Source: Massilia cavernae | Lineage (GTDB): Bacteria; Pseudomonadota; Gammaproteobacteria; Burkholderiales; Burkholderiaceae_D | Length of the DNA stretch: 64,000 nucleotides | Assembly: GCF_003590855.1 (NCBI RefSeq) | Contig: NZ_QYUP01000118.1 | Span: forward strand, 1-64,000 | Direction of reading: 5' to 3' | In this document: piece by piece, positions 1 through 64,000 of the stretch | Layout: each line of letters begins with the position of its first letter | Numbering within the stretch: the first letter of the stretch is position 1 | The notes under the pieces: model-generated | Databases searched by the model: none | What the model was told of the DNA's origin: nothing | The model's input: the letters and a program-made list of their open reading frames with translations, nothing else | Translations under genes and position numbers: made by a program

Positions 1-2
1 CC

Positions 3-263
3 GAGAGATTGGCCGCAGGCGATGCTGCCAGTGCCTCGCGCGCGCTAATGGAATGGACGTTGTACGACGCGGATAAAGGGGCAGATGAAATCGACCAACT
101 GGTTGAGCACTTCCTGCGCAAGGACTATCGGAATCCGGTCGGTGATGCGCCAGGACAAAGCAGCAAGTTCAGTTTATTGAAATGTCTGGATCTTTACCAC
201 AGCAAGGAACTGAATTCGCTCGTGAAGCGGATAGTCATTAGGCCGCATTCCATCAAGCGGTGA
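3..263 (+). CDS. C-terminal part of an unknown protein, cut by window edge
   Basis: An open frame runs from the window edge to a TGA at 261-263. A TTG at 9 could start an 84-aa protein, but the frame is open upstream and no ribosome binding site is visible, so this is more likely the end of a longer gene. The visible product is charged and soluble, without signal peptide or membrane segment. I recognise no family. It converges with dxs. Confidence 0.4.
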   Translation, partial: ERLAAGDAASASRALMEWTLYDADKGADEIDQLVEHFLRKDYRNPVGDAPGQSSKFSLLKCLDLYHSKELNSLVKRIVIRPHSIKR

Positions 264-298
264 GCATGCAGCACAGGGGGAGTCCGGACGAAAAAGAG

Positions 299-399
299 GC
301 GGATGCTATCGCTGTGGGAGCATCCGCTTGCAAGCGGATGCCGTTACGCAGGCGAATCGCACGCGATTCGAAACCCCTGCTCCACCGCAGCGCATCCGC
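299..399. repeat. Four alternating GCGGATGC/GCATCCGC arms between the unknown gene and dxs
   Basis: GCGGATGC occurs at 299-306 and 334-341, and its reverse complement GCATCCGC at 320-327 and 392-399. Neighbouring arms can pair in alternative ways: 299/320, 320/334 and 334/392. The cluster lies between two convergent genes and probably acts as a bidirectional terminator or an extragenic palindrome. No long U-run follows directly. Confidence 0.5.
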
Positions 400-416
400 C
401 GTTTTTGCCTATAAGG

Positions 417-2285
417 TCAGGTGTTGTTGACCACGAGGCGCGGTTCGCCGCCGGCGAAACGCTGGCGAATCGAAGCCGCAATGCCCTTCGCATCCAAGCC
501 CACGCCAGCCAGCAGCGCCGCCGGATCGCCATGGTCGATGAACTTGTCCGGCAGGCCGAGCATCATGATCGGCTTGACGATGCCTTCGGCAGCCAGCGCT
601 TCCGCCACGGCTGCACCGGCGCCGCCCATCACGCAGCCCTCTTCCACCGTCACCAGGTAGTCGTGGTCCGCCGCGAGGCGCTTGACCAGTTCGACGTCCA
701 ACGGCTTCACGAAGCGCATGTTGGCGACCGTCGCACCCAGTTCCGTGCCGGCGGCCACGCTTGGCGCCACCATCGAACCGAACGCCAGGATTGCGATGCC
801 CTTACCTTCGCGCTTGATCTCGCCCTTGCCGATCTCGATCGAGGTCAGCTCCTTCTGGATCTCGGCGCCGATGCCGGCGCCGCGCGGATAGCGCACCGCA
901 GCAGGACCTTCGTAGCGGTAAGCCGTCGTCAGCATCTGGCGGCATTCGTTTTCGTCCGACGCGGCCATGACCACCATGTTCGGGATGCAGCGCAGGTATG
1001 ACAGGTCGTAGTTGCCGGCGTGGGTCGCGCCATCGGCGCCCACCAGGCCCGCGCGGTCCAGTGCGAACGTCACGTCGAGGTTCTGCAGTGCGACATCGTG
1101 GATCAGCTGGTCGTAGGCGCGCTGCAGGAAGGTCGAGTAGATCGCAACCACAGGCTTCAGTCCTTCGGTCGCGAGCCCCGCGCCAAAGGTCACCGAGTGC
1201 TGCTCGGCGATGCCGACGTCGAAGTAGCGGTCCGGATACTGCTGGTCGAACTTCACCATGCCCGAGCCTTCGCGCATCGCGGGCGTGATGCCCACCAGGC
1301 GCTTGTCGGCGGCGGCCATGTCGCACAGCCAGTTGCCAAACACTTCGGTGTAGGTGATCTTGCCCGCGGCCGCAGGCTTGATGCCTTCGTTCGGGTTGAA
1401 CTTGCCGGTGCCGTGGTACAGGATAGGCTCGGCTTCGGCCAGCTTGTAGCCCTGGCCCTTCTTGGTCACCACGTGCAGGAACTGCGGGCCCTTGAGCTTC
1501 TTGATGTTTTCCAGCGTCGGGATCAGCGATTCGAGGTCATGGCCGTCGATCGGGCCGATGTAGTTGAAGCCGAATTCCTCGAACATCGTGGCCGGAACCA
1601 CCATGCCCTTGGCATGCTCTTCGAAGCGTTTGGCCAGCTCCAGCACAGGACCCGGCAGCACCGATTTGCCGACATTCTTCGCAGCTGCATAGAACTGGCC
1701 GGACATCAGGCGCGCGAGATAGCGGTTCAGCGCGCCCACAGGCGGCGAGATCGACATGTCGTTGTCGTTCAGGACCACCAGCAGGTTGATGTCTTCCTGA
1801 ACGCCCGCATTGTTCAGCGCTTCGAACGCCATGCCGGCGGTCATCGAGCCGTCGCCGATCACTGCGATCGCATGGCGATGTTCGCCCTTGATCTTGGCGG
1901 CTTGCGCCATGCCCAGCGCGGCCGAGATCGAGGTCGACGAGTGGGCGGTACCGAAGGTGTCGTATTCGCTTTCGATGCGGCGCGGGAAGCCCGATATGCC
2001 GCCGAACTGGCGCAGCGTGTGCATCTGGTCGCGGCGGCCGGTGAGGATCTTGTGCGAGTAGGTCTGGTGGCCGACGTCCCACACGATGCGGTCGTGCGGC
2101 GTGTTGAACACGTAGTGCAGCGCAATGGTCAGTTCGACCGTGCCGAGGTTGGACGACAGGTGCCCGCCGGTCTTCGATACGGAATCGAGCAGGAAGCTGC
2201 GCAGTTCATGCGCCAGCGGCGTCAGTTGCGCGCGCGGGAGCTTGCGCAGTTCGGCCGGCTCGTTGATTGTGTCTAGCAATTTCAT
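417..2285 (-). CDS. dxs: 1-deoxy-D-xylulose-5-phosphate synthase
   Basis: Condenses pyruvate and glyceraldehyde 3-phosphate, with thiamine diphosphate, into DXP: the first step of the MEP isoprenoid pathway and also a precursor of the thiamine thiazole and of pyridoxal. The 622-residue product has the usual family length. It shows the N-terminal HLSSNLG segment, the TPP-binding [15 protein letters not shown] motif near residue 145, and the catalytic GIAEQHSV segment near 365, followed by a transketolase C-terminal domain. The ATG is 5 nt downstream of the ispA stop, so it is the last gene of a xseB-ispA-dxs operon. The cytosolic product supplies both IspA and ThiG in this window. Confidence 0.97.
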
Positions 2286-2290
2286 TTACT

Positions 2291-3181
2291 TTACGCTTTC
2301 CGCTGCACGATCAGGTCCGCGATTTCGCGAAGCCTGCGCGCCTTGTCTCCGAACGGTTCGATCGCCTTGTGCGCGTCGTTCCTCAGTTTTTCTGCCAAAG
2401 CCCTGGATTGTTCCAGGCCCAAAATCGATACATAAGTCGGCTTGTTGGCCGCCGCATCCTTGCCCGCGGTCTTGCCCAGCGTCGCCGAGTCGGCGGTCGC
2501 GTCGAGCACGTCGTCGACCACCTGGAACGCCAGGCCGATCGCCACCGAATACGCATCCAGCGCGGCCATTTCCTGCGCCGTCAGGTCCTTGCCGGCCAAG
2601 GCGCCAAGCACCACCGATGCACGCAGCAGCGCGCCGGTTTTCAGCTGGTGCATGCGCTCGAGCTGTTCGAGGTTCAGGCTGATGCCGACGCTGTCCAAAT
2701 CAATCGCCTGCCCGCCGCACATGCCCGCCGAACCGGATGCGCGCGCCAGCACCCGCACCATGGCGAGCTGGCGTGCCGCAGGTACCGCGTCGCCTTCGGA
2801 CAGAACCGTGAAGGCCTGCGCCTGCAGCGCGTCGCCCACCAGCAGCGCGGTCGCTTCGTCGTACTTGACGTGCACGGTCGGCTTGCCGCGCCGGAGCACG
2901 TCGTCGTCCATGCACGGCATGTCGTCATGGACCAGCGAGTACACATGGATCATTTCGACCGCGGACGCGGCACGTTCCAGCGTAGCCGTGTCGGCGCCGG
3001 TCAGGTCGCCGGCGGCGAACACCAGCAGCGGGCGCACGCGCTTGCCGCCGCCGAGGGTGGTGTAGCGCATCGCCTCATGCAGCTTGTGCGGTACCTCGCC
3101 GGGCTGCGGCAGGAAGGCGCCGAGCGCCTCCTCGACGTGGGCCTGCACCGATTTCATCCAGTCGTCGAAGCTCGCACTCAT
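2291..3181 (-). CDS. ispA: Farnesyl diphosphate synthase (geranyltranstransferase)
   Basis: Prenyltransferase that adds isopentenyl diphosphate to dimethylallyl and geranyl diphosphate, giving farnesyl diphosphate. The start is the ATG at 3181, which overlaps the xseB stop (ATGA), rather than the longer open frame upstream that runs through xseB in another frame. This gives 296 residues, typical for IspA. Both aspartate-rich motifs are present: the first (HDDMPCMDDD) near residue 85 and the second (VVDDVLDA) near 225. A GGGKRVRP substrate motif near residue 45 supports the call. It is translationally coupled to xseB and followed by dxs. Confidence 0.96.
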   Translation of the reverse strand: MSASFDDWMKSVQAHVEEALGAFLPQPGEVPHKLHEAMRYTTLGGGKRVRPLLVFAAGDLTGADTATLERAASAVEMIHVYSLVHDDMPCMDDDVLRRGKPTVHVKYDEATALLVGDALQAQAFTVLSEGDAVPAARQLAMVRVLARASGSAGMCGGQAIDLDSVGISLNLEQLERMHQLKTGALLRASVVLGALAGKDLTAQEMAALDAYSVAIGLAFQVVDDVLDATADSATLGKTAGKDAAANKPTYVSILGLEQSRALAEKLRNDAHKAIEPFGDKARRLREIADLIVQRKA

Positions 3182-3438
3182 TGCATGCCCTCGCTGCCGT
3201 TGTCGCTGGCGAATGGCTTGAGCATGTCGCCCTCGAGTACCTTGACCTGGGCTTCGACTTTTTCCAGCTGGGCCGCGCAGTAGCGCACCAGCTCCGAGCC
3301 GCGCGCGTAAGCGGCGACGGATGCCTCCAGCGGCAGTTGTCCGGCTTCCATCTGTGCGACCAGCTGGGCCAGTTCGGCCATGGCCTGTTCGAAGGATTCC
3401 GGGCCGGCGCTGCCGTCGGCTGTTAATTTGTTTGACAT
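3178..3438 (-). CDS. xseB: Exodeoxyribonuclease VII small subunit
   Basis: Small helical subunit that binds XseA to form exonuclease VII, which degrades single-stranded DNA in both directions. The 86-residue product has the family core: FEQAMAELAQLVAQMEAGQLPLEASVAAYARGSEL followed by a C-terminal helix. It is first in the operon and its TGA overlaps the ispA ATG by 4 nt. The xseA gene is not in this window, which is normal because the subunits are often encoded apart. Confidence 0.93.
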   Translation of the reverse strand: MSNKLTADGSAGPESFEQAMAELAQLVAQMEAGQLPLEASVAAYARGSELVRYCAAQLEKVEAQVKVLEGDMLKPFASDNGSEGMQ

Positions 3439-3632
3439 AGATACTTAAAAGTGAGGCAGCGCGCAAATTGTGCGCCACCCGGCAGTCTAATCGCTTATTT
3501 TAGAATAATTCACATCAACGGGATACGACACTTGTCCGTTGCGGGCTTGCCAGCCAGACCAGATTTTATCGCAAATGGGGCGCGGGCCATGAAAACCATG
3601 CCTTTCCAGCAATACTTGCACATTTCCAATCC
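3439..3632. other. xseB upstream region, no gene seen
   Basis: This stretch between xseB and the IS must hold the xseB-ispA-dxs promoter. An AT-rich patch at about 3495-3515 is the likeliest place, but I could not fix a convincing -35/-10 pair. The small open frames here have no coding features. Confidence 0.3.
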
Positions 3633-3642
3633 TCATTCACGG

Positions 3643-4904
3643 CAGGGCAATTGCATGAAGGCGATCTCGTTGTCATGAGCAAAGGTTGCAAGTATTGCTT
3701 GTAAACTCGCTCAGAATGGCGTTTACTCTCGATATTTGAGCGAGAAAATGGCAAACGGACCGATGTCGTTGGTGGAAGCATTCGATGAATTGCGCGATCC
3801 GCGTGCGCGGCAATGCGCATATCAACTCGACGAATTACTGTTGGCCGCGATCTGCGCCGTCATCAGTGGGGCAGAGAGCTGGACCAATGTTGTCGAATGG
3901 AGCGAGATGAAGCTCGACTGGTTGCGCCAGCACCTTCCATTTGCCAATGGCATCGCCTCGCACGACACCTTCGGACGGGTCTTTTCGCTGCTCGACGCAA
4001 CGCAGTTCGAGGCATGCTTCGTGCGCTGGATGAGTTCAATGTGTCCCTCGCTGAAGGGACAGCACATTGCCATCGATGGCAAGTGCGTACGTGGCTCGCA
4101 TGATGGCAAGCAGAGTGCCATTCACCTAGTGTCGGCATGGAGCAGCGCAAGCGGTTTGACGCTGGGACAGGTCCGGACAGCCGACAAGAGTAACGAGATC
4201 ACGGCGATACCGGAACTGTTGGCGACGCTGGACATCAAAGGCGCCATAATCACGATTGACGCGATGGGATGCCAGCACGACATCGCGGCCAATATCGTCG
4301 CAAGCGGCGCCGACTATGTGCTGGGCGTGAAGGACAACCAGCCCGGTCTGTCCGAAGCCGTCAAGCTGTGGTTCGATGCCGCAGATAGCGGCAAGTTGGA
4401 TCGCCCGTTCTGGGATGACAGCCAGACGGAAAAAGATCACGGACGGATCGAAACCCGGCGCTGCTTGGTAACCAACGACGTCGCCTGGCTCGGTCAGCAA
4501 AACCAGCACTGGTCCGGCCTGCAAAGCCTAATCATGATCGAATCGACGCGTGAAATTATTGGCAGAAACAGTAGCGGCAAAACCAGCGTCGAACGCCGAT
4601 ACTACATCAGCAGCCTGCCGGCCAAAGCGGCGCATCTCGCTCAGACCGTACGGGCACACTGGGGCATCGAAAACTGCATGCACTGGGTTCTGGACGTCGC
4701 ATTTCGCGAGGACGATTGCCGTATCCGCGTAGGCGAAGCTGCGCAAAATTTCGCCATCCTGCGTCGAATTGCTCTCAACCTACTGAAAAACGAGAAGACC
4801 ACGAAGCTCGGGATCGCCGGAAAACGCTTAAAGGCAGGCTGGAACACCGACTATCTCGCTAAAGTATTGGGCTTGGCAATCTGATCCTTCATGCAATCGC
4901 CCTG
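3643..4904 (+). mobile_element. Intact ISAs1-family insertion sequence, 1262 bp
   Basis: Terminal inverted repeats of 19 bp lie at 3643-3661 (CAGGGCAATTGCATGAAGG) and 4886-4904 (complement of CAGGGCGATTGCATGAAGG), with one mismatch. They are flanked by a perfect 10-bp direct repeat, TCATTCACGG, at 3633-3642 and 4905-4914. That is a clean target-site duplication, so this is a direct insertion. The element has one transposase gene and sits between xseB and the Rieske gene without breaking either. Confidence 0.95.
3736..4884 (+). CDS. ISAs1-family DDE transposase
   Basis: Transposase of the flanking 1262-bp element. The 382-residue frame starts at TTG 3736; an ATG at 3748 (MANGPMSLVEAF) is an alternative and looks like the usual family start. 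The N-terminal ISAs1-associated domain (DELRDPRARQCAYQLDELLLAAICAVISG) is followed by a DDE catalytic core: D in IAIDGKCVRGS, D in IITIDAMGCQ and E in DHGRIETRRC. The C-terminal region (RAHWGIENCMHWVLDVAFREDD) is typical. The TGA lies just inside the right inverted repeat. The frame is intact, so it is probably active. Confidence 0.95.
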   Translation: MSEKMANGPMSLVEAFDELRDPRARQCAYQLDELLLAAICAVISGAESWTNVVEWSEMKLDWLRQHLPFANGIASHDTFGRVFSLLDATQFEACFVRWMSSMCPSLKGQHIAIDGKCVRGSHDGKQSAIHLVSAWSSASGLTLGQVRTADKSNEITAIPELLATLDIKGAIITIDAMGCQHDIAANIVASGADYVLGVKDNQPGLSEAVKLWFDAADSGKLDRPFWDDSQTEKDHGRIETRRCLVTNDVAWLGQQNQHWSGLQSLIMIESTREIIGRNSSGKTSVERRYYISSLPAKAAHLAQTVRAHWGIENCMHWVLDVAFREDDCRIRVGEAAQNFAILRRIALNLLKNEKTTKLGIAGKRLKAGWNTDYLAKVLGLAI

Positions 4905-4923
4905 TCATTCACGGGCGGGGCCG

Positions 4924-4952
4924 CGACTGTAGAGTCCGTTACGCGGTATAAT
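4924..4952 (+). promoter_or_regulatory. Probable promoter of the Rieske oxygenase gene
   Basis: A consensus -10 TATAAT at 4947-4952 lies about 100 bp before the chosen start. The -35 is weak (CGACTG or GACTGT near 4924-4930, 16-17 bp away). The IS right end with its target duplication stops at 4914, so the insertion fell just upstream of this promoter and may have removed upstream control sites. Confidence 0.4.
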
Positions 4953-5053
4953 CGCCGGTTCTGTCCGAAATACCGTATTCCGCAAGCTCAAAATACTGGT
5001 CTTTGGATTCTTTCTCTTCTTTGGCTCGATGCTTATTTAAAAGGGGGGTTGGG

Positions 5054-6160
5054 ATGTCCGATCTGGCTACCCACGCCAAGCTGGCGCAATCTTGCGCACA
5101 GCTTCCGGTAGATGTCTACTTTGACGAAGCGCTGTTGAAGCGCGAAATGCAGCAGTTGTTCCAGGATGGCCCGCGCTATGTCGGCCATGAACTGATGGTG
5201 CCCGAAGTGGGCGATTTTGCCACCCTTGCCGCAGAGAACGAGGGTCGCATGCTCGTACGCAACGCAAACGGCATCGAGGTGCTGTCGAACGTCTGCCGCC
5301 ACCGCCAGGCGCTGATGTTCAATGGCCGCGGCAACGCCAACAACATCGTCTGCCCGCTGCATCGCTGGACCTACGACCTGAAGGGCCAACTGATCGGAGC
5401 CCCGCACTTCCCCGAAACACCTTGCGTGCACCTGGCGAAAACCCCGCTGCAAAGCTGGAACGGCCTGCTGTTCGAACAGAACGGCTACAACGTCATGGAC
5501 AAGCTGAAGACGCTGTCGGTGACGAAGGACCTCGACTTCACCGGCTACATGCTGGACCACGTCGAGGTGCACAACTGCGACTACAACTGGAAGACCTTCA
5601 TCGAGGTCTACCTCGAGGACTACCACGTCGAACCGTTCCATCCGGGCCTGGGCGGCTTTGTCAGCTGCGACGACCTGCGCTGGGAGTTCGGGCGCGACTA
5701 CAGCGTGCAGACCGTGGGCGTGAACCGCGGCCTGCAGAAATCCGGCTCGCCCGCCTACAAGAAGTGGCAGGAGCAGGTGCTCAAGTTCCGCCGCGGCGAA
5801 CCGCCTCCGTACGGCGCGATCTGGCTGACGCTGTACCCGAACATCATGGTCGAGTGGTATCCGCACGTGCTGGTGGTGTCGACCCTGTGGCCGGACGGCC
5901 CGCAAAAGACCCGCAACGTGGTCGAGTTCTACTACCCCGAGGAGATCGTGCTGTTCGAGCGCGAGTTCGTCGAGGCCGAGCGCGCAGCCTACATGGAAAC
6001 CTGCGTCGAGGACGACGAGATCGCGATGCGCATGGACGCCGGCCGACGCATCCTGGTGCAGCGCGGTGTCAACGAAGTAGGCCCTTACCAGTCGCCGATG
6101 GAAGACGGCATGCAGCACTTCCACGAGTGGTACCGAAGTAATATCGATCTCCAAACCTAA
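5054..6160 (+). CDS. Rieske [2Fe-2S] aromatic ring-hydroxylating oxygenase, alpha subunit
   Basis: Non-heme iron oxygenase subunit. The start at ATG 5054 has an AAGGGGGG ribosome binding site; an earlier in-frame start at 5003 lacks one. The 368-residue product carries a Rieske site: C81 and H83 (CRH) with C100 and H103 (CPLH). Near 190-196 is the mononuclear iron site DYHVEPFH, with an aspartate or glutamate expected in the acidic C-terminal part. No beta subunit, ferredoxin or reductase is adjacent, so electron transfer partners must be encoded elsewhere. The next genes are a DMT transporter and a sulfurtransferase. The substrate cannot be read from the sequence. Confidence 0.85.
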   Translation: MSDLATHAKLAQSCAQLPVDVYFDEALLKREMQQLFQDGPRYVGHELMVPEVGDFATLAAENEGRMLVRNANGIEVLSNVCRHRQALMFNGRGNANNIVCPLHRWTYDLKGQLIGAPHFPETPCVHLAKTPLQSWNGLLFEQNGYNVMDKLKTLSVTKDLDFTGYMLDHVEVHNCDYNWKTFIEVYLEDYHVEPFHPGLGGFVSCDDLRWEFGRDYSVQTVGVNRGLQKSGSPAYKKWQEQVLKFRRGEPPPYGAIWLTLYPNIMVEWYPHVLVVSTLWPDGPQKTRNVVEFYYPEEIVLFEREFVEAERAAYMETCVEDDEIAMRMDAGRRILVQRGVNEVGPYQSPMEDGMQHFHEWYRSNIDLQT

Positions 6161-6171
6161 GTAAGGACCCG

Positions 6172-7089
6172 ATGGCGTCGTTATGGATGTTGTTCGCCAG
6201 CTTTATGTTCGCCGCCATGGGCGTGGCCGTGAAGCTGGCCTCCGAGTTGTACTCGACCTCAGAAATTGTGATGTACCGCGGATTGGTCGGCACGATCATG
6301 TTGCTGATCTTTGTACACCAGCAGGGCGGCACGCTGCGCACAGCCTTCCCAAAGGAGCACCTGTGGCGCGGCTTCGTCGGCGTCGTCTCGCTGTGGCTGT
6401 GGTTCTACGCGATCGATGCACTTCCGCTGGCCACTGCCGTCACACTTAATTACCTGGCACCGATCTGGATCGCGCTTTACCTTGCCCTGATGGGCTGGTT
6501 GCGCGGCAGGCACCATGTCGAGTGGCCGATGCTGGTGGCAGTAGGTGCCAGTTTCATTGGCGTGGTGCTCGCGCTGCAGCCGGCCGCCGAATCGAACCAG
6601 TGGCTTGGCGGCGTGATGGGCATCGCCTCCTCCGTCATATCCGCGATGGCCTACATGCAGGTGCGCCGCCTTGGCCAGATGGGCGAACCCGAATTCCGCG
6701 TGGTGTTCTACTTCTCGCTGATGACCGTGGTGTTCGGCATGGTCGGAACGCTGGCGCCGGGATCGGATGGCGAGCCGTCGCTGCATCCACACAGCTGGTA
6801 CGGCGCGGCGCTGCTGCTGGCGGTCGGCGTATCGGCAACCATCGCGCAGATTGCGATGACCCGCGCCTACCGCGTCGGCAAGGTGCTGGTTGTGGCCAAC
6901 CTGCAGTACACCGGCATCGTGTTCTCCAGCCTGTGGGGCGTGGCGCTGTGGGGCGACGTGTTCGACTGGCACGTGTGGCTGGGGATGGGCGTGATCCTTG
7001 CCTCCGGCATCGCCGCGACGTTCTACAATACGCGCAGCACGCCCGCCAACGAGGCCGTGAAGACCGATCCGATCGCAAGCGAACTTTGA
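6172..7089 (+). CDS. EamA/DMT-family inner-membrane transporter
   Basis: A 305-residue polytopic membrane protein with about ten hydrophobic segments in two homologous halves, the usual arrangement of the drug/metabolite transporter superfamily. The first residues (MASLWMLFASFMFAAMGVAVKLASELYSTSEIVMYRGLVG) match the typical EamA opening. It starts 11 nt after the Rieske gene stop and ends 7 nt before the sulfurtransferase, so the three are probably cotranscribed. It may export or import the substrate or product of the oxygenase, but the cargo is unknown. Confidence 0.85.
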   Translation: MASLWMLFASFMFAAMGVAVKLASELYSTSEIVMYRGLVGTIMLLIFVHQQGGTLRTAFPKEHLWRGFVGVVSLWLWFYAIDALPLATAVTLNYLAPIWIALYLALMGWLRGRHHVEWPMLVAVGASFIGVVLALQPAAESNQWLGGVMGIASSVISAMAYMQVRRLGQMGEPEFRVVFYFSLMTVVFGMVGTLAPGSDGEPSLHPHSWYGAALLLAVGVSATIAQIAMTRAYRVGKVLVVANLQYTGIVFSSLWGVALWGDVFDWHVWLGMGVILASGIAATFYNTRSTPANEAVKTDPIASEL

Positions 7090-7096
7090 GGACTGC

Positions 7097-7948
7097 ATGT
7101 ACACGACATTGATCTCCGCTGCCGCCCTGGCAGCCCAGGTGGACAACCCGAACTGGCTTATCGTCGACTGCCGCCATGACCTGGCCAACCCGGATGCGGG
7201 CCGCGACGGCTACGCGATCGGGCATATCCGCAACGCGGTCTTCGCGGAGCTGGAAACCGAACTGTCGGGCGAAAAGCGCGGCGCCGACGGCCAGTTCCAT
7301 GGCCGCCATCCCCTGCCCGACCGCACCGCCTTCATCGACACGCTGCGCCGCTGGGGTGTCAACGACGAGACCCAGGTAGTGGCTTACGACGCCCACGGCG
7401 GCATGTTCGCGGCGCGCCTGTGGTGGATGCTGCGCTGGGTGGGCCACCCGGCCGCCGCGGTGCTCGACGGCGGTCTGGCTGGGTGGCAGGCCGGCGGCTA
7501 CCCGATGTCGACCGAGGCGCCTGCGCGTGCAGCGGGCGCCCTCAGCGACAGGCCGAGGCTGGTGCACACCGTGACGGCGCAGGATGTACTGGAAAATATC
7601 GAAGGCGGCGAGCGCACCGTGATCGACGCGCGCGCGCCGGACCGCTTCCGCGGCGAGAACGAAACGATGGATCCGGTCGGCGGCCATATCCCCGGTGCGA
7701 AGAACCGCTTCTTCAAGGACAACCTGCAGCCGGACGGCCGCTTCAAGGATGCGGCGCAGCTGAAGGCAGATTTCGCGGCGCTGGTGGACGATCCGGCCAA
7801 GGTCGTGGCGCAGTGCGGCTCCGGCGTGACGGCTTGCCACAACCTGCTGGCGCTCGAAGTGGCAGGCATGCCCGGCGCGGCGCTGTATCCGGGTTCGTGG
7901 AGCGAATGGAGTTCCGATCCTTCTCGCCCGGTCGCCACTGGGGCGTGA
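7097..7948 (+). CDS. sseA: Rhodanese-type sulfurtransferase (3-mercaptopyruvate or thiosulfate)
   Basis: Transfers a sulfane sulfur to a thiol acceptor through a cysteine persulfide. The 283-residue product has two rhodanese domains: an inactive N-terminal one (about 1-135) and a catalytic C-terminal one whose loop CGSGVTAC puts the nucleophile at about C240. The CGSGVT form is typical of 3-mercaptopyruvate sulfurtransferases (SseA), whereas thiosulfate rhodaneses usually have CRKGVT. It is last in a three-gene run with the Rieske and EamA genes and has a GAGG ribosome binding site 5 nt from the ATG. Confidence 0.88.
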   Translation: MYTTLISAAALAAQVDNPNWLIVDCRHDLANPDAGRDGYAIGHIRNAVFAELETELSGEKRGADGQFHGRHPLPDRTAFIDTLRRWGVNDETQVVAYDAHGGMFAARLWWMLRWVGHPAAAVLDGGLAGWQAGGYPMSTEAPARAAGALSDRPRLVHTVTAQDVLENIEGGERTVIDARAPDRFRGENETMDPVGGHIPGAKNRFFKDNLQPDGRFKDAAQLKADFAALVDDPAKVVAQCGSGVTACHNLLALEVAGMPGAALYPGSWSEWSSDPSRPVATGA

Positions 7949-7999
7949 ACGAGTCAAACATGACGGCATGTCTCGATCCACCGCCGGCCGTCGCCCGTC

Positions 8000-8019
8000 G
8001 ATCCCGCGAAAGCGGGATC
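8000..8019. repeat. Short extragenic hairpin with GAAA loop
   Basis: GATCCCGC, GAAA, GCGGGATC forms a perfect 8-bp stem with a GNRA tetraloop, about 50 bp after sseA. This shape is a common extragenic palindrome of high-GC proteobacteria. No U-run follows, so it is probably a REP-like element rather than a terminator. Confidence 0.6.
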
Positions 8020-8166
8020 CTATACTGACGACATGCAGCATGCGGTGTATGGGTTACCGCGGGGCCGCCGAGGCCTTCGCGGGAAGTCGAGTCCGGCAAT
8101 GCCGGGCACGACGTCGCTCACGACTGGGGCGATGCCCCGCGCTCCCACAATTGGTGAGCTTATGAA

Positions 8167-8206
8167 AAAGCCGGTGGATCTGTCAGATCCAGCGGCTTTT
8201 TTGTTT
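8167..8206. terminator. Terminator between sseA and the ZIP gene fragment
   Basis: AAAAGCCG...GATC, short loop, GATC...CGGCTTTT with a T-run on the plus strand and an A-run on the other side. It can terminate sseA transcripts and also those coming leftward from the ZIP 3' fragment, which stops at 8206. It is probably the original terminator of the ZIP gene. Confidence 0.8.
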
Positions 8207-8388
8207 TAGTGCGCTCCCGTGAGGAACACCACGATCAGCACGCCCGCCCCGATCAGCAGCACCTGCGGCACCGATTCGCGCACGGTGGCGCGGCGCTGCA
8301 TCTGCCGCATCAGGTCGCTGACGGCGATATACAGGAAACCGGACGACGCGAACACCAGTACATACGGAATCAGGCCGCTGGCCTGCTC
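8206..8388 (-). repeat. Direct repeat, left copy (ZIP gene 3' end)
   Basis: This ~180-bp segment is repeated in the same orientation at 19850-20032. I count about nine differences over the best-aligned 165 bases. The two copies bracket the island. The left copy keeps the terminator, whereas the right copy belongs to the complete gene. Confidence 0.8.
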
Positions 8389-8691
8389 GCGCAGCAGGTA
8401 TCCCCGCGCCAGGTGCTCCCCCGCGCCAGTTCCGGCATTGTCGATCAGGTAGGGTATGTTTGCAATCGACCTGCCTATGTATTCCTCCATGCCGGCGGCG
8501 GGCGCCGCAAGCACGGACAGGGTACCCAGCACGACGCGCGCCCAGGTTGGGTTGTCGGGATTCTGCGCGTCGTTGATGGCGCCTTCGTACTGCTGCAACA
8601 AGACGCCATGCGGTATGAACGCGCGGTAGTTAGGGCCGCTCACCGGAGGCAAGGGGGTCGCTTCCGGCCTGCGCGTTCTGGCGCAGGGCAA
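8206..8691 (-). pseudogene. Chimeric ORF: foreign N-part fused to a duplicated ZIP transporter 3' end
   Basis: The last ~60 codons (8206-8388; ASGLIPYVLVFASSGFLYIAVSDLM...) match the end of the intact ZIP gene at 19850-20032 at roughly 94 percent nucleotide identity. The first ~100 residues (PNYRAFIPHGVLLQQYEG..., LAAPAAGMEEYIGRSIANIPYL) are unrelated to ZIP proteins. They look like a piece of another protein, perhaps the hydrophobic stretch before the toxin domain of an Rhs-type protein; that part is a guess. No ribosome binding site is obvious. I read this as two gene remnants joined at the left edge of the island, not a working gene. Confidence 0.65.
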
Positions 8692-8829
8692 ATTTCTTCG
8701 CAGGCCCCTGCCTCTGGTGTCTCGCGCGCCCTTCCTCCTAACTAGCTGGAAAAAGCGCCTCCCTACACATGCCCAACGCTTGGATGATGCGCCCTCCTCA
8801 TGCGATGGCTGCCAGTTTGTTGAGGCGTT

Positions 8830-11157
8830 CTACAGATTGAAACGCACATCGATCCGCACCTTGCGCGGCGGCGCCGGGTTGGCGAAGCCGCCACTGACCC
8901 ATTCGGAGTTGTAGGCCTTGTCCGTGGCGTTCTCGACCGCGGCCGACAGCGACCACTTGCCTTTGGCGTCCTCCAGCACGGCGCGCAGGTTCAGCAGCCA
9001 CAAGGCTGAGCGGGCCGCCGAGTTCTCGGTGTCCCAGTATTGCTTGCCTTTGTAGACCAGATCCGAGCGCAGCATGATGCGCAGCGCACCGCTGAGCGGG
9101 AAACGGTATTGCACACCGGTGTTACCGGTCACGCGCGGCACGTAGGGCGCCCAATTGCCCACCACCGAGGGATCGACGCGGTATTCATCGATCACGCTGC
9201 GGGTCACGCCCAGGCCGATGCCGGCGTCCAGCCCGCGCGCCAGGCTGGCAGTGGCCTCCAGTTCGCCGCCGGTCAGATGCACCTTGTCCAGGCCCGCCAT
9301 CACCTGCGAGCTGAGGGCGGTGATGAATACGAAGTATGGCGAATTGCGCACTTCGGTATCGAACAGCGCCGCGTTCAGGCGCAGCTTGCCGTCCAGTAGC
9401 GTGGTCTTGTAGCCCAGTTCCGCCGACTTGGTCAGCTCCGCAGGCATCATTTCGCGCACGCCCTTGATTTTGGTGGCCTCGGCCAGCTCCGCCACACCGC
9501 TCTGATTGAACAGGCCGGACCGGAAACCCTTGCCCCAGGAGGCGTAGGCCACCGAACCGTCAGCCGCCTTGTGGCGCAACGACACCTTGGGCTGCCAAGC
9601 GCTGAAGGTGGCCTCGCGCCCGCACGCTGCCGATGCCGCCACCGTGCAGCCGGCAGGCACGCCAGTCGACAGGTCACCGGAGAACTGACGCGGATCGATC
9701 GTCTGCTTGCGGCGGTCGCGGTCATAGCGTAGAGCCAGCGACGCTTCGACGCGCTGCGTCAAGTCGTAGTCGAGATTGCCGAAGGCGGCGGTGGCGCGAT
9801 TGTCGTTGTGGTCCGCCAGCCACAGCTTGGTCGGGTTGGCGCTGCCGGCCGGCGCGGGATCGTAGCTTAGGTAAGTGATGTCCTGGCCGTTGTCGATACC
9901 GTTGGTGGACGAGACAAACTTGTTGGCGTTCATCGCGTACACCCCGCCCATCCAGCGCAGGCCCGGATCGCTCGGCGAGGTCAGGCGCAGCTCCAGCGCC
10001 GTGTTGCGGGCGGCGATGTACTGGGTCTGGGTGCCATCCACCTCGAACGGGAAGCCCCAGCCCGCCACCGTGCCCACGTCCACGTTGCGCGAAGAGGTGT
10101 ACGGGTATTCGTCGCCTTCGATGTATTCCTTCATGCGGTCGTGGCTGGCGGTGGCGGCCAGCGTGGCGAAGTCCAGCGCGTACTCAGCCTTCAACGCCAC
10201 GTTGTCGAGCGAGCGCGTGTTGCGGCCGGGGTTGGTGGTGCAGATGCGCCGCACCACGCTGTCCGGGTTGGCGCGGCTGGCGTCCTCCACCGTGGCGCTG
10301 CCGCCGCTCAGGTCGGCGCTGCAATTGGGACCGATGTGCTGCGGCTGATAGACGTAGTTGAGCGCGCCGGCGCGGTCGCGCACTACGCCGAAACGGGCAT
10401 CGAGCTGCAGCTTGTCGCCGGCGATCCAGCGCAGGTCGCCGCGCAGCGCGTCGTTGCGGTAGGGATCGGCCTTGGCGTGCAGGTAGCCGTTTTCCAGGTA
10501 GCCGCCAACGTTCGTGTAGTTGCCGCCGATGCGGTACAGCAGCTTGTCGTCGACGATGGCGCCGCCGACGCTGCCCTGCACGCCGCGCCGCTGGCCATTG
10601 CCGGCGGTCGCCTGCACGTAGCCGCGCGTGGTGTTGGTCGGCGCCTTGGTCGTGATCAGGATCGCGCCGCCCGAGGCGTTGCGGCCGTACAGCGCGCCCT
10701 GCGGCCCGCGCAGCACTTCGATGGACTGGATGTCGAACAGCTCCTGCGTGAACTGCTGGGCACTGGTCTGTGTGACGCCGTCCACCACCACCGCCACCGG
10801 GGCTTCGCCATTGCGAACCTGGGTCAGGCCGCGCACCGTCATGAACGACGTGCCCACCGATTGCGATTCCGACAGCGAGACATTGGGCGTCAGCGCCACG
10901 AAGTCACCCGGCTTGCTGATGCCGGCATCCTCGATGGCCTTGGCGGAGAAGGCCTTGACCGACATCGGCACGCCCTGCTGTGTTTCATCGCGGCCGCGCG
11001 CGCGCACCACAACCTGTTCCATGGCGCCTTCCGGCGCCGGCGCGACGGACTCCCCCGCCGCTGGCGCCTGGGTCTGGGCCGCGGCGGCGCTGGACCAGGC
11101 CAGGGCCACGGCGATACTGATGAGTGTGGGGCGTGAGACGAAATTCTGGCAAGGCAT
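8830..11157 (-). CDS. TonB-dependent outer-membrane receptor
   Basis: Outer-membrane channel that imports a ligand with energy from TonB. The start at ATG 11157 has GGAG 6 nt upstream and gives 775 residues with a signal peptide (...SIAVALAWSSAAAAQTQA). A TonB-box-like stretch (MEQVVVRAR) comes next. Then follow the plug domain (PMSVKAFSAKAIEDAGI..., IEVLRGPQGALYGRNASGGAILITTK) and a 22-strand-type barrel ending in aromatic F-N-L. It sits at the end of the hydantoinase island but has its own promoter and operator copy. It probably brings the island's substrate across the outer membrane, which is unusual because hydantoins and nucleobases normally use porins. Confidence 0.92.
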   Translation of the reverse strand: MPCQNFVSRPTLISIAVALAWSSAAAAQTQAPAAGESVAPAPEGAMEQVVVRARGRDETQQGVPMSVKAFSAKAIEDAGISKPGDFVALTPNVSLSESQSVGTSFMTVRGLTQVRNGEAPVAVVVDGVTQTSAQQFTQELFDIQSIEVLRGPQGALYGRNASGGAILITTKAPTNTTRGYVQATAGNGQRRGVQGSVGGAIVDDKLLYRIGGNYTNVGGYLENGYLHAKADPYRNDALRGDLRWIAGDKLQLDARFGVVRDRAGALNYVYQPQHIGPNCSADLSGGSATVEDASRANPDSVVRRICTTNPGRNTRSLDNVALKAEYALDFATLAATASHDRMKEYIEGDEYPYTSSRNVDVGTVAGWGFPFEVDGTQTQYIAARNTALELRLTSPSDPGLRWMGGVYAMNANKFVSSTNGIDNGQDITYLSYDPAPAGSANPTKLWLADHNDNRATAAFGNLDYDLTQRVEASLALRYDRDRRKQTIDPRQFSGDLSTGVPAGCTVAASAACGREATFSAWQPKVSLRHKAADGSVAYASWGKGFRSGLFNQSGVAELAEATKIKGVREMMPAELTKSAELGYKTTLLDGKLRLNAALFDTEVRNSPYFVFITALSSQVMAGLDKVHLTGGELEATASLARGLDAGIGLGVTRSVIDEYRVDPSVVGNWAPYVPRVTGNTGVQYRFPLSGALRIMLRSDLVYKGKQYWDTENSAARSALWLLNLRAVLEDAKGKWSLSAAVENATDKAYNSEWVSGGFANPAPPRKVRIDVRFNL

Positions 11158-11223
11158 GGAATTCTCCGTTGTGCTTGATGTGGGAAAGTCGCTGTGGAGC
11201 CGGGCTTGGCGCCGTTTCGATCC

Positions 11224-11308
11224 ACTATAGGTAGGCACCGCAACGCGGGCAACGGCGGCGGCGGGTAGTTGGCTGCAATGGCTGGCGCCCCGCTACCCGG
11301 CCGGGTAG
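11224..11308 (-). promoter_or_regulatory. Receptor gene promoter with MalT-like operator
   Basis: Read on the minus strand: a perfect 16-bp palindrome CTACCCGGCCGGGTAG (11293-11308), 24 bp, a CTACCC half-site (11263-11268), 10 bp, -35 TTGCCC (11247-11252), 17 bp, -10 TATAGT (11224-11229). The same order with exactly the same spacings precedes the permease operon at 19387-19471. The neighbouring LuxR/MalT-type regulator is the obvious candidate to bind it. This is inference from position and repetition. Confidence 0.75.
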
Positions 11309-11310
11309 AT

Positions 11311-13989
11311 TCATGGCACGGCGTCGATATAGCCGTTCTGCAGCGCCACCGCGATGGCAGCGGTGCGCGTGCCGACGCCCAGCTTGAGGAAGATCTGCTT
11401 GAGATGGAACTTGACCGTGTTTTCCGACACGCCCAGCGCATTGGCCACCATCTTGTTGCCCTGCCCGGCCGCCACCAGCGCCAGCACCTGCTCCTCCTTG
11501 GCGCTGAGCGGACTCCGGTGGCGTGGCGGATGCACTTGCCAGCCACGCAGGCGCGTCACCAGCGCGGCCAGGCCCGGCCAGGCGGCGTAGCGGCCGTCCG
11601 GGTCCAGCGATTGCAGGCGCGGCAGCAGGCCCGCGCCGATCTCCAGCAGCAGGCCGTGCAGGTTCTGGGCCCAGACTGACTGCATCCAGTGGCGGAAGCC
11701 TTCCTGCGCCGCCGGGCTGTCGGCGTCACGCCGGCCCAGTGCCCACGCCAGCCCTTCCAGCCGCCAGGCGCACAGCCGCAGGCCGGCGCCGTCCAGCGCC
11801 TGCGCTCCTCGCCGCAACCCGGCCGCCGCCGCTTCGGACGCGCCCTGCGCGGCGGCCAGGCGCCCCAGTGCCAGGCTCACCGCCTCGTATTCGCGCCAGT
11901 TATCGGTCACGCCGCGCGGCGGCGTCCAATCGACCAGGCCGGCCGCGCGGGCTTCCTGCTGGGCCTGCGCCACGTGGCTGCTTTGCACCAGCAGGTCGAT
12001 GCGCCAGGCTTGCACCAGCCGCCCCAGGCGCGGCAATTGGCGCTGGCGCGCGTCCAGCGCCGACTGGTCCAGCTGGCGCAGCGCGGCGGCCAGGCCATCC
12101 AGCCGTAGCGCGCTGCGCCACAAGATTTCGGCGCTGGTGGCGCACACTTCCAGCCAGCCGTCGGTCTGGTGCAGCGGCTCCAGAGCCGCCGTGGCCCAGG
12201 GCCAGGCCTCGCTCCAGGCGCCCGACCAGTAGAGGTGCTGGGCGCGGTAGCAGCCCACCATCGACTTCAGCGAGCTTTCGGTGCCGAAGTTGGCCTCGGC
12301 CAGCGCCAGCGCGGTGTCGATCTGGCTGCGCGCCATGCGCACGTTGCCGGACAGCGCCTCGGCCTGCGCCTGGTTCAGCAGCACATACGCCTCGCCCAGC
12401 GCGCAATGCGCCAGCTGCATCTGAACCCGCGCCTCCTGCGCCTGGCGCACCGCGTCCGGCAAGTGCGCGTTGGCCAGCGCCGCCATCGCGCGTTCGTTCA
12501 GCACGCAGGCGCGGCCCAGGATGCTCAGGCCGTCCGGCAGCGGCGCGGCGCACAGCGTCGCTTCGCGCGGACGGTCGAAGTAGCCATAGACCATGAACTC
12601 GATGACCAGGTAGTCGCTCCGCAGTTGCGGCGTGGCGGCCAGCCCCGCTTCTGCCAGCCGCAGCATCTCGAACGCCAGCGCCTCATTGCCCAGCTTCGCG
12701 TTCAGGTAGGCCTGCATCAGCAGCAGCGCCGGTTCGCTGCGGCGTTGCAATTCGTCGAATTCGTTCAGCAGGCTTTGCGTGTAGGCGATGCCCTTGCGCA
12801 GCACCAGTTCCCAGCCACCGGCCGCGCGCACCAGCGACACCGCCAAGGCCTGGTCGCCGGCACGTTGCGCGTGGCGCACCGCCAGCAGGCAGTCGGATTG
12901 CTTGGCCAGCCAGTGCGCGGCGGCGCGGTGCAGCGTGCGCGCCCGCGCCGGATCGAGGCGGGCGCGCAGGAAGTCGGCCAGCAGCGGGTGGTAGCGGTGC
13001 CAGCGGCGTTGCGCGTCCAGCGGGACCAGCAAGGCGCGGTAGGAGGCCAGCGCCAGCAGGTGAGCAGCGCTGTCGCCGCGGCCGCGCACCTCGTCTGCCA
13101 TTTCGACACTGAAGCGTTCCAGCAGCGAGGTTTCGATCAGGAATTCGCGGCAGTCGGGCGGCAGGGCTTCGAGCACCTGCTCGGTCAGGTAGCCGGCGAT
13201 TTCGCCGGTATGGCCGGACAGTTGTTCCAGCCCGGACAGCGCGGCGCTGTCGCGCGCCAGCCAAAGCTTGGCAAGTTGCACCGCCACCGCCCAGCCCTCG
13301 GTGCGCTCGTGCACCAGCGCGGCGGCATCTCCGGCTGCATCGCCCAGGATGGCGCTGGTTTCCGCACCGCTCAGCACCAGGTCGGCCGCGTCAATGCGGT
13401 ACAGCAGCCCGCGCGCCTGCAGGGTGGCGACCGGCAGGCGCGGGCGACCCCGGCTGGCCAGCACGAGCTGCAGCCAGTGGCTGGCCCGCTCGATCAGCAT
13501 CAGCACCGCCGCATCGACCTCCGCGCTGCTGGCGCGGTGGTAGTCGTCGAGAATCAGCGTTACGCGCCGCCCGCCCTGCCCCAGCGCGGCCACGATGATA
13601 GCCAGCGTGTGCTGCGGGTTGGCGTCCAGCGCGTGCGACCGGGCCAGCGGCGCCAGCGACTCTAGCGGCACCCCGGCGCGCTCCAGCGCCAGCACCAGAT
13701 AGGCGAGGAAACGGTGCGGCGCGCGGTCGTCCTCGTCCAGCGACAGCCAGGCCACCGGCACAGGCGGGGTTTGCCCAGCCAAGCGGTCGCGCCATTGCGT
13801 CAACAGCGTGGTCTTGCCGAAGCCGGGCGGCGCCTCCAGCATCACCAATGGCTTGGCGGCCTGCTGTGCCAGGCGTTCCAGCAAGGCGGTGCGCGGCACG
13901 GCGTCCACCTCGGAACTGGGCGGCGCCACCTTCCCGATCCAGATCCAGTTCGCTTCCGCCGCAGCGGCCAGGTCGGGCGTCTCGCTCAT
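11311..13989 (-). CDS. MalT-like ATP-dependent LuxR-family (LAL) transcriptional regulator
   Basis: Large signal-transduction regulator of 892 residues. The N-terminal NTPase has Walker A APPGFGKTT (about 53-61) and Walker B TLILDDYH (about 145). A long helical, TPR-like sensor region fills the middle. The C-terminal LuxR helix-turn-helix (about 828-892) reads LSAKEEQVLALVAAGQGNKMVANALGVSENTVKFHL. Members such as MalT activate transcription when bound to an inducer and ATP. It is last in the permease-hyuA-hyuB-cupin operon, 6 bp after the cupin, and its stop lies 2 bp from the operator palindrome of the receptor gene. It probably activates both island promoters, including its own. Confidence 0.92.
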   Translation of the reverse strand: MSETPDLAAAAEANWIWIGKVAPPSSEVDAVPRTALLERLAQQAAKPLVMLEAPPGFGKTTLLTQWRDRLAGQTPPVPVAWLSLDEDDRAPHRFLAYLVLALERAGVPLESLAPLARSHALDANPQHTLAIIVAALGQGGRRVTLILDDYHRASSAEVDAAVLMLIERASHWLQLVLASRGRPRLPVATLQARGLLYRIDAADLVLSGAETSAILGDAAGDAAALVHERTEGWAVAVQLAKLWLARDSAALSGLEQLSGHTGEIAGYLTEQVLEALPPDCREFLIETSLLERFSVEMADEVRGRGDSAAHLLALASYRALLVPLDAQRRWHRYHPLLADFLRARLDPARARTLHRAAAHWLAKQSDCLLAVRHAQRAGDQALAVSLVRAAGGWELVLRKGIAYTQSLLNEFDELQRRSEPALLLMQAYLNAKLGNEALAFEMLRLAEAGLAATPQLRSDYLVIEFMVYGYFDRPREATLCAAPLPDGLSILGRACVLNERAMAALANAHLPDAVRQAQEARVQMQLAHCALGEAYVLLNQAQAEALSGNVRMARSQIDTALALAEANFGTESSLKSMVGCYRAQHLYWSGAWSEAWPWATAALEPLHQTDGWLEVCATSAEILWRSALRLDGLAAALRQLDQSALDARQRQLPRLGRLVQAWRIDLLVQSSHVAQAQQEARAAGLVDWTPPRGVTDNWREYEAVSLALGRLAAAQGASEAAAAGLRRGAQALDGAGLRLCAWRLEGLAWALGRRDADSPAAQEGFRHWMQSVWAQNLHGLLLEIGAGLLPRLQSLDPDGRYAAWPGLAALVTRLRGWQVHPPRHRSPLSAKEEQVLALVAAGQGNKMVANALGVSENTVKFHLKQIFLKLGVGTRTAAIAVALQNGYIDAVP

Positions 13990-13995
13990 GCTTGC

Positions 13996-14331
13996 TTATC
14001 CGTCGAATGCGACCAGCGGGTCCATCAATACAAAGAAAATTTCGCTGTCTTCCAGCGCCGTGGTCGCATGCGGCTGGTCCGGGTTCTCCACCACGATGTC
14101 GCCGGCAGCGATCTCGTAGCTGCCGGACGCGGTATCGACCCGCAGCCGCCCGCTGACCACATAATCGACCTCGCTGGCGCAGCCCCGCCGGAAACCGGAC
14201 GGCGGACTGCGCACGCCGGCCTCGATGCGCGCCAGGCCGGTCAGCACCTTGCGCACGCCACCGACTTCCAGCGGCGGCGCGGTGGCGACTTGATAAGGGC
14301 CGCTCAGCGGCGGGAAACGGTGCACAGTCAT
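13996..14331 (-). CDS. Small cupin-domain protein
   Basis: A single-domain cupin of 111 residues (CASEVDYVVSGRLRVDTASGSYEIAAGDIVVENPDQPHATT). The second motif G(D)IVVENPDQPH is clear. The first motif has an acidic residue but lacks the usual HxH pair (it reads GCASEVDYVVSG), so metal binding may be incomplete. It has a strong ribosome binding site (GGAGGAG) and lies between hyuB and the regulator. It could be a ligand-binding accessory, an isomerase or a regulatory cupin; the sequence does not decide. Confidence 0.75.
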   Translation of the reverse strand: MTVHRFPPLSGPYQVATAPPLEVGGVRKVLTGLARIEAGVRSPPSGFRRGCASEVDYVVSGRLRVDTASGSYEIAAGDIVVENPDQPHATTALEDSEIFFVLMDPLVAFDG

Positions 14332-14367
14332 ATCAGCTCCTCCAAGAGTATAGCGGAGGCTTGCGGT

Positions 14368-16002
14368 TCAGCCCAGCAAGCCATTCTGTTGATCCTCGGC
14401 CAGCGCCTGCGGCGCGCGCTGCGCCGGGTCGCCCCAGCCGCCGCCATGCGCGGTGACCAGGCGCAGCAGGTCGCCCTGCCCCAGCGGCACCCGGTTGGCG
14501 CGCGCGAAACGCTGGCGCGAGCCGTCCGGGCGCACCACCTCGGCGTAGCTGCAGGAGCCGTCGGCGCCGCCGTCCATGCCCCAGGGCGGGGTCTTGCCGC
14601 GCCCGAAGAAGGTCGAGACCCAGGCGCGCGGCCCCAGGATGCGGTATTCCAGCGCCACGCCGCGTCCGCCTCGCCAGCGCCCGGCGCCGCCCGCGTCGCC
14701 GTGGAAACCATAGCGCTCGATGCGCACGTCGTAGCAACGTTCCGCGATCTCGATGGGGATGTTGCTGGTCTCGCCGTTGCCGACGCAGAACTGTCCGTTC
14801 TCGCCGTCCTTGCCCTCGCCCGCGCCCCAGCCGCCCACCAGCGGCTGCACTAGCAGGAATTCCTTGCCGCTGTCGCGCGCGTGGCCGTTCAACACCATCG
14901 AACAGACCGAGCCGAGCTGGCCGGCGATCAGGCGGTCGCTCAGCACCGGCGCCAGCGCGCGGCGGATGACGTCGGCCGCCGTCACCATCGCCTCGAAATA
15001 GGCGGACACCGGCGCCGGGCGTTCGGCGGTGCAGATGGTGCCGGGCGGGCAGATCACCTCGATGGCGCGGAAGCAGCCGGCGCTGGCCGGCACGCCCGGC
15101 CGCACCACGCCCATGAATACTTCGCGCACCGCCGATTCCAGGCCGCAGCGGGTGTTGTTAACCGGGCCGGGCGCCTGCGCGCTGGAACCGGTGAAGTCGG
15201 CCACGAAACGCTCCGCCGTGATGGTAACGCGCACCTTGATGGTGAACGGGCCATTGCCCAGGCCGTCCTCGTCGATCACGTCCTCGGCCTCGTACACCCC
15301 GTGCGGCAGGCGCGCCAGCGCGGCGCGCGTCATCGCAGCGCCGTAGTCGAGCAGGTGCGTCATGGTATCTTCCACGCCGTCGCGGCCATACTTCTCCACC
15401 AGGGCCAGCAGGCGACGCTCGCCCACCCGCAGCGCGGCGGTGCAGGCGTGCAGGTCGCCCAGCGTCATTTCCGGCAGGCGCACATTGGCAGCGATCAGGT
15501 CCTGCAAGCCATGGTTGACCCGCCCCTGGTCGACGATGCGCACAGCCGGGAATTGCAGGCCCTCCTGGTACACCTCGGTGGCGTCGGCGCTGAAGCTGCC
15601 GGGGTCTTTGCCGCCCACCTCCGTCCAGTGCGCCTTGTTGGCGGTCCAGGCCAGCAAGCGGCCGTCATGGAACACCGGGGCCACCATTGACACGTCGGAC
15701 AAATGGGTACCGCCGCCCGCGTATGGGTCATTGGTGATGAACACGTCGCCGGGGTGGATGCCGTCCGCGCCGAACTTGTCCAGTATGCTGCGCACGGCGC
15801 CGTCCAGCGTGCCGATGAAGCCGGGGATGCCGTTGCCCTGCGAGATCAGGTTGCCGGCCGCGTCGGTGATGCCGATGCCGTAGTCGAGCGCCTCGTAGAT
15901 GATGGGGCTCATGCTGGTGCGCTGCATGGCGGCGAACATTTCCGCGCCAATGGCGGTGAGCGCGTTCTTGATCACCTCGCGCGTGAATGGCGTGTGCTGC
16001 AT
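14368..16002 (-). CDS. hyuB: Hydantoinase B / 5-oxoprolinase-type beta subunit
   Basis: Partner subunit of an ATP-dependent hydrolase or carboxylase of the HyuA/HyuB, oxoprolinase and acetophenone carboxylase family. The 544-residue product has the family opening (ALTAIGAEMFAAMQRTSMSPIIYEALDYGIGITDAAGNLIS), then GDVFITNDPYAGGGTHLSDVSMVAPVFHDGRLLAWTANKAHWTEVGG, and a C-terminal GDAGGAGRWRGGRGVALEYRI segment. It starts 9 bp after hyuA with a GGAGCACCC site. With HyuA it should open a cyclic amide ring at the cost of ATP. N-methylhydantoin, 5-oxoproline or a lactam are all possible. Confidence 0.9.
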   Translation of the reverse strand: MQHTPFTREVIKNALTAIGAEMFAAMQRTSMSPIIYEALDYGIGITDAAGNLISQGNGIPGFIGTLDGAVRSILDKFGADGIHPGDVFITNDPYAGGGTHLSDVSMVAPVFHDGRLLAWTANKAHWTEVGGKDPGSFSADATEVYQEGLQFPAVRIVDQGRVNHGLQDLIAANVRLPEMTLGDLHACTAALRVGERRLLALVEKYGRDGVEDTMTHLLDYGAAMTRAALARLPHGVYEAEDVIDEDGLGNGPFTIKVRVTITAERFVADFTGSSAQAPGPVNNTRCGLESAVREVFMGVVRPGVPASAGCFRAIEVICPPGTICTAERPAPVSAYFEAMVTAADVIRRALAPVLSDRLIAGQLGSVCSMVLNGHARDSGKEFLLVQPLVGGWGAGEGKDGENGQFCVGNGETSNIPIEIAERCYDVRIERYGFHGDAGGAGRWRGGRGVALEYRILGPRAWVSTFFGRGKTPPWGMDGGADGSCSYAEVVRPDGSRQRFARANRVPLGQGDLLRLVTAHGGGWGDPAQRAPQALAEDQQNGLLG

Positions 16003-16011
16003 GGGTGCTCC

Positions 16012-18057
16012 TTAAAGCTGCGGTAAGTGGATGTGCAGGCCGCCGAAGCGGTCGATTTCGACCCGCTCGCCGCGCCCGACCACGGTGGTGGTGGTGGCTT
16101 CTTCGATGATGGCCGGGCCGTGCAGCTCCATGCCCGGCAGCAGGCGCGCGCGCGCATACACCGGCGTGGTTTCCGGCTGGCCGGGCAACAGTTCGACCAT
16201 GCGCTCGCCGGCCAGGGCTGCGATGGCGGAAGGCCCAACGGCCGCCGGCAGGGGCGCCATCGGCGACTTGGGCACGGCGCCGAAACCGGCCAGGTGCAGG
16301 CCCACCACCTCCACCGGCGCATCCAGGCGGAAGGCGTAGGCCTGCTCGTGGATGCGGTGAAAGCGTTCCAGCGCCTCCGCCGCGTCCGCGCCCTGTTCCG
16401 GCAGCGCGACCTTGACCGCGTGCTCCTGGCCGACGTAACGGGCATCGACGTAACGCTCGAAGCGCAGCTGGCCGGCCGCGAAACCATCCTGCCGGAACGC
16501 GGTCTCGGCTTCCTCGCGCAGGCCTTCGAACGCCCGTTCCAGCGCCGCCATGCCGTCCTGCGCCAGCGGCTGCACGTGGGTGCGGATCGCGTCGCGGCGC
16601 ACGTCCAGCATCAGCATGCCCCAGGCCGAGAACACGCCCGCATACGGCGGCACGATCACTTTCGGGATGCCCAGTTCGGCCGCCAGCGCCGTGGCGTGCA
16701 GCGCGCCGCCGCCGCCGAAGGCCATCAGCGCGAATTCGCGTGGATCGTGGCCCCGGTTGACCGACACCAGCTTCAGTGCGTTGACCATGTTGGCGTTGGC
16801 GATCTGCAGCACGCCGTGCGCCACCGCCATGCCGTCCAGCTCCAGGCGCTGGCCGATCGTGTCGAACGCTGCCCGCACCGCGTCCAAGTCCGGCATGATG
16901 GTCCCGCCGGCGAAGCCGTCCGGATTGATGCGGCCGGTAGCCAGGTTGGCGTCGGTGGTGGTGGGCGCCTTGCCGCCGCGTCCATAGGCCACCGGTCCCG
17001 GCATGGCGCCGGCGCTTTCCGGCCCAACGCGCAGGCTGCCGGCTTCGTCCAGCCAGGCGATACTGCCACCGCCGTTGCCAATTTCGACGATATCGACCAC
17101 CGGCGTCATGATCGGGTAGCCGGCGCTGGTCGGGCCGCGTTCGATCACATAGTCGTTGGTAATGGTGACGCGGCCCTGGTCGATCAGCGAGCACTTGGCG
17201 GTGGTGCCGCCGATGTCGAGCGCAATCAACTGCGACTCGCCGATCAGCGCACCGTACACCTGGGCGCCAAGGATGCCGCTGACCGGGCCGGATTCCACCA
17301 GGCTGATCGGGTCGGCGCGCACGGCGGCCAGCGGCGCGATGCCGCCATTCGATTTCATGATAAAGGGCGCGCCTGGCAGGCCGCGCTGTTTCAGCCGCTT
17401 TCCCAACTGGTCCAAATAATTGCTGGTGGACGGCATCACGTAGGCGGACAGCACCGCCGTGCTGCAACGCTCGTATTCGCGCCAGACCCGGCTCACTTCG
17501 TGCGAGGCCACCACCGCCACTTCCGGCCAATGCGCCAGCACGGCCGTCTTTAGCGCTAATTCATGGGCCGGATTGCGGTAGGCGTGCAGCAGGCAGATTG
17601 CCACCGCGCCCACGCCTTCCACGCGCAGCCGGTCCAGCGTGTCCGCCAGTCCCTCCAGCGACAGCGGCACCACCACCTCGCCGCGATGGTCGATGCGCTC
17701 GCGCACTTCGCAACGCAGGTGGCGCGGCACGAAGGGGCGCGGCTTGCTGTAGCGCGGATTGAAGATGTCTGGTGTGTTGCCGCGCGCGATCTCCAGCACG
17801 TCGCGGAAGCCGGCGGTCGTTAGCAGCGCGGTCTTCACGCCCTTGCGCTCGGTCAGCGTGTTGATGACGACGGTCGAACCGTGGGCGAAAAAGTCCACCT
17901 CGCGCAGGTCGATGCCCGCCTTGTCGACGGCATCCAGCAAGCCCAGGTGGAAATGAGGTGGCGTGGTGTCGGCCTTCACGGCATGCACCTGCCCCTGCTT
18001 CAGGTAAACCAGATCGGTGAAAGTGCCGCCGATATCGGTGGCGATGCGGATGGACAT
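16012..18057 (-). CDS. hyuA: Hydantoinase A / 5-oxoprolinase-type ATP-binding subunit
   Basis: ATP-binding subunit of the HyuAB-type enzyme. The 681-residue product shows the two ASKHA-fold phosphate-binding signatures: TDIGGTFTDLVY at 7-18 and ALDIGGTTAKCSLI near 280. Also present are HGSTVVINTLTERKG and the conserved AFGGGGALHA segment near 450, then the C-terminal acetone-carboxylase/HyuA region. It begins 3 bp after the permease stop, so permease, HyuA and HyuB are made together. This layout supports uptake followed directly by ring opening. It acts in the cytosol. Confidence 0.9.
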   Translation of the reverse strand: MSIRIATDIGGTFTDLVYLKQGQVHAVKADTTPPHFHLGLLDAVDKAGIDLREVDFFAHGSTVVINTLTERKGVKTALLTTAGFRDVLEIARGNTPDIFNPRYSKPRPFVPRHLRCEVRERIDHRGEVVVPLSLEGLADTLDRLRVEGVGAVAICLLHAYRNPAHELALKTAVLAHWPEVAVVASHEVSRVWREYERCSTAVLSAYVMPSTSNYLDQLGKRLKQRGLPGAPFIMKSNGGIAPLAAVRADPISLVESGPVSGILGAQVYGALIGESQLIALDIGGTTAKCSLIDQGRVTITNDYVIERGPTSAGYPIMTPVVDIVEIGNGGGSIAWLDEAGSLRVGPESAGAMPGPVAYGRGGKAPTTTDANLATGRINPDGFAGGTIMPDLDAVRAAFDTIGQRLELDGMAVAHGVLQIANANMVNALKLVSVNRGHDPREFALMAFGGGGALHATALAAELGIPKVIVPPYAGVFSAWGMLMLDVRRDAIRTHVQPLAQDGMAALERAFEGLREEAETAFRQDGFAAGQLRFERYVDARYVGQEHAVKVALPEQGADAAEALERFHRIHEQAYAFRLDAPVEVVGLHLAGFGAVPKSPMAPLPAAVGPSAIAALAGERMVELLPGQPETTPVYARARLLPGMELHGPAIIEEATTTTVVGRGERVEIDRFGGLHIHLPQL

Positions 18058-18060
18058 GAG

Positions 18061-19353
18061 CTACTCCGGGATGGTGGATGCGGCCGGGCTGGCCGGGCGT
18101 CCCCGGGTACAGCGGTGCAGCAGTGGATAGATGATGGCCGCCGCCAGCATGGCGTCGACCGTTGGAATGGCGGTGATCTGGACACTGCCACTGGTGCCGC
18201 ACCAGGCCAGCGCACAGGACAGCGCCCATGCCGACAGCGCGCTCCAGCGCCACGCCGGCAGCGCCGCGATCAGCTTGTCGTCGTAGCGCTGGCCGCGTAG
18301 CAGGAAGAAATCGATCAGATAGATGCTGGCGATGGGCGGAATGAAAACGCTCAGGCCGAAAAGGAATTGTTCGAAATGCCGCATCACGCCCGCCAACGCG
18401 AGCACGGTGCCGGCGACGCTGGCGCCCAGGGTCAGCACCCGGTCGCTGGGGCGGCTGACGGTAGCGAGGGTCAGCGTGGCGGAATAGAGATTGGCTGTGT
18501 TCGTGATCCAGTTGGAGAACAGCAGGATGAACAGGCCGGGCAGCACTACGCCGAAATGCGCCAGGTTCTCCGCGATGCCATTCTGGCCGGTCAGGATGGC
18601 CGGCAAGCCGCCCGCCATCAGCACTAGCGGGAAGCCGAAGGCGATCCCGGCACTGGCCGCCAGGCAGCCGCGCAGGCCATGGGCATAGCGGGTGACGTCC
18701 GGCATCAGCACAGGCATCATGATGACCATGCCGATGGTGCTGGAAACCGCCTGGACCATGCCGCCGCCCTGCCCCGCGTAATGCGCCAGCTGGCCGGGTT
18801 CGCCCGCGCCGAGCGCCAGCGCAAGAATGTACAGAACGAAGATCGCCATCACCGGCACGGAAAAGCCGGACAGGCGCTCCAGTCCGCGCATGCCCACCAG
18901 CGCTGCCAGCGTCATCAGCACACTGCCAGCGATGGCGCACAGCGCGGGACTAACGGCGAGATACCCGCGCAGCGAACTGCTGGCGGCCTGGCCGAAGGCA
19001 TCGATGGTCACGGCGTAGAACCCCACCAGCGTCGCCGCGATGAGCAAATTGACCAGTTTCGCGCCATGGCGGCCGAAAGCGAAGTGCAGCACCATATAGG
19101 TGCTCAGGCGGCTGCGCGCCCCCACCAGGCCGGTGACGACGGAGATCAGCCCCAGCGCGCCGCACACTGCCAGGAAGATTCCCAGCGCCGCGCCGGTACC
19201 GACGCTCCGCGTGACTTCCGCGCCCAGCCAGAATACCGGCAAGGTGGTGCCGATGCCAAAGGTGATCAGCGCGATGCTCCAGGCCGAAGCCCGTTCGCTA
19301 TCCGGCAGCGCGCGACGCGAATAATTGTCAAAATGCTCAGCTTCCTGGCTCAT
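18061..19353 (-). CDS. NCS1-family (cytosine/purine/hydantoin-type) permease
   Basis: Inner-membrane symporter of 430 residues with about 12 hydrophobic helices. The N-terminal part (NYSRRALPDSERASAWSIALITFGIGTTLPVFWLGAEV) and the core GMVIMMPVLMPDVTRYAH are like CodB and other nucleobase:cation symporter-1 proteins; the hydantoin carrier Mhp1 is in the same superfamily. It is the first gene of the island operon and has the operator-bearing promoter upstream. With HyuA and HyuB next to it, hydantoin or a related N-heterocycle is the likely cargo. Its ribosome binding site is weak. Confidence 0.88.
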   Translation of the reverse strand: MSQEAEHFDNYSRRALPDSERASAWSIALITFGIGTTLPVFWLGAEVTRSVGTGAALGIFLAVCGALGLISVVTGLVGARSRLSTYMVLHFAFGRHGAKLVNLLIAATLVGFYAVTIDAFGQAASSSLRGYLAVSPALCAIAGSVLMTLAALVGMRGLERLSGFSVPVMAIFVLYILALALGAGEPGQLAHYAGQGGGMVQAVSSTIGMVIMMPVLMPDVTRYAHGLRGCLAASAGIAFGFPLVLMAGGLPAILTGQNGIAENLAHFGVVLPGLFILLFSNWITNTANLYSATLTLATVSRPSDRVLTLGASVAGTVLALAGVMRHFEQFLFGLSVFIPPIASIYLIDFFLLRGQRYDDKLIAALPAWRWSALSAWALSCALAWCGTSGSVQITAIPTVDAMLAAAIIYPLLHRCTRGRPASPAASTIPE

Positions 19354-19386
19354 TCATGCATACCTGAACTAATAATGTATGCAGCC

Positions 19387-19471
19387 AGTCTACGGGACCA
19401 GCGTAGCCGGTTCAACATGGCCCAAGGGTAGATTGCGGCGCCGATCCCGCCATACCTACCCGGCCGAGTAG
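19387..19471 (-). promoter_or_regulatory. Permease-hyuAB operon promoter with MalT-like operator
   Basis: Read on the minus strand: palindrome CTACTCGGCCGGGTAG (19456-19471, one mismatch), 24 bp, CTACCC (19426-19431), 10 bp, -35 TTGAAC (19410-19415), 17 bp, -10 TAGACT (19387-19392). All spacings equal those of the receptor promoter at 11224-11308. A further CTACGGGGTAG lies at 19501-19511 and may be an accessory site. Confidence 0.75.
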
Positions 19472-19511
19472 TATAGTGGATCCACAATTTGAGACAGTGA
19501 CTACGGGGTAG

Positions 19512-19849
19512 TTTAAGCTGTCGTGAATTCGCGCAGACATATGGCTACAGGACGCCAGTCAGCGTCTATCGCAGTGGAATCGGCGTGGTGGCTGATCGTC
19601 GACAAGTACGGCAGTGCCGAGATGGCAGCGCTCGAAACCGCGTGACTGCGGCAGGCCCTGCGCGGCATTCGACGCGCCGGTCGTCACGCCGGCGTAATAA
19701 CGCTTATCTTCCGCGTGGGCGTGCGTGCAGCTGATGGCCCCCCCGTATGAGTGAACCGCTGCGCCGACGAGGCGCAGCAGCAACTTCATCGTCGGGATCT
19801 GCGCGGCAAGGCGCATGTGCCAAAAGTCAGGTGGCGTGCCCGGACGCGA
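19512..19849. other. Right junction of the island: gene remnants only
   Basis: No intact gene. On the minus strand, an ATG at 19789 opens a frame to 19559. Its first ~50 residues (MKLLLRLVGAAVHSYGG..., EDKRYYAGVTTGASNAAQGLP) look like a signal peptide and the start of an OmpA-like outer-membrane beta-barrel protein. The rest has no such character. A 34-residue plus-strand frame at 19541-19645 is not recognisable. I read the stretch as scar sequence left by the rearrangement that placed the island here. Confidence 0.35.
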
Positions 19850-20032
19850 TCAGTGCGCGCTGGTCAGGAACAGCACGATCAGCACGCCGGCCCCGATCAG
19901 CAGCACCTGCGGCACCGACTCGCGCACGGTCGCGCGGCGCTGCATCTGCGGCATCAGGTCGCTGACGGCGATGTACAGGAAACCGGACGACGCGAACACC
20001 AGCACATACGGAATCAGGCCGCTGGCCTGGTC
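19850..20032 (-). repeat. Direct repeat, right copy (3' end of intact ZIP gene)
   Basis: Same orientation as 8206-8388, about 94 percent identical. This copy ends in TGA and has no U-rich terminator after it, unlike the left copy, which ends in TAA next to a good terminator. Confidence 0.8.
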
Positions 20033-20623
20033 GAGCGTGTAGTAGCCAATCAGCCCGCCCGCCACTGCCATCAGGCTGCACAGCAGGTTGAATACATAAG
20101 CGCGGGTGCGCGAGAAGCCGGCATTGAGCAACACGATGAAGTCGCCGATCTCCTGCGGGATCTCGTGGGCGATGATTGCCAGCGCCGTCACGAGGCCCAG
20201 TTCCGGGTTGGCGAAGAAGGCCGCCGCGATCAGGATGCCGTCGGTGAAGTTGTGCATGCCGTCGCCGACCAGGATCATCCAGCCCGATTTGCCTGCCTCG
20301 CGCGCGTCATGGCCGTGGGCGTGGTGGTGGCCGTCGCCTTCGTGGTGGTGCGAGTGGCGCAGGATGGCCAGCTTTTCAAGCATGAAGAAGGCCAGCAGGC
20401 CGCCCAGCAGGGTCGCGAACAGGCTGCGCGGATCGGCATTCGACTCGAACGCTTCCGGCAGCGCGTGCAGCAATGAGGTGGACAACATGATGCCGACCGA
20501 GAGGCTGACCATGCGTTCGACCATCTTCGCGAGCAGCGCAAACGAAAACACCGCCGCAGCGGTGATGCTCGCGACACCACCGATTGTGGTCGCGAGGAGG
20601 ATGGAAATGAGGATCGGGTCGAT
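19850..20623 (-). CDS. ZIP-family metal (zinc) transporter
   Basis: Inner-membrane metal uptake protein with eight expected helices. The binuclear metal site is visible: HNFTDGILIAAAFF (TM4) and HEIPQEIGDFIVLLNAG (TM5). A histidine-rich loop (HSHHHEGDGHHHAHGHD) follows TM3. No ATG exists where the protein must begin. The frame is open to 20737, but that part crosses a hairpin and a likely -10. An AGAGG site 7 nt before an ATC codon at 20623 suggests that ATC, starting I-D-P-I-L-I-S, is the start, giving 257 residues. Its last ~60 codons are duplicated at 8206-8388. Confidence 0.85.
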   Translation of the reverse strand: MDPILISILLATTIGGVASITAAAVFSFALLAKMVERMVSLSVGIMLSTSLLHALPEAFESNADPRSLFATLLGGLLAFFMLEKLAILRHSHHHEGDGHHHAHGHDAREAGKSGWMILVGDGMHNFTDGILIAAAFFANPELGLVTALAIIAHEIPQEIGDFIVLLNAGFSRTRAYVFNLLCSLMAVAGGLIGYYTLDQASGLIPYVLVFASSGFLYIAVSDLMPQMQRRATVRESVPQVLLIGAGVLIVLFLTSAH

Positions 20624-20705
20624 TTTTTGGCCTCTTGTTCGATTGCGATACAGGCAAGCCCGGCATTGTACCGCCTCGGACGCAAAGCGGTTGTATCGCG
20701 CTACG

Positions 20706-20735
20706 GAAACGCCTCCCGCACGCGGGAGGCGTTTC
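20706..20735. terminator. Hairpin after the DUF4382 lipoprotein gene
   Basis: GAAACGCCTCCCG and its complement form a 13-bp stem with a 4-nt loop, 45 bp past the lipoprotein stop. No U-run follows, so it may stabilise the mRNA end rather than terminate alone. Confidence 0.5.
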
Positions 20736-20780
20736 AAGGCCGCGGCAAACGCCCCCGGCGGGGCGCGCTTCAGGCCGGCA

Positions 20781-21995
20781 TCAAGGAACCAGCACGAAGT
20801 TGACGTTCGAGGCGTTCTGGGTTGCGATGTCGACCGCCTCGGCCTTCACCAGCGTGGTGTAGCCCGTCGCCGATGCGGATACCGAGTACTTGCCCACGCC
20901 CGGGGTTACCGTCGGCGCGGCGGCAAACACCAGCGGCAGCGTGCTGTTGTACACGGCATACTGCGGCGCCGTCACCGGCAGGTTGTTGATGCTGTAGGCG
21001 CCGGTCGCCAGGTCGGCGCCTGCATACTTCACGGTGACGGTCGGGCCGGCCGCGAAGGTCTGCTTCGCCGACACGTAGGCCGCCTCGCCGGTGGTGCTCA
21101 CCGGCGTCATGGTCACGGTGCCCGCGATGCTGCCGTTCAGGCCTTCGGCCAAGGCGATCGGCGCGGCCGCGGTGCTCAGGGCGGTAGTACTCGTCGTGGT
21201 CGCGACAGGCACGGCGCCGACCACCGAAGCGGCGCGGCCATTCGCCGTGATCACGACATCGTAGTTGCCCGGCGCAAGGCGCGACAGGAAGAATTCACCG
21301 GTGGTCGCATTCGGCGCGGTGGAACTGACGATCACGCCATTCTGCTGCGCGCTGACGGTCACGCCGCTGGCCAGCAGCGCAGTGCTTACAAAGCCGCTGA
21401 TGCCGTTGCTGGTGGTCGGCACGATCTTCACGACCGGCTTGAGCGCGTATTTGCCGTTGCCCTTGGTGAGCACCGATTTGCAGGCGTCGAAGTCCAGCAC
21501 CACGTCGGTGCGTTGGCCGGATGCCACGTCGAACTGCCCGACCAGCTTGATGCCGCTCTGGACAGCGCTCGGGGTGTCGAGCGATTTTTCCGCGGTAGTA
21601 CCGGTCGGGACCACGGAATTGGCGAGGCCGTTGCCGGTGTTCGCGTCCAGCACCAGGCGCATCTGGGTGTAGCGGCCGGCCGGGAGCGCCGTCGTGCCGA
21701 GCGCTTCGATCACGCCGTTGGTCAGGTTGAGCAGGTTGATCTTGCGCGGCGCGGACAGCGTGATGTCGCTCCATCCGCTCTCGCCCTCGCCTGCACTGCT
21801 GCTCTGGTGCACGCGCACTTTGGTGACCGTGACGTTGACGGCATCGAAGCCGCACGCGGGCGCGTCGGTAATGGAGACGCCGAGCGTACCCGGCACAGGA
21901 GTGCTGCCGGATCCACCGCCGCCACCGCAAGCGGCGAGGGTTGCTGCAAGGGCTGCGCCGGCGATCAGCTTAAGTCGATTGGTTTTCTGGTTCAT
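20781..21995 (-). CDS. DUF4382 lipoprotein
   Basis: The start at ATG 21995, with GAGG 6 nt upstream, gives 404 residues. A type II signal peptide ends in LAAC, followed by a Gly/Ser-rich linker. The DUF4382 domain covers about 35-200 (GTLGVSITDAP..., VNVTVTKVRVHQS, INLLNLTNGVIEALG, AGRYTQMRLVLD). The C-terminal part has carboxypeptidase-regulatory-like beta folds (GEFFLSRLAPGNYDVVITANG). It is probably anchored to the outer membrane. Function is not known beyond a binding or structural role. Confidence 0.85.
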   Translation of the reverse strand: MNQKTNRLKLIAGAALAATLAACGGGGGSGSTPVPGTLGVSITDAPACGFDAVNVTVTKVRVHQSSSAGEGESGWSDITLSAPRKINLLNLTNGVIEALGTTALPAGRYTQMRLVLDANTGNGLANSVVPTGTTAEKSLDTPSAVQSGIKLVGQFDVASGQRTDVVLDFDACKSVLTKGNGKYALKPVVKIVPTTSNGISGFVSTALLASGVTVSAQQNGVIVSSTAPNATTGEFFLSRLAPGNYDVVITANGRAASVVGAVPVATTTSTTALSTAAAPIALAEGLNGSIAGTVTMTPVSTTGEAAYVSAKQTFAAGPTVTVKYAGADLATGAYSINNLPVTAPQYAVYNSTLPLVFAAAPTVTPGVGKYSVSASATGYTTLVKAEAVDIATQNASNVNFVLVP

Positions 21996-22168
21996 GTGTG
22001 CCTCGTATAGTTTATAGGTCATAACGCGAACAGCTGAGCTGCACTGAAGACCGACTATACATTTCCACATAGTAATTTTGTGTGCACTAGTTCACATAGC
22101 AACACTCTCTTACAACTTCGTACTTACACCGTTGCATTTTTGGTACGATAGCCGGGACCTAGTGCGCC

Positions 22169-24913
22169 CTAGTGCGCCTGGTCCCAGTTGCTGCCGATGC
22201 CCACTTCCGCCAGCAGCGGCACGTCGAGCCTGGCCACGCCCGCCATCAGTTCCGGCAGCTTGACCTTGACGATTTCCAGCTCCGCTTCCGGCACTTCCAG
22301 CACCAGTTCATCGTGCACCTGCATGATCATCCTGGTCGCCATGCCGGTCGACTCCAGCCAGCCCTGCACCGCAATCATCGCCAGCTTGATCAGGTCCGCG
22401 GCAGTGCCCTGCATCGGCGCGTTGATCGCCGCGCGCTCGGCGCCCTGGCGGCGCGGGCCGTTCGGGGAGTTGATCTCGGGGAGCCACAGGCGGCGCCCGA
22501 ATACCGTCTCGACGTAGCCGCGCGCCTTGGCCTGCATGCGCGTGTCGTCCATATACTGCTTCACGCCCGAGAAGCGCGCGAAGTACTTCTCGATGTAGCT
22601 CTGCGCAGCGGCGCGGTCCACGCCCAGGTTGCCGGCCAAGCCGAAGGCGCTCATGCCGTAGATCAGGCCGAAGTTGATCACCTTGGCGTAGCGGCGCTGT
22701 TCGGACTGCACCTCGGCTGGCGCCACGCCGAAGATTTCGGCGGCGGTGGCGCGGTGGATGTCCTCGCCTTCCGCGAACGCGCGCAGCATCGCCGCGTCGC
22801 CCGAGATGTGCGCCATGATGCGCAGTTCGATCTGCGAGTAGTCGGCCGAGACGATCACGCTGCCCGGCGGCGCGATGAAGGCTTCGCGGATGCGCCGCCC
22901 CTCCGCCGTGCGGATCGGGATGTTCTGCAGGTTAGGCTCGTTGGACGACAGGCGTCCCGTCACCGCCACTGCCTGCGCGTAGTTGGTGTGCACGCGGCCG
23001 GTTTCGCGGTTGACCATCTTCGGCAGCTTGTCGGTGTAGGTCGACTTCAGCTTCGACAGGCCGCGGTGCTCCAGCAGGATCTTCGGCAGCGGATAGTCCT
23101 CGGCCAGCTTCTGCAGCACTTCCTCGTCGGTCGACGGCGCGCCGCTCGGGGTCTTCTTGATGACCGGGAGCTGCAGCTTGCCGAAAAAGATCTCGCCGAT
23201 CTGCTTCGGCGAACCGAGGTTGAACGGGCCGCCTGCCAGTTCGTGCGCTTTCTGTTCCAGCTCCATCAGGCGCGCGCCAAGTTCGTTCGACTGGGTGTCG
23301 AGCAGGGCAGCGTCGATCAGCACGCCGTTGCGCTCGATCTTCTGCAGCACTACCGAGGTCGGCAGCTCGATCTGGCGGTAGATGAAGTTCAGCTTCGGGT
23401 CGTTTTCGACGTGGCCCTTCATCGCATGGTGCAGGCGCAGCGTGATGTCCGAGTCTTCGCCCGCGTATTCGGTGGCGCGCGAAAGCTCGACCTGGTCGAA
23501 GCAGATCTGGCCCGCGCCCTTGCCGCACACTTCGGTGAACGGGATGGTGGTGTAGCCAAGGTGGCGCATCGCCAGGCCGTCCATGTCGTGCGGCTTGTGC
23601 GATTCGAACACGTAGGATTCCAGCAGCGTGTCGTGCACGATTCCGCGCAGGGTCACGCCGTGGTTGGCGAAGATGTGGCTGTCGTACTTGAGGTTCTGGC
23701 CCACCTTCGGCTTGTCCGGGCTTTCCAGCCAGGCGCGCATCTTTTCGAGCACAAGCTCGCGCGGCAGCTGCTCTGGCACGCCTGCGTAGCGGTGCGCCAC
23801 CGGAATGTAGGCGCCGTGCCCCGGCTCGACGGAGAGCGAGATGCCGACCATCTGCGCCGTCATCGGGTCGAGCGAGGTGGTTTCGGTATCGACCGAGGTC
23901 AGTTCCGCCGCGTCGATCAGCGCCAGCCATTTGTCGAGCGCTTCTTCGGTCAGCACGGTTTCATAGTCGCCGCGGATGACCGGCACTACGGCGGCGCCGA
24001 ACAGGTCGCCCTCCGGAGAATTGAGCACCAATGCGCTGGCGCCGGCGTCGACCGCGCCGCCGATTTCGCGCAGCAGCGTCTTGAAGCCGTAGCGCTGGAA
24101 GAAGTCGCGCAGCCCTTCCTTGTTTTCATCCTTGCCGACCAGCGTCTCGGAGATCGACACCATGTGCGCGGACAGGTCGCAATCGGTCTTGACGGTGATC
24201 AGGGTGCGGCCCTGGGGCAGCCACTCGAGCGCCTGGCGCAGGTTCTCGCCGACCGCGCCGGTGATCGTGTGCGCGTTCTCGATGACGGATTCCAGGCTGC
24301 CGTGCTGCGCCAGCCACTTGAGCGCGGTCTTCGGGCCGCACTTTGTCACTCCCGGGATGTTGTCGACCGTGTCGCCGATCAGGGTCAGGTAGTCGATGAT
24401 GCGGTTCGGCGGCACGCCGAACTTGGCCAGCACGCCGGCTTCGTCCAGCTTTTCGTTGGTCATCGTGTTGATCAGCATGACCTTGTCGTTGACCAGTTGC
24501 GCCAGGTCCTTGTCGCCGGTCGAGACGATGGTGTTCATGCCCAGCTGCGAGGCCTGCACCGACAGCGTGCCGATCACGTCGTCCGCCTCGACGCCTTCGA
24601 CCATCAAAATCGGCCAGCCCATGTGTTTCACCGCCTCGTGGATCGGCTCGATCTGCAGGCGCAGGTCGTCCGGCATGGATGCGCGGGTGGCCTTGTACTC
24701 CGGATACATGTCGTCGCGGAAAGTCTTGCCCTTGGCGTCGAACACGCAGGCGATGTACGCGGCCGGGTAATCCTGGCGCAGGCGGCGCAGCATGTTGACC
24801 ATGCCGTGCATGGCGCCGGTCGGGTGGCCTTCGGGGCTGCGCAGGTCCGGCAGGGCGTGGAAAGCGCGATACAGGTAACTGGAACCGTCAACTAACAGCA
24901 GGGTATTTTGCAT
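22169..24913 (-). CDS. polA: DNA polymerase I
   Basis: Fills gaps and removes RNA primers in replication and excision repair. The ATG at 24913 (MQNTLLLVDGSSYLYRAFHALPDLR) is chosen because the upstream extension is not conserved-looking. The 914-residue product has a 5' nuclease domain (1-290), a 3'-5' exonuclease domain with an intact DxE motif (SVDTETTSLDP, near residue 327), and a family A polymerase domain with motif A SADYSQIELRIMAHI, the O-helix RRYAKVINFGLIYGMS and motif C MQVHDELVLEV. All three activities look intact. It is transcribed alone and away from the DUF2782 gene. Confidence 0.97.
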   Translation of the reverse strand: MQNTLLLVDGSSYLYRAFHALPDLRSPEGHPTGAMHGMVNMLRRLRQDYPAAYIACVFDAKGKTFRDDMYPEYKATRASMPDDLRLQIEPIHEAVKHMGWPILMVEGVEADDVIGTLSVQASQLGMNTIVSTGDKDLAQLVNDKVMLINTMTNEKLDEAGVLAKFGVPPNRIIDYLTLIGDTVDNIPGVTKCGPKTALKWLAQHGSLESVIENAHTITGAVGENLRQALEWLPQGRTLITVKTDCDLSAHMVSISETLVGKDENKEGLRDFFQRYGFKTLLREIGGAVDAGASALVLNSPEGDLFGAAVVPVIRGDYETVLTEEALDKWLALIDAAELTSVDTETTSLDPMTAQMVGISLSVEPGHGAYIPVAHRYAGVPEQLPRELVLEKMRAWLESPDKPKVGQNLKYDSHIFANHGVTLRGIVHDTLLESYVFESHKPHDMDGLAMRHLGYTTIPFTEVCGKGAGQICFDQVELSRATEYAGEDSDITLRLHHAMKGHVENDPKLNFIYRQIELPTSVVLQKIERNGVLIDAALLDTQSNELGARLMELEQKAHELAGGPFNLGSPKQIGEIFFGKLQLPVIKKTPSGAPSTDEEVLQKLAEDYPLPKILLEHRGLSKLKSTYTDKLPKMVNRETGRVHTNYAQAVAVTGRLSSNEPNLQNIPIRTAEGRRIREAFIAPPGSVIVSADYSQIELRIMAHISGDAAMLRAFAEGEDIHRATAAEIFGVAPAEVQSEQRRYAKVINFGLIYGMSAFGLAGNLGVDRAAAQSYIEKYFARFSGVKQYMDDTRMQAKARGYVETVFGRRLWLPEINSPNGPRRQGAERAAINAPMQGTAADLIKLAMIAVQGWLESTGMATRMIMQVHDELVLEVPEAELEIVKVKLPELMAGVARLDVPLLAEVGIGSNWDQAH

Positions 24914-25073
24914 ATGCCAAATCGAAGAGTGGGTGCCGGCACGGCGGGGTGCGCGGCGGACATCTGCCATTATCGCAGAATCGCGCATGGAGAAAACACA
25001 ACAGCGTTCGCTGCCGTCCCTTGCATATGGGAGCGATTCCGCGCCCTTCACGGGAAAGCCTGCCTGTTTTTGT

Positions 25074-25079
25074 TACAAT
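25074..25079 (+). promoter_or_regulatory. -10 element of the DUF2782-thrB promoter
   Basis: TACAAT about 28 bp before the ATG at 25107. No good -35 was found at 16-18 bp. The position fits a short leader for the following genes. Confidence 0.4.
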
Positions 25080-25106
25080 GGCCTCAACATATCCAAGGTG
25101 ACCATC

Positions 25107-25565
25107 ATGCTGCGTAAAACTGCAATCTGGAAACTGCTGGCCGCCGGCCTGATCGTGCAGTCGGGCGCCGTGCTGGCCCAGACGCCGCCGGCCCAGACGG
25201 CGCCAAGCCAGGCGCCGCCGAAACTCGAGCGCATCGAAGAAGGCAGCGACACGCCGATCACCATCACGCCAAGGCGCGAGCAACGCAACAAGATCGTCGA
25301 GAGGCGCGACGGCGGGCAGGTCAAGGAAGTCAAGGTCACGACCGGCGGCAGCACCTACACGATGAAGGGCGCCGGCCCTGCCACCGCCAGCACCAACAAC
25401 AGCGAAGGCGCCGGCAGCACGCTGCGCCCGCCACAATGGCAGATCCTCGAATTCGACCTGAGCAAGAGAAAACAGAGCGAGCGCGAGGCCGAGGCAACTG
25501 CTGCGGCAGCCGCCGCGCCGCCGGCGCTAGTACCGCCGCCACCACCGCCACCCGCAGCGAAGTAA
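25107..25565 (+). CDS. DUF2782-like small secreted protein
   Basis: A 152-residue protein from ATG 25107 with a Sec signal peptide ([24 protein letters not shown]). Its core [46 protein letters not shown] resembles DUF2782, a family usually found beside polA and thrB in betaproteobacteria, as here. The C-terminus is an Ala/Pro-rich tail ([10 protein letters not shown]). It is probably periplasmic; its role is unknown. Confidence 0.7.
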
Positions 25566-25638
25566 GCCTGCCCGCCCGGAAAACCGGGCCCAGGCGCACG
25601 CCGTTACCGACTTACTCTTCTACTTTTTCGCATTCACA

Positions 25639-26601
25639 ATGGCAGTTTTTACCGCGGTCGGGCTGGGTGACCTCACCCAGTGGATCAAGCAGTTCCCTCT
25701 CGGCAATGCCGTCGCGCTCAAAGGCATCGCGTCCGGCATCGAAAACAGCAATTTCTTCCTGACGACGGAGCGCGGCGAGTACGTGCTCACGATCTTCGAG
25801 AACCTGGGTTTCGACCAGCTGCCGTTCTACCTCAAGCTGATGCGCCACCTGGCCGAGCGCGGCATTCCCGTGCCGGCGCCTGTCGCCAACGACCAGGGCG
25901 AGCTGGTGGTGGCCTTGCACGGCAAGCCGGCATCCATCGTCAGCAAGCTCGAAGGCAGCTCGCAGATGGCGCCCCAGCCGGCGCACTGTGCCGCGGTCGG
26001 CGCCATGCTGGCCAGGATGCACCTGGCCGGCCGCGACTTCCCGATGGAGCAGCCCAACCTGCGCGGGCTCGGCTGGTGGAACGAGACCACGCCCAAGGTC
26101 CTGCCCTTCCTGACTGCCGCCAACGACCACCTGCTGCGCGCCGAGATGCACTTCCAGGAGGCCTTCGCCGGCAGTGCGCACTACTGCGCTTTGCCGCATG
26201 GGCCAGTGCATGCGGACCTGTTCCGCAATAACGTGATGTTCGTCGGTACCCGGCTGACCGGTTTCTTCGATTTCTATTTCGCCGGCTGCGACACCTGGCT
26301 GTTCGACGTGGCGGTGACGCTCAACGACTGGTGCATCGACCTCGACACCGGCGTCATCGACCAGGCACGTGCGCGCGCCATGCTCGACGCCTACCATGCA
26401 GAGCGTCCGTTCACCGAGGACGAACGCGCCTCATGGCAGCAGATGCTGCGCGCCGCCGCGCTGCGCTTCTGGCTGTCGCGCCTGTACGACCTGCACCTGC
26501 CGCGCGAAGCCGAGCTGCTGACGCCGCACGACCCATCGCACTTCGAACGCATCCTGCGCGAACGCATCGCCACGCCTGCGCCGGAGCTGTTCCATGGATA
26601 A
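25639..26601 (+). CDS. thrB: Homoserine kinase (APH-fold type)
   Basis: Phosphorylates homoserine for threonine synthesis. The 320-residue product is of the aminoglycoside-phosphotransferase fold type found in Pseudomonas and Burkholderiales, not the GHMP type of E. coli. Visible features are the N-lobe ([26 protein letters not shown]), the catalytic loop [15 protein letters not shown] and the metal-binding segment [25 protein letters not shown]. Its end overlaps the next gene by 8 bp. Confidence 0.92.
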
Positions 26602-27376
26602 GCTGGTGGCGCGCGAAGGATGGGAATGGGTCAAGCGCGGTTTCGGCCTGTTCCGCAAGCAGCCGCTGGGGCTTGCGTCGCTGTTCTTCGGTTACCTGCT
26701 GCTGACTTTCTGGCTGGGCCTCGTGCCGCTGGTGGGCAAGCTGCTGTCGTACATGCTGGTGCCGTTTTTCACGGTGGCGTTCATGCAGGGCTGCGCCAAT
26801 GCGGAACAGGGCAAGCCGGTGCGTCCGGCGCTGCTGCTGACGGGCTTTCGCTCGCCCGCCTTGCCGTCGCTGTTGAAGCTTGGGGTGGTGTACCTGGCAA
26901 TGGCCGTGGTGGCGATTTCGGCGTCGACGCTGATCGACGGCGGCATGCTGGTGCAGGTGCTGCTGCGCCAGGTGGAACCCGATTCGCCCGAAGCGAAGGC
27001 ATCATCGCTTGGCCCGGCGATCCTGTTCACAGGTTTCACCCAGCTGATCGGCTTCGTGATGCTGGCGTTTAGCGGGCCGCTGATCCACTGGAAGCGGATG
27101 CCGGCCGGGAAGGCAGTGTTCTACAGCGTGTTCGGGATCATCAACGCGACCAAGCCGTTCATGGTGTTCGCGCTGGCGTGGTTCGGCATCAGCGCGCTCA
27201 TCTCGCAACTGCTGTTCTTCATCTTCGGCGGGAGTACGGCGTGGCAGGCGGTGCTGGTGCCGATGTCGCTGCTGTATACGATTACGGCGTTTTGTTCGTT
27301 CTTTGCGATTTATTGCAGGCTGTTTGGGGCGCCGGTGGTTGAGGCGGTCAAGCAGGCGCCGGCCAACGAGGCCTGA
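26594..27376 (+). CDS. BPSS1780-family inner-membrane protein
   Basis: A 260-residue protein with about six hydrophobic helices, starting [27 protein letters not shown], the characteristic opening of the BPSS1780 family of betaproteobacteria. It overlaps thrB by 8 bp and is therefore probably cotranslated. No catalytic motif is seen and the function is unknown. Confidence 0.75.
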
Positions 27377-27418
27377 GTTAAGGGCCTCGAAGAGCCAGCA
27401 TGGGATGCTGGACTACCC

Positions 27419-29725
27419 TCAGCGTCCCACCTTCTCCAGCTTCGCAATCGACAGATCCAGCACCTTCATCCCCGCGCGCCCGAAATTGATCTGCGCGCGC
27501 GCATTGGTCCCGCTTCCCTCGATATTCACGATCACGCCTTCACCGAACTTGGCGTGCGCTACCGACTCGCCAATACGCCAGCCCGGACCAGTGCTGGACT
27601 TCTGCGTGATCTGCTGCGCGATCTTGTTGTCCGATCCGCCGTTGAACGACGCATCGTCCCACGCCGTCTTCCGGTTCGGTGACCAGTGCGACTGCACGCG
27701 CGGCGACAGCCACTTCAGCGCCTCCTCGGGCAGCTCATCGAAGAAGCGCGACTTCATGTTGTAGCGGGTCTGGCCGTGCAGCATGCGGGTCTGCGTGAAG
27801 CTCATGTACAGCCGGCGCCGCGCGCGCGTGACCGCCACGTACATCAGGCGCCGCTCCTCATCCACGCCGTCCATCTCGCGCGAACTGCTCTCGTGCGGGA
27901 ACAGGCCCTCTTCCAGCCCGGTGATGAACACCGCGTCGAACTCCAGGCCCTTGGCGGAGTGCACCGTCATTAGTTGCAGCGCGTCCTGTCCGGCCTGCGC
28001 CTGCGCATCGCCCGCTTCCAGCGAGGCATGCGACAGGAAGGCCGACAGCGGCGACATGACGGTCGACAGCGGCGCATCGGCGTCGAGGACCTCGATGCCG
28101 TCCTGGTAGATCACGGCTTCGCCCGACGACGCCTGCGCCTGCGGCCCGAGGTGCGCGGGCGCAGCCTGGCCGAAGCCCTCTTCCTGCACGAACTGGGTGG
28201 CAGCGTTGACCATCTGCTCCAGGTTTTCGATGCGGTCGGCGCCTTCCTTCTCGCCCTTGTAATACGTGATCAGGCCGCTGACGTCGAGCACGATGCGCAC
28301 CATCTCAGGCAGCGACAGCTGCTGCGTCTCGAAGCGCGCGCCCTCGATCAGGCGCACGAAGCCGCTCAGCGAGGTACCGCCCTTCCCCGCCACGTAAGGC
28401 ACCGCCGCGTACAGCGAAATGCCGTACTGCTCCGCCGCCATCTGCAACGCCTCAATGGTGCGCATGCCGATGCCGCGCGTCGGGAAGTTCACCACGCGCA
28501 GGAAGGCCGAATCGTTGTGCGGGTTGTCCATCAGCTGAAGGTAGGCGATCGCGTGCTTTACCTCGGCGCGCTGGAAGTAGCGCTGGCCGCCGTACACGGT
28601 GTACGGCAGGCCGGCCGCGAACAGCGCGTGTTCGATCACGCGCGACTGCGCGTTGGAGCGGTACAGGATTGCGATGTCGCTGCGCGCCGCGCCTTCGGCC
28701 ATCAGGCTCTTGGCTTCCTCAATGATCCACTGCGCTTCTTCCAAGTCGGATGAAGCTTCGTAGATGCGAACCGGCTCGCCGTGGCCGGCGTCGGTGCGCA
28801 GGTTTTTTCCGAGGCGTTTGCTGTTGTACGAAATAAGCTGGTTGGCGCTGTCGAGGATGTGGCCGTGCGAGCGGTAGTTCTGCTCGAGCTTGATCAGGTT
28901 CTCGACCTGGAACTCGCGCTCGAACGCACTCATGTTGCCGACGTTCGCGCCGCGGAATGCGTAGATGCTCTGGTCATCGTCGCCCACCGCGAACAGCGCG
29001 CCGCCATGGCGTTCGCCGTGCCCGGCCAACAGCTTCAGCAGCTTGTACTGCAGGTCGTTCGTATCCTGGAACTCGTCGACCAGGATATGGCGGAAGCGCG
29101 CCTGGTAGTGCTCGCGCAGCGGCTGGTTGCGCGACAGGAGTTCGTAGCAGCGCAGCAGCAGCTCGGCGAAATCGACCACGCCCTCGCGCTGGCACTGGTT
29201 GTCATAGAGCTTATACAGCTCCACCATCTTGCGCTCGATCGGGTCGTAGGCCTCGACCTGGTTGGCGCGCAGCCCGTTGTCCTTCGCGTTATTGATGAAG
29301 TACATCAGGTTCTTGGCCGGGTACTTCTCGTCGTCGACGTTGTTCGCCTTGAGCAGGCGCTTGATCATCGACAGCTGGTCCTGCGAATCGAGGATCTGGA
29401 AGGTCTGCGGCAGCGCGGCGTCGCGGTAATGGGTGCGCAGCAGGCGGTTGGACAGGCCGTGGAAGGTGCCGACCCACATGCCGCGGGTGCTCATCGGCAG
29501 CATCGCCGACAGGCGCGTGAGCATCTCCTTGGCCGCCTTGTTGGTAAAGGTAACAGCCATGATCCCGGCCGGCGATACCTGGCCGGACTGGATCAGCCAC
29601 GCGATGCGGGTGGTCAGCACGCGTGTTTTGCCCGAGCCTGCACCAGCCAGGATCAGGGCGCTCTGCTGCGGCAGGGTGACGGCGGCGAGTTGTTCGGGAT
29701 TGAGATTGTGGAGGAGATTTTGCAT
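27419..29725 (-). CDS. uvrD: UvrD/Rep-type superfamily 1 DNA helicase
   Basis: A 3'-5' DNA helicase for mismatch and nucleotide excision repair. The ATG at 29725 gives MQNLLHNLNPEQLAAV and 768 residues. Motifs: Q motif near the start, Walker A AGAGSGKT, motif II LVDEFQDTN, QSIYAFRGA (III), NYRS (IV), VHSAKGLEFDAVF (V) and VAVTRARRRLYM (VI). A C-terminal Tudor-like part (GESVAHAKFGEGVIVNIEG) is typical of UvrD/PcrA. It converges with the BPSS1780 gene. Confidence 0.94.
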   Translation of the reverse strand: MQNLLHNLNPEQLAAVTLPQQSALILAGAGSGKTRVLTTRIAWLIQSGQVSPAGIMAVTFTNKAAKEMLTRLSAMLPMSTRGMWVGTFHGLSNRLLRTHYRDAALPQTFQILDSQDQLSMIKRLLKANNVDDEKYPAKNLMYFINNAKDNGLRANQVEAYDPIERKMVELYKLYDNQCQREGVVDFAELLLRCYELLSRNQPLREHYQARFRHILVDEFQDTNDLQYKLLKLLAGHGERHGGALFAVGDDDQSIYAFRGANVGNMSAFEREFQVENLIKLEQNYRSHGHILDSANQLISYNSKRLGKNLRTDAGHGEPVRIYEASSDLEEAQWIIEEAKSLMAEGAARSDIAILYRSNAQSRVIEHALFAAGLPYTVYGGQRYFQRAEVKHAIAYLQLMDNPHNDSAFLRVVNFPTRGIGMRTIEALQMAAEQYGISLYAAVPYVAGKGGTSLSGFVRLIEGARFETQQLSLPEMVRIVLDVSGLITYYKGEKEGADRIENLEQMVNAATQFVQEEGFGQAAPAHLGPQAQASSGEAVIYQDGIEVLDADAPLSTVMSPLSAFLSHASLEAGDAQAQAGQDALQLMTVHSAKGLEFDAVFITGLEEGLFPHESSSREMDGVDEERRLMYVAVTRARRRLYMSFTQTRMLHGQTRYNMKSRFFDELPEEALKWLSPRVQSHWSPNRKTAWDDASFNGGSDNKIAQQITQKSSTGPGWRIGESVAHAKFGEGVIVNIEGSGTNARAQINFGRAGMKVLDLSIAKLEKVGR

Positions 29726-29821
29726 CCCGTGATTATACCGGCGGGGTGCTGCCGCGATGGGCGAATCCACACCCGTCCCGCGTTGGCAAACTGGCCATGC
29801 CGGCGCGGGACGGGACGGGTG

Positions 29822-31813
29822 TCAGCTCGCGCCGGCAGCTGGCGCTGGCTGCGCCAGGCCTTTGCTGCGGGCCTCGTCGATCAGGCCGCGCATCACTTTG
29901 CTGGCGGCCTCGCTTTCACGCTCGATCTGCTTGCCCAGCACGCCCATCTTCTTGCCGAGGGCATCCATCGGCTTGCCGGCCCGCTCCATCTTGGCGCCGA
30001 CCGCTTCCATCGGTTTCGCGGCGCGGTCGATGGCGCGCACCTGCTCGCCGAGGCTCTTTGCCTGCTGGTCCATCTGGCGCGACATTGTGTCCATGTCGCG
30101 CGCCAGCTTGTCCATTTCACGCGACAGGACGTCGTGCTGGGCCGGCGTGGCGTCTTCCATGCGGCGGCCCACCTTCTCCATTTCGCGTCCCAGCTTCTCC
30201 TGCTCGCGGCCGAGCGCTTCCATCTTGCGTTCGATCTCGCGGGTGGCGGCGGTCGGCCCGGTGCCGCGGCTGGCGGCTTCCATTTCGCGGCCCAGGGCTT
30301 CCATCACCTTGCCATGCTTGTCCATCTCCTTGCCGTACACGTCCATCTCCTTGCCGAGGCGGTCGACCGGAGCCCAGGCCTGGTTGGCGCGCGCCACCAG
30401 CGCAGGGTCCTGCACAATGAACGCCTTGCCGTTCTTGTCGCGGAACCAGAGGAAGTCGCCTTTCACGGCGCGCTTGGCGGCTTCCAGGTTGCGGAAGTCG
30501 TCGCTGTGGCCATTCATCATGCTGCCGCCACGCTCGTCGCCGCGCACCAGCGCATACGAGGTACCGCCGTGGCCTTTGCTGACGTTCCATCCGCGCTCCG
30601 GAGGCGCCGGGGGCGACGGCGGAGATGGAGGCGATGGCGGGGATGGAGGCGACGGCGGCATGCTGTCGGCCGGGATCGCGGGGATGGCCGGCGTCGCGGG
30701 CCGGGCCGGCGATCCCGGAATGGCCGTGCGCGCGGCCGGGGCAGCATGCGGCGGATCGGCGGGGTGCGCGGGATGGGCAGGCGGTGGCGGCGGGGCCGGC
30801 GGCGCGGGCACGGTCTGGGCGTGGGCGTAGAAGCCGGCGCAGGCCGCGGCGAGGCCGAGGGCGGGCAGCACCATCTTCCATTTGAACGGTTCGGTATCCG
30901 GGCGTACCAGGCGTTTGATGCGGTTCATAAGGTTTCCTCCGTGTGCCGCATGGGCGAGTTGGGCGGTGGTGAGCTGGAACTGGTCAAGCTCGGACAATGC
31001 AAGTGCCAGGCGCCGCGGTTCGCCGAGCATGCTTGCGGCTAAATCATCTGCAATCTGTTCGCGTTCGATCCGGATGCGGTTCGACAGCCACCACACGGTG
31101 GGGTGGTAGAACAGCACGATCTCGATAGCGCCCTGGACCAGGTTGACCAGGTAATCGTGGCGCTTGATGTGGGCCAGTTCGTGCGCGACCAGCGCTTCGA
31201 GCAGTTCATGCGGCATGCCGGACAACAGCAACGCCGGCAGAAGCACGACCGGGCGCCACCAGCCTGCTGTTACCGGCCCCGAGAGCTCGTCGACGATGCC
31301 CAGCGCGACCGGGCGGCCGATGCCGAAGCGTTTCGCCATGCGCGATACGCGCGCCTGCCAGGCGGAATCGGGTCGATGCCGGCCGGCGTTGGTAAGGCGG
31401 CGCACCCACGCCAGTCCGAACGCCATGCGCAGCGCCAGCACGGCGGCGCCGCAGGACCAGAACAGGATCACCAGCGGCAGGCGGCTTTGCAGCGACTGCT
31501 CCCAGCTCGCCAGGCGGCCGGCGACGAGGGTCGCGGTTTCGTGAGGGGCCGCTGCGGATGCACCCGGCATCTCGACAGCGGAAATCGGCAGGAGGGTTGA
31601 CGTCAGCGACTGCGCCTCGGCGATGCGCTGCACCACTCCGGCCAGCGGCAGCGCGGCGCACAGCAGCAGCGCGGCACAGGCGACCGCGTAGCGCGCTTGC
31701 GGGGTCGACTTGCGCATGGCTGCCAGCGCCAGCGCCGCGCCCCAGCCGACCAGCAGGCCTTGCCAAACGAAGTCGAGCAGCGCCCACGCGAGGGCCGGCA
31801 GCAGCGCGCTCAT
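29822..31813 (-). CDS. BlaR1-like M56 metallopeptidase with proline-rich and MExxG-repeat tail
   Basis: A 663-residue membrane protein. The N-terminal ~300 residues carry four hydrophobic helices and the gluzincin motif HELAHIKRHD of M56 (BlaR1/MecR1) peptidases. A fifth helix (about 310-325) is followed by a Pro/Ala-rich linker with SPPSPPSPP repeats. The rest is a helical tail with about a dozen repeats of the MEKxGRxME/MDxxGKxM kind. There is no penicillin-binding sensor domain, so the signal is unknown. Its ATG overlaps the stop of a 13-codon ORF where a blaI gene would be expected. Confidence 0.85.
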   Translation of the reverse strand: MSALLPALAWALLDFVWQGLLVGWGAALALAAMRKSTPQARYAVACAALLLCAALPLAGVVQRIAEAQSLTSTLLPISAVEMPGASAAAPHETATLVAGRLASWEQSLQSRLPLVILFWSCGAAVLALRMAFGLAWVRRLTNAGRHRPDSAWQARVSRMAKRFGIGRPVALGIVDELSGPVTAGWWRPVVLLPALLLSGMPHELLEALVAHELAHIKRHDYLVNLVQGAIEIVLFYHPTVWWLSNRIRIEREQIADDLAASMLGEPRRLALALSELDQFQLTTAQLAHAAHGGNLMNRIKRLVRPDTEPFKWKMVLPALGLAAACAGFYAHAQTVPAPPAPPPPPAHPAHPADPPHAAPAARTAIPGSPARPATPAIPAIPADSMPPSPPSPPSPPSPPSPPAPPERGWNVSKGHGGTSYALVRGDERGGSMMNGHSDDFRNLEAAKRAVKGDFLWFRDKNGKAFIVQDPALVARANQAWAPVDRLGKEMDVYGKEMDKHGKVMEALGREMEAASRGTGPTAATREIERKMEALGREQEKLGREMEKVGRRMEDATPAQHDVLSREMDKLARDMDTMSRQMDQQAKSLGEQVRAIDRAAKPMEAVGAKMERAGKPMDALGKKMGVLGKQIERESEAASKVMRGLIDEARSKGLAQPAPAAGAS

Positions 31814-31851
31814 CGCGCATCTCCGGTGGTTGGCAAACGGAACTGGTTCAT
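31810..31851 (-). pseudogene. 13-codon leader ORF, probable remnant of a blaI repressor gene
   Basis: ATG at 31851 with GGGAG 6 nt upstream encodes MNQFRLPTTGDAR and stops in an ATGA overlap with the M56 gene. BlaI-type repressors usually precede such genes with just this coupling, and their N-termini often have a LPTxxD-like start before the winged helix. The simplest reading is an internal deletion that removed nearly all of blaI but kept its start and end. A true regulatory leader peptide is the alternative. Confidence 0.5.
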
Positions 31852-31874
31852 GAAGTCTCCCTGTCGTTGAATGT

Positions 31875-31905
31875 AGAATAAAATATCTAGATTATTTTGT
31901 CTAGA
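31875..31905 (-). promoter_or_regulatory. Promoter of the M56 gene with TCTAGA dyads
   Basis: On the minus strand -35 TAGACA (31898-31903), 17 bp, -10 TATTCT (31875-31880). Two TCTAGA hexamers (31886-31891 and 31900-31905) lie in the spacer and over the -35. The arrangement suits a repressor of the BlaI type that blocks the polymerase. Confidence 0.55.
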
Positions 31906-32052
31906 CTTTTTCTTCTACTTATCGCCGTCGAGCGGCCGGGTGTTCTTCAAGCACTATAGGAAAGGCGGCCCTGCCCCGCCAAGGGCTTGCGACAGGCGGC
32001 AAAATCCGAGGTACAGCCCGCGCGCGGATGCGCAAGAAAAAAGGGACAGACC

Positions 32053-33390
32053 CTGAGCCTTCCCCTCATATTTCGTACGTCTCGAGCATGGACCCGAGCT
32101 CGTTCAACGCTTCGGCGATTTGACGTCGCGTTAAGAGTGCCGAGCTGTGATATTGCAGCCAGTGGCGCGCTAGCGACAGGATGGATAGGGTGGCAGCCGC
32201 TTTCTTGCGACTGCCATAGTGAACAGCGAACCCGTTGCGGCGTACGGCCAAGCCGATCAGCCACAGCGCGAACGCAAGCAGCGATGCGATGAGCAACAAG
32301 ATGGTGAGTCGATGTGGCTTGCGTGTTTGGCTGCTGCTGAGCCCCATTCCCCATTGGGAGCTTTTGAGGTCGCGGAACGTCTGCTCGATCTGCATGCGGC
32401 CCTGGTACAAATTAACAACCGCCTTGGCACTGAGCCTCGACAGGCGTGGCGAAACAGCCAGCAACCACGGCTCCCGTTGCCCTGCGCTCTGCTTCTTACT
32501 ATGGTGGCTCTGCGATTTTTTCCCGAACACAGTCTTGCATGTGCGCCCTTTGGGTACTCTCTTGATCATCACCAAACGGCATGGCACAGGGTTCGAACGG
32601 ACGTAATTGAAGCTCCCCAGGTCGCGTGCACGTCCCTTCGTGTCCGCGAAATGCTCTTTGCAACCGCGCCAGTCACTTTTGCCACTGGGGGTCACCATGT
32701 CGCGGTTTCGGATGCGTCCTATCCAGGCAAACCCGAGTTGATCGAGCATCTTGAACCACGCGGCGCGAAAGCCGGCATCGGTGATGATCAAGGGCTGACA
32801 ATGGGCTGGCAGCACCGAGCGTAGCGTCTTCATGAACTCGCGGTGCACCGAAGCCGCACCATACTGCGCGGTGGGGTGTATCTCTTCATAGATGACGATA
32901 GCGCGGCCCTTCACAACGACAGCCGCACGCAGCACGTGTTGGCTGATGTCGGCTAACAAATCGGACCAGTCCACGATAATGCTGATCTTCGATTGGCCTT
33001 GCAAGACGCGCTGCGCGACTGCGCGAAATATCTCCACGCGTTCGGTCGCCAGATGGGGATTGCTCAACAGCCGATCACAGCGCTTGATGCGATGACGCAA
33101 TGAGCTCGAGCCTTGCACAGACTTACTCATCTTCAGCAAACCAAGCCCGCCACTCCGCGCCGCCTCAATCATCAAGGCAAGGCAATGCCGGCGTTTGGCG
33201 TGTATCGATGGGCATTGATCGGCTAACAAATCTTGTATGATTCGTCCTGCATGCATAGTCTGTTCCTTTCGTTCGCAGTTTGGTCGCTACAAACGAAAGG
33301 GTTAACACAGCCATGCATGCGCCGTTTTTGGGATTAGAAGTTAACAGGCATCCAGCCTGTTTACAAGCAATTTTTGAGGGGAAGGCTCAG
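32053..33390 (-). mobile_element. IS4-family insertion sequence, 1338 bp
   Basis: Perfect 16-bp terminal inverted repeats, CTGAGCCTTCCCCTCA at 32053-32068 and its complement at 33375-33390. A 9-bp direct repeat GGACAGACC flanks it (32044-32052 and 33391-33399), the duplication length typical of IS4/IS10 relatives. The target lies inside one arm of an extragenic palindrome. The element has one intact transposase gene. Confidence 0.93.
32066..33256 (-). CDS. IS4-family transposase
   Basis: A 396-residue DDE transposase. First aspartate in SIIVDWSD, second in LIITDAGFRAAWF, and the glutamate in the family-typical YREK signature YQGRMQIEQTFRDLK. The stop lies within the left inverted repeat. The frame is complete, so it could be active. 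Confidence 0.95.
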   Translation of the reverse strand: MHAGRIIQDLLADQCPSIHAKRRHCLALMIEAARSGGLGLLKMSKSVQGSSSLRHRIKRCDRLLSNPHLATERVEIFRAVAQRVLQGQSKISIIVDWSDLLADISQHVLRAAVVVKGRAIVIYEEIHPTAQYGAASVHREFMKTLRSVLPAHCQPLIITDAGFRAAWFKMLDQLGFAWIGRIRNRDMVTPSGKSDWRGCKEHFADTKGRARDLGSFNYVRSNPVPCRLVMIKRVPKGRTCKTVFGKKSQSHHSKKQSAGQREPWLLAVSPRLSRLSAKAVVNLYQGRMQIEQTFRDLKSSQWGMGLSSSQTRKPHRLTILLLIASLLAFALWLIGLAVRRNGFAVHYGSRKKAAATLSILSLARHWLQYHSSALLTRRQIAEALNELGSMLETYEI

Positions 33391-33422
33391 GGACAGACCC
33401 CAGCCTCGGGGTCTGTCCCCGA
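33391..33422. repeat. Extragenic palindrome GGACAGACCCC/GGGGTCTGTCC
   Basis: The arms GGACAGACCCC and GGGGTCTGTCC flank the 6-nt loop AGCCTC. The first arm is duplicated at 32043-32052 by the IS insertion. It lies after thiE, and related motifs occur at 50396-50409 and 58833-59000. Confidence 0.6.
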
Positions 33423-33428
33423 TCTGAT

Positions 33429-34052
33429 TCACTGTTTCGCCCGCGCCGCGAACAGCGCGTCGAAGCGGCGCACTTCGGCCCCCGGCACCGGCGCCGCGTA
33501 GACACTGCTGATCGCCGCCACCATGTCGGCGCCCAGGCTAACCAGCGGCGCCGCATTGTCCGGGGTCATGCCGCCGATGACGACTACCGGCACGCCTACC
33601 GCAGCCTTGGCCTCGGCGACCAGCGCGGGCTCGGTGCGAAAGCTGTACTGCTTCACGCGGGATGGATAGAAGCCGCCGAACGCGACATAGCTGGCGCCGT
33701 CGCGCTCGGCCGCCAGCGCCAGCGGCAGCTGGCCGTAGCAAGAGGCGCCGACGATCTTCAGCGGCCCGAGCAGCGCGCGTGCCTGCGCCACCGATGCGTC
33801 GGTGCCGCCCACATGCACGCCGTCGGCGTCGACCGTCAGGCACAGGTCGATGTGGTCGTTGATGACCAGCGGCCGGTTGTAGCGGCGGCACAGCGCCTTC
33901 AGCGCCGCCGCCTGTTCGCGCCGCAGCGCCGGACTGGCGCCCTTGTGGCGGTACTGCACCATGGCGGCGCCGGCGTGCAGCGCGGCCCCGGTGTGTTCGA
34001 GCAGCTTTGCGGTGTCGTCCCAGTCCGGGGTGACGAGGTAGAGGCCTTGCAT
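33429..34052 (-). CDS. thiE: Thiamine-phosphate synthase
   Basis: Joins HMP diphosphate and thiazole phosphate to thiamine phosphate. The ATG at 34052 (MQGLYLVTPDWDD) is used because the longer open frame upstream runs through thiD in another frame. The 207-residue TIM barrel has QYRHKGASP for diphosphate binding, INDHIDLCLTVDADGVHVG with the metal aspartate, and VVVIGGMTPDN in the C-terminal phosphate loop. It is last in the thi operon, 10 bp after thiD. Confidence 0.93.
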   Translation of the reverse strand: MQGLYLVTPDWDDTAKLLEHTGAALHAGAAMVQYRHKGASPALRREQAAALKALCRRYNRPLVINDHIDLCLTVDADGVHVGGTDASVAQARALLGPLKIVGASCYGQLPLALAAERDGASYVAFGGFYPSRVKQYSFRTEPALVAEAKAAVGVPVVVIGGMTPDNAAPLVSLGADMVAAISSVYAAPVPGAEVRRFDALFAARAKQ

Positions 34053-34062
34053 GGTCTTCCTT

Positions 34063-34806
34063 TCAGTGTGGACTGGCGTCGCGGCGCGGGATGCGCTGGC
34101 CAGGGCCAATCGAGAATGACTGCGCCAGCGCGCGCTGGCAGTAGGCCTGGGCGCGGCCGAGCGCCTGTTCCATCGGTTCGCCCAGCGCCAGCCGGCCGGC
34201 CACCGCGGCGGCCAGCGTGCAGCCGCTGCCGTGGAAGCTGCCGGCAAGGCGCGGCCAGCTCCATTCACGCATGCGGCCTTCGCTGTGCCAGCGGTTGACG
34301 ACGGTATCGCCATCGGTATGGCCGCCGGTGACCAGCAGGCCAACGCACTTCTCCCATGCCAGCGCGGAGGCTTCCGGCAGGTTGGGCGTAACCAGGGTGG
34401 CCAGCGCCAGCAGCGGTTCGACGGCGGCCAGCGCGTCGCCGGCCGCCAGCGCATCGCCGTTGCCGCTGGCGAGCACCGGGTCGAGCACCACCGGCAGCGC
34501 CGGGTCGGCCGCGCGCAGCCGTTTGACCACGGCCGCAATCGCGAGCGCGTTGGCGCGGTTGCCGGTAATGCCGATCTTGACCGCACCGATGGCGCAGGCG
34601 CCGGCCAGCGCCAGCGCCTGCCGGGCCAAGAGGCCGGCGTCGACCGGCGCCACCTCGTACACGCGGTTGTGGTCCTGCACCGTCAGCGCGGTGACGACCG
34701 GCAGCGCATGCGCGCCCTGCGCGGCCACCGCCCCGATGTCGGCTGCGATGCCGGCCCCACCCGACGGGTCGAGGCCGGCGAACACCAGTACCGTCGGACG
34801 CGTCAC
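34063..34806 (-). CDS. thiD: Hydroxymethylpyrimidine (phosphate) kinase
   Basis: Phosphorylates HMP and HMP phosphate for thiamine synthesis. The start is the GTG at 34806, inside a GTGA overlap with the thiG stop, giving 247 residues that begin [24 protein letters not shown]. The ribokinase-fold [12 protein letters not shown] anion hole is clear near 205. Sandwiched between thiG and thiE, it completes the pyrimidine branch together with ThiC. Confidence 0.93.
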
Positions 34807-35588
34807 TGCAGGCGCCCCGCCATCGGCGACGACGGCGACGCCGCAAAGCGCTTCGGCATGCGTCCGGCCAGGAAGGCTTCGCGCCCGGCCTGCACCGCCA
34901 GCCGCATCGCGCCTGCCATGCGCACCGGATCGTACGACAGCGCGATCGCACTGTTCATCAGCACGCCGTCGCAGCCCAGTTCCATCGCGATCGCGGCGTC
35001 GGAAGCGGTGCCGACGCCGGCGTCGACGATCACCGGCACCTTCGCCTGCTCGATGATCAGCGACAGGTTCCATGGATTGAGGATGCCCATGCCCGAGCCG
35101 ATCAGCGACGCCAGCGGCATCACCGCCACGCAGCCGATCTCTTCGAGCATGCGGGCCTGGATCGGGTCGTCGCTGCAGTAGACCATCACGTCGAAGCCGT
35201 CGCGCACCAGGGTTTCGGCCGCTGCCAGCGTTTCGGGCATGTTGGGGAACAGGGTCTTGTCGTCGCCCAGCACTTCGAGCTTGACCAGCTTGTGCCCGCC
35301 CAGCAGCTCGCGCGCCATCTGCAGCGTGTAGACCGCGTCCTTGGCCCGGTAGCAGCCGGCGGTATTCGGCAGGATGGTGTACTCGGACAGCGGCAACACG
35401 TCGAGCAGGCTGGGCGCGTTCGGGTCCTGCCCGATGTTCACGCGCCGGATCGCCACGGTGATGATTTCGGCCTGCGCGGCGTCGGTCGCGGCGCGGGTTT
35501 CGTCGAGGTCGCGGTACTTGCCGCTGCCGACCAGAAGGCGCGAGCCGTATTCCTTGCCCGCGATGGTGAGGATGTCTTTATTGCTCAT
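34803..35588 (-). CDS. thiG: Thiazole synthase
   Basis: Builds thiazole phosphate from DXP, the ThiS thiocarboxylate and dehydroglycine. The 261-residue barrel has the Schiff-base lysine in [11 protein letters not shown] (near 96-110) and [12 protein letters not shown] plus [28 protein letters not shown]. It uses the DXP made by Dxs in this same window. It is coupled to thiD by overlap and follows thiS by 22 bp. Confidence 0.96.
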
Positions 35589-35610
35589 GTCGTTTATGTC
35601 CTTGATATGT

Positions 35611-37905
<2,295 letters not shown>

Positions 37906-37929
37906 GTGCCGCCTTGCGGCAGCAGGCAA

Positions 37930-37935
37930 ATTATA
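37930..37935 (-). promoter_or_regulatory. -10 element of the thiC operon promoter
   Basis: TATAAT on the minus strand, about 25 bp before the riboswitch. The -35 is not convincing. The divergent space to 38105 shows nothing else clear. Confidence 0.5.
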
Positions 37936-38105
37936 CCTGCTTGCTTCCTGCTATAGATGGCTTTTTTTGCCAGCCCCGCATGCGATTGGCTCAAGCGCCC
38001 CTGCAGCGACGCTACGCCCAGCGCAACAGGCAATGCGCAAGGCGGCGTTAGCATCAAGCGGTCGCATTCGGCCAACGCTGATGCCTTCTCTCGTGGAGAA
38101 ATAAA

Positions 38106-39355
38106 ATGAACCGTATAAACAACAGGGCGCGCGCGGCGCCGTGCGGCTCGAGATCCCGCGCCTGAACGCGGTGGCCGCCGACCTACCGGCCGCCGCCGTG
38201 CGCGCGCTGCGCAACAACCCGCATGTCGAGTTCGTCGAGGAGGACGTCAAGCGCTACGCGCTGGCAGCCGCCACGCCGTCGCGTCCGCCGTATGTGGCGG
38301 GCCAGCTGGTGCCTTACGGTATCCATATGGTGCAGGCCGACCAGTTGCCCGATACCTATGCCGCCAACCGCAAGCTGTGCATCATCGACTCCGGCTACGA
38401 CCTGAATCATGAAGATTTGTCCGGGAACACCGTCACCGGCAGCTACGATCCAGGCACCGGCTGGTGGTACAGCGACGAAAACCACCACGGCACCCACGTG
38501 GCGGGCACCATCGCCGCGATCGACAACAGCGGCACCGGGGTGGTGGGGGTGAATCTCAACCGCCGGCTGCAACTGCACATCGTCAAGGTGTTTGGCGCCG
38601 ACGGCTGGGCTTATTCCTCGACGCTGGCGGCGGCCGTCGACGAATGCGCCGCGGCGGGATCGAACGTGGTCAGCATGTCGCTCGGCGGCGCCCTGCCCAG
38701 CCGAATCGAGATCATGGCCTTCAATGCGCTGGCGGCGCAGGGGATCATGGCGCTGGCGGCGGCCGGCAACGACGGCACCACCTCGATCCAGTACCCGGCC
38801 GGCTATCCGGGGGTGATTTCGGTGGGGGCGCTGGACGAGAACAAGGCCTGGGCGCCGTTTTCACAACGCAACAGCAAGGTGGAGTTGTCGGCTCCTGGCG
38901 TCGACGTGCTGTCGACCGTGCCGATGGGCGCCGGCGTGCACGCCACGCTGAAGGTGGGCGGCGCGGACTTCAAGCCGGGCGTGATCTACAACAATGTGCC
39001 GGGCGCCTTCAGCGGTACGCTGGGCGGCGCGGCCACCACCACCCCGTCGGTCAGCGTGTCCGACACCGACGGCGCCGCGCTGAACGCAAGGCTGGGACAG
39101 GAGGCCACGGTCTCGGTGGAGCCCTACAACTACGGCTATTACGACGGCACCTCGATGGCGACGCCGCACGTCTCGGGAACTGCGGCGCTGGTGTGGAGCT
39201 ATTTCCCAAGCTGCAGCGCGGAACAGTTGCGCCGCTCGCTGGGGCGCAGTGCCCAGGACCTGGGCAAGAAGGGACGCGACGACCAGTTCGGTTACGGGCT
39301 GGTGCAGGCAAAGGCAGCGTATGACCGCATCCGGACACTGGGTTGCGGCAACTGA
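38106..39355 (+). pseudogene. Decaying subtilase (S8) paralog
   Basis: Close paralog of the intact protease at 39702. A ribosome binding site (TGGAG) and ATG at 38106 start MNRINNR, but the frame then breaks and stops at 38165. The protease frame reopens at 38141 in the propeptide (VRLEIPRLNAVAADLPAAAVRALRNNPHVEFVEEDV). Compared with its neighbour, it lacks most of the signal peptide and the start of the inhibitor domain, and also ~55 residues of the protease-associated insert after KPGV. The triad ([23 protein letters not shown]) is still present. It cannot be secreted as it stands. Confidence 0.75.
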
Positions 39356-39701
39356 CCTCCCAAGAAATGGCACAAAAATCGACGCCCTGGGCGTCCATAG
39401 TTACATCCAAACATTTACGTCCAGCATTAAATGTTGCTTTATCAACATTAAAATATGCGTGGCGCCAAATAGTATCACCAAAAATATCCATACGGTTAGG
39501 CCCCTCGCAAATTTTGCAACGTTCTCATGTCAATACAACAGGTAGAAGAACATCTCGGAAAGTTCGATTGATTTCCCTGATTTTTTGCCAATACACTGCA
39601 TCCTGCTGTTCAGAAACACTGGCCAGCGAAGGGTTGTTCCAACCTCGCACGGGGTCCACAAGAGTCCTGGCGAATAAAAACTATTTAATCGGAGAAGATT
39701 C
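39356..39701 (+). other. Upstream region of the intact subtilase gene
   Basis: AT-richer than its surroundings and without a gene. AATGTTG (39430-39436) and CAACATT (39443-39449) form a 7-bp inverted repeat with a 6-nt spacer, a possible operator. An AATAAAAACTATTTAAT stretch before the CGGAGAAG ribosome binding site may contain the -10. Confidence 0.4.
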
Positions 39702-41276
39702 ATGATGCAGAGCAACACAGGCATGACCAAAATGGCTGCCGCAGTCAAGGTGGCGGTAGCAGTAGCAGCATTCGGTGGCGTAATGGGCGCGGCTTCGGCG
39801 GCCGCTCCAGACACCACCCGTGTGATCGTGGCATTCAAACCCGGCGCCGCCGCCAGCATGAAATCCGCGGTTGCCGCGGCCAAAGGCAGCGTCAAGCACG
39901 AAATCTTCGGCGCCAACGCGATGGCGATCGAAGTGCCGGCAGTTGCTCTGAAGGGCCTCCAGAACAATCCTAACGTCGAATATGTCGAAGAAGACGTCAT
40001 TCGCAAGCCTTTCGCGCTGACCTCGCCTTCGACCGGCACCCCATACGCGACCGGCCAGCTGGTGCCTTACGGCATCAAGATGGTCCAGGCCGACATCCTG
40101 CCTGATACCAATGCAGCCAACCGCAAGGTCTGCATCATCGACTCCGGTATCGACCAAAACCACGAAGACCTGGCCGGCAACGCCATGACCGGAGAGTACG
40201 ACGCCGGCACCGGCTGGTGGTATACCGACGAAAACCACCACGGCACCCACGTGGCAGGCACCATCGCCGCGATCAACAACAGCGGCAAGGGCGTGGTTGG
40301 CGTCAACGCCAACGCCAAGCTGAACCTGCACATCGTCAAGGTGTTCAACGCTGCCGGCTGGGCATACTCGTCGACCCTGACCACTGCTGCCAACAAGTGC
40401 AAGGCAGCAGGCGCGAACGTGATCTCGATGTCGCTGGGCGGCGGCCGTTCCAGCCAAACCGAGAAGAAAGCCTTCGACAGCCTGGCGGCAGCCGGCGTAC
40501 TGTCGATCGCAGCGGCCGGCAATGACGGCAACACCGTCGTTTCCTATCCGGCAGGCTACGCCAGCGTGATGATGGTCGGCGCGCTGGACGAGAACAAGGC
40601 ATGGGCTACCTTCTCCCAGTACAACACCAAGGTCGAGATCTCGGCGCCCGGCGTCCAGGTCCTGTCCACCGTGCCGATGAACAGCGGCACCGAAGCAGCA
40701 CTGTCGGTCGGCGCCACCACCTACGCTCCTGGCGTGATGGAAGGTTCGCCGGTGGCTACCGCCACCGCGCCGCTGGCTGACTTCGGCAACGGCAGCGCGA
40801 CCAACGCCGCCGTCTCCGGTAAGATCTGCGTGATCGCCCGCGGCACCGTCGACTTCGCAACCAAGGTATCGAACTGCCAGGCATCGGGCGGCGTGGGCGC
40901 GGTTGTCTACAACAACGTGGCAGGCACGTTCGGCGGCACGCTGGGCACTACCGTGACCAGCATCCCGTCGGTCACCGCCACCGACACCGAGGGTGCATCG
41001 CTGATGAGCCAGCTGGGCCAGACCGGCACCGTTGCCATCAAGACCAGCAGCTATGCCTACTACGACGGTACCTCGATGGCTACCCCGCACGTGTCGGCAG
41101 TGGCGGCACTGGTGTGGAGCTACTTCCCAACCTGCACCGGCGCACAGATCCGCAGCTCGCTCACCAAGAGCGCTGAAGACCTGGGCCCGGTCGGCCGCGA
41201 CACCAAGTTCGGTTATGGCCTGGTGCGCGCCAAGACAGCTTACGATCGTATCGCCTCCCTGGGCTGCGGCAACTAA
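39702..41276 (+). CDS. Secreted subtilisin-like serine protease (S8) with PA domain
   Basis: Extracellular protease of 524 residues. A signal peptide (about 1-32, ending MGAASAAAP) is followed by an I9 inhibitor prodomain ([15 protein letters not shown]...VEYVEEDV). The catalytic domain has D in CIIDSGID, H in [13 protein letters not shown] in AAAGNDG and S in [20 protein letters not shown] protease-associated domain (about 345-430) is inserted before the serine. It starts with ATG ATG; either may be used. A strong terminator follows. It is the working copy of a tandem pair. Confidence 0.94.
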
Positions 41277-41294
41277 GCTACCCTCCGCATGACG

Positions 41295-41322
41295 AAAAGG
41301 ACGCTTCGGCGTCCTTTTTTTT
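41295..41322 (+). terminator. Terminator of the subtilase gene
   Basis: AAAAGGACGC, TTCG loop, GCGTCC and a run of eight T: a textbook intrinsic terminator 18 bp after the stop. Confidence 0.93.
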
Positions 41323-41352
41323 GCACTGCAGCGTTTGCGCGCGGCACTCCCT

Positions 41353-41358
41353 TATAAT
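41353..41358 (+). promoter_or_regulatory. -10 element of valS promoter
   Basis: Consensus TATAAT 31 bp before the ATG. No strong -35 at 16-18 bp. Confidence 0.5.
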
Positions 41359-41389
41359 GGTTGTTTTCGCACAAATTACACGCCCAACC

Positions 41390-44289
41390 ATGGAATTAGC
41401 CAAGTCTTTCGAGCCAGCCGACATTGAACAATTCTGGCGCAACGAGTGGGAACAGCGCGGTTACTTCACCGCCACCCTCGACGCCGACAAGCCGTCTTTC
41501 AGCATTCAACTGCCGCCGCCGAACGTGACGGGCACGCTGCACATGGGGCACGCGTTCAACCAGACCATCATGGATGGCCTGACCCGCTACTACCGCATGC
41601 GCGGCTTCAATACCGCCTGGATCCCGGGCACCGACCATGCCGGCATCGCCACCCAGATCGTGGTCGAGCGCCAGCTGGACGCGCAGAAGGTCTCGCGCCA
41701 TGACCTCGGCCGCGACGCCTTCATCGAAAAGTCTGGGAATGGAAGGAAAAATCGGGCAACACCATCACCGGCCAGATGCGCCGCATGGGCACCTCGCCAG
41801 ACTGGAAGCGCGAGTACTTCACGATGGACGAGACCCGCTCGGCGGTGGTGTCGGAAGTGTTCGTGCGCCTGTACGAACAGGGCCTGATCTACCGCGGCAA
41901 GCGCCTGGTCAACTGGGACCCGGTGCTGGGCACCGCGGTCTCGGACCTGGAAGTGGTGTCGGAAGAAGAAGACGGCTCGATGTGGTACATCAAGTACCCG
42001 TTCGCCGACGGCAGCGGCCACCTGACGGTCGCCACCACCCGTCCTGAAACCATGCTGGGCGACGTCGCCGTCGCGGTCGACCCGACCGACGAGCGCTATA
42101 CCGCGCTGGTCGGCAAGATGCTGACCCTGCCCCTGGCCGGCCGCGAAATCCCGGTCATCGCCGACAGCTACGTCGACAAGGCCTTCGGCACCGGCTGCGT
42201 GAAGATCACCCCGGCCCACGACTTCAACGACTATGCGGTCGGCCAGCGCCACAAGCTGGAGCCGATTAGCATTTTTACTCTTGATGCAAAAATCAAGAAG
42301 AGTATTTTTGATGATTTCACGTTCTCACGTGCGCCCGCCGCAGACGGCACGACATTGGCCGACGAGCCAATTCTTGGTAAAGCCACATTTGAGCTAATTC
42401 CGGAAGCCTACCGCGGCATGGACCGCTTCGCCGCGCGCAAGCAGATCGTGGCCGACCTCGACGCCCAGGGCCTGCTGCAGGAAGTCAAGCCGCACAAGCT
42501 GATGGTGCCGCGCGGCGACCGCACCGGCGTCGTCATCGAGCCGATGCTGACCGACCAGTGGTTCGTCGCGATGAGCAAGCCGGCCCCGGAAGGCACTTTC
42601 TTCCCTGGCAAATCGATCGCCGAGGTAGCGCTGGAAAAAGTGGCCGGCGGCGAAATCAAATTCGTCCCCGAAAACTGGACCACCACCTACAACCAGTGGC
42701 TGAACAACATCCAGGACTGGTGCATCTCGCGCCAGCTGTGGTGGGGCCACCGCATCCCGGCATGGTACGACGACGCTGGCAACATCTTCGTCGCCAAGAC
42801 CGAGCAAGAAGCCAGGGCCAAGGCGGCCGCCGCCGGCGTCACCGCTGAACTCAAGCGCGACGACGACGTGCTCGACACCTGGTTCTCGTCGGCGCTGATC
42901 CCGTTCTCGACCATGGGCTGGCCGGAACAAACGCCGGACATGAAGGCCTTCCTGCCGTCGTCGGTGCTGGTCACCGGCTTCGACATCATCTTCTTCTGGG
43001 TCGCCCGGATGGTGATGATGACGACCCACTTCACCGGCAAGGTGCCGTTCGAGACCGTGTACGTGCACGGCCTGGTGCGCGACTCGAGCGGCCAGAAGAT
43101 GTCCAAATCGAAGGGCAACACGCTCGACCCGATCGACCTGATCGACGGCATCGACGTCGATACCCTGGTCGCCAAGCGCACCACCGGCCTGATGAACCCG
43201 CGCGACGCCGAGAAGATCGCCAAGGCCACCCGCAAGGAATTCCCGGAAGGGATCGCGGCCTACGGCACCGACGCGCTGCGCTTCACCATGGCCAGCTACG
43301 CTTCGCTGGGCCGCAACATCAACTTCGACCTGGGCCGCGCCGAGGGCTACCGCAACTTCTGCAACAAGATGTGGAATGCGACCCGCTTCGTGCTGATGAA
43401 CACCGAGGGCAAGGACTGCACCGCGAGCGACGCCGACCTGTCGCAGGCCGACAAGTGGATCCTGTCGCTGATGCAGCGCGCCGAGCTGGAAGTGGCCAAG
43501 GGCTTCGAGGACTACCGCTTCGACAATATCGCCGCCGCGATCTACAAGTTCGTGTGGGACGAGTACTGCGACTGGTACCTGGAAGTGGCCAAGGTCCAAG
43601 TCCAGCAAGGCACCGAAGGCCAGCAGAAGGCCACCCGCAACACCCTGCTGCGCGTGCTGGAAGTAATCCTGCGCATGGCGCATCCGATCGTGCCGTTCGT
43701 GACCGAGGCGCTGTGGCAGGCCGTCGCCCCGCTGGCCGGCAAGACCACTGAAGGCAGCGGCGATTCGATCATGACACAGCCTTACCCGGTTGCGAACGAA
43801 GCGCTGATCGACACCCAGGCCGAGGAATGGATGGCGCAGCTGAAGGCGCTGACCGACGCCACCCGCAACCTGCGCGGCGAGATGCAGCTGGCGCCGTCGC
43901 TGCGCGTGCCGCTGATCGTGGAAGCGGGCGACGCCGACACCAAGGCGCGCATGCACGGTTTCGCGCCCTACATCCAGTCGCTGGGCAAGCTGGCGGAAGT
44001 GAACATCGTCGACGCGCTGCCGGAATCGCCCGCCGCGGTGTCGATCGTCGGCACCACAAAGCTGATGCTGAAAGTCGAGATCGACGTCAAGGCGGAACGC
44101 GAGCGCCTGTCCAAGGAAATCGCGCGCATCGAGGGCGAGATCGCCAAGGTCAATGGCAAGCTGGGCAACGAGAGCTTCGTTGCGCGCGCGCCGGCGGCGG
44201 TGGTGGAGCAGGAGAAGGAACGCCTGGTGAACTTCTCGGCGACGATCGAAAAGCTGCGCGAGCAGTTTGGGAAGCTGCCGGCAGCGTAA
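41390..44289 (+). CDS. valS: Valyl-tRNA synthetase, apparent 1-nt frameshift
   Basis: Charges tRNA-Val and edits mischarged threonine. ATG 41390 starts [16 protein letters not shown]; the HIGH motif is [13 protein letters not shown] and KMSKS is [10 protein letters not shown], followed by an anticodon-binding domain and a C-terminal coiled coil. The first frame is correct up to FIEK (41731) and the second continues with [15 protein letters not shown] from 41734. One G is missing (AAGGTCTGG expected, AAGTCTGG found). Restoring it gives 966 residues, normal for ValS. As the gene is essential, a sequencing error or a second copy is most likely. Confidence 0.93.
42261..42405 (+). other. Low-GC patch inside the valS editing domain
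   Basis: About 140 bp with clearly lower GC and different codons (ATT, TTT, GAT, AAA) than the rest of valS. It includes a hairpin, ACTCTTGAT...ATCAAGA (about 42279-42304). The reading frame stays open ([23 protein letters not shown]). It may be an imported or recombined segment. Confidence 0.5.
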
Positions 44290-44300
44290 TACTTCAGGGT

Positions 44301-44756
44301 TCACGCCTTCCTGGCGTGCCTGCTCAAATGCCGGTCCAGCGCATTCGCGAAATTGCGCTGGTCGCCCTGGCTGAACGGCGACGGACCACCTGTGTCCACG
44401 CCGTTCTGCCGCAATTCATCCATGAACTTGCGCATCGTGAGGATCTGCGCGATATTCGCCTCGGTATAGAACTCGCCGCGCGGGTTGAGCGCGAACCCGC
44501 CCTTGGCCAGCACGTCGGCCGCCAGCGGAATATCCCCCGTCACCACCAGGTCGCCCTGCGCCACCAGGCGCACGATTTCGGCGTCGGCCACGTCCGCCCC
44601 CTGCGGAACCTGCAGCGCGCGTACGAAGCGCGACCCCGGTACCCTGATCAGCTTGTTGGCCACCAGCGTGACTTCCATCTCCAGCCGCTCCGCCACGCGG
44701 AACAGGATATCCTTCACCACGCCCGGACATGCGTCCGCATCCACCCAAATCCGCAT
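44301..44756 (-). CDS. yaiI: YaiI/YqxD (UPF0178, DUF188) family protein
   Basis: A 151-residue protein with the family pattern: [86 protein letters not shown] and [14 protein letters not shown]. The aspartate-rich PIN-like fold suggests a nuclease, but no activity is established. It converges with valS, 11 bp from its stop. Confidence 0.9.
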
Positions 44757-44890
44757 CCTGCCACCCTCATTTCCGTCTCGTTCTGCCAGCCGGCCAGTAT
44801 AACCCGCTGAAAAAGTTGCTCGACGACCTGGCCTGATTCATTTAAGCGCCACATTTACAACTATTATGATATTGTCATTCGGAATTACTT

Positions 44891-44918
44891 TTGTTTCCCC
44901 AGACATCCGTCGTATCCT
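44891..44918 (+). promoter_or_regulatory. Promoter of the small membrane protein gene
   Basis: -35 TTGTTT (44891-44896), 16 bp, -10 TATCCT (44913-44918), 28 bp before the ATG at 44947. Confidence 0.4.
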
Positions 44919-44946
44919 AGTTGCAACTTGAAATTGTGGAGTGACC

Positions 44947-45387
44947 ATGATCTTCCTGCGTTGCCTGTCTGCCCTGGCCGGCATTCTGATCCTGCTATTT
45001 GCGCCGCAAGTCGCGCAACAGTTTGCTTATCTTGTCGACGCCGGCGATGTCGGGACCAACCGCGTGATGCTGGCCACTATGGCCGCCAGCGCCGTGCTGT
45101 CGTCGGGATTCTTCTTCGTCACCGTGGCCGGGCCTTCGGTGATGCGCAGGCCGGTCCGGCGCGCGGCGGCGGCCTTCCTGCTCGCGGTGCCGTTCGCCGC
45201 CAGTGCGTGGGTGCTGCTGTCCAGCGACCGCATGCCGCTGGTGTCGTTCGCCGCGCCGCTGCTGGCGATGTCCATCATTACTTTCAGTGCCTTCGTGTGG
45301 CCGGGCGCGCGCCGCCCGCGTCGCCGCTACACCCGCATTCCGGAAGGCCTCAACGCGCCCGCATCGCCCGTCCGTTCGTCCGACTGA
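44947..45387 (+). CDS. Small inner-membrane protein, unknown
   Basis: A 146-residue protein (MIFLRCLSALAGILILLFAP...) from ATG 44947, with GTGGAG 4 nt upstream; a GTG at 44941 is less likely because it overlaps that site. Four hydrophobic helices are visible and the C-terminus is basic and Pro-rich. No family recognised. Confidence 0.55.
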   Translation: MIFLRCLSALAGILILLFAPQVAQQFAYLVDAGDVGTNRVMLATMAASAVLSSGFFFVTVAGPSVMRRPVRRAAAAFLLAVPFAASAWVLLSSDRMPLVSFAAPLLAMSIITFSAFVWPGARRPRRRYTRIPEGLNAPASPVRSSD

Positions 45388-45492
45388 GGGGTGTCCGCCG
45401 TCCGGCTACTGTACATATCAACATCCGGTGGATACCGTGCCAGGGGCGCGCTAGAATCATCGCGCCTCCAACCACCGCACGGATCACGACCA

Positions 45493-45975
45493 ATGAAACA
45501 GCTCCTGCTTGCCCCCTTGTTTTGCGCCGCACTTGCGGCCGCCCCGTGTTTCGCACAAACCCCGCCTTCAGTCCCCCTGCCCGCCGACATCGACCGCGTG
45601 CTGAAGGACTACGAGCGCGCCTGGTCCGCCAATGACGCACCCGCCCTGACGAACCTGTTCCTGCCGGACGGGATGGCGCTGCCCGGCGGCCAGCCGCCCG
45701 CGCGTGGCGCCGAACAAATCCGCAAGGCCTATTCCCATGGCGGCGCGATGCCGACCTACCTGCGCGCGATCGACTATGCGGTGTCCGGCGACATGGCCTA
45801 CATCGCCGGCGGCTATGGCCCCGTCGCAGCGAAGGAGGACATGGGCAAGTTCGTCCTGGTGCTGCGCCGCGTCGACGGCCGCTGGCTGATCGCGGCCGAC
45901 ATCGAGAACGCCAACATGCAGATGCGTCCGGCCCCGCGCCCGGCGAAGGCAGCCGCACCGGCAGCGCAAGGCTGA
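45493..45975 (+). CDS. Secreted SnoaL/DUF4440-like (NTF2-fold) protein
   Basis: A 160-residue protein with signal peptide (MKQLLLAPLFCAALAAAPCFA). The mature part (DIDRVLKDYERAWSANDAPALTNLFLPDGMALPGGQPPARGAEQIRKAYSHGG, KFVLVLRRVDGRWLIAADIENANM) has the NTF2-like pattern of DUF4440/SnoaL proteins. A TAGAAT -10 lies at 45452-45457. Periplasmic; activity unknown. It converges with ruvB. Confidence 0.75.
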   Translation: MKQLLLAPLFCAALAAAPCFAQTPPSVPLPADIDRVLKDYERAWSANDAPALTNLFLPDGMALPGGQPPARGAEQIRKAYSHGGAMPTYLRAIDYAVSGDMAYIAGGYGPVAAKEDMGKFVLVLRRVDGRWLIAADIENANMQMRPAPRPAKAAAPAAQG

Positions 45976-46001
45976 CCGGCGCCTTCCGAATGCGCTGAGG
46001 C

Positions 46002-47066
46002 TTATCCCTGCAGGCTGTCCCAGAGGTCGCCGGTCGGACCGGTTCGCGGCGCGGCGACGCCGAAGTGCTGGTAGGCCGCCGGCGTGGCCACCCGGCCGCG
46101 CGGGGTGCGCTGCAGGTAGCCCTGCTGGATCAGGTAGGGTTCGAGCACGTCTTCGATGGTATCGGCCGCCTCGCCGATGGCCGCCGCCAGGTTGCCGATG
46201 CCGACCGGCCCGCCGCCAAACTTGAACAATACCGCTTCCAGCAGCTTGCGGTCCATGACGTCGAAGCCGACCGAATCGACGTCGAGCATGGCCAGCGCGC
46301 GGTCGGCCATTTCCTTGGTAATTTCGCCGTTGCCCTTCACTTCCGCGTAATCGCGCACGCGCCGCAGCAGGCGGTTGGCGATGCGCGGCGTACCGCGCGC
46401 ACGCAGCGCGATCTCGCGCGCGCCGTCATCCTGGATCGGCGCGTTGAGCAGCGCGGCGCTGCGGCCGACGATGCGGGTCAGCTCCGCCGCGTTGTAGAAC
46501 TCCAGCCGCGCGACGATGCCGAAGCGGTCGCGCAGCGGGTTGGTCAGCATGCCGGCGCGGGTCGTGGCGCCGACCAGCGTGAACGGCTGCAGGTCGATCT
46601 TGACCGAGCGCGCGGCCGGGCCTTCGCCGATCATCAGGTCGATCTGGTAGTCCTCCAGCGCCGGGTACAGGATCTCCTCGACCACCGGCGACAGGCGGTG
46701 GATCTCGTCGATGAACAGCACGTCGTTGGCTTCGAGGTTGGTCAGGATCGCGGCCAGGTCGCCCGGCCGTTCCAGCACCGGGCCGGAGGTCTGGCGCAGG
46801 CTGACGCCCATCTCGCGCGCGATGATGTGCGCCAGCGTGGTCTTGCCCAGGCCCGGAGGCCCGAACAGCAAGGTGTGGTCGAGCGCCTCGCCGCGCTTGC
46901 GCGCGGCAGAAATGAATATTTCGAGCTGGCCGCGGATCTTTTCCTGGCCGACGTATTCGTCAAGCTGCTTCGGGCGCAGCGCGCGTTCGATCGCCTCCTC
47001 GTTGGGCGAGGCAGGCGTCGAGGCGATGATGCGTTGCTCGCTGAAATCGTCGGTCTGGATACTCAT
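46002..47066 (-). CDS. ruvB: Holliday junction branch migration ATPase RuvB
   Basis: Hexameric motor that, with RuvA, moves Holliday junctions. ATG 47066 ([17 protein letters not shown]) gives 354 residues. Walker [11 protein letters not shown] (68-77), Walker [11 protein letters not shown] (about 114-123), sensor I GATTRAG, arginine finger region LRDRFG and a C-terminal winged helix ([20 protein letters not shown]). It follows ruvA after a 103-bp gap with two perfect palindromes. Confidence 0.97.
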
Positions 47067-47108
47067 TGCGTAATCTCGGAAAAAAACATTTCTGGCTCGG
47101 GTACGGAA

Positions 47109-47158
47109 GCCTGCCTTGCAAGGCAGGCCCGTTCCGCAGGGGCGCGGCATGCCGCGCC
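47109..47158. repeat. Two perfect palindromes between ruvA and ruvB
   Basis: GCCTGCCTTGCAAGGCAGGC (20 bp, 47109-47128) and GGCGCGGCATGCCGCGCC (18 bp, 47141-47158), 12 bp apart. Each can form a cruciform or an mRNA stem. The ruvA stop is at 47170 and the ruvB start at 47066, so they lie fully in the operon gap. Confidence 0.75.
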
Positions 47159-47169
47159 AATTCCCTGCT

Positions 47170-47748
47170 TCACCCCCTTGACAGCGCCTTGAGCGCGAAC
47201 TTGATGCCGTCGGAGACGGACGAGCCCGCCGGCAGGTTCTTCAATGCGGACGTGGCTTCCTTGTCAGAATACCCCAATGCCAGCAGGGCGTTGAGGATGT
47301 CCGACTGGGAATCGTCGCGCGGCGCTCCGGCAACGGCACCGACGTCCGCACCCAGCTTGCCTTTCAGCTCGAGCAACAGGCGTTCGGCGGTCTTCTTGCC
47401 GATGCCCGGCACCTTGACCAGCCGCCCCGCTTCCTGCAGGGTCACGGCCTGGGCCAGGTCGGCGATCGTCATGCCCGACAGGATGGACAGCGCGGTGCGC
47501 GCGCCGACGCCGCTGATCTTGATCAGCTGGCGGAACACGGCGCGTTCGTTGGCGTTGCCAAAGCCGAACAGCAGGTGGGCATCTTCGCGGATCGCCTGGT
47601 GGGTGAACAGCGCCACCTTTTCGCCGATACCGGGCAGATTGTAATAGGTGCTCATCGGCACATCGACCTCGTAGCCGACGCCGTTGCAGTCCACCAGCAA
47701 TTGCGGGGGATTTTTTTCGAGCAGGATTCCGGAAATGCGACCAATCAT
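47170..47748 (-). CDS. ruvA: Holliday junction DNA-binding protein RuvA
   Basis: Tetrameric junction-binding protein that loads RuvB. 192 residues, starting [39 protein letters not shown]. The middle domain has two helix-hairpin-helix motifs ([19 protein letters not shown] and [23 protein letters not shown]) and the C-terminal RuvB-binding domain is [20 protein letters not shown]. It is 18 bp after ruvC. Confidence 0.97.
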
Positions 47749-47766
47749 CGTGAGCCTTGGAGAAAT

Positions 47767-48303
47767 TTAAACGAGGCGGCCGCGCTTCATGCGCAGCCCG
47801 CCGAGCGACGGCGCCAGCGACTGGATCAGCGCCAGCGCGTCGACACTGTTGGCGTGGCAAATGGCGACGCCGAGGGCGTCGGCGGCGTCCGAACCGGGCA
47901 GACCGGGAAGGACCAGCAGGCGCGACACCATGTCCTGCACCTGTTCCTTGGCCGCCTTGCCGGTGCCGACCACAGCCTGCTTGACCTGCAGCGCGGTGTA
48001 TTCCGCCACCGACAAATCCTGGCTGACCAGGGCGGTGATGGCGGCGCCGCGCGCCTGCCCCAGCAGCAAGGTGGATTGCGGGTTGACGTTGACAAACACC
48101 TTCTCGATGGCCGCGCAGTCGGGCCGGTAGGTGCGCACCACTTCGCCGATGCCGTCCAGGATGACCTTGAGGCGGGGCGGCAGTTCGCCTTCGCTACCGG
48201 TCTTGATGGTGCCGGACGCGATGTAGCGCAGCTTGCTGCCCTGCTTTTCAATGACGCCGAAGCCGGTCGTGCGCAGGCCTGGGTCGATGCCAAGAATAAT
48301 CAT
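47767..48303 (-). CDS. ruvC: Holliday junction resolvase RuvC
   Basis: Endonuclease that cuts junctions symmetrically. 178 residues; the acidic site is visible as D7 in [15 protein letters not shown] in [12 protein letters not shown] and the C-terminal [12 protein letters not shown]. First of the ruvCAB set, after purH. Confidence 0.96.
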
Positions 48304-48387
48304 GGACGAATGTTATACCGGGCGGCAACGCTTGTGGGGAAATACTGTGTAAAAACACAGTTGTGTAGCGGATTTTTTGAAGGGATG

Positions 48388-48414
48388 GGGGTCCCGCGCT
48401 TGGCGCGGAACCCC
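48388..48414. terminator. Hairpin after purH
   Basis: GGGGTCCCGCG and CGCGGAACCCC pair around a short loop, 10 bp past the purH stop. It lacks a U-run, so it may only partly separate purH from ruvC. Confidence 0.45.
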
Positions 48415-48423
48415 GGGTATTGC

Positions 48424-50010
48424 TTAGTGGCGGAAGTGGCGGGTGCCGGTGTACAGCATGACCACGCCGCGCTCGTCGGCCGCGTCGATCACTTCCTGGT
48501 CGCGCATCGAGCCGCCCGGATGGATCACGCAGGTCGCGCCCGCGTCGACGACAACGTCGAGGCCGTCGCGGAACGGGAAGAAGGCATCCGACGCCACAGC
48601 CGAACCGGCCAGCGACAAGCCGGCGTTCTGGGCCTTGATCGAGGCGATGCGGGCCGAGTCGATGCGGCTCATCTGGCCGGCGCCCACGCCCAGGGTCATG
48701 CCATTGCCGCAGAAGACGATGGCGTTCGACTTGACGAACTTGGCCACGCGCCAGGCGAACATCATGTCCTGCAACTGCTGCTGGGTTGGCTGCTTCTTGG
48801 TGACCACGCGCAGGTCGCCCAGGCCGACGTTCTTGGCGTCAGGGGACTGCACCAGCAGGCCGCCGCCGACGCGCTTGAAGTCGAAGGTGTTCTGGCCGTC
48901 GCCCAGCGGAATTTCCAGCAGGCGCACGTTCTGCTTGGCCGACATGGTCGCGCGCGCTTCAGCCGTGAACGATGGCGCGATCAGCACTTCGACGAACAGC
49001 TTGGCCAGCGCTTCGGCCGCCTTGCCGTCGACTTCGACGTTGAAGGCGATGATGCCGCCGAAGGCCGAGGTCGGGTCGGTCTGCAGGGCGCGGTTGTAGG
49101 CGTCGAGCGCATCGGTACCGATCGCCACGCCGCACGGGTTGGCGTGCTTGACGATCACGCAGCCGGCGCTCTGGCCGAGGCCGCCCAGCGACTTGACGCA
49201 TTCCCACGCCGCATCGGCGTCGGCGATGTTGTTGTACGACAGTTCCTTGCCCTGCAGCTGCTGGTAGGCTGCCAGCGAGCCGGCGGCGGGCGCCAGGTCG
49301 CGGTAGAACGCGGCTGCCTGGTGCGGGTTTTCGCCGTAGCGCATGTCCTGTACTTTTTCGACGGTGACGTTGAGCGTCTGCGGGAAGGCGCTGCGGGTGG
49401 CGTGGGCCTTGTCTTCGCCCAGGCTGGTCAGGTAGTTGGTGATGGCGCCGTCGTATTGCGCGGTGTGCGCGAACACTTTTTTCGCCAGCATGAACTTGGT
49501 GTCGTAGCTGACCGCGCCGGCAGCAGCGCCGGTGCCCTTCATTTCCGCCAGCACCATGCCATAGTCGGACGGGTCGCACACCACCACCACGTCCTTGTGG
49601 TTCTTGGCCGCCGAACGGAGCATGGTCGGGCCGCCGATGTCGATGTTCTCGATCGCGTCTTCCAGCGAGCAGTCGTCCTTCGCCACGGTCTGCTGGAACG
49701 GATACAGGTTGACCACCACCATGTCGATTTGCGGGATGTTGTGCTCGGACAGCTTGGCGACGTGTTCAGGGAAGTCGCGGCGCGCCAGGATGCCGCCATG
49801 CACTTTCGGGTGCAGGGTCTTGACGCGGCCGTCCAGCATTTCCGGGAAACCAGTGTAGTCGGCAACTTCGGTCACCGGCACGCCGTTGTCCTGAAGCAGC
49901 TTGGCGGTGCCGCCGGTGGACAGGATGTTCACGCCGAGCATGGACAGCGCGCGTGCGAAGTCGAGCACGCCAGTCTTGTCGGAGACGGAGATGAGGGCTT
50001 GTTTGATCAT
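48424..50010 (-). CDS. purH: Bifunctional AICAR transformylase/IMP cyclohydrolase
   Basis: Carries out the last two steps of IMP synthesis. ATG 50010 ([22 protein letters not shown]) gives 528 residues. The N-terminal cyclohydrolase domain (1-~200) has STGGTAKLL and [15 protein letters not shown]; the transformylase domain has LRYGENPHQ-type [27 protein letters not shown] and the catalytic KHANPCG. It follows fis by ~100 bp. Confidence 0.97.
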
Positions 50011-50109
50011 ATGAGTGGCCTGGTTGTTGAGTATTCGGTATGCATACACTGGCATTCGCTGGCGCGATGGGCTCGCGCTCGCCAGCACGGCCACCCAGTG
50101 CTAAACGGT

Positions 50110-50343
50110 TTACAGCAATCCGTGTTCTTGCAGCTTCTTGCGCAAGGTATTCCGGTTGATGCCCAGCATCTGGGCCGCGTGCGACTGGTTGCCTTCGGCA
50201 CGCGTCATCACGACTTCGAGGATCGGCTTTTCCACCGTCAGGACGACCATGTCGTAGATGTTCGACGGTTGCTGTTCGCCCAGGTCATTGAAATAGTCTT
50301 CAAGGCTCTTCTGGACAACTTCCTGGATGCTTTCTTTGCTCAT
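50110..50343 (-). CDS. fis: DNA-binding protein Fis
   Basis: Nucleoid protein of 77 residues. The C-terminal helix-turn-helix GNQSHAAQMLGINRNTLRKKLQEHGLL is almost identical to that of known Fis proteins; the N-terminal dimer region is short. It follows dusB as in most proteobacteria and is probably cotranscribed with it. Confidence 0.96.
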   Translation of the reverse strand: MSKESIQEVVQKSLEDYFNDLGEQQPSNIYDMVVLTVEKPILEVVMTRAEGNQSHAAQMLGINRNTLRKKLQEHGLL

Positions 50344-50395
50344 GTTCTTACTTGATCCCGCTGGTGATGAGTTTCCGCCTGCTGCTTTTGACGGC

Positions 50396-50409
50396 AGGGT
50401 CTGTCCCTT
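50396..50409. repeat. GGGTCTGTCCC extragenic motif between dusB and fis
   Basis: AGGGTCTGTCCCTT is the same short palindromic motif as at 33391-33422. It lies in the 92-bp dusB-fis gap. Confidence 0.5.
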
Positions 50410-50435
50410 GGTGTTTTTCTTCTTGTAACGACTTT

Positions 50436-51479
50436 TTATGCTGCGAGTGCTAACCCGGCGTTTTCGCCGGCGGCGGAAACGTCCGCGGGGCGATATTGTA
50501 ACCGCTCTCCATGACTATGTTGCGATTCGAAAAATTTATCTACAGCCAACAACTGTTCCACCGTGGATTCAAGCCGGTTCATTTGCTGGCGGAAATCTTC
50601 ACCGCCGGGCAGGTCCTCGACGTACCAGCCAATGTGTTTTCGGGCGGTACGCACGCCGACGAATTCGCCGTAGAACGCATAGTGGGCCTGCAGGTGTTCG
50701 TTCATCAGCTGGCGCACCTCGTCCACGTAAGGCGCCGGCAGGTGCTCGCCGGTGCGCAGGTAGTGGTCGATCTCGCGGCAGATCCAGGGGCGGCCCTGCG
50801 CGGCGCGGCCGACCATGACGGCGTCCGCGCCGGTATAGTCGAGCACGAAGCGCGCCTTTTCCGGCGTGGCGATGTCGCCGTTGGCCACCACGGGGATGCC
50901 AACCTCGGCCTTGACCGCGCGGATGGTGTCGTACTCGGCGTCCCCCTTGTAGCCATCGGCGCGGGTGCGGCCGTGCAGGGTCAGCATCTGGATGCCGGCC
51001 TGCTCGGCGATGCGGGCGATGCGCAGCGCGTTCTTGTTTTCGCGGTTCCAGCCGGTGCGGAACTTCAGCGTGACCGGCACGTCCACCGCGCCGACCACGG
51101 CGTGCAGGATGCGCTCGACCAGGTCTTCGTGCTGCAGCAGCGCGGAACCGCACCAGCTGTTGCACACCTTCTTGACCGGGCAGCCCATGTTGATGTCGAT
51201 GATCTGTGCGCCGCGGTCGACATTGAATTTCGCGCAGTCGGCCAGGTCCTGCGGATCGGCGCCGGCAATCTGCACCGCCTTCGGCTCCATCTCGCCCGCG
51301 TGGTCGGTACGGCGCGAACTTTTTTCGGTCGCCCACAGGCGCGGATTCGAGGCCGCCATTTCCGACACCGCATAGCCCGCGCCCAGCTCCTTGCACAGCT
51401 GGCGGAACGGGCGATCCGTGACGCCAGCCATCGGGGCGACGAACACGTTGTTGCGGAGAATATGGGGGCCGATTTGCAC
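50436..51479 (-). CDS. dusB: tRNA-dihydrouridine synthase B
   Basis: Flavoenzyme that reduces uridines in tRNA. 347 residues: NNVFVAPMAGVTDRPFRQLCKELGAG at the N-terminus, the catalytic cysteine C100 in INMGCPVKKVC, then KFRTGWN, LHGRTRADGYKGDAEYDTI and VVANGDIATPEKARFVLDYTGADAVMVGRAAQGRPWI. It is the first gene of dusB-fis. Confidence 0.95.
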   Translation of the reverse strand: MQIGPHILRNNVFVAPMAGVTDRPFRQLCKELGAGYAVSEMAASNPRLWATEKSSRRTDHAGEMEPKAVQIAGADPQDLADCAKFNVDRGAQIIDINMGCPVKKVCNSWCGSALLQHEDLVERILHAVVGAVDVPVTLKFRTGWNRENKNALRIARIAEQAGIQMLTLHGRTRADGYKGDAEYDTIRAVKAEVGIPVVANGDIATPEKARFVLDYTGADAVMVGRAAQGRPWICREIDHYLRTGEHLPAPYVDEVRQLMNEHLQAHYAFYGEFVGVRTARKHIGWYVEDLPGGEDFRQQMNRLESTVEQLLAVDKFFESQHSHGERLQYRPADVSAAGENAGLALAA

Positions 51480-51511
51480 TGGTCGAGTTGGAAGAATGAC
51501 GGGAACCTTTT

Positions 51512-51546
51512 ATTTTAACCGATCCCCTGCTCAATTTATGAGCAGG
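51512..51546 (-). promoter_or_regulatory. dusB-fis promoter region with hairpin
   Basis: On the minus strand a -10-like TAAAAT (51512-51517) lies just after an 8-bp perfect stem CCTGCTCA/TGAGCAGG (51526-51546). Upstream, 51565-51600 is very AT-rich with TTAAC-8-GTTAA symmetry, the kind of DNA bound by Fis; autoregulation is plausible but not shown. Confidence 0.4.
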
Positions 51547-51616
51547 TGTCGCGGGAGGACGACGAATTTAATTAAAAATTAACGGTCGTTCGTTAAATTT
51601 TGAACATTCGCGATGC

Positions 51617-52261
51617 TCAGGGCAGCTCGTCCAGCGCACCCTGCAGGTGGGCGACCTCGCCCCAGCTCGACAGCACCAGCTTGTCCGGCGTCGACGTGAA
51701 GCGGTTGATGCTTGCATTCATCACCTGGAAGCTGCGCGGGGTTTCCAGCGACAGGCCCTGGGCGTTGCGGTAGGCGCACTCGAGCACCCCGCCGTGCGCC
51801 ACCACGGCCAGGGTCGCGCCCGGATGGGCCGCAGCCCAGTATAGGATGGCCCCGACCGCGCGTTCGTAGAACTGGCGGAAACTTTCGGCGCGCCGCTCGC
51901 CATCCGGCATCACGGCATCGATGTTGCGTGCTTGCCATGCGGCAAATTCGAGCGGATAGCGTTGCTCGATCTCGGCGTACAGCAGGCCTTCGAAGCCGCC
52001 GTAGCAGCGCTCGCGCAGCTGCGGGTCGGCCAGCACCGGCAAGCCGTGGCGGCGTGCGACCGCCTGCGCGGTCTGGCCGGCGCGCTGCAGGTCGCTGGCG
52101 ATGACGGCGTCGATACGTTCGCCCGCCAGGGCGCCGGCCAGCGCTTCAGCCTGGCGCTCGCCTTCGGCATTGAGGGCGATGTCGATGTGGCCTTGCAGGC
52201 GGCGTTCGGCATTCCAGGCGGTTTCGCCGTGGCGTATTAATAGGATGCGGGTTTCTTGCAT
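51617..52261 (-). CDS. Histidine phosphatase (phosphoglycerate-mutase-like) family protein
   Basis: A 214-residue enzyme with the phosphohistidine motif LLIRHGETAWNAERRLQGHIDIALN (H11), SDLQRAGQTAQAVA, E in RCYGGFEG and the second histidine in LAVVAHGGVLE. Could be a cobalamin-phosphatase-like or general phosphatase; the exact substrate is unknown. It follows dtd by 46 bp. Confidence 0.88.
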   Translation of the reverse strand: MQETRILLIRHGETAWNAERRLQGHIDIALNAEGERQAEALAGALAGERIDAVIASDLQRAGQTAQAVARRHGLPVLADPQLRERCYGGFEGLLYAEIEQRYPLEFAAWQARNIDAVMPDGERRAESFRQFYERAVGAILYWAAAHPGATLAVVAHGGVLECAYRNAQGLSLETPRSFQVMNASINRFTSTPDKLVLSSWGEVAHLQGALDELP

Positions 52262-52307
52262 GAGGTTCCTGCGGGAATGTCCCGGGCTGGCTGCCCGGGC
52301 TGGCGAC

Positions 52308-52754
52308 TTACTTCGGCTCGACCTGCAGCCAGAAGGTGACGGGACCGTCGTTGGTCAGCGAGACTTGCATATCGGCGCCGAACTGGCCAGTTTCGACTTT
52401 CGGATGCCTGGCGCGCGCGCCGCGCACGAAGTGCTCGAACAGGCGCAAGCCATCCTGCGGACTGGCGGCGGGGGTGAACGAGGGACGCGTGCCGGACTTG
52501 GTGTCGGCCGCCAGCGTAAACTGCGGCACCAGCAGCAGGCCGCCTTCGACGTCGGCCACGCTGCGGTTCATCTTGCCGGCATCGTCAGAAAACACGCGGT
52601 AGGACAGCAGCTTGGCCAGCAGGGCGTCGGCTTCGCGCTCGCTGTCGCCGCGCTCGGCGCAGACCAGCACCATCAGGCCGGGGCCGATGGCGCCGACGGT
52701 GTCGCCACCGACCGCCACGCTGGCCTGGGTCACGCGCTGCAACAGCCCGATCAT
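52308..52754 (-). CDS. dtd: D-aminoacyl-tRNA deacylase
   Basis: Hydrolyses D-aminoacyl-tRNAs. ATG 52754 overlaps the tyrS stop by 4 nt and gives 148 residues: [35 protein letters not shown] (active-site strand) and the cross-subunit Gly-Pro motif NDGPVTFWL. Coupling to tyrS makes sense, as TyrRS is the classic source of D-Tyr-tRNA. Confidence 0.95.
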
Positions 52755-54019
52755 GCGCTGAAGGTCACGCGCGCAAACTTGCGCTTGCCCACTTGCAATA
52801 CGAAACTGCCGGCCTCGATCTTCAGCGCCTTGTCGCTGACCACTTCGCCGTCGATACGCACGCCGCCCTGGTCGACCATGCGCATCGCTTCCGAGGTGGA
52901 AGCGCACAGGCCGGCCTGCTTGAGCAGGTGGGCGATCGACAGTGGCGCGCCGGACAGGGCCACTTCCGGCACGTCGTCCGGAATGCCGCCTTTGGAACGG
53001 TTGACGAAGTCGGCCAGCGCCTGCTCGGCAGCGGCGGCCGAATGGAAGCGGGTGACGATTTCCTGGGCCAGGGCCACTTTGGCGTCGCGCGGATTCTTGC
53101 CGCCCTCCACCTCCGCCTTCAGTTGCGCCAGCTCGGCGATCGAGCGGAATGACAGCAGGTCGAAGTATCTCCACATCATGGTGTCGGAAATACTCATCAG
53201 CTTGGCGAACATGGTATTCGCCGGTTCGGTGATGCCGATGTAGTTGTTCTTGGACTTGGACATCTTCTCGATGCCATCCAGGCCTTCCAGCAGCGGCATG
53301 GTCAGGATGCACTGCGGCTCCTGGCCGTAGTCCTTCTGCAGTTCCCGGCCAACCAGCAAGTTGAATTTCTGGTCTGTTCCACCCAGCTCAAGGTCCGACT
53401 TCAAAGCGACGGAATCGTAGCCCTGCATCAAGGGATACAGGAACTCATGGACCGAGATCGGTGTCCCATTCTTGAAGCGCCGGGTAAAGTCGTCGCGCTC
53501 CATCATGCGGGCGACGGTGTAGCGCGAAGCCAGTTCGATCATGCCGCGCGCGCCCAGCGGGTCGGACCATTCGGAGTTGTAGCGGATTTCGGTGCGCGAG
53601 GCGTCCAGCACAAGCGAAGCCTGGCGGAAGTAGGTGGTGGCGTTTTCCTCGATCTGTTCGCGGGTCAGCGGCGGGCGCGTGACGTTGCGGCCGGACGGGT
53701 CGCCGATCATCGACGTGAAGTCGCCGATCAGGAAGATCACCTGGTGGCCAAGGTCCTGCAGCTGGCGCAGCTTGTTCAGCACCACGGTATGGCCGAGGTG
53801 CAAATCGGGGGCGGTGGGGTCCAGGCCCAGCTTGATGCGCAGGGGCTGGCCGGTCTTTTCGGAGCGCGCGAGTTTCTGCGCGAATTCGCTCTCGATCAGC
53901 AGTTCGTCGACACCACGCTTGGTAATTGCGAGCGCTTCCAGGACGGCATCGGTGAGCGGCAGCGGCGCCGTCGCCTGTGGTGCTGCGGTGTTTTTGGAAG
54001 GAGTTAGGGCGTCGGTCAT
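52751..54019 (-). CDS. tyrS: Tyrosyl-tRNA synthetase
   Basis: Charges tRNA-Tyr. ATG 54019 ([10 protein letters not shown]) is preferred to a start five codons earlier. 422 residues with the HIGH-type motif [26 protein letters not shown], the tyrosine-binding [35 protein letters not shown] and a C-terminal S4 domain. It belongs to the TyrZ-like subgroup. It is divergent from the M23 gene. Confidence 0.96.
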
Positions 54020-54089
54020 GGAAGATATTAGCAAAATAGAAATGGTCCTACATTTTCAAAGGAATCGTCCTACAAGCTCAATAGTTTGA

Positions 54090-54095
54090 TATACT
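54090..54095 (+). promoter_or_regulatory. -10 element of the M23 peptidase promoter
   Basis: TATACT about 100 bp before the ATG at 54196, within the tyrS divergent gap. Confidence 0.35.
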
Positions 54096-54195
54096 GCTCG
54101 GTCACCACATCAATCTTGCCAGTCGAAAACACTCTCGCATAATAACAAAAATAGTAACCCCCGGTGTTCAAGCTGCAAATCTTTAACGGGATTGC

Positions 54196-55569
54196 ATGAA
54201 CCAAACAAATCAAATCACAGGCAAGCGCTTGACCAGCCTGCTGGGTACGACGCGAAAGGGGCGCATCCTCAGCGCCTCCGCGATCTTCCTCGCAGTATGT
54301 GCATTCGGCGCAGCCGGTGTCGCGCCTCTGGCTCCAGACGCGCCGGAAATCCCTCAGGTCTCGATCGCACAGGATCTCGAACTGCCTAACCTGGCAGACC
54401 AGATCGCTGCGCTTCAGGACGACGAACAGCAGTTCGTCCATGAGGAACGCGTCCGTGCCGGCGACACCCTCGCAGCCCTCCTGACCCGCCTTGGCGTCGA
54501 CGATGCCGAAGCCGTCAAGTTCATCAAGAGCGACAAGCTGGCGCGCGGCGTCATGCAGCTCAAGAGCGGCAAGCGCGTCCAGGCCCGTACCGGCCAGGAC
54601 GGCGAATTGCTGTGGCTGCGTACGACCGTGGTCGATGGCCGCGACATGCCTGTCAAAAACATCTCGATTTCGCGCAAAGGCGAGCGTTTCACGGCTGAGG
54701 AAACGCCGGTCAAGCTCGAGCGCCGCGTCGAAATGCGCGCCCGCGAGATCACTTCTTCGCTGTATGCGGCGACCGACGCCAACACCGACGGCAGCAAGCT
54801 GCCTGACGCGATCGTCGCCCAGATCATCGAAATGTTCTCGACCAGCATCGACTTCCGTTCCGACCTGAAACGCGGCGACCGCTTCAACGTGGTCTACGAA
54901 ACGTTCTGGCAAGACGGCGTGATGGTGCGCGCAGGCCGTATCCTGGCCGGCGAATTCACCAACCGCGGCGTGACCCACCAGTCCGTGTGGTTCGAAGATC
55001 CGCACAGCAAGCAGGGCGGCGGCTACTACAGCCTCGACGGCAAGGCGCTGAAAAAGGCCTTCCTCAAGTCGCCACTGGCGTTCTCGCGTATTTCGTCCGG
55101 CTTCTCGATGCGTTCGCACCCGATTTCGGGCGTGTGGAAGGCACACAAGGGCATCGACTATGCAGCGTCGACCGGCACCCCGATCCGCGCAGTGGGCGAT
55201 GGCGTGGTGTCGTTTGCCGGCGTCAAGGGCGGCTACGGCAACTTCGTCGAAGTCAAGCACTGGGCCAACTACTCGACCGCCTATGCACACATGAGCAAAT
55301 TCGCTCCTGGCGTGCGCAACGGCACCAAAGTCAGCCAGGGCGACGTCATCGGCTACGTCGGCTCGACCGGCTGGTCCACCGGCGCCCACCTGCACTTCGA
55401 GTTCCGCGTGGCGAACCAGGCCAAGGATCCGAGCAAGGTTGCCATGATCCAGCAGGCTCCGCTGAACGCAGCTGAAATGGCGCGCTTCCGCATGGCTGCC
55501 GCCGACATGTCGCACCGCTTCGCGCTGCTGCGTCCATCGGGTGCAGGCGCTGCGATGGCCGCACGCTGA
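54196..55569 (+). CDS. M23 (LytM/MepM-type) murein endopeptidase
   Basis: Cell-wall hydrolase of 457 residues with an N-terminal membrane anchor (SASAIFLAVCAFGAAGVAPL, about 27-46). An OapA/LysM-like region (VRAGDTLAALLTRLGVDDAEA) and a second helical domain precede the zinc site: H and D in HKGIDYAAS, then YAHMSKF and HLHFEFR. All ligands are intact, so it should cut peptide cross-links. A strong terminator follows. Confidence 0.92.
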   Translation: MNQTNQITGKRLTSLLGTTRKGRILSASAIFLAVCAFGAAGVAPLAPDAPEIPQVSIAQDLELPNLADQIAALQDDEQQFVHEERVRAGDTLAALLTRLGVDDAEAVKFIKSDKLARGVMQLKSGKRVQARTGQDGELLWLRTTVVDGRDMPVKNISISRKGERFTAEETPVKLERRVEMRAREITSSLYAATDANTDGSKLPDAIVAQIIEMFSTSIDFRSDLKRGDRFNVVYETFWQDGVMVRAGRILAGEFTNRGVTHQSVWFEDPHSKQGGGYYSLDGKALKKAFLKSPLAFSRISSGFSMRSHPISGVWKAHKGIDYAASTGTPIRAVGDGVVSFAGVKGGYGNFVEVKHWANYSTAYAHMSKFAPGVRNGTKVSQGDVIGYVGSTGWSTGAHLHFEFRVANQAKDPSKVAMIQQAPLNAAEMARFRMAAADMSHRFALLRPSGAGAAMAAR

Positions 55570-55587
55570 TCTTTAGTACGTAATAAT

Positions 55588-55628
55588 GTAGGGTGGAAAG
55601 GCGAACTTCGCTTTCCACCCTATTTTTT
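55588..55628 (+). terminator. Terminator between M23 and anmK genes
   Basis: TAGGGTGGAAAG and CTTTCCACCCTA form a 12-bp stem followed by seven T (55622-55629). The anmK gene begins only 12 bp later, so it needs its own promoter or read-through. Confidence 0.92.
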
Positions 55629-55640
55629 TGGGCAAACCTA

Positions 55641-56762
55641 ATGAACAATACTTCCCACCTCTACATCGGCCTGATGTCCGGCACCAGCATGGACGGCGTC
55701 GACGGCGTGCTGGCCGACTTCGGCAACAATCAGATCACCACCCTGAAAGCCGCGTTCACCAGCTTCCCGCCCGCCCTGCGCAGCGAACTGATGGCGCTGC
55801 AGGCCAACAGCGACAACGAGATCGAGCGCGAAGCGATCGCCGCCAACCTGCTGGCCGCCTGCTACGCCGAATGCGTGGCCGCCCTGCTCCCGGATGCGCC
55901 CGGCCCTGTGGCCGCCATCGCCGTGCACGGCCAGACCATCCGCCACCGCCCCGAACTGGGCTTCACGCGCCAGACCAACAATCCGTCGCTGCTGGCCGAA
56001 CTGACCGGTATCGACGTCATTGCCGACTTCCGCAGCCGCGACATCGCCGCCGGCGGCCAGGGCGCCCCGCTGGTGCCGGCCTTCCACCAGGCACAGTTCG
56101 GCGTCGCCGGACAGAACCGGGTGGTGGTCAATATCGGCGGCATCGGCAATATCAGCGTGCTGCGCGCCGACGGCCGCGTGACCGGCTACGACACCGGCCC
56201 CGGCAATGTGCTGATGGATGCGTGGATAGCGCGCCACCTGGGCAAGGAATACGATGCCGACGGCGCCTGGGCCGCGACCGGCAGCGTCAACCCCGCCCTG
56301 CTCGGCATCTTCCTGGACGAACCCTATTTCTCGATGCCGGCGCCGAAAAGCACCGGCCGCGACCTGTTCCACGCCGACTGGCTGGACGCGCACCTGGCGC
56401 GGTCGACGGTGGCACTGCCGCCGGAGGACGTGATGGCGACGCTGACGGCGCTGACCGCCTTCACGATCGCGCGCGCGATCCAGGATGAATCATCGGCCGA
56501 GGTGGATGCGGCGGCCGTCGCTACGGTGTATGTGTGCGGGGGCGGGGCGTACAACGGCACGCTGCTGCGCGAACTGGCGGCTGCGCTGGGAGGAAGGACG
56601 CGGGTGGAATCGACTGCGGTGCTGGGCGTGGCGCCCAACCGGGTGGAAGCGCTGGCCTTTGCGTGGCTCGGCTACCGCTTCACGCAGCGCGAGCCAGGCA
56701 ACCTGCCGGCGGTGACCGGAGCAAAGGGCGCCAGGATCCTGGGCGCCCTCTACCCGGCCTGA
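55641..56762 (+). CDS. anmK: Anhydro-N-acetylmuramic acid kinase
   Basis: Phosphorylates and opens 1,6-anhydroMurNAc during cell-wall recycling. ATG 55641 gives 373 residues: [65 protein letters not shown] and [12 protein letters not shown] are all family hallmarks. It follows a murein hydrolase, a related cell-wall function. Confidence 0.95.
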
Positions 56763-56765
56763 TGC

Positions 56766-57128
56766 TTAAACCGAGAACGACGAACCGCAGCCGCAGGTCG
56801 AGCTTGCGGTCGGGTTCTTGATGACGAACTGGGCGCCTTCGAGGTCATCCTTGTAATCGATTTCGGCGCCGACCAGGTACTGGTAGCTCATCGAATCGAT
56901 CAGCAGCTGGACGCCATTCTTGACCATGGTGGTGTCGTCTTCGTTGACGATTTCATCGAAGGTGAAGCCGTACTGGAAGCCCGAGCAGCCGCCACCCTGC
57001 ACGAACACGCGCAGCTTCAGGTCGGGATTGCCCTCTTCCTCGATCAGCTGGGCCACTTTGTCGGCGGCGCTGTCGGTAAAGATGATTGGCGCTGGCATCG
57101 CGTCCAGGTTTTCGACGACTGCATTCAT
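56766..57128 (-). CDS. erpA: Iron-sulfur cluster insertion protein ErpA
   Basis: A-type carrier that delivers [Fe-S] clusters. 120 residues with the three conserved cysteines: one in [11 protein letters not shown] and two in CGCGSSF at the C-terminus. It ends 3 bp from the anmK stop (convergent) and is downstream of the bactofilin gene. Confidence 0.95.
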
Positions 57129-57180
57129 TAGAAACTCCTACTTGGGAACAATTACGGTCATTATAGACCGTTGGGGCATC

Positions 57181-57582
57181 TCATGCTTCAGAGAGTGCTT
57201 CGGCCGCCGCCAGGTGAAACACCGGCTCGCCGGTTTGCATATGCGTCAACTGGCCGGTCACCATCGCGCCACCATGCATTTCCAGGGTCTTGTAGTGGAC
57301 GTCCCCTACAATGCGGGCCTTCGGCTGCAATTCAAGCATGTCGGTCGAATATACCGGGCCGGCGATGTAGCCGTTGACGATCAGGTTGCCACAGCGAACC
57401 TCGCCCTCGATGCGGGCGTGCTCGGACACCACAAGCATGCTGTCGGTGCCGTCGGCCGCGATCACGCTGCCGTGCACCTCGCCATCGATGCGCAGGCCAC
57501 CCGCAAAGCAGAGGTCGCCCTCGATACGGGCAGAGATGCCCACCAGACTATCAATTTCGCTTTTGGCGTTGCGACCGAACAT
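57181..57582 (-). CDS. Bactofilin (polymer-forming cytoskeletal protein)
   Basis: A 133-residue beta-helical protein. ATG 57582 (MFGRNAKSEIDSLVG) with AAGGGG 8 nt upstream. Repeats of the DUF583 core (ARIEGDLCFAGGLRIDGEVHGSV, ARIEGEVRCGNLIVNGYIAGPV, ARIVGDVHYKTLEMHGGAMVTGQL) form the self-assembling fold. It lies between argC and erpA. Confidence 0.93.
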   Translation of the reverse strand: MFGRNAKSEIDSLVGISARIEGDLCFAGGLRIDGEVHGSVIAADGTDSMLVVSEHARIEGEVRCGNLIVNGYIAGPVYSTDMLELQPKARIVGDVHYKTLEMHGGAMVTGQLTHMQTGEPVFHLAAAEALSEA

Positions 57583-57688
57583 GATGAGCCCCTTGTAAGT
57601 TACACCAGAAGATCTGGTTAATTTACCGTGCTCAACCTTGACCACGTTGACCTATGTCGTCCGACGGCAACGCCTACGATTTATAGCA

Positions 57689-58738
57689 TTACGGCAACAG
57701 TGCGACCTGCTGCAACCCCGTCGTTTCCGGCAGGCCGAACATCAGGTTCATGCACTGGACCGCCTGGCCGGACGCGCCCTTGACCAGGTTGTCCTGGACC
57801 GCCAGGATGACCAGCATCTTGCCCGGTGCGCCATCCTGCTCGGGACGGTGCAGGGCCAGGCGCAGCATGTTGGAGCCGCGGGTGGAGCGGGTTTCCGGGT
57901 GCGAGCCGAACGGCATCACGTCGACGAAGTCGGAATCCTTGTAGGCGTCCTCGAACAGCTTTTGCAGTTCGTCGTTGCTGACATCCTTGGTCAGGCGCGC
58001 GTACAGGGTCGAGTGCATGCCGCGGATCATCGGCACCAGGTGGGGCGTGAACACCAGGCCCACTTTGTCGTCCGTGAAACGCTGCAGTTGAGCAACGGTT
58101 TCCGGCGTGTGGCGGTGGCCGGACACGCCGTAGGCCTTGAAGTTGTCGCTCGACTCCGAGAACAGGGTGCCGATCTCGGCCTTGCGGCCGGCGCCGGATA
58201 CGCCCGACTTGGCGTCGGCGATCAGCGAGCCGGCGTCGACCAGGCCCGCTTTCAACAGCGGTACGAAGCCCAGCTGGATGGTGGTCGGATAGCAGCCCGG
58301 ATTGGCGATCAGGCGCGCCGACTTGACCGCCTCGCGGTTCAGCTCGGGCAGGCCGTAGACGGCCTCTTCCAGCAACTCAGGGGCGGTGTGCGGCACCTTG
58401 TACCACTTCTCGAAGGCGGCCTGGTCTTTCAGGCGGAAATCCGCCGCCAGGTCGATGACCTTGACGCCGGCGGCCAGCAGTTCCGGCGCCTGGGCCATGG
58501 CGACGCCGTGCGGGGTGGCGAAGAAGACCACGTCGCACTGTTTCAGGTCGACCTTGTCGGGAGCGGAAAACGCCAGGTCGACGCGGCCGCGCAGGGAGGG
58601 GAACATTTCGGCGACAGGCAAGCCGTCTTCCTTACGCGAAGTAATCGCGGTCAGCTTGACGTCCGGGTGGACGGCCAGCAGCCGCAGCAACTCCACGCCC
58701 GTATAACCGGTACCGCCGACGATGCCAACTTTGATCAT
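57689..58738 (-). CDS. argC: N-acetyl-gamma-glutamyl-phosphate reductase
   Basis: Third step of arginine synthesis. ATG 58738 ([21 protein letters not shown]) gives 349 residues, avoiding the longer frame through the repeat region. NADP-binding GGTGYTG near residue 8 and the catalytic cysteine in [13 protein letters not shown] near 149 are present, with HRHTPE later. Confidence 0.96.
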
Positions 58739-58832
58739 GTTCGTTCCTTCAAAAAAAATGGTGGGGCAAGCCCGACAAGATGATAATTTTAACAGCGCAG
58801 CAAATTCCCTGCCGCACCGCCACCGATCCCAA

Positions 58833-59010
58833 TTGGGGTCAGACCCCAACACCTTTTGCAACATTTCTTAAATCGGGGTCAGACCACCATTTTCGCAACG
58901 CTGAATGTTTCGAAAATGGTGGTCTGACCCTGGTCTGACCCCGATAAAAAACTGAATGTTTCGAAAATGGTGGTCAACGTGACCCGGTCTGACCCCAATA
59001 AAAAAATATT
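58833..59010. repeat. Array of GGGGTCAGACC palindromes with two ~50-bp tandem units
   Basis: TTGGGGTCAGACCCCAA (58833-58849) is a perfect palindrome. GGGTCAGACCACCATTTTCG near 58876-58895 can pair with CGAAAATGGTGGTCTGACCC (58911-58930), a 20-bp perfect stem with a 15-nt loop. A 24-bp block (CTGAATGTTT...GTGGTC) at 58901-58924 is repeated exactly at 58952-58975, each copy followed by a GTCTGACCCC and an A-run. It lies upstream of argC and downstream of rpsI. Confidence 0.85.
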
Positions 59011-59033
59011 GCGGGATGGAAGGCCCAAAATGC

Positions 59034-59067
59034 AAAAAGCCGCGGGCTTCGCAGCGCGCGGCTTTTT
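59034..59067. terminator. Terminator of rplM-rpsI
   Basis: AAAAAGCCGCG and CGCGGCTTTTT form an 11-bp stem, 33 bp past the rpsI stop; symmetric A/T runs let it work on both strands. Confidence 0.9.
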
Positions 59068-59100
59068 GAATGCAGCGCCGGAGCGCTGCCAGTGAAACGA

Positions 59101-59493
59101 TTAACGCTTCGAGAATTGCTTTGCGCGACGTGCTTTGCGCAGACCAACTTTCTTACGCTCGACTTCACGTGCGTCACGAGTAACGAAGCCGGCACGTGCC
59201 AGGTCGCCCTTCAGTGCTGCGTCGTAATCGATCAGTGCACGGGTGATGCCGTGACGAACCGCGCCAGCCTGGCCGGACTCGCCACCACCGTGAACGTTAA
59301 CCTTGATGTCGAAACGCTCGACGTTGCCGGTCAGTTCCAGCGGCTGACGGATGACCATCAGGCCGGTTTCGCGCGAGAAGTACTCGGACGCTGGCTTGCC
59401 GTTAACGATGATTTGGCCAGTGCCAACCTTGATGAACACGCGAGCGACTGCACTCTTGCGACGGCCGGTGCCGTAATTGTAGTTACCGATCAT
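59101..59493 (-). CDS. rpsI: 30S ribosomal protein S9
   Basis: 130 residues, starting [22 protein letters not shown] and ending with the basic tail [11 protein letters not shown] that reaches the P-site. It follows rplM by 9 bp, the standard pair. Confidence 0.98.
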
Positions 59494-59502
59494 GTCAGCT
59501 CC

Positions 59503-59931
59503 TTAGAGAACGAGTGCTTTAGGTTGCTGGGCCGCGTGCGGGTGGGAACCTTCCGCGTACACTTTGAGCTTCTTGATCATCGCGTAGCCGAGCGGGCCCT
59601 TAGGCAGCATGCCCTTGACGGCTTTCTCGAGAGCACGGCCTGGGAAACGCTGTTGCATTTTCAGGAAGTTGGTCTCGTAGATGCCGCCTGGGTAGCCGCT
59701 GTGACGGTAGTAGGTCTTCGCGGTTGCCTTGGTGCCGGTCACGCGCAGTTTGCCTGCGTTGATGACGACGATGAAATCGCCGGTGTCGACGTGAGGAGTG
59801 AATTCTGGCTTATGCTTGCCGCGCAGTCGGCGTGCCACTTCGCTGGCAACACGTCCGAGGACCAAGTCCGTCGCGTCAACCACGAACCAATCGCGCTGGA
59901 CTTCGTGTCCTTTAGCGGAAAAAGTTTTCAT
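59503..59931 (-). CDS. rplM: 50S ribosomal protein L13
   Basis: 142 residues: [52 protein letters not shown] and [12 protein letters not shown] are typical. First gene of rplM-rpsI, with a good promoter upstream. Confidence 0.98.
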
Positions 59932-60030
59932 GATGACTTCCTAATATTAAATCGCTCAAATGGTGGTTCCGCCTTCGCTACCAGCGGACTCTGCCTTATT
60001 TACTTTTCCTGAGCAAACGGAAAGCCGACG

Positions 60031-60060
60031 ATCATACCGCGCCTGCCCCTGCCGAGTCAA
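60031..60060 (-). promoter_or_regulatory. rplM-rpsI promoter
   Basis: -35 TTGACT (60055-60060), 18 bp, -10 TATGAT (60031-60036) on the minus strand, giving a ~90-nt leader. Confidence 0.75.
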
Positions 60061-60182
60061 GGCTGGTTCCAGACAGGTGTCGCATGAAGGCACAGGCCGC
60101 TAAACTTGCCCTCCGGCCAAAGTTGTTGACGGTGAAAACAATGTCAATTTACTATGGCTGCGCCCACATACCAGGAGTCTTT

Positions 60183-61622
60183 GTGAAATTCCGTACCCGC
60201 CTCACCGCGCTGCTTATCCCCCTCCTACTGTCCGCCCCGCTTGCCCATGCCGCCGCCGCCGCCAACGCCGGCCGCAGCTGCCACCTGCCAGGCACCGACG
60301 AGGCGATGCGCTGTATTAAAGTGCCGGTGCCCGTCGATTACGCCAGGCCGGACGGCGCCAAAATGGACATCCACGTGACCCTGGCGCCCGCCTTCCGCGA
60401 GTCGGCCCGGCCCGACCCGCTGTTCATCCTCGCCGGCGGTCCCGGCCAGGCCGGCAGCGACCTGCTCGACATGGTGGAGAACACCTTCCGCCGCGTGCGC
60501 GCCACCCGCGACATCGTGTTCATCGACCAGCGCGGCACCGGCCTGTCGGGCAAGCTCGATTGCCCCAGCAAGCCGGAACACGAGACGATGAACGACGACC
60601 AGCTCGACGCCGAAATCCGCAACTGCATCGCCGCCCTGGGCAAGCCGTACGCCGCCTACACCAGCGCCAATGCCGCACGCGACCTCGAACAGGTCCGGCG
60701 CGCGCTCGGCTACGGCAAGGTCAATATCTGGGGCGGTTCCTACGGCACCCGCCTCGGCCAGGCCTACGCGCGCGCCTTCCCTGGCGCCGTGCGCGCCCTG
60801 GTGCTGGACGGCGTGGCCGCGCCCGACCAGGTGATCCCGGTCGGCGGGCGCGATGGCCAGGCCGCGCTCGACGGGCTGTTCAAGGCCTGCGCACGCGACG
60901 CCAGCTGCAACCAGGCCTTCCCTGCGCTGCGCGCCGAATTCGACGCGCTGGTAGCCCGCCTCGGCGCCGGCCCGATCGAAGTGTCGGTGGCCGATCCGCG
61001 CACCACGCGGCCCCTGAAAACCCAGATGACGCGCGACCGCTTCCTCGGCACCGTCCACAGCGTGCTGTATTCGCCGCTCGACAGCCGCCGCCTGCCGTTC
61101 CTGATCCACAGCGCTTCCCAAGGCCGCTGGGCGCCCTTCATCGCGCGCCGCAACGTGATGGGCGACTTCGCGGTCGACGGCCCGATGGCGCTGGTGCTGC
61201 ACATGGCCGTCATCTGCGCCGAAGACTACCCGCGCGTGACGCCCGCGATGGCGGAGGAGGACGCGCGCGCCTCGCAGCTGACGGCGCACCTGCTCAACCG
61301 CCTGCAGGACGTGTGCAAGGCGGTCGGCGCGCCGGCGGTGCCGTATGCGGCGCCCACCCGCATCGACGCGCCGGTGCTGATGCTGTCCGGCGCGCTCGAT
61401 CCGGTCACGCCACCGCGCCGCGCCGAAGCAGCCGGCAAGCACATGGCGAAAGCCCGGCACGTGGTGGTGTCGAACGCCGGCCATGGCATCTCGCCGCTCG
61501 GCTGCGCGCCGCGCCTGCTGCGCGCCTTCATCGACCAGCCGGACCAGAAGCTCGACGCCACCTGCCTTGCCGAGATCCCCGCGCCCACCTTCCAGGTCGG
61601 CAGCGCCGGCCCCCACCCTTAA
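60183..61622 (+). CDS. Secreted alpha/beta hydrolase, tripeptidyl-aminopeptidase-like
   Basis: 479 residues from GTG 60183, which has AGGAG 6 nt upstream. Signal peptide (VKFRTRLTALLIPLLLSAPLAHAAA). The fold has the oxyanion motif LAGGPGQAG, the nucleophile serine in WGGSYGTRLGQ (near 181), aspartate in LSGALDPVTPP and histidine in NAGHGIS. A TAP-like C-terminal domain binds the peptide end. Probably a periplasmic or secreted peptidase. Confidence 0.87.
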   Translation: MKFRTRLTALLIPLLLSAPLAHAAAAANAGRSCHLPGTDEAMRCIKVPVPVDYARPDGAKMDIHVTLAPAFRESARPDPLFILAGGPGQAGSDLLDMVENTFRRVRATRDIVFIDQRGTGLSGKLDCPSKPEHETMNDDQLDAEIRNCIAALGKPYAAYTSANAARDLEQVRRALGYGKVNIWGGSYGTRLGQAYARAFPGAVRALVLDGVAAPDQVIPVGGRDGQAALDGLFKACARDASCNQAFPALRAEFDALVARLGAGPIEVSVADPRTTRPLKTQMTRDRFLGTVHSVLYSPLDSRRLPFLIHSASQGRWAPFIARRNVMGDFAVDGPMALVLHMAVICAEDYPRVTPAMAEEDARASQLTAHLLNRLQDVCKAVGAPAVPYAAPTRIDAPVLMLSGALDPVTPPRRAEAAGKHMAKARHVVVSNAGHGISPLGCAPRLLRAFIDQPDQKLDATCLAEIPAPTFQVGSAGPHP

Positions 61623-61635
61623 CGCAGAGGCAGAC

Positions 61636-61955
61636 TTGACATCCTCCCCTTCGTGAACGAAAGGGGATTCCCACTGCTGGCGTCTGATGCCCCAGACGGA
61701 AGCCGGGCTGAAAGAGCCCAGCTTCTTATTCAATCCGCAGGATATCTCTCGACCTCGCCTAAGGCGACTGCGGATTGGAAAAAGCGGTACTAGTAAATCA
61801 TGCCCCAGCGCGTAATCGCATACTGAAGCATTTAAGGAGTTTGACCGTGGACCAACACCAAAGTTCAAAACATTTTTTCACTTTAACGGCTGCGGGCGCT
61901 TTGCGCCCGGCTCCTTTCACTCCCTGCCCTGAAGTACAGGGTTTCTCGGAGCAAT
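61636..61955. mobile_element. IS200/IS605-like non-autonomous relic with serial hairpins
   Basis: No gene. It begins after a TTGAC (61636-61640), the insertion target of ISDra2-type elements, with ATCCTCCCCTTCGTGAACG...GGGGATTCC, and ends with CCCTGAAGTACAGGG...TTTCTCGG, both common at IS605 ends. Between are hairpins: CGTCTG/CAGACG (61681-61698), GGGCT/AGCCC (about 61704-61718), CAATCCGCAG/CTGCGGATTG (61731-61777) enclosing CGCCTAAGGCG, and GGGCGC/GCGCCC (about 61890). No TnpA or TnpB is present. The ends and hairpins are seen; the family call is inference. Confidence 0.55.
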
Positions 61956-61959
61956 TCTG

Positions 61960-62687
<728 letters not shown>

Positions 62688-62691
<4 letters not shown>

Positions 62692-63872
62692 AGCCGAAGT
62701 TCCTGGTCGTTTTCCTCAAGGAGTTCAAGGAGACCCTGCGCGACAAGCGCTCGCTGCTGCTGCTCGCCCTGTTCGCGCTGATGTACCCGGTGATGCTGGG
62801 CTACATGCTGAACCAGCAGATCGAACGCGCCACCCGCCCCGAGCGCGAAGGCATGGAACTGGCCGTGATCGGCGCGGCCCAGGCGCCCAACCTGATGGCG
62901 CAGTTCAAGCAGAAGAACATCACGGTGCAGCAGATCGAGCCGATGGACGAGGACGCCATCGGCGAACTGCTGCGTTCGCGCAGGGCGGTGGCGGTGCTGC
63001 GCATCGGCGACAAGTTCACCGAGAACTACCAGGCCATGCGGCCGGCCCAGGTCGAGCTGTGGTTCGATTCCGCGATCGACAACGGCCCGCGCCAGCGCGA
63101 CATCGACCTCGTGCTGCGCGAGTACAACGCCGACATCGCCGGCGCGCGCCTGCTGGCCCACGGCGTGTCGCCAGTGGTGATGTCGCCGGTGAAGGTGCAG
63201 CGCTACGACACCGGCAGCACCGCCGCACGGTCGGCCGGCCTGATCGGCGCCATCCTCGGCTTCCTGTTCTTCCCGGCCTTTATCTGCGGCCTGTCCGCCG
63301 CGGTCGACAGCACCGCCGGCGAGCGCGAACGGCGCTCGCTGGAAGTGCTGATGGCGCAGCCGGTACGCCCTTCCGAACTCATTATCGGCAAGTGGCTCAC
63401 CTCCGGCCTGCTGGCGGTGATCGGCATCACGCTCGAACTGGCGCTGGCGCATGCGATCCTCAGCTGGCTGCCGCTGGAGGAAATCGGCATGGTCTGGCGC
63501 GTCACCTCGTTCGACCTGGCGATGGTGTGCCTGGCGTCGGTGCCGCTGTCGATGCTGGCCGCCTCGGTGCATATCGCGCTGGCGATGAACGCCAAATCGT
63601 TCAAGGAAGCCCAGAGCATGGCCAGCATCGTGGTGCTGCTGCCGATGATTCCGGGCGTGGTGGTGTCGATGATGGAGCTCAAGACCGCGATGTGGATGTA
63701 CGCGGTGCCGATGCTGTCGAACCAGACCCTGTTGCGCGAAATCGCCAAGGGCGGCGACATGGGCGTGGCGCCGTTCGTGCTGACCTTCTTCTCGTCGCTG
63801 GTGCCGGCACTGGCCGGCGTGGCGTTCGCATCGTGGCGCCTGCGCAGCGAGCGCTACGTGCTCGCGGTCTGA
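62688..63872 (+). CDS. ABC exporter permease (NatB type)
   Basis: 394 residues from ATG 62688 (overlap ATGA with the ATPase). One N-terminal helix (SLLLLALFALMYPVMLGYML), a ~150-residue periplasmic domain, then five C-terminal helices, with DSTAGERERRSLEVLMAQPVRPSELIIGKW typical of ABC-2 permeases like NatB. Together they probably export sodium, a drug or a peptide; the substrate is unknown. Confidence 0.9.
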
Positions 63873-63939
63873 GCCCGGCCCCCTGCGCCGAATCCTGCCC
63901 TCCCTTACAATATGCCCAACATATTTCGAGGGAGGTGTC

Positions 63940-64000
63940 ATGGAAGTGAAAGTCAGCTGGAACGGCCCTTCGGGCATGAGTTTCCGCGCAGAGACCGGGT
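63940..64000 (+). CDS. OsmC-family protein, N-terminal part only
   Basis: Starts at ATG 63940 with GGAGG 5 nt upstream and runs off the window: MEVKVSWNGPSGMSFRAETG. This opening is usual for OsmC/Ohr-like peroxide-reduction proteins, but only 20 residues are visible. Confidence 0.6.
   Translation, partial: MEVKVSWNGPSGMSFRAETG

Follow-up and report, generated by a model that had tools for sequence, protein, structure and literature searches.

The two promoters of a nutrient-uptake gene cluster in the window (the whole 64,000-nucleotide stretch of Massilia cavernae DNA analysed) share exactly spaced sites that, judged from their sequence, very probably form the landing pad from which a LAL (MalT-like) regulator activates transcription. 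Both promoters read, on the minus strand, a 16-bp dyad, 24 bp, CTACCC, 10 bp, a TTG hexamer, 17 bp and a TA hexamer. Direct minus-strand reading thus bore out the site order given in the initial annotation. The TonB receptor promoter (11308 to 11224) carries CTACCCGGCCGGGTAG, CTACCC, TTGCCC and TATAGT, and the permease operon promoter (19471 to 19387) carries CTACTCGGCCGGGTAG, CTACCC, TTGAAC and TAGACT, both with the spacings of 24, 10 and 17 bp. The sites are as follows.

11293..11308, minus strand: 16-bp dyad CTACCCGGCCGGGTAG of the receptor promoter, putative LAL dimer site, beginning 2 bp past the LAL stop codon
11263..11268, minus strand: proximal half-site CTACCC of the receptor promoter, 24 bp downstream of the dyad
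11247..11252, minus strand: -35-like hexamer TTGCCC of the receptor promoter, 10 bp past the half-site
11224..11229, minus strand: -10-like hexamer TATAGT of the receptor promoter, 17 bp past the -35
19456..19471, minus strand: 16-bp dyad CTACTCGGCCGGGTAG of the permease operon promoter
19426..19431, minus strand: proximal half-site CTACCC of the permease operon promoter, 24 bp downstream of the dyad
19410..19415, minus strand: -35-like hexamer TTGAAC of the permease operon promoter, 10 bp past the half-site
19387..19392, minus strand: -10-like hexamer TAGACT of the permease operon promoter, 17 bp past the -35
19506..19511, minus strand: extra CTACCC half-site of the permease promoter, starting 40 bp upstream of the dyad start

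The operator combines an inverted 6-4-6 dyad with a third half-site, the only one direct to the first, and it does not show the direct repeat of MalT boxes. The symmetry of the permease-promoter dyad is broken at one position. The distance from the extra CTACCC to the dyad start equals that from the dyad start to the proximal half-site; this extra copy is absent from the receptor promoter and is possibly a chance match.

A search for the dyad followed by 24 bp and CTACCC, with three mismatches or fewer, returned two matches in the window and none in 100 shuffles. The spacers of the two promoters agree at 7/24, 3/10 and 7/17 positions, and the agreement in the 24-bp spacer is at chance level (shuffle mean of 6.7, P of 0.53). 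The intervening sequence differs while the geometry is kept, as had been claimed. Duplication of one promoter, rather than selection, could also produce a shared geometry, and the hyuA and TonB promoters of a related genome (G310) are clearly duplicates, being identical at 17/17 positions between the -35 and -10. However, the window promoters match no better than chance across their 24-bp spacer and agree little across the 10- and 17-bp ones, and most cross-lineage pairs are at chance, with 2 of 21 tested pairs exceeding it (P of 0.013 and 0.017). An old duplication would still need selection to hold the spacing while the spacer sequence was lost, and we consider this origin very unlikely.

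The genes served by the two promoters, all on the minus strand, are listed below.

8830..11157, minus strand: TonB-dependent receptor gene (the listed ORF runs to 11238)
11311..13989, minus strand: LAL (MalT-like) regulator, 892 aa, with an NTPase region and a C-terminal GerE helix-turn-helix
13996..14331, minus strand: small ORF of 111 aa with a cupin domain (Cupin_2, 28.5 bits, cut-off 27.2), located between HyuB and LAL
14368..16002, minus strand: hydantoinase B/oxoprolinase-family subunit (HyuB)
16012..18057, minus strand: hydantoinase A/oxoprolinase-family subunit (HyuA), whose nearest solved sequence is an N-methylhydantoinase
18061..19353, minus strand: permease of the NCS1 type (cytosine/allantoin family), which opens the operon

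Read by eye, the likely start of the TonB receptor is the in-frame ATG at 11157, which is preceded by GGAG. HyuA and HyuB match PF01968, PF05378 and PF02538 far above the cut-offs, placing them in the ATP-dependent hydantoinase/oxoprolinase family, and score below the cut-offs of the substrate-specific NCBIfam equivalogs. The LAL protein contains GFGKTT and LILDDYH, which we take to be the Walker A and B motifs and which are largely conserved across the alignment; its matches to AAA_16 and AAA_22 are weak and below the Pfam cut-offs. Its C-terminal GerE/LuxR helix-turn-helix (residues 827-882) matches PF00196 at 60.6 bits. TPR_MalT was not reported for the window protein and is above the cut-off in three homologues (L008, L021 and L022). 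The LAL protein is a relative of MalT and not MalT itself, since its score against the MalT equivalog (NCBIfam PRK04841) is 258 bits, under the curated cut-off of 537.

Two of the refuting outcomes named in the initial annotation, absence from orthologous loci and spread over many unrelated promoters, were looked for and not observed. In the assembly of the own genome (5.44 Mb, 93.65% complete), no further convincing copy was found beyond the two window promoters. The general dyad CYACCC-N4-GGGTRG occurs there with zero mismatches solely at 11293, and the composite with two mismatches or fewer occurs at the two window sites and at one 2-mismatch match, against one match for the reversed control. 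The window dyad sequence with at most one mismatch was found at the two window sites and at C186, where it overlaps listed ORFs and by eye lacks the half-site geometry, and we took that copy as a chance match. At an E-value of 1e-60 or lower, the LAL protein is encoded in 3 of 392 genomes of the family. All three carry the full pattern, compared to 1 of the 389 without LAL and no match for the reversed control. The single unrelated match (G114) was also taken as chance, as none of the seven window proteins used in tblastn (LAL, HyuA, HyuB, TonB, permease and two from the flanks) had a relative within the surrounding 11 kb. No further LAL-bearing genome was found in the genus of G310 (1/62, already known) or of G091 (1/5, already known), and a class-wide search gave 2 of 369, namely the own genome and G511.

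Searching beside homologous LAL genes, the check proposed in the initial annotation, located the motif at orthologous loci beyond the family as well. In another family (g336), 11 LAL orthologues were newly retrieved with the protein as the only criterion; at all 11 the dyad adjoins the LAL end and is followed by CTACCC after 24 bp (9/11) or 25 bp (2/11) and by TAGCAT 33-34 bp past CTACCC. Among 18 promoters, which are partly kin by descent, the gap is 24 bp in 15 and 25 bp in three, and thus the dyad-half-site spacing is not rigid. The claim that spacings match to the base consequently stands for the two window promoters but fails for orthologous promoters with 24 or 25 bp and for distant ones with other gaps. 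In all 18, a -10-like hexamer (the best hexamer within a 6-position range) lies 33 or 34 bp past CTACCC, so that the putative activator site sits by the -35 at a fixed distance from the -10, as at sigma-70-type class II promoters; the TTG of the -35 is at +10 in only 10/18. Three such promoters occur in G310; one precedes hyuA, one a cupin-like gene and one, where the gap is 25 bp, the TonB receptor. The idea that the -35 region holds another dyad was rejected, GGGTRG being absent within 100 bp past the dyad (0/18 promoters).

Further loci came from 29 genomes with a match, with wide regions examined for all except G812, and from plasmids, with 15 examined of the 20 records listed among 75 matches. 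G1087 was left out. In the Rhizobiaceae set (nine of the ten rows that have a dyad, that of L120 having two mismatches; L121 was omitted as nearly identical to L117), the half-site is still 33-35 bp from the -10, and a second half-site, often degenerate, mostly occupies the -35 position. More distant LALs with the same recognition helix (T[VI]KFH) differ. In L021, CCACCC stands at 25 bp and again at 46 bp, and a -10-like hexamer is missing at the fixed distance. The dyad is present with one mismatch in L028, L063 and L064, with no half-site at the expected distance, and Aminobacter L123 has no 6-4-6 dyad. The Chloroflexi relative L007 has no dyad at two mismatches or fewer. Dyad and half-site are 24-25 bp apart in g336 and the window's family, and 16-17 bp apart in Rhizobiaceae. 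A tentative interpretation, which we think somewhat less probable than its opposite, is that one LAL clade follows a two-part grammar across two proteobacterial classes, with the half-site fixed at 33-35 bp ahead of the -10 and a dyad that may be re-registered as a block. A LAL oligomer would then read the half-site as a rigid anchor and the dyad with some flexibility, in contrast to a rigid array.

The dyad tracks a particular type of LAL protein. It was found within 300 bp of 14 of the 18 LAL genes with a T[VI]KFH recognition helix, as opposed to 0 of 34 other LAL genes (one mismatch or fewer within 300 bp; Fisher P of 1.7e-9), an association that is confounded with clade and Hyu linkage and that includes five rows of profile A2 whose dyad was already known before the phylum search. 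The census covered 49 loci, of which L126 gave no row owing to a broken LAL frame and the remaining 48 gave 52 genes. The four helix-matching genes without a counted dyad were L062, whose contig ends 1 base past the reading frame; L119, whose exact dyad overlaps the LAL gene end and was counted as a miss; L120, with two mismatches; and L123, with none. No dyad with one mismatch or fewer was found within 300 bp of the second LAL of the own genome (C192, helix TVRTH), and none was found at the LALs with other helices near remote HyuA-like genes (L022, L029, L066 and L071). This tracking supports the tie between the dyad and the adjacent LAL regulator proposed at the outset. Alternatively, the sites might serve some other regulator, for instance a LuxR-type protein distinct from LAL, with LAL a mere neighbour. 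T[VI]KFH helices do resemble other GerE domains, and first-look counts gave many LAL-like candidates per genome. However, the dyad follows the LAL clade through two classes, on genome contigs and plasmids alike, and stays away from the 34 other LAL genes, which makes another regulator very improbable.

The position of the dyad past the LAL stop codon raises the further question of whether it is a transcription terminator or mRNA hairpin, its likeness to the second promoter being coincidental. At 23 of 25 loci the dyad starts 1-34 bp past the stop codon of a whole LAL gene (2 bp in the window), the two exceptions being L119, where it overlaps the stop, and L152, where the LAL frame is split in two. 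As RNA, the window dyads could form hairpins of -16 and -10 kcal/mol, the fold of the L030 stretch is clearly superior to those of its shuffles (z of -3.1), and TTTT follows one base past the dyad in L117, L121 and L125. The z-scores in the other three of four folds, however, are about -1, and no run of at least five T lies directly past any dyad among the loci compared. Dyads also occur away from a LAL gene end (at 19471 in the window, at 19852 in L008 and at 1203 in L023) and, in L063 and L064, in the gap between the divergent LAL and TonB genes. A terminator would moreover leave CTACCC at 24-25 bp and the fixed-distance -10 unexplained, and this explanation is very improbable.

AlkS is an activator of the LAL/MalT family, and PAS-LuxR regulators have a GerE-type domain and a site readable as 6-4-6. 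According to the excerpts of the papers compared here, MalT of the E. coli maltose regulon resembles the predicted system as a LAL/STAND-type activator that acts as cooperative multimers on several sites per promoter (PMC4381067, PMC10427625); its multimers bind MalT boxes cooperatively, and it recruits polymerase (PMC4381067). MalT is reported on two decanucleotides in direct repeat (PMC6099782, citing Vidal-Ingigliardi 1991), whereas the window operator is an inverted dyad plus one half-site of other sequence. AlkS at PalkB is reported to bind an inverted repeat that lies upstream of the -35, but a composite with a separate half-site is not described in that excerpt (PMC12740625), and the likeness is one of description. 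TpdR of Rhodococcus jostii TMP1 is a LAL that regulates a catabolic operon, and the tetramethylpyrazine promoter has repeats both at its -35 and further upstream; its proposed site, however, consists of 15-bp direct repeats with 13-bp spacing and a consensus unlike CTACCC (PMC6099782). PAS-LuxR regulators of the PimM type bind a 16-bp palindrome, CTVGGGAWWTCCCBAG (PMC9774167), but differ in half-site letters and sensor domain, and their dyad lies at the -35 itself. Among the papers listed for these motif letters, titles and abstract openings contained no LAL operator, and the top-ranked one (PMC4349456) deals with another operator. Nor did titles and abstract openings of the papers listed on LAL with inverted repeats, MalT boxes, hydantoinase and AlkS, mostly from outside subscription journals, describe the operator.

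Each of the two sets of sites is highly likely to be a composite operator of LAL, whose gene lies between the promoters, and activation would be class II-like and by an oligomer. Our best reading is that LAL would activate an ATP-dependent hydantoinase-type uptake and catabolic regulon via a half-site at a constant distance from the -10 and an upstream dyad whose register differs between clades. We infer that LAL would oligomerise, as MalT does, in response to ATP and an inducer, which may be a substrate or product resembling a hydantoin or lactam. Two GerE domains would occupy the 16-bp dyad, centred near -83 if transcription starts 7 bp past the -10, and a further one would occupy the single CTACCC beside the -35, centred near -48. 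The proximal domain would touch RNA polymerase near the -35, and the dyad would boost occupancy and may also contact the alpha subunit within the 24-bp gap. The receptor promoter would thereby drive the TonB receptor, and the permease promoter would drive the permease, HyuA, HyuB and the cupin protein. If these genes and LAL form one operon, LAL would lie within its own regulated operon, and the circuit would therefore be self-reinforcing.

LAL regulators are large and little studied, and have been called "a poorly studied family" (PMC3282765). Here, many genomes pair a recognition-helix class with a putative operator and target genes, and the spacing varies naturally between 24, 25, 16 and 17 bp; the arrangement of a MalT-like oligomer on a promoter is therefore directly testable. 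The operator pattern can serve as a search key for the regulon, and, given the inducer of the hydantoinase-type pathway, it would provide a ready-made inducible promoter.

The gene cluster in the window was found wholly on the (-) strand, in the order receptor, MalT-like regulator (LAL), cupin ORF, HyuB, HyuA and permease.

Genes of the cluster in the window
Within 8830-19353, (-) strand: TonB-dependent receptor gene, with a separate promoter of its own
Within 8830-19353, (-) strand: LAL regulator, 892 aa
Within 8830-19353, (-) strand: small cupin-domain ORF, 111 aa
Within 8830-19353, (-) strand: hydantoinase/oxoprolinase subunits B (HyuB) and A (HyuA)
Within 8830-19353, (-) strand: NCS1-type permease

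The run of genes headed by the permease promoter, with the LAL gene last, is probably one operon. The dyad of the receptor promoter starts 2 bp past the LAL stop codon. The closest solved sequence to subunit A is an N-methylhydantoinase, and all scores against NCBIfam equivalogs were under the cut-off, with caprolactamase at the top; we therefore assigned no substrate to the hydantoinase-type pair.

The initial annotation had described a composite of a 16-bp dyad, 24 bp, a CTACCC half-site, 10 bp, the -35, 17 bp and the -10 at the receptor promoter (11224-11308) and the permease promoter (19387-19471). On the sequence, read on the (-) strand, these elements and spacings were indeed exact at both, and the intervening sequence did differ: the 24-, 10- and 17-bp spacers agreed at 7, 3 and 7 positions, respectively, and the agreement of the 24-bp spacers equaled the shuffle mean (6.7, P 0.53). 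A motif search showed that the composite is not common in this genome. A further CTACCC lies at 19506-19511 (-), starting 40 bp upstream of the start of the permease-promoter dyad, an offset equal to the distance from dyad start to proximal half-site; no such upstream CTACCC was seen at the receptor promoter. The two promoter regions also share an 11-mer, TATAGTGGATC, which includes the -10 at 11219-11229 (-) and, at 19472-19482 (+), borders the upstream edge of the dyad in reverse orientation.

A relative of the LAL (E<=1e-60) was present in 3 of 392 sampled family genomes, namely this genome, G310 (41% identical to the window LAL) and G091 (47% identical over a partial gene, split across two contigs). 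The cluster is sporadic in occurrence: the family sample listed 16 further genomes of the genus, and a LAL relative was absent from all of them. When the full 85-bp pattern was searched in the 392 genomes with up to 3 mismatches, there were two matches in this genome, two in G310, one in G091 and one, at an unrelated place, in G114; the reversed pattern, used as a control, gave none. The full pattern accompanied the LAL in all three of the sampled family genomes that bear it. The G310 sites lie upstream of hyuA and of a cupin-like gene next after the LAL gene (Cupin_2, 26.6 bits, slightly below its 27.2-bit cut-off). The TonB receptor of G310 has a third such site upstream of it, with a 25-bp gap, and this promoter duplicates that of hyuA with one extra base. 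G310 also carries two HyuA-HyuB pairs close together (L008 15555-19303; L009 2505-6198), the first adjoined by genes for an M24 peptidase and an Asp/Glu/hydantoin racemase.

Outside the family, a class-level search with the window LAL hit 2 of 369 genomes (this genome and G511), and a phylum search with a profile of five LALs hit 29 of 378 at E<=1e-90, this genome included. In G983, of family f162, the LAL is 46% identical to the window LAL, and a dyad-24-CTACCC composite was located between the LAL gene and hyuA. With the protein alone as query, the LAL was found in 13 of 378 genomes of the genus of G983, of which G983 and G1087 (contig ending at the LAL) were already known. The 11 new loci all had the dyad (<=1 mismatch), TAGCAT 33-34 bp past CTACCC, and HyuA and HyuB next; nine of them had a 24-bp gap from dyad to CTACCC, and the other two a 25-bp gap. 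The dyad started 5-10 bp past the LAL stop codon in ten; in the eleventh (L152 8567-11180, genome G1322), the LAL match is in two pieces with a break, and the dyad, adjoining the last piece, the half-site and the -10 are retained.

Spacing to the base, as originally claimed, holds for both window promoters but not across 18 promoters, where the gap was 24 bp in 15 and 25 bp in 3. The 18 do not count as independent cases, since common descent links the cupin sites of G310 and G091, the duplicated promoters of G310, and the sites in the genus of G983; in addition, a pattern already containing the 24-bp gap also recovered the site in G091 and two of those in G310. In shuffled downstream sequences, CYACCC fell at 24 or 25 bp in a mean of 0.06 of 18 (maximum 3; 5000 rounds). 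The distance from CTACCC to the -10 was 33 bp in eleven and 34 bp in seven, and ten promoters had a TTG at precisely the -35 place.

Among 52 LAL genes of the fetched loci, a dyad (<=1 mismatch, within 300 bp) was found near 14 of 18 with a T[VI]KFH recognition helix versus none of 34 others (Fisher 1.7e-9), or 10 of 14 versus 0 of 26 after thinning for similar genes (1.2e-6); two control patterns gave one match altogether. Four LALs beside remote HyuA-like genes, with other helices, had no dyad. This association also follows clade, and so does not establish the helix as its cause. Four f162 genomes (L072, L073, L074, L090) carry adjacent LAL pairs with differing recognition helices and without this dyad.

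Clusters of the order LAL-HyuB-HyuA occur on plasmids of Rhizobiaceae, with LALs that are about 28-32% identical across the part that aligns; an ABC transporter comes next in the three annotated ones. The dyad lies directly behind the LAL gene, as in the window, but CYACCC comes at 16-17 bp, and in 8 of 9 the -35 place is taken by CTACC or CTATC, which resembles a half-site. A TAATCT-like hexamer lay 33-35 bp past CYACCC in 9 of 9, a weaker comparison because the -10 was taken to be whichever hexamer scored best between 31 and 36 bp, with better-scoring ones further down in L117, L118 and L125. On a Rhizobium sp. RCAM05350 plasmid (L126 5983-8724), the LAL frame is in several pieces and the following dyad is intact. 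An Aminobacter locus (L123) has, by eye, CCACCC and GGGTAG 8 bp apart in place of the dyad. In G511 (L021) the dyad is present and CCACCC occurs at both 25 and 46 bp, but the fixed distance holds no -10-like hexamer. Novosphingobium sp. EMRT-2 (L028) and G1033/G1118 (L063, L064) have a one-mismatch dyad close to the LAL and no half-site at the expected place. A second dyad (1 mismatch; L028 11021-11036) lies between DsbA-family and avidin-family genes by the EMRT-2 LAL, whose regulon may therefore include an avidin-like protein.

LAL operators have been described as direct repeats (MalT, TpdR) or an inverted repeat (AlkS), a 16-bp palindrome is a known site of PAS-LuxR proteins, and no description of this dyad-CTACCC operator was found among the titles and abstract openings listed. 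MalT is reported to form multimers in response to inducer and ATP, to bind cooperatively to its boxes and to recruit RNA polymerase (PMC4381067, PMC10427625). By analogy, two DNA-binding domains of the LAL would occupy the dyad and a further one the single CTACCC. Assuming transcription to start 7 bp past the -10, the half-site would be centered near -48 and the dyad near -83. The half-site may be the polymerase-facing anchor and the dyad the supplier of occupancy, because only the half-site keeps a nearly constant distance to the -10 across the window's family, the genus of G983 and Rhizobiaceae, whereas that of the dyad varies. The missing TTG at the -35 place in 8 of 18 promoters fits an activator-dependent promoter.
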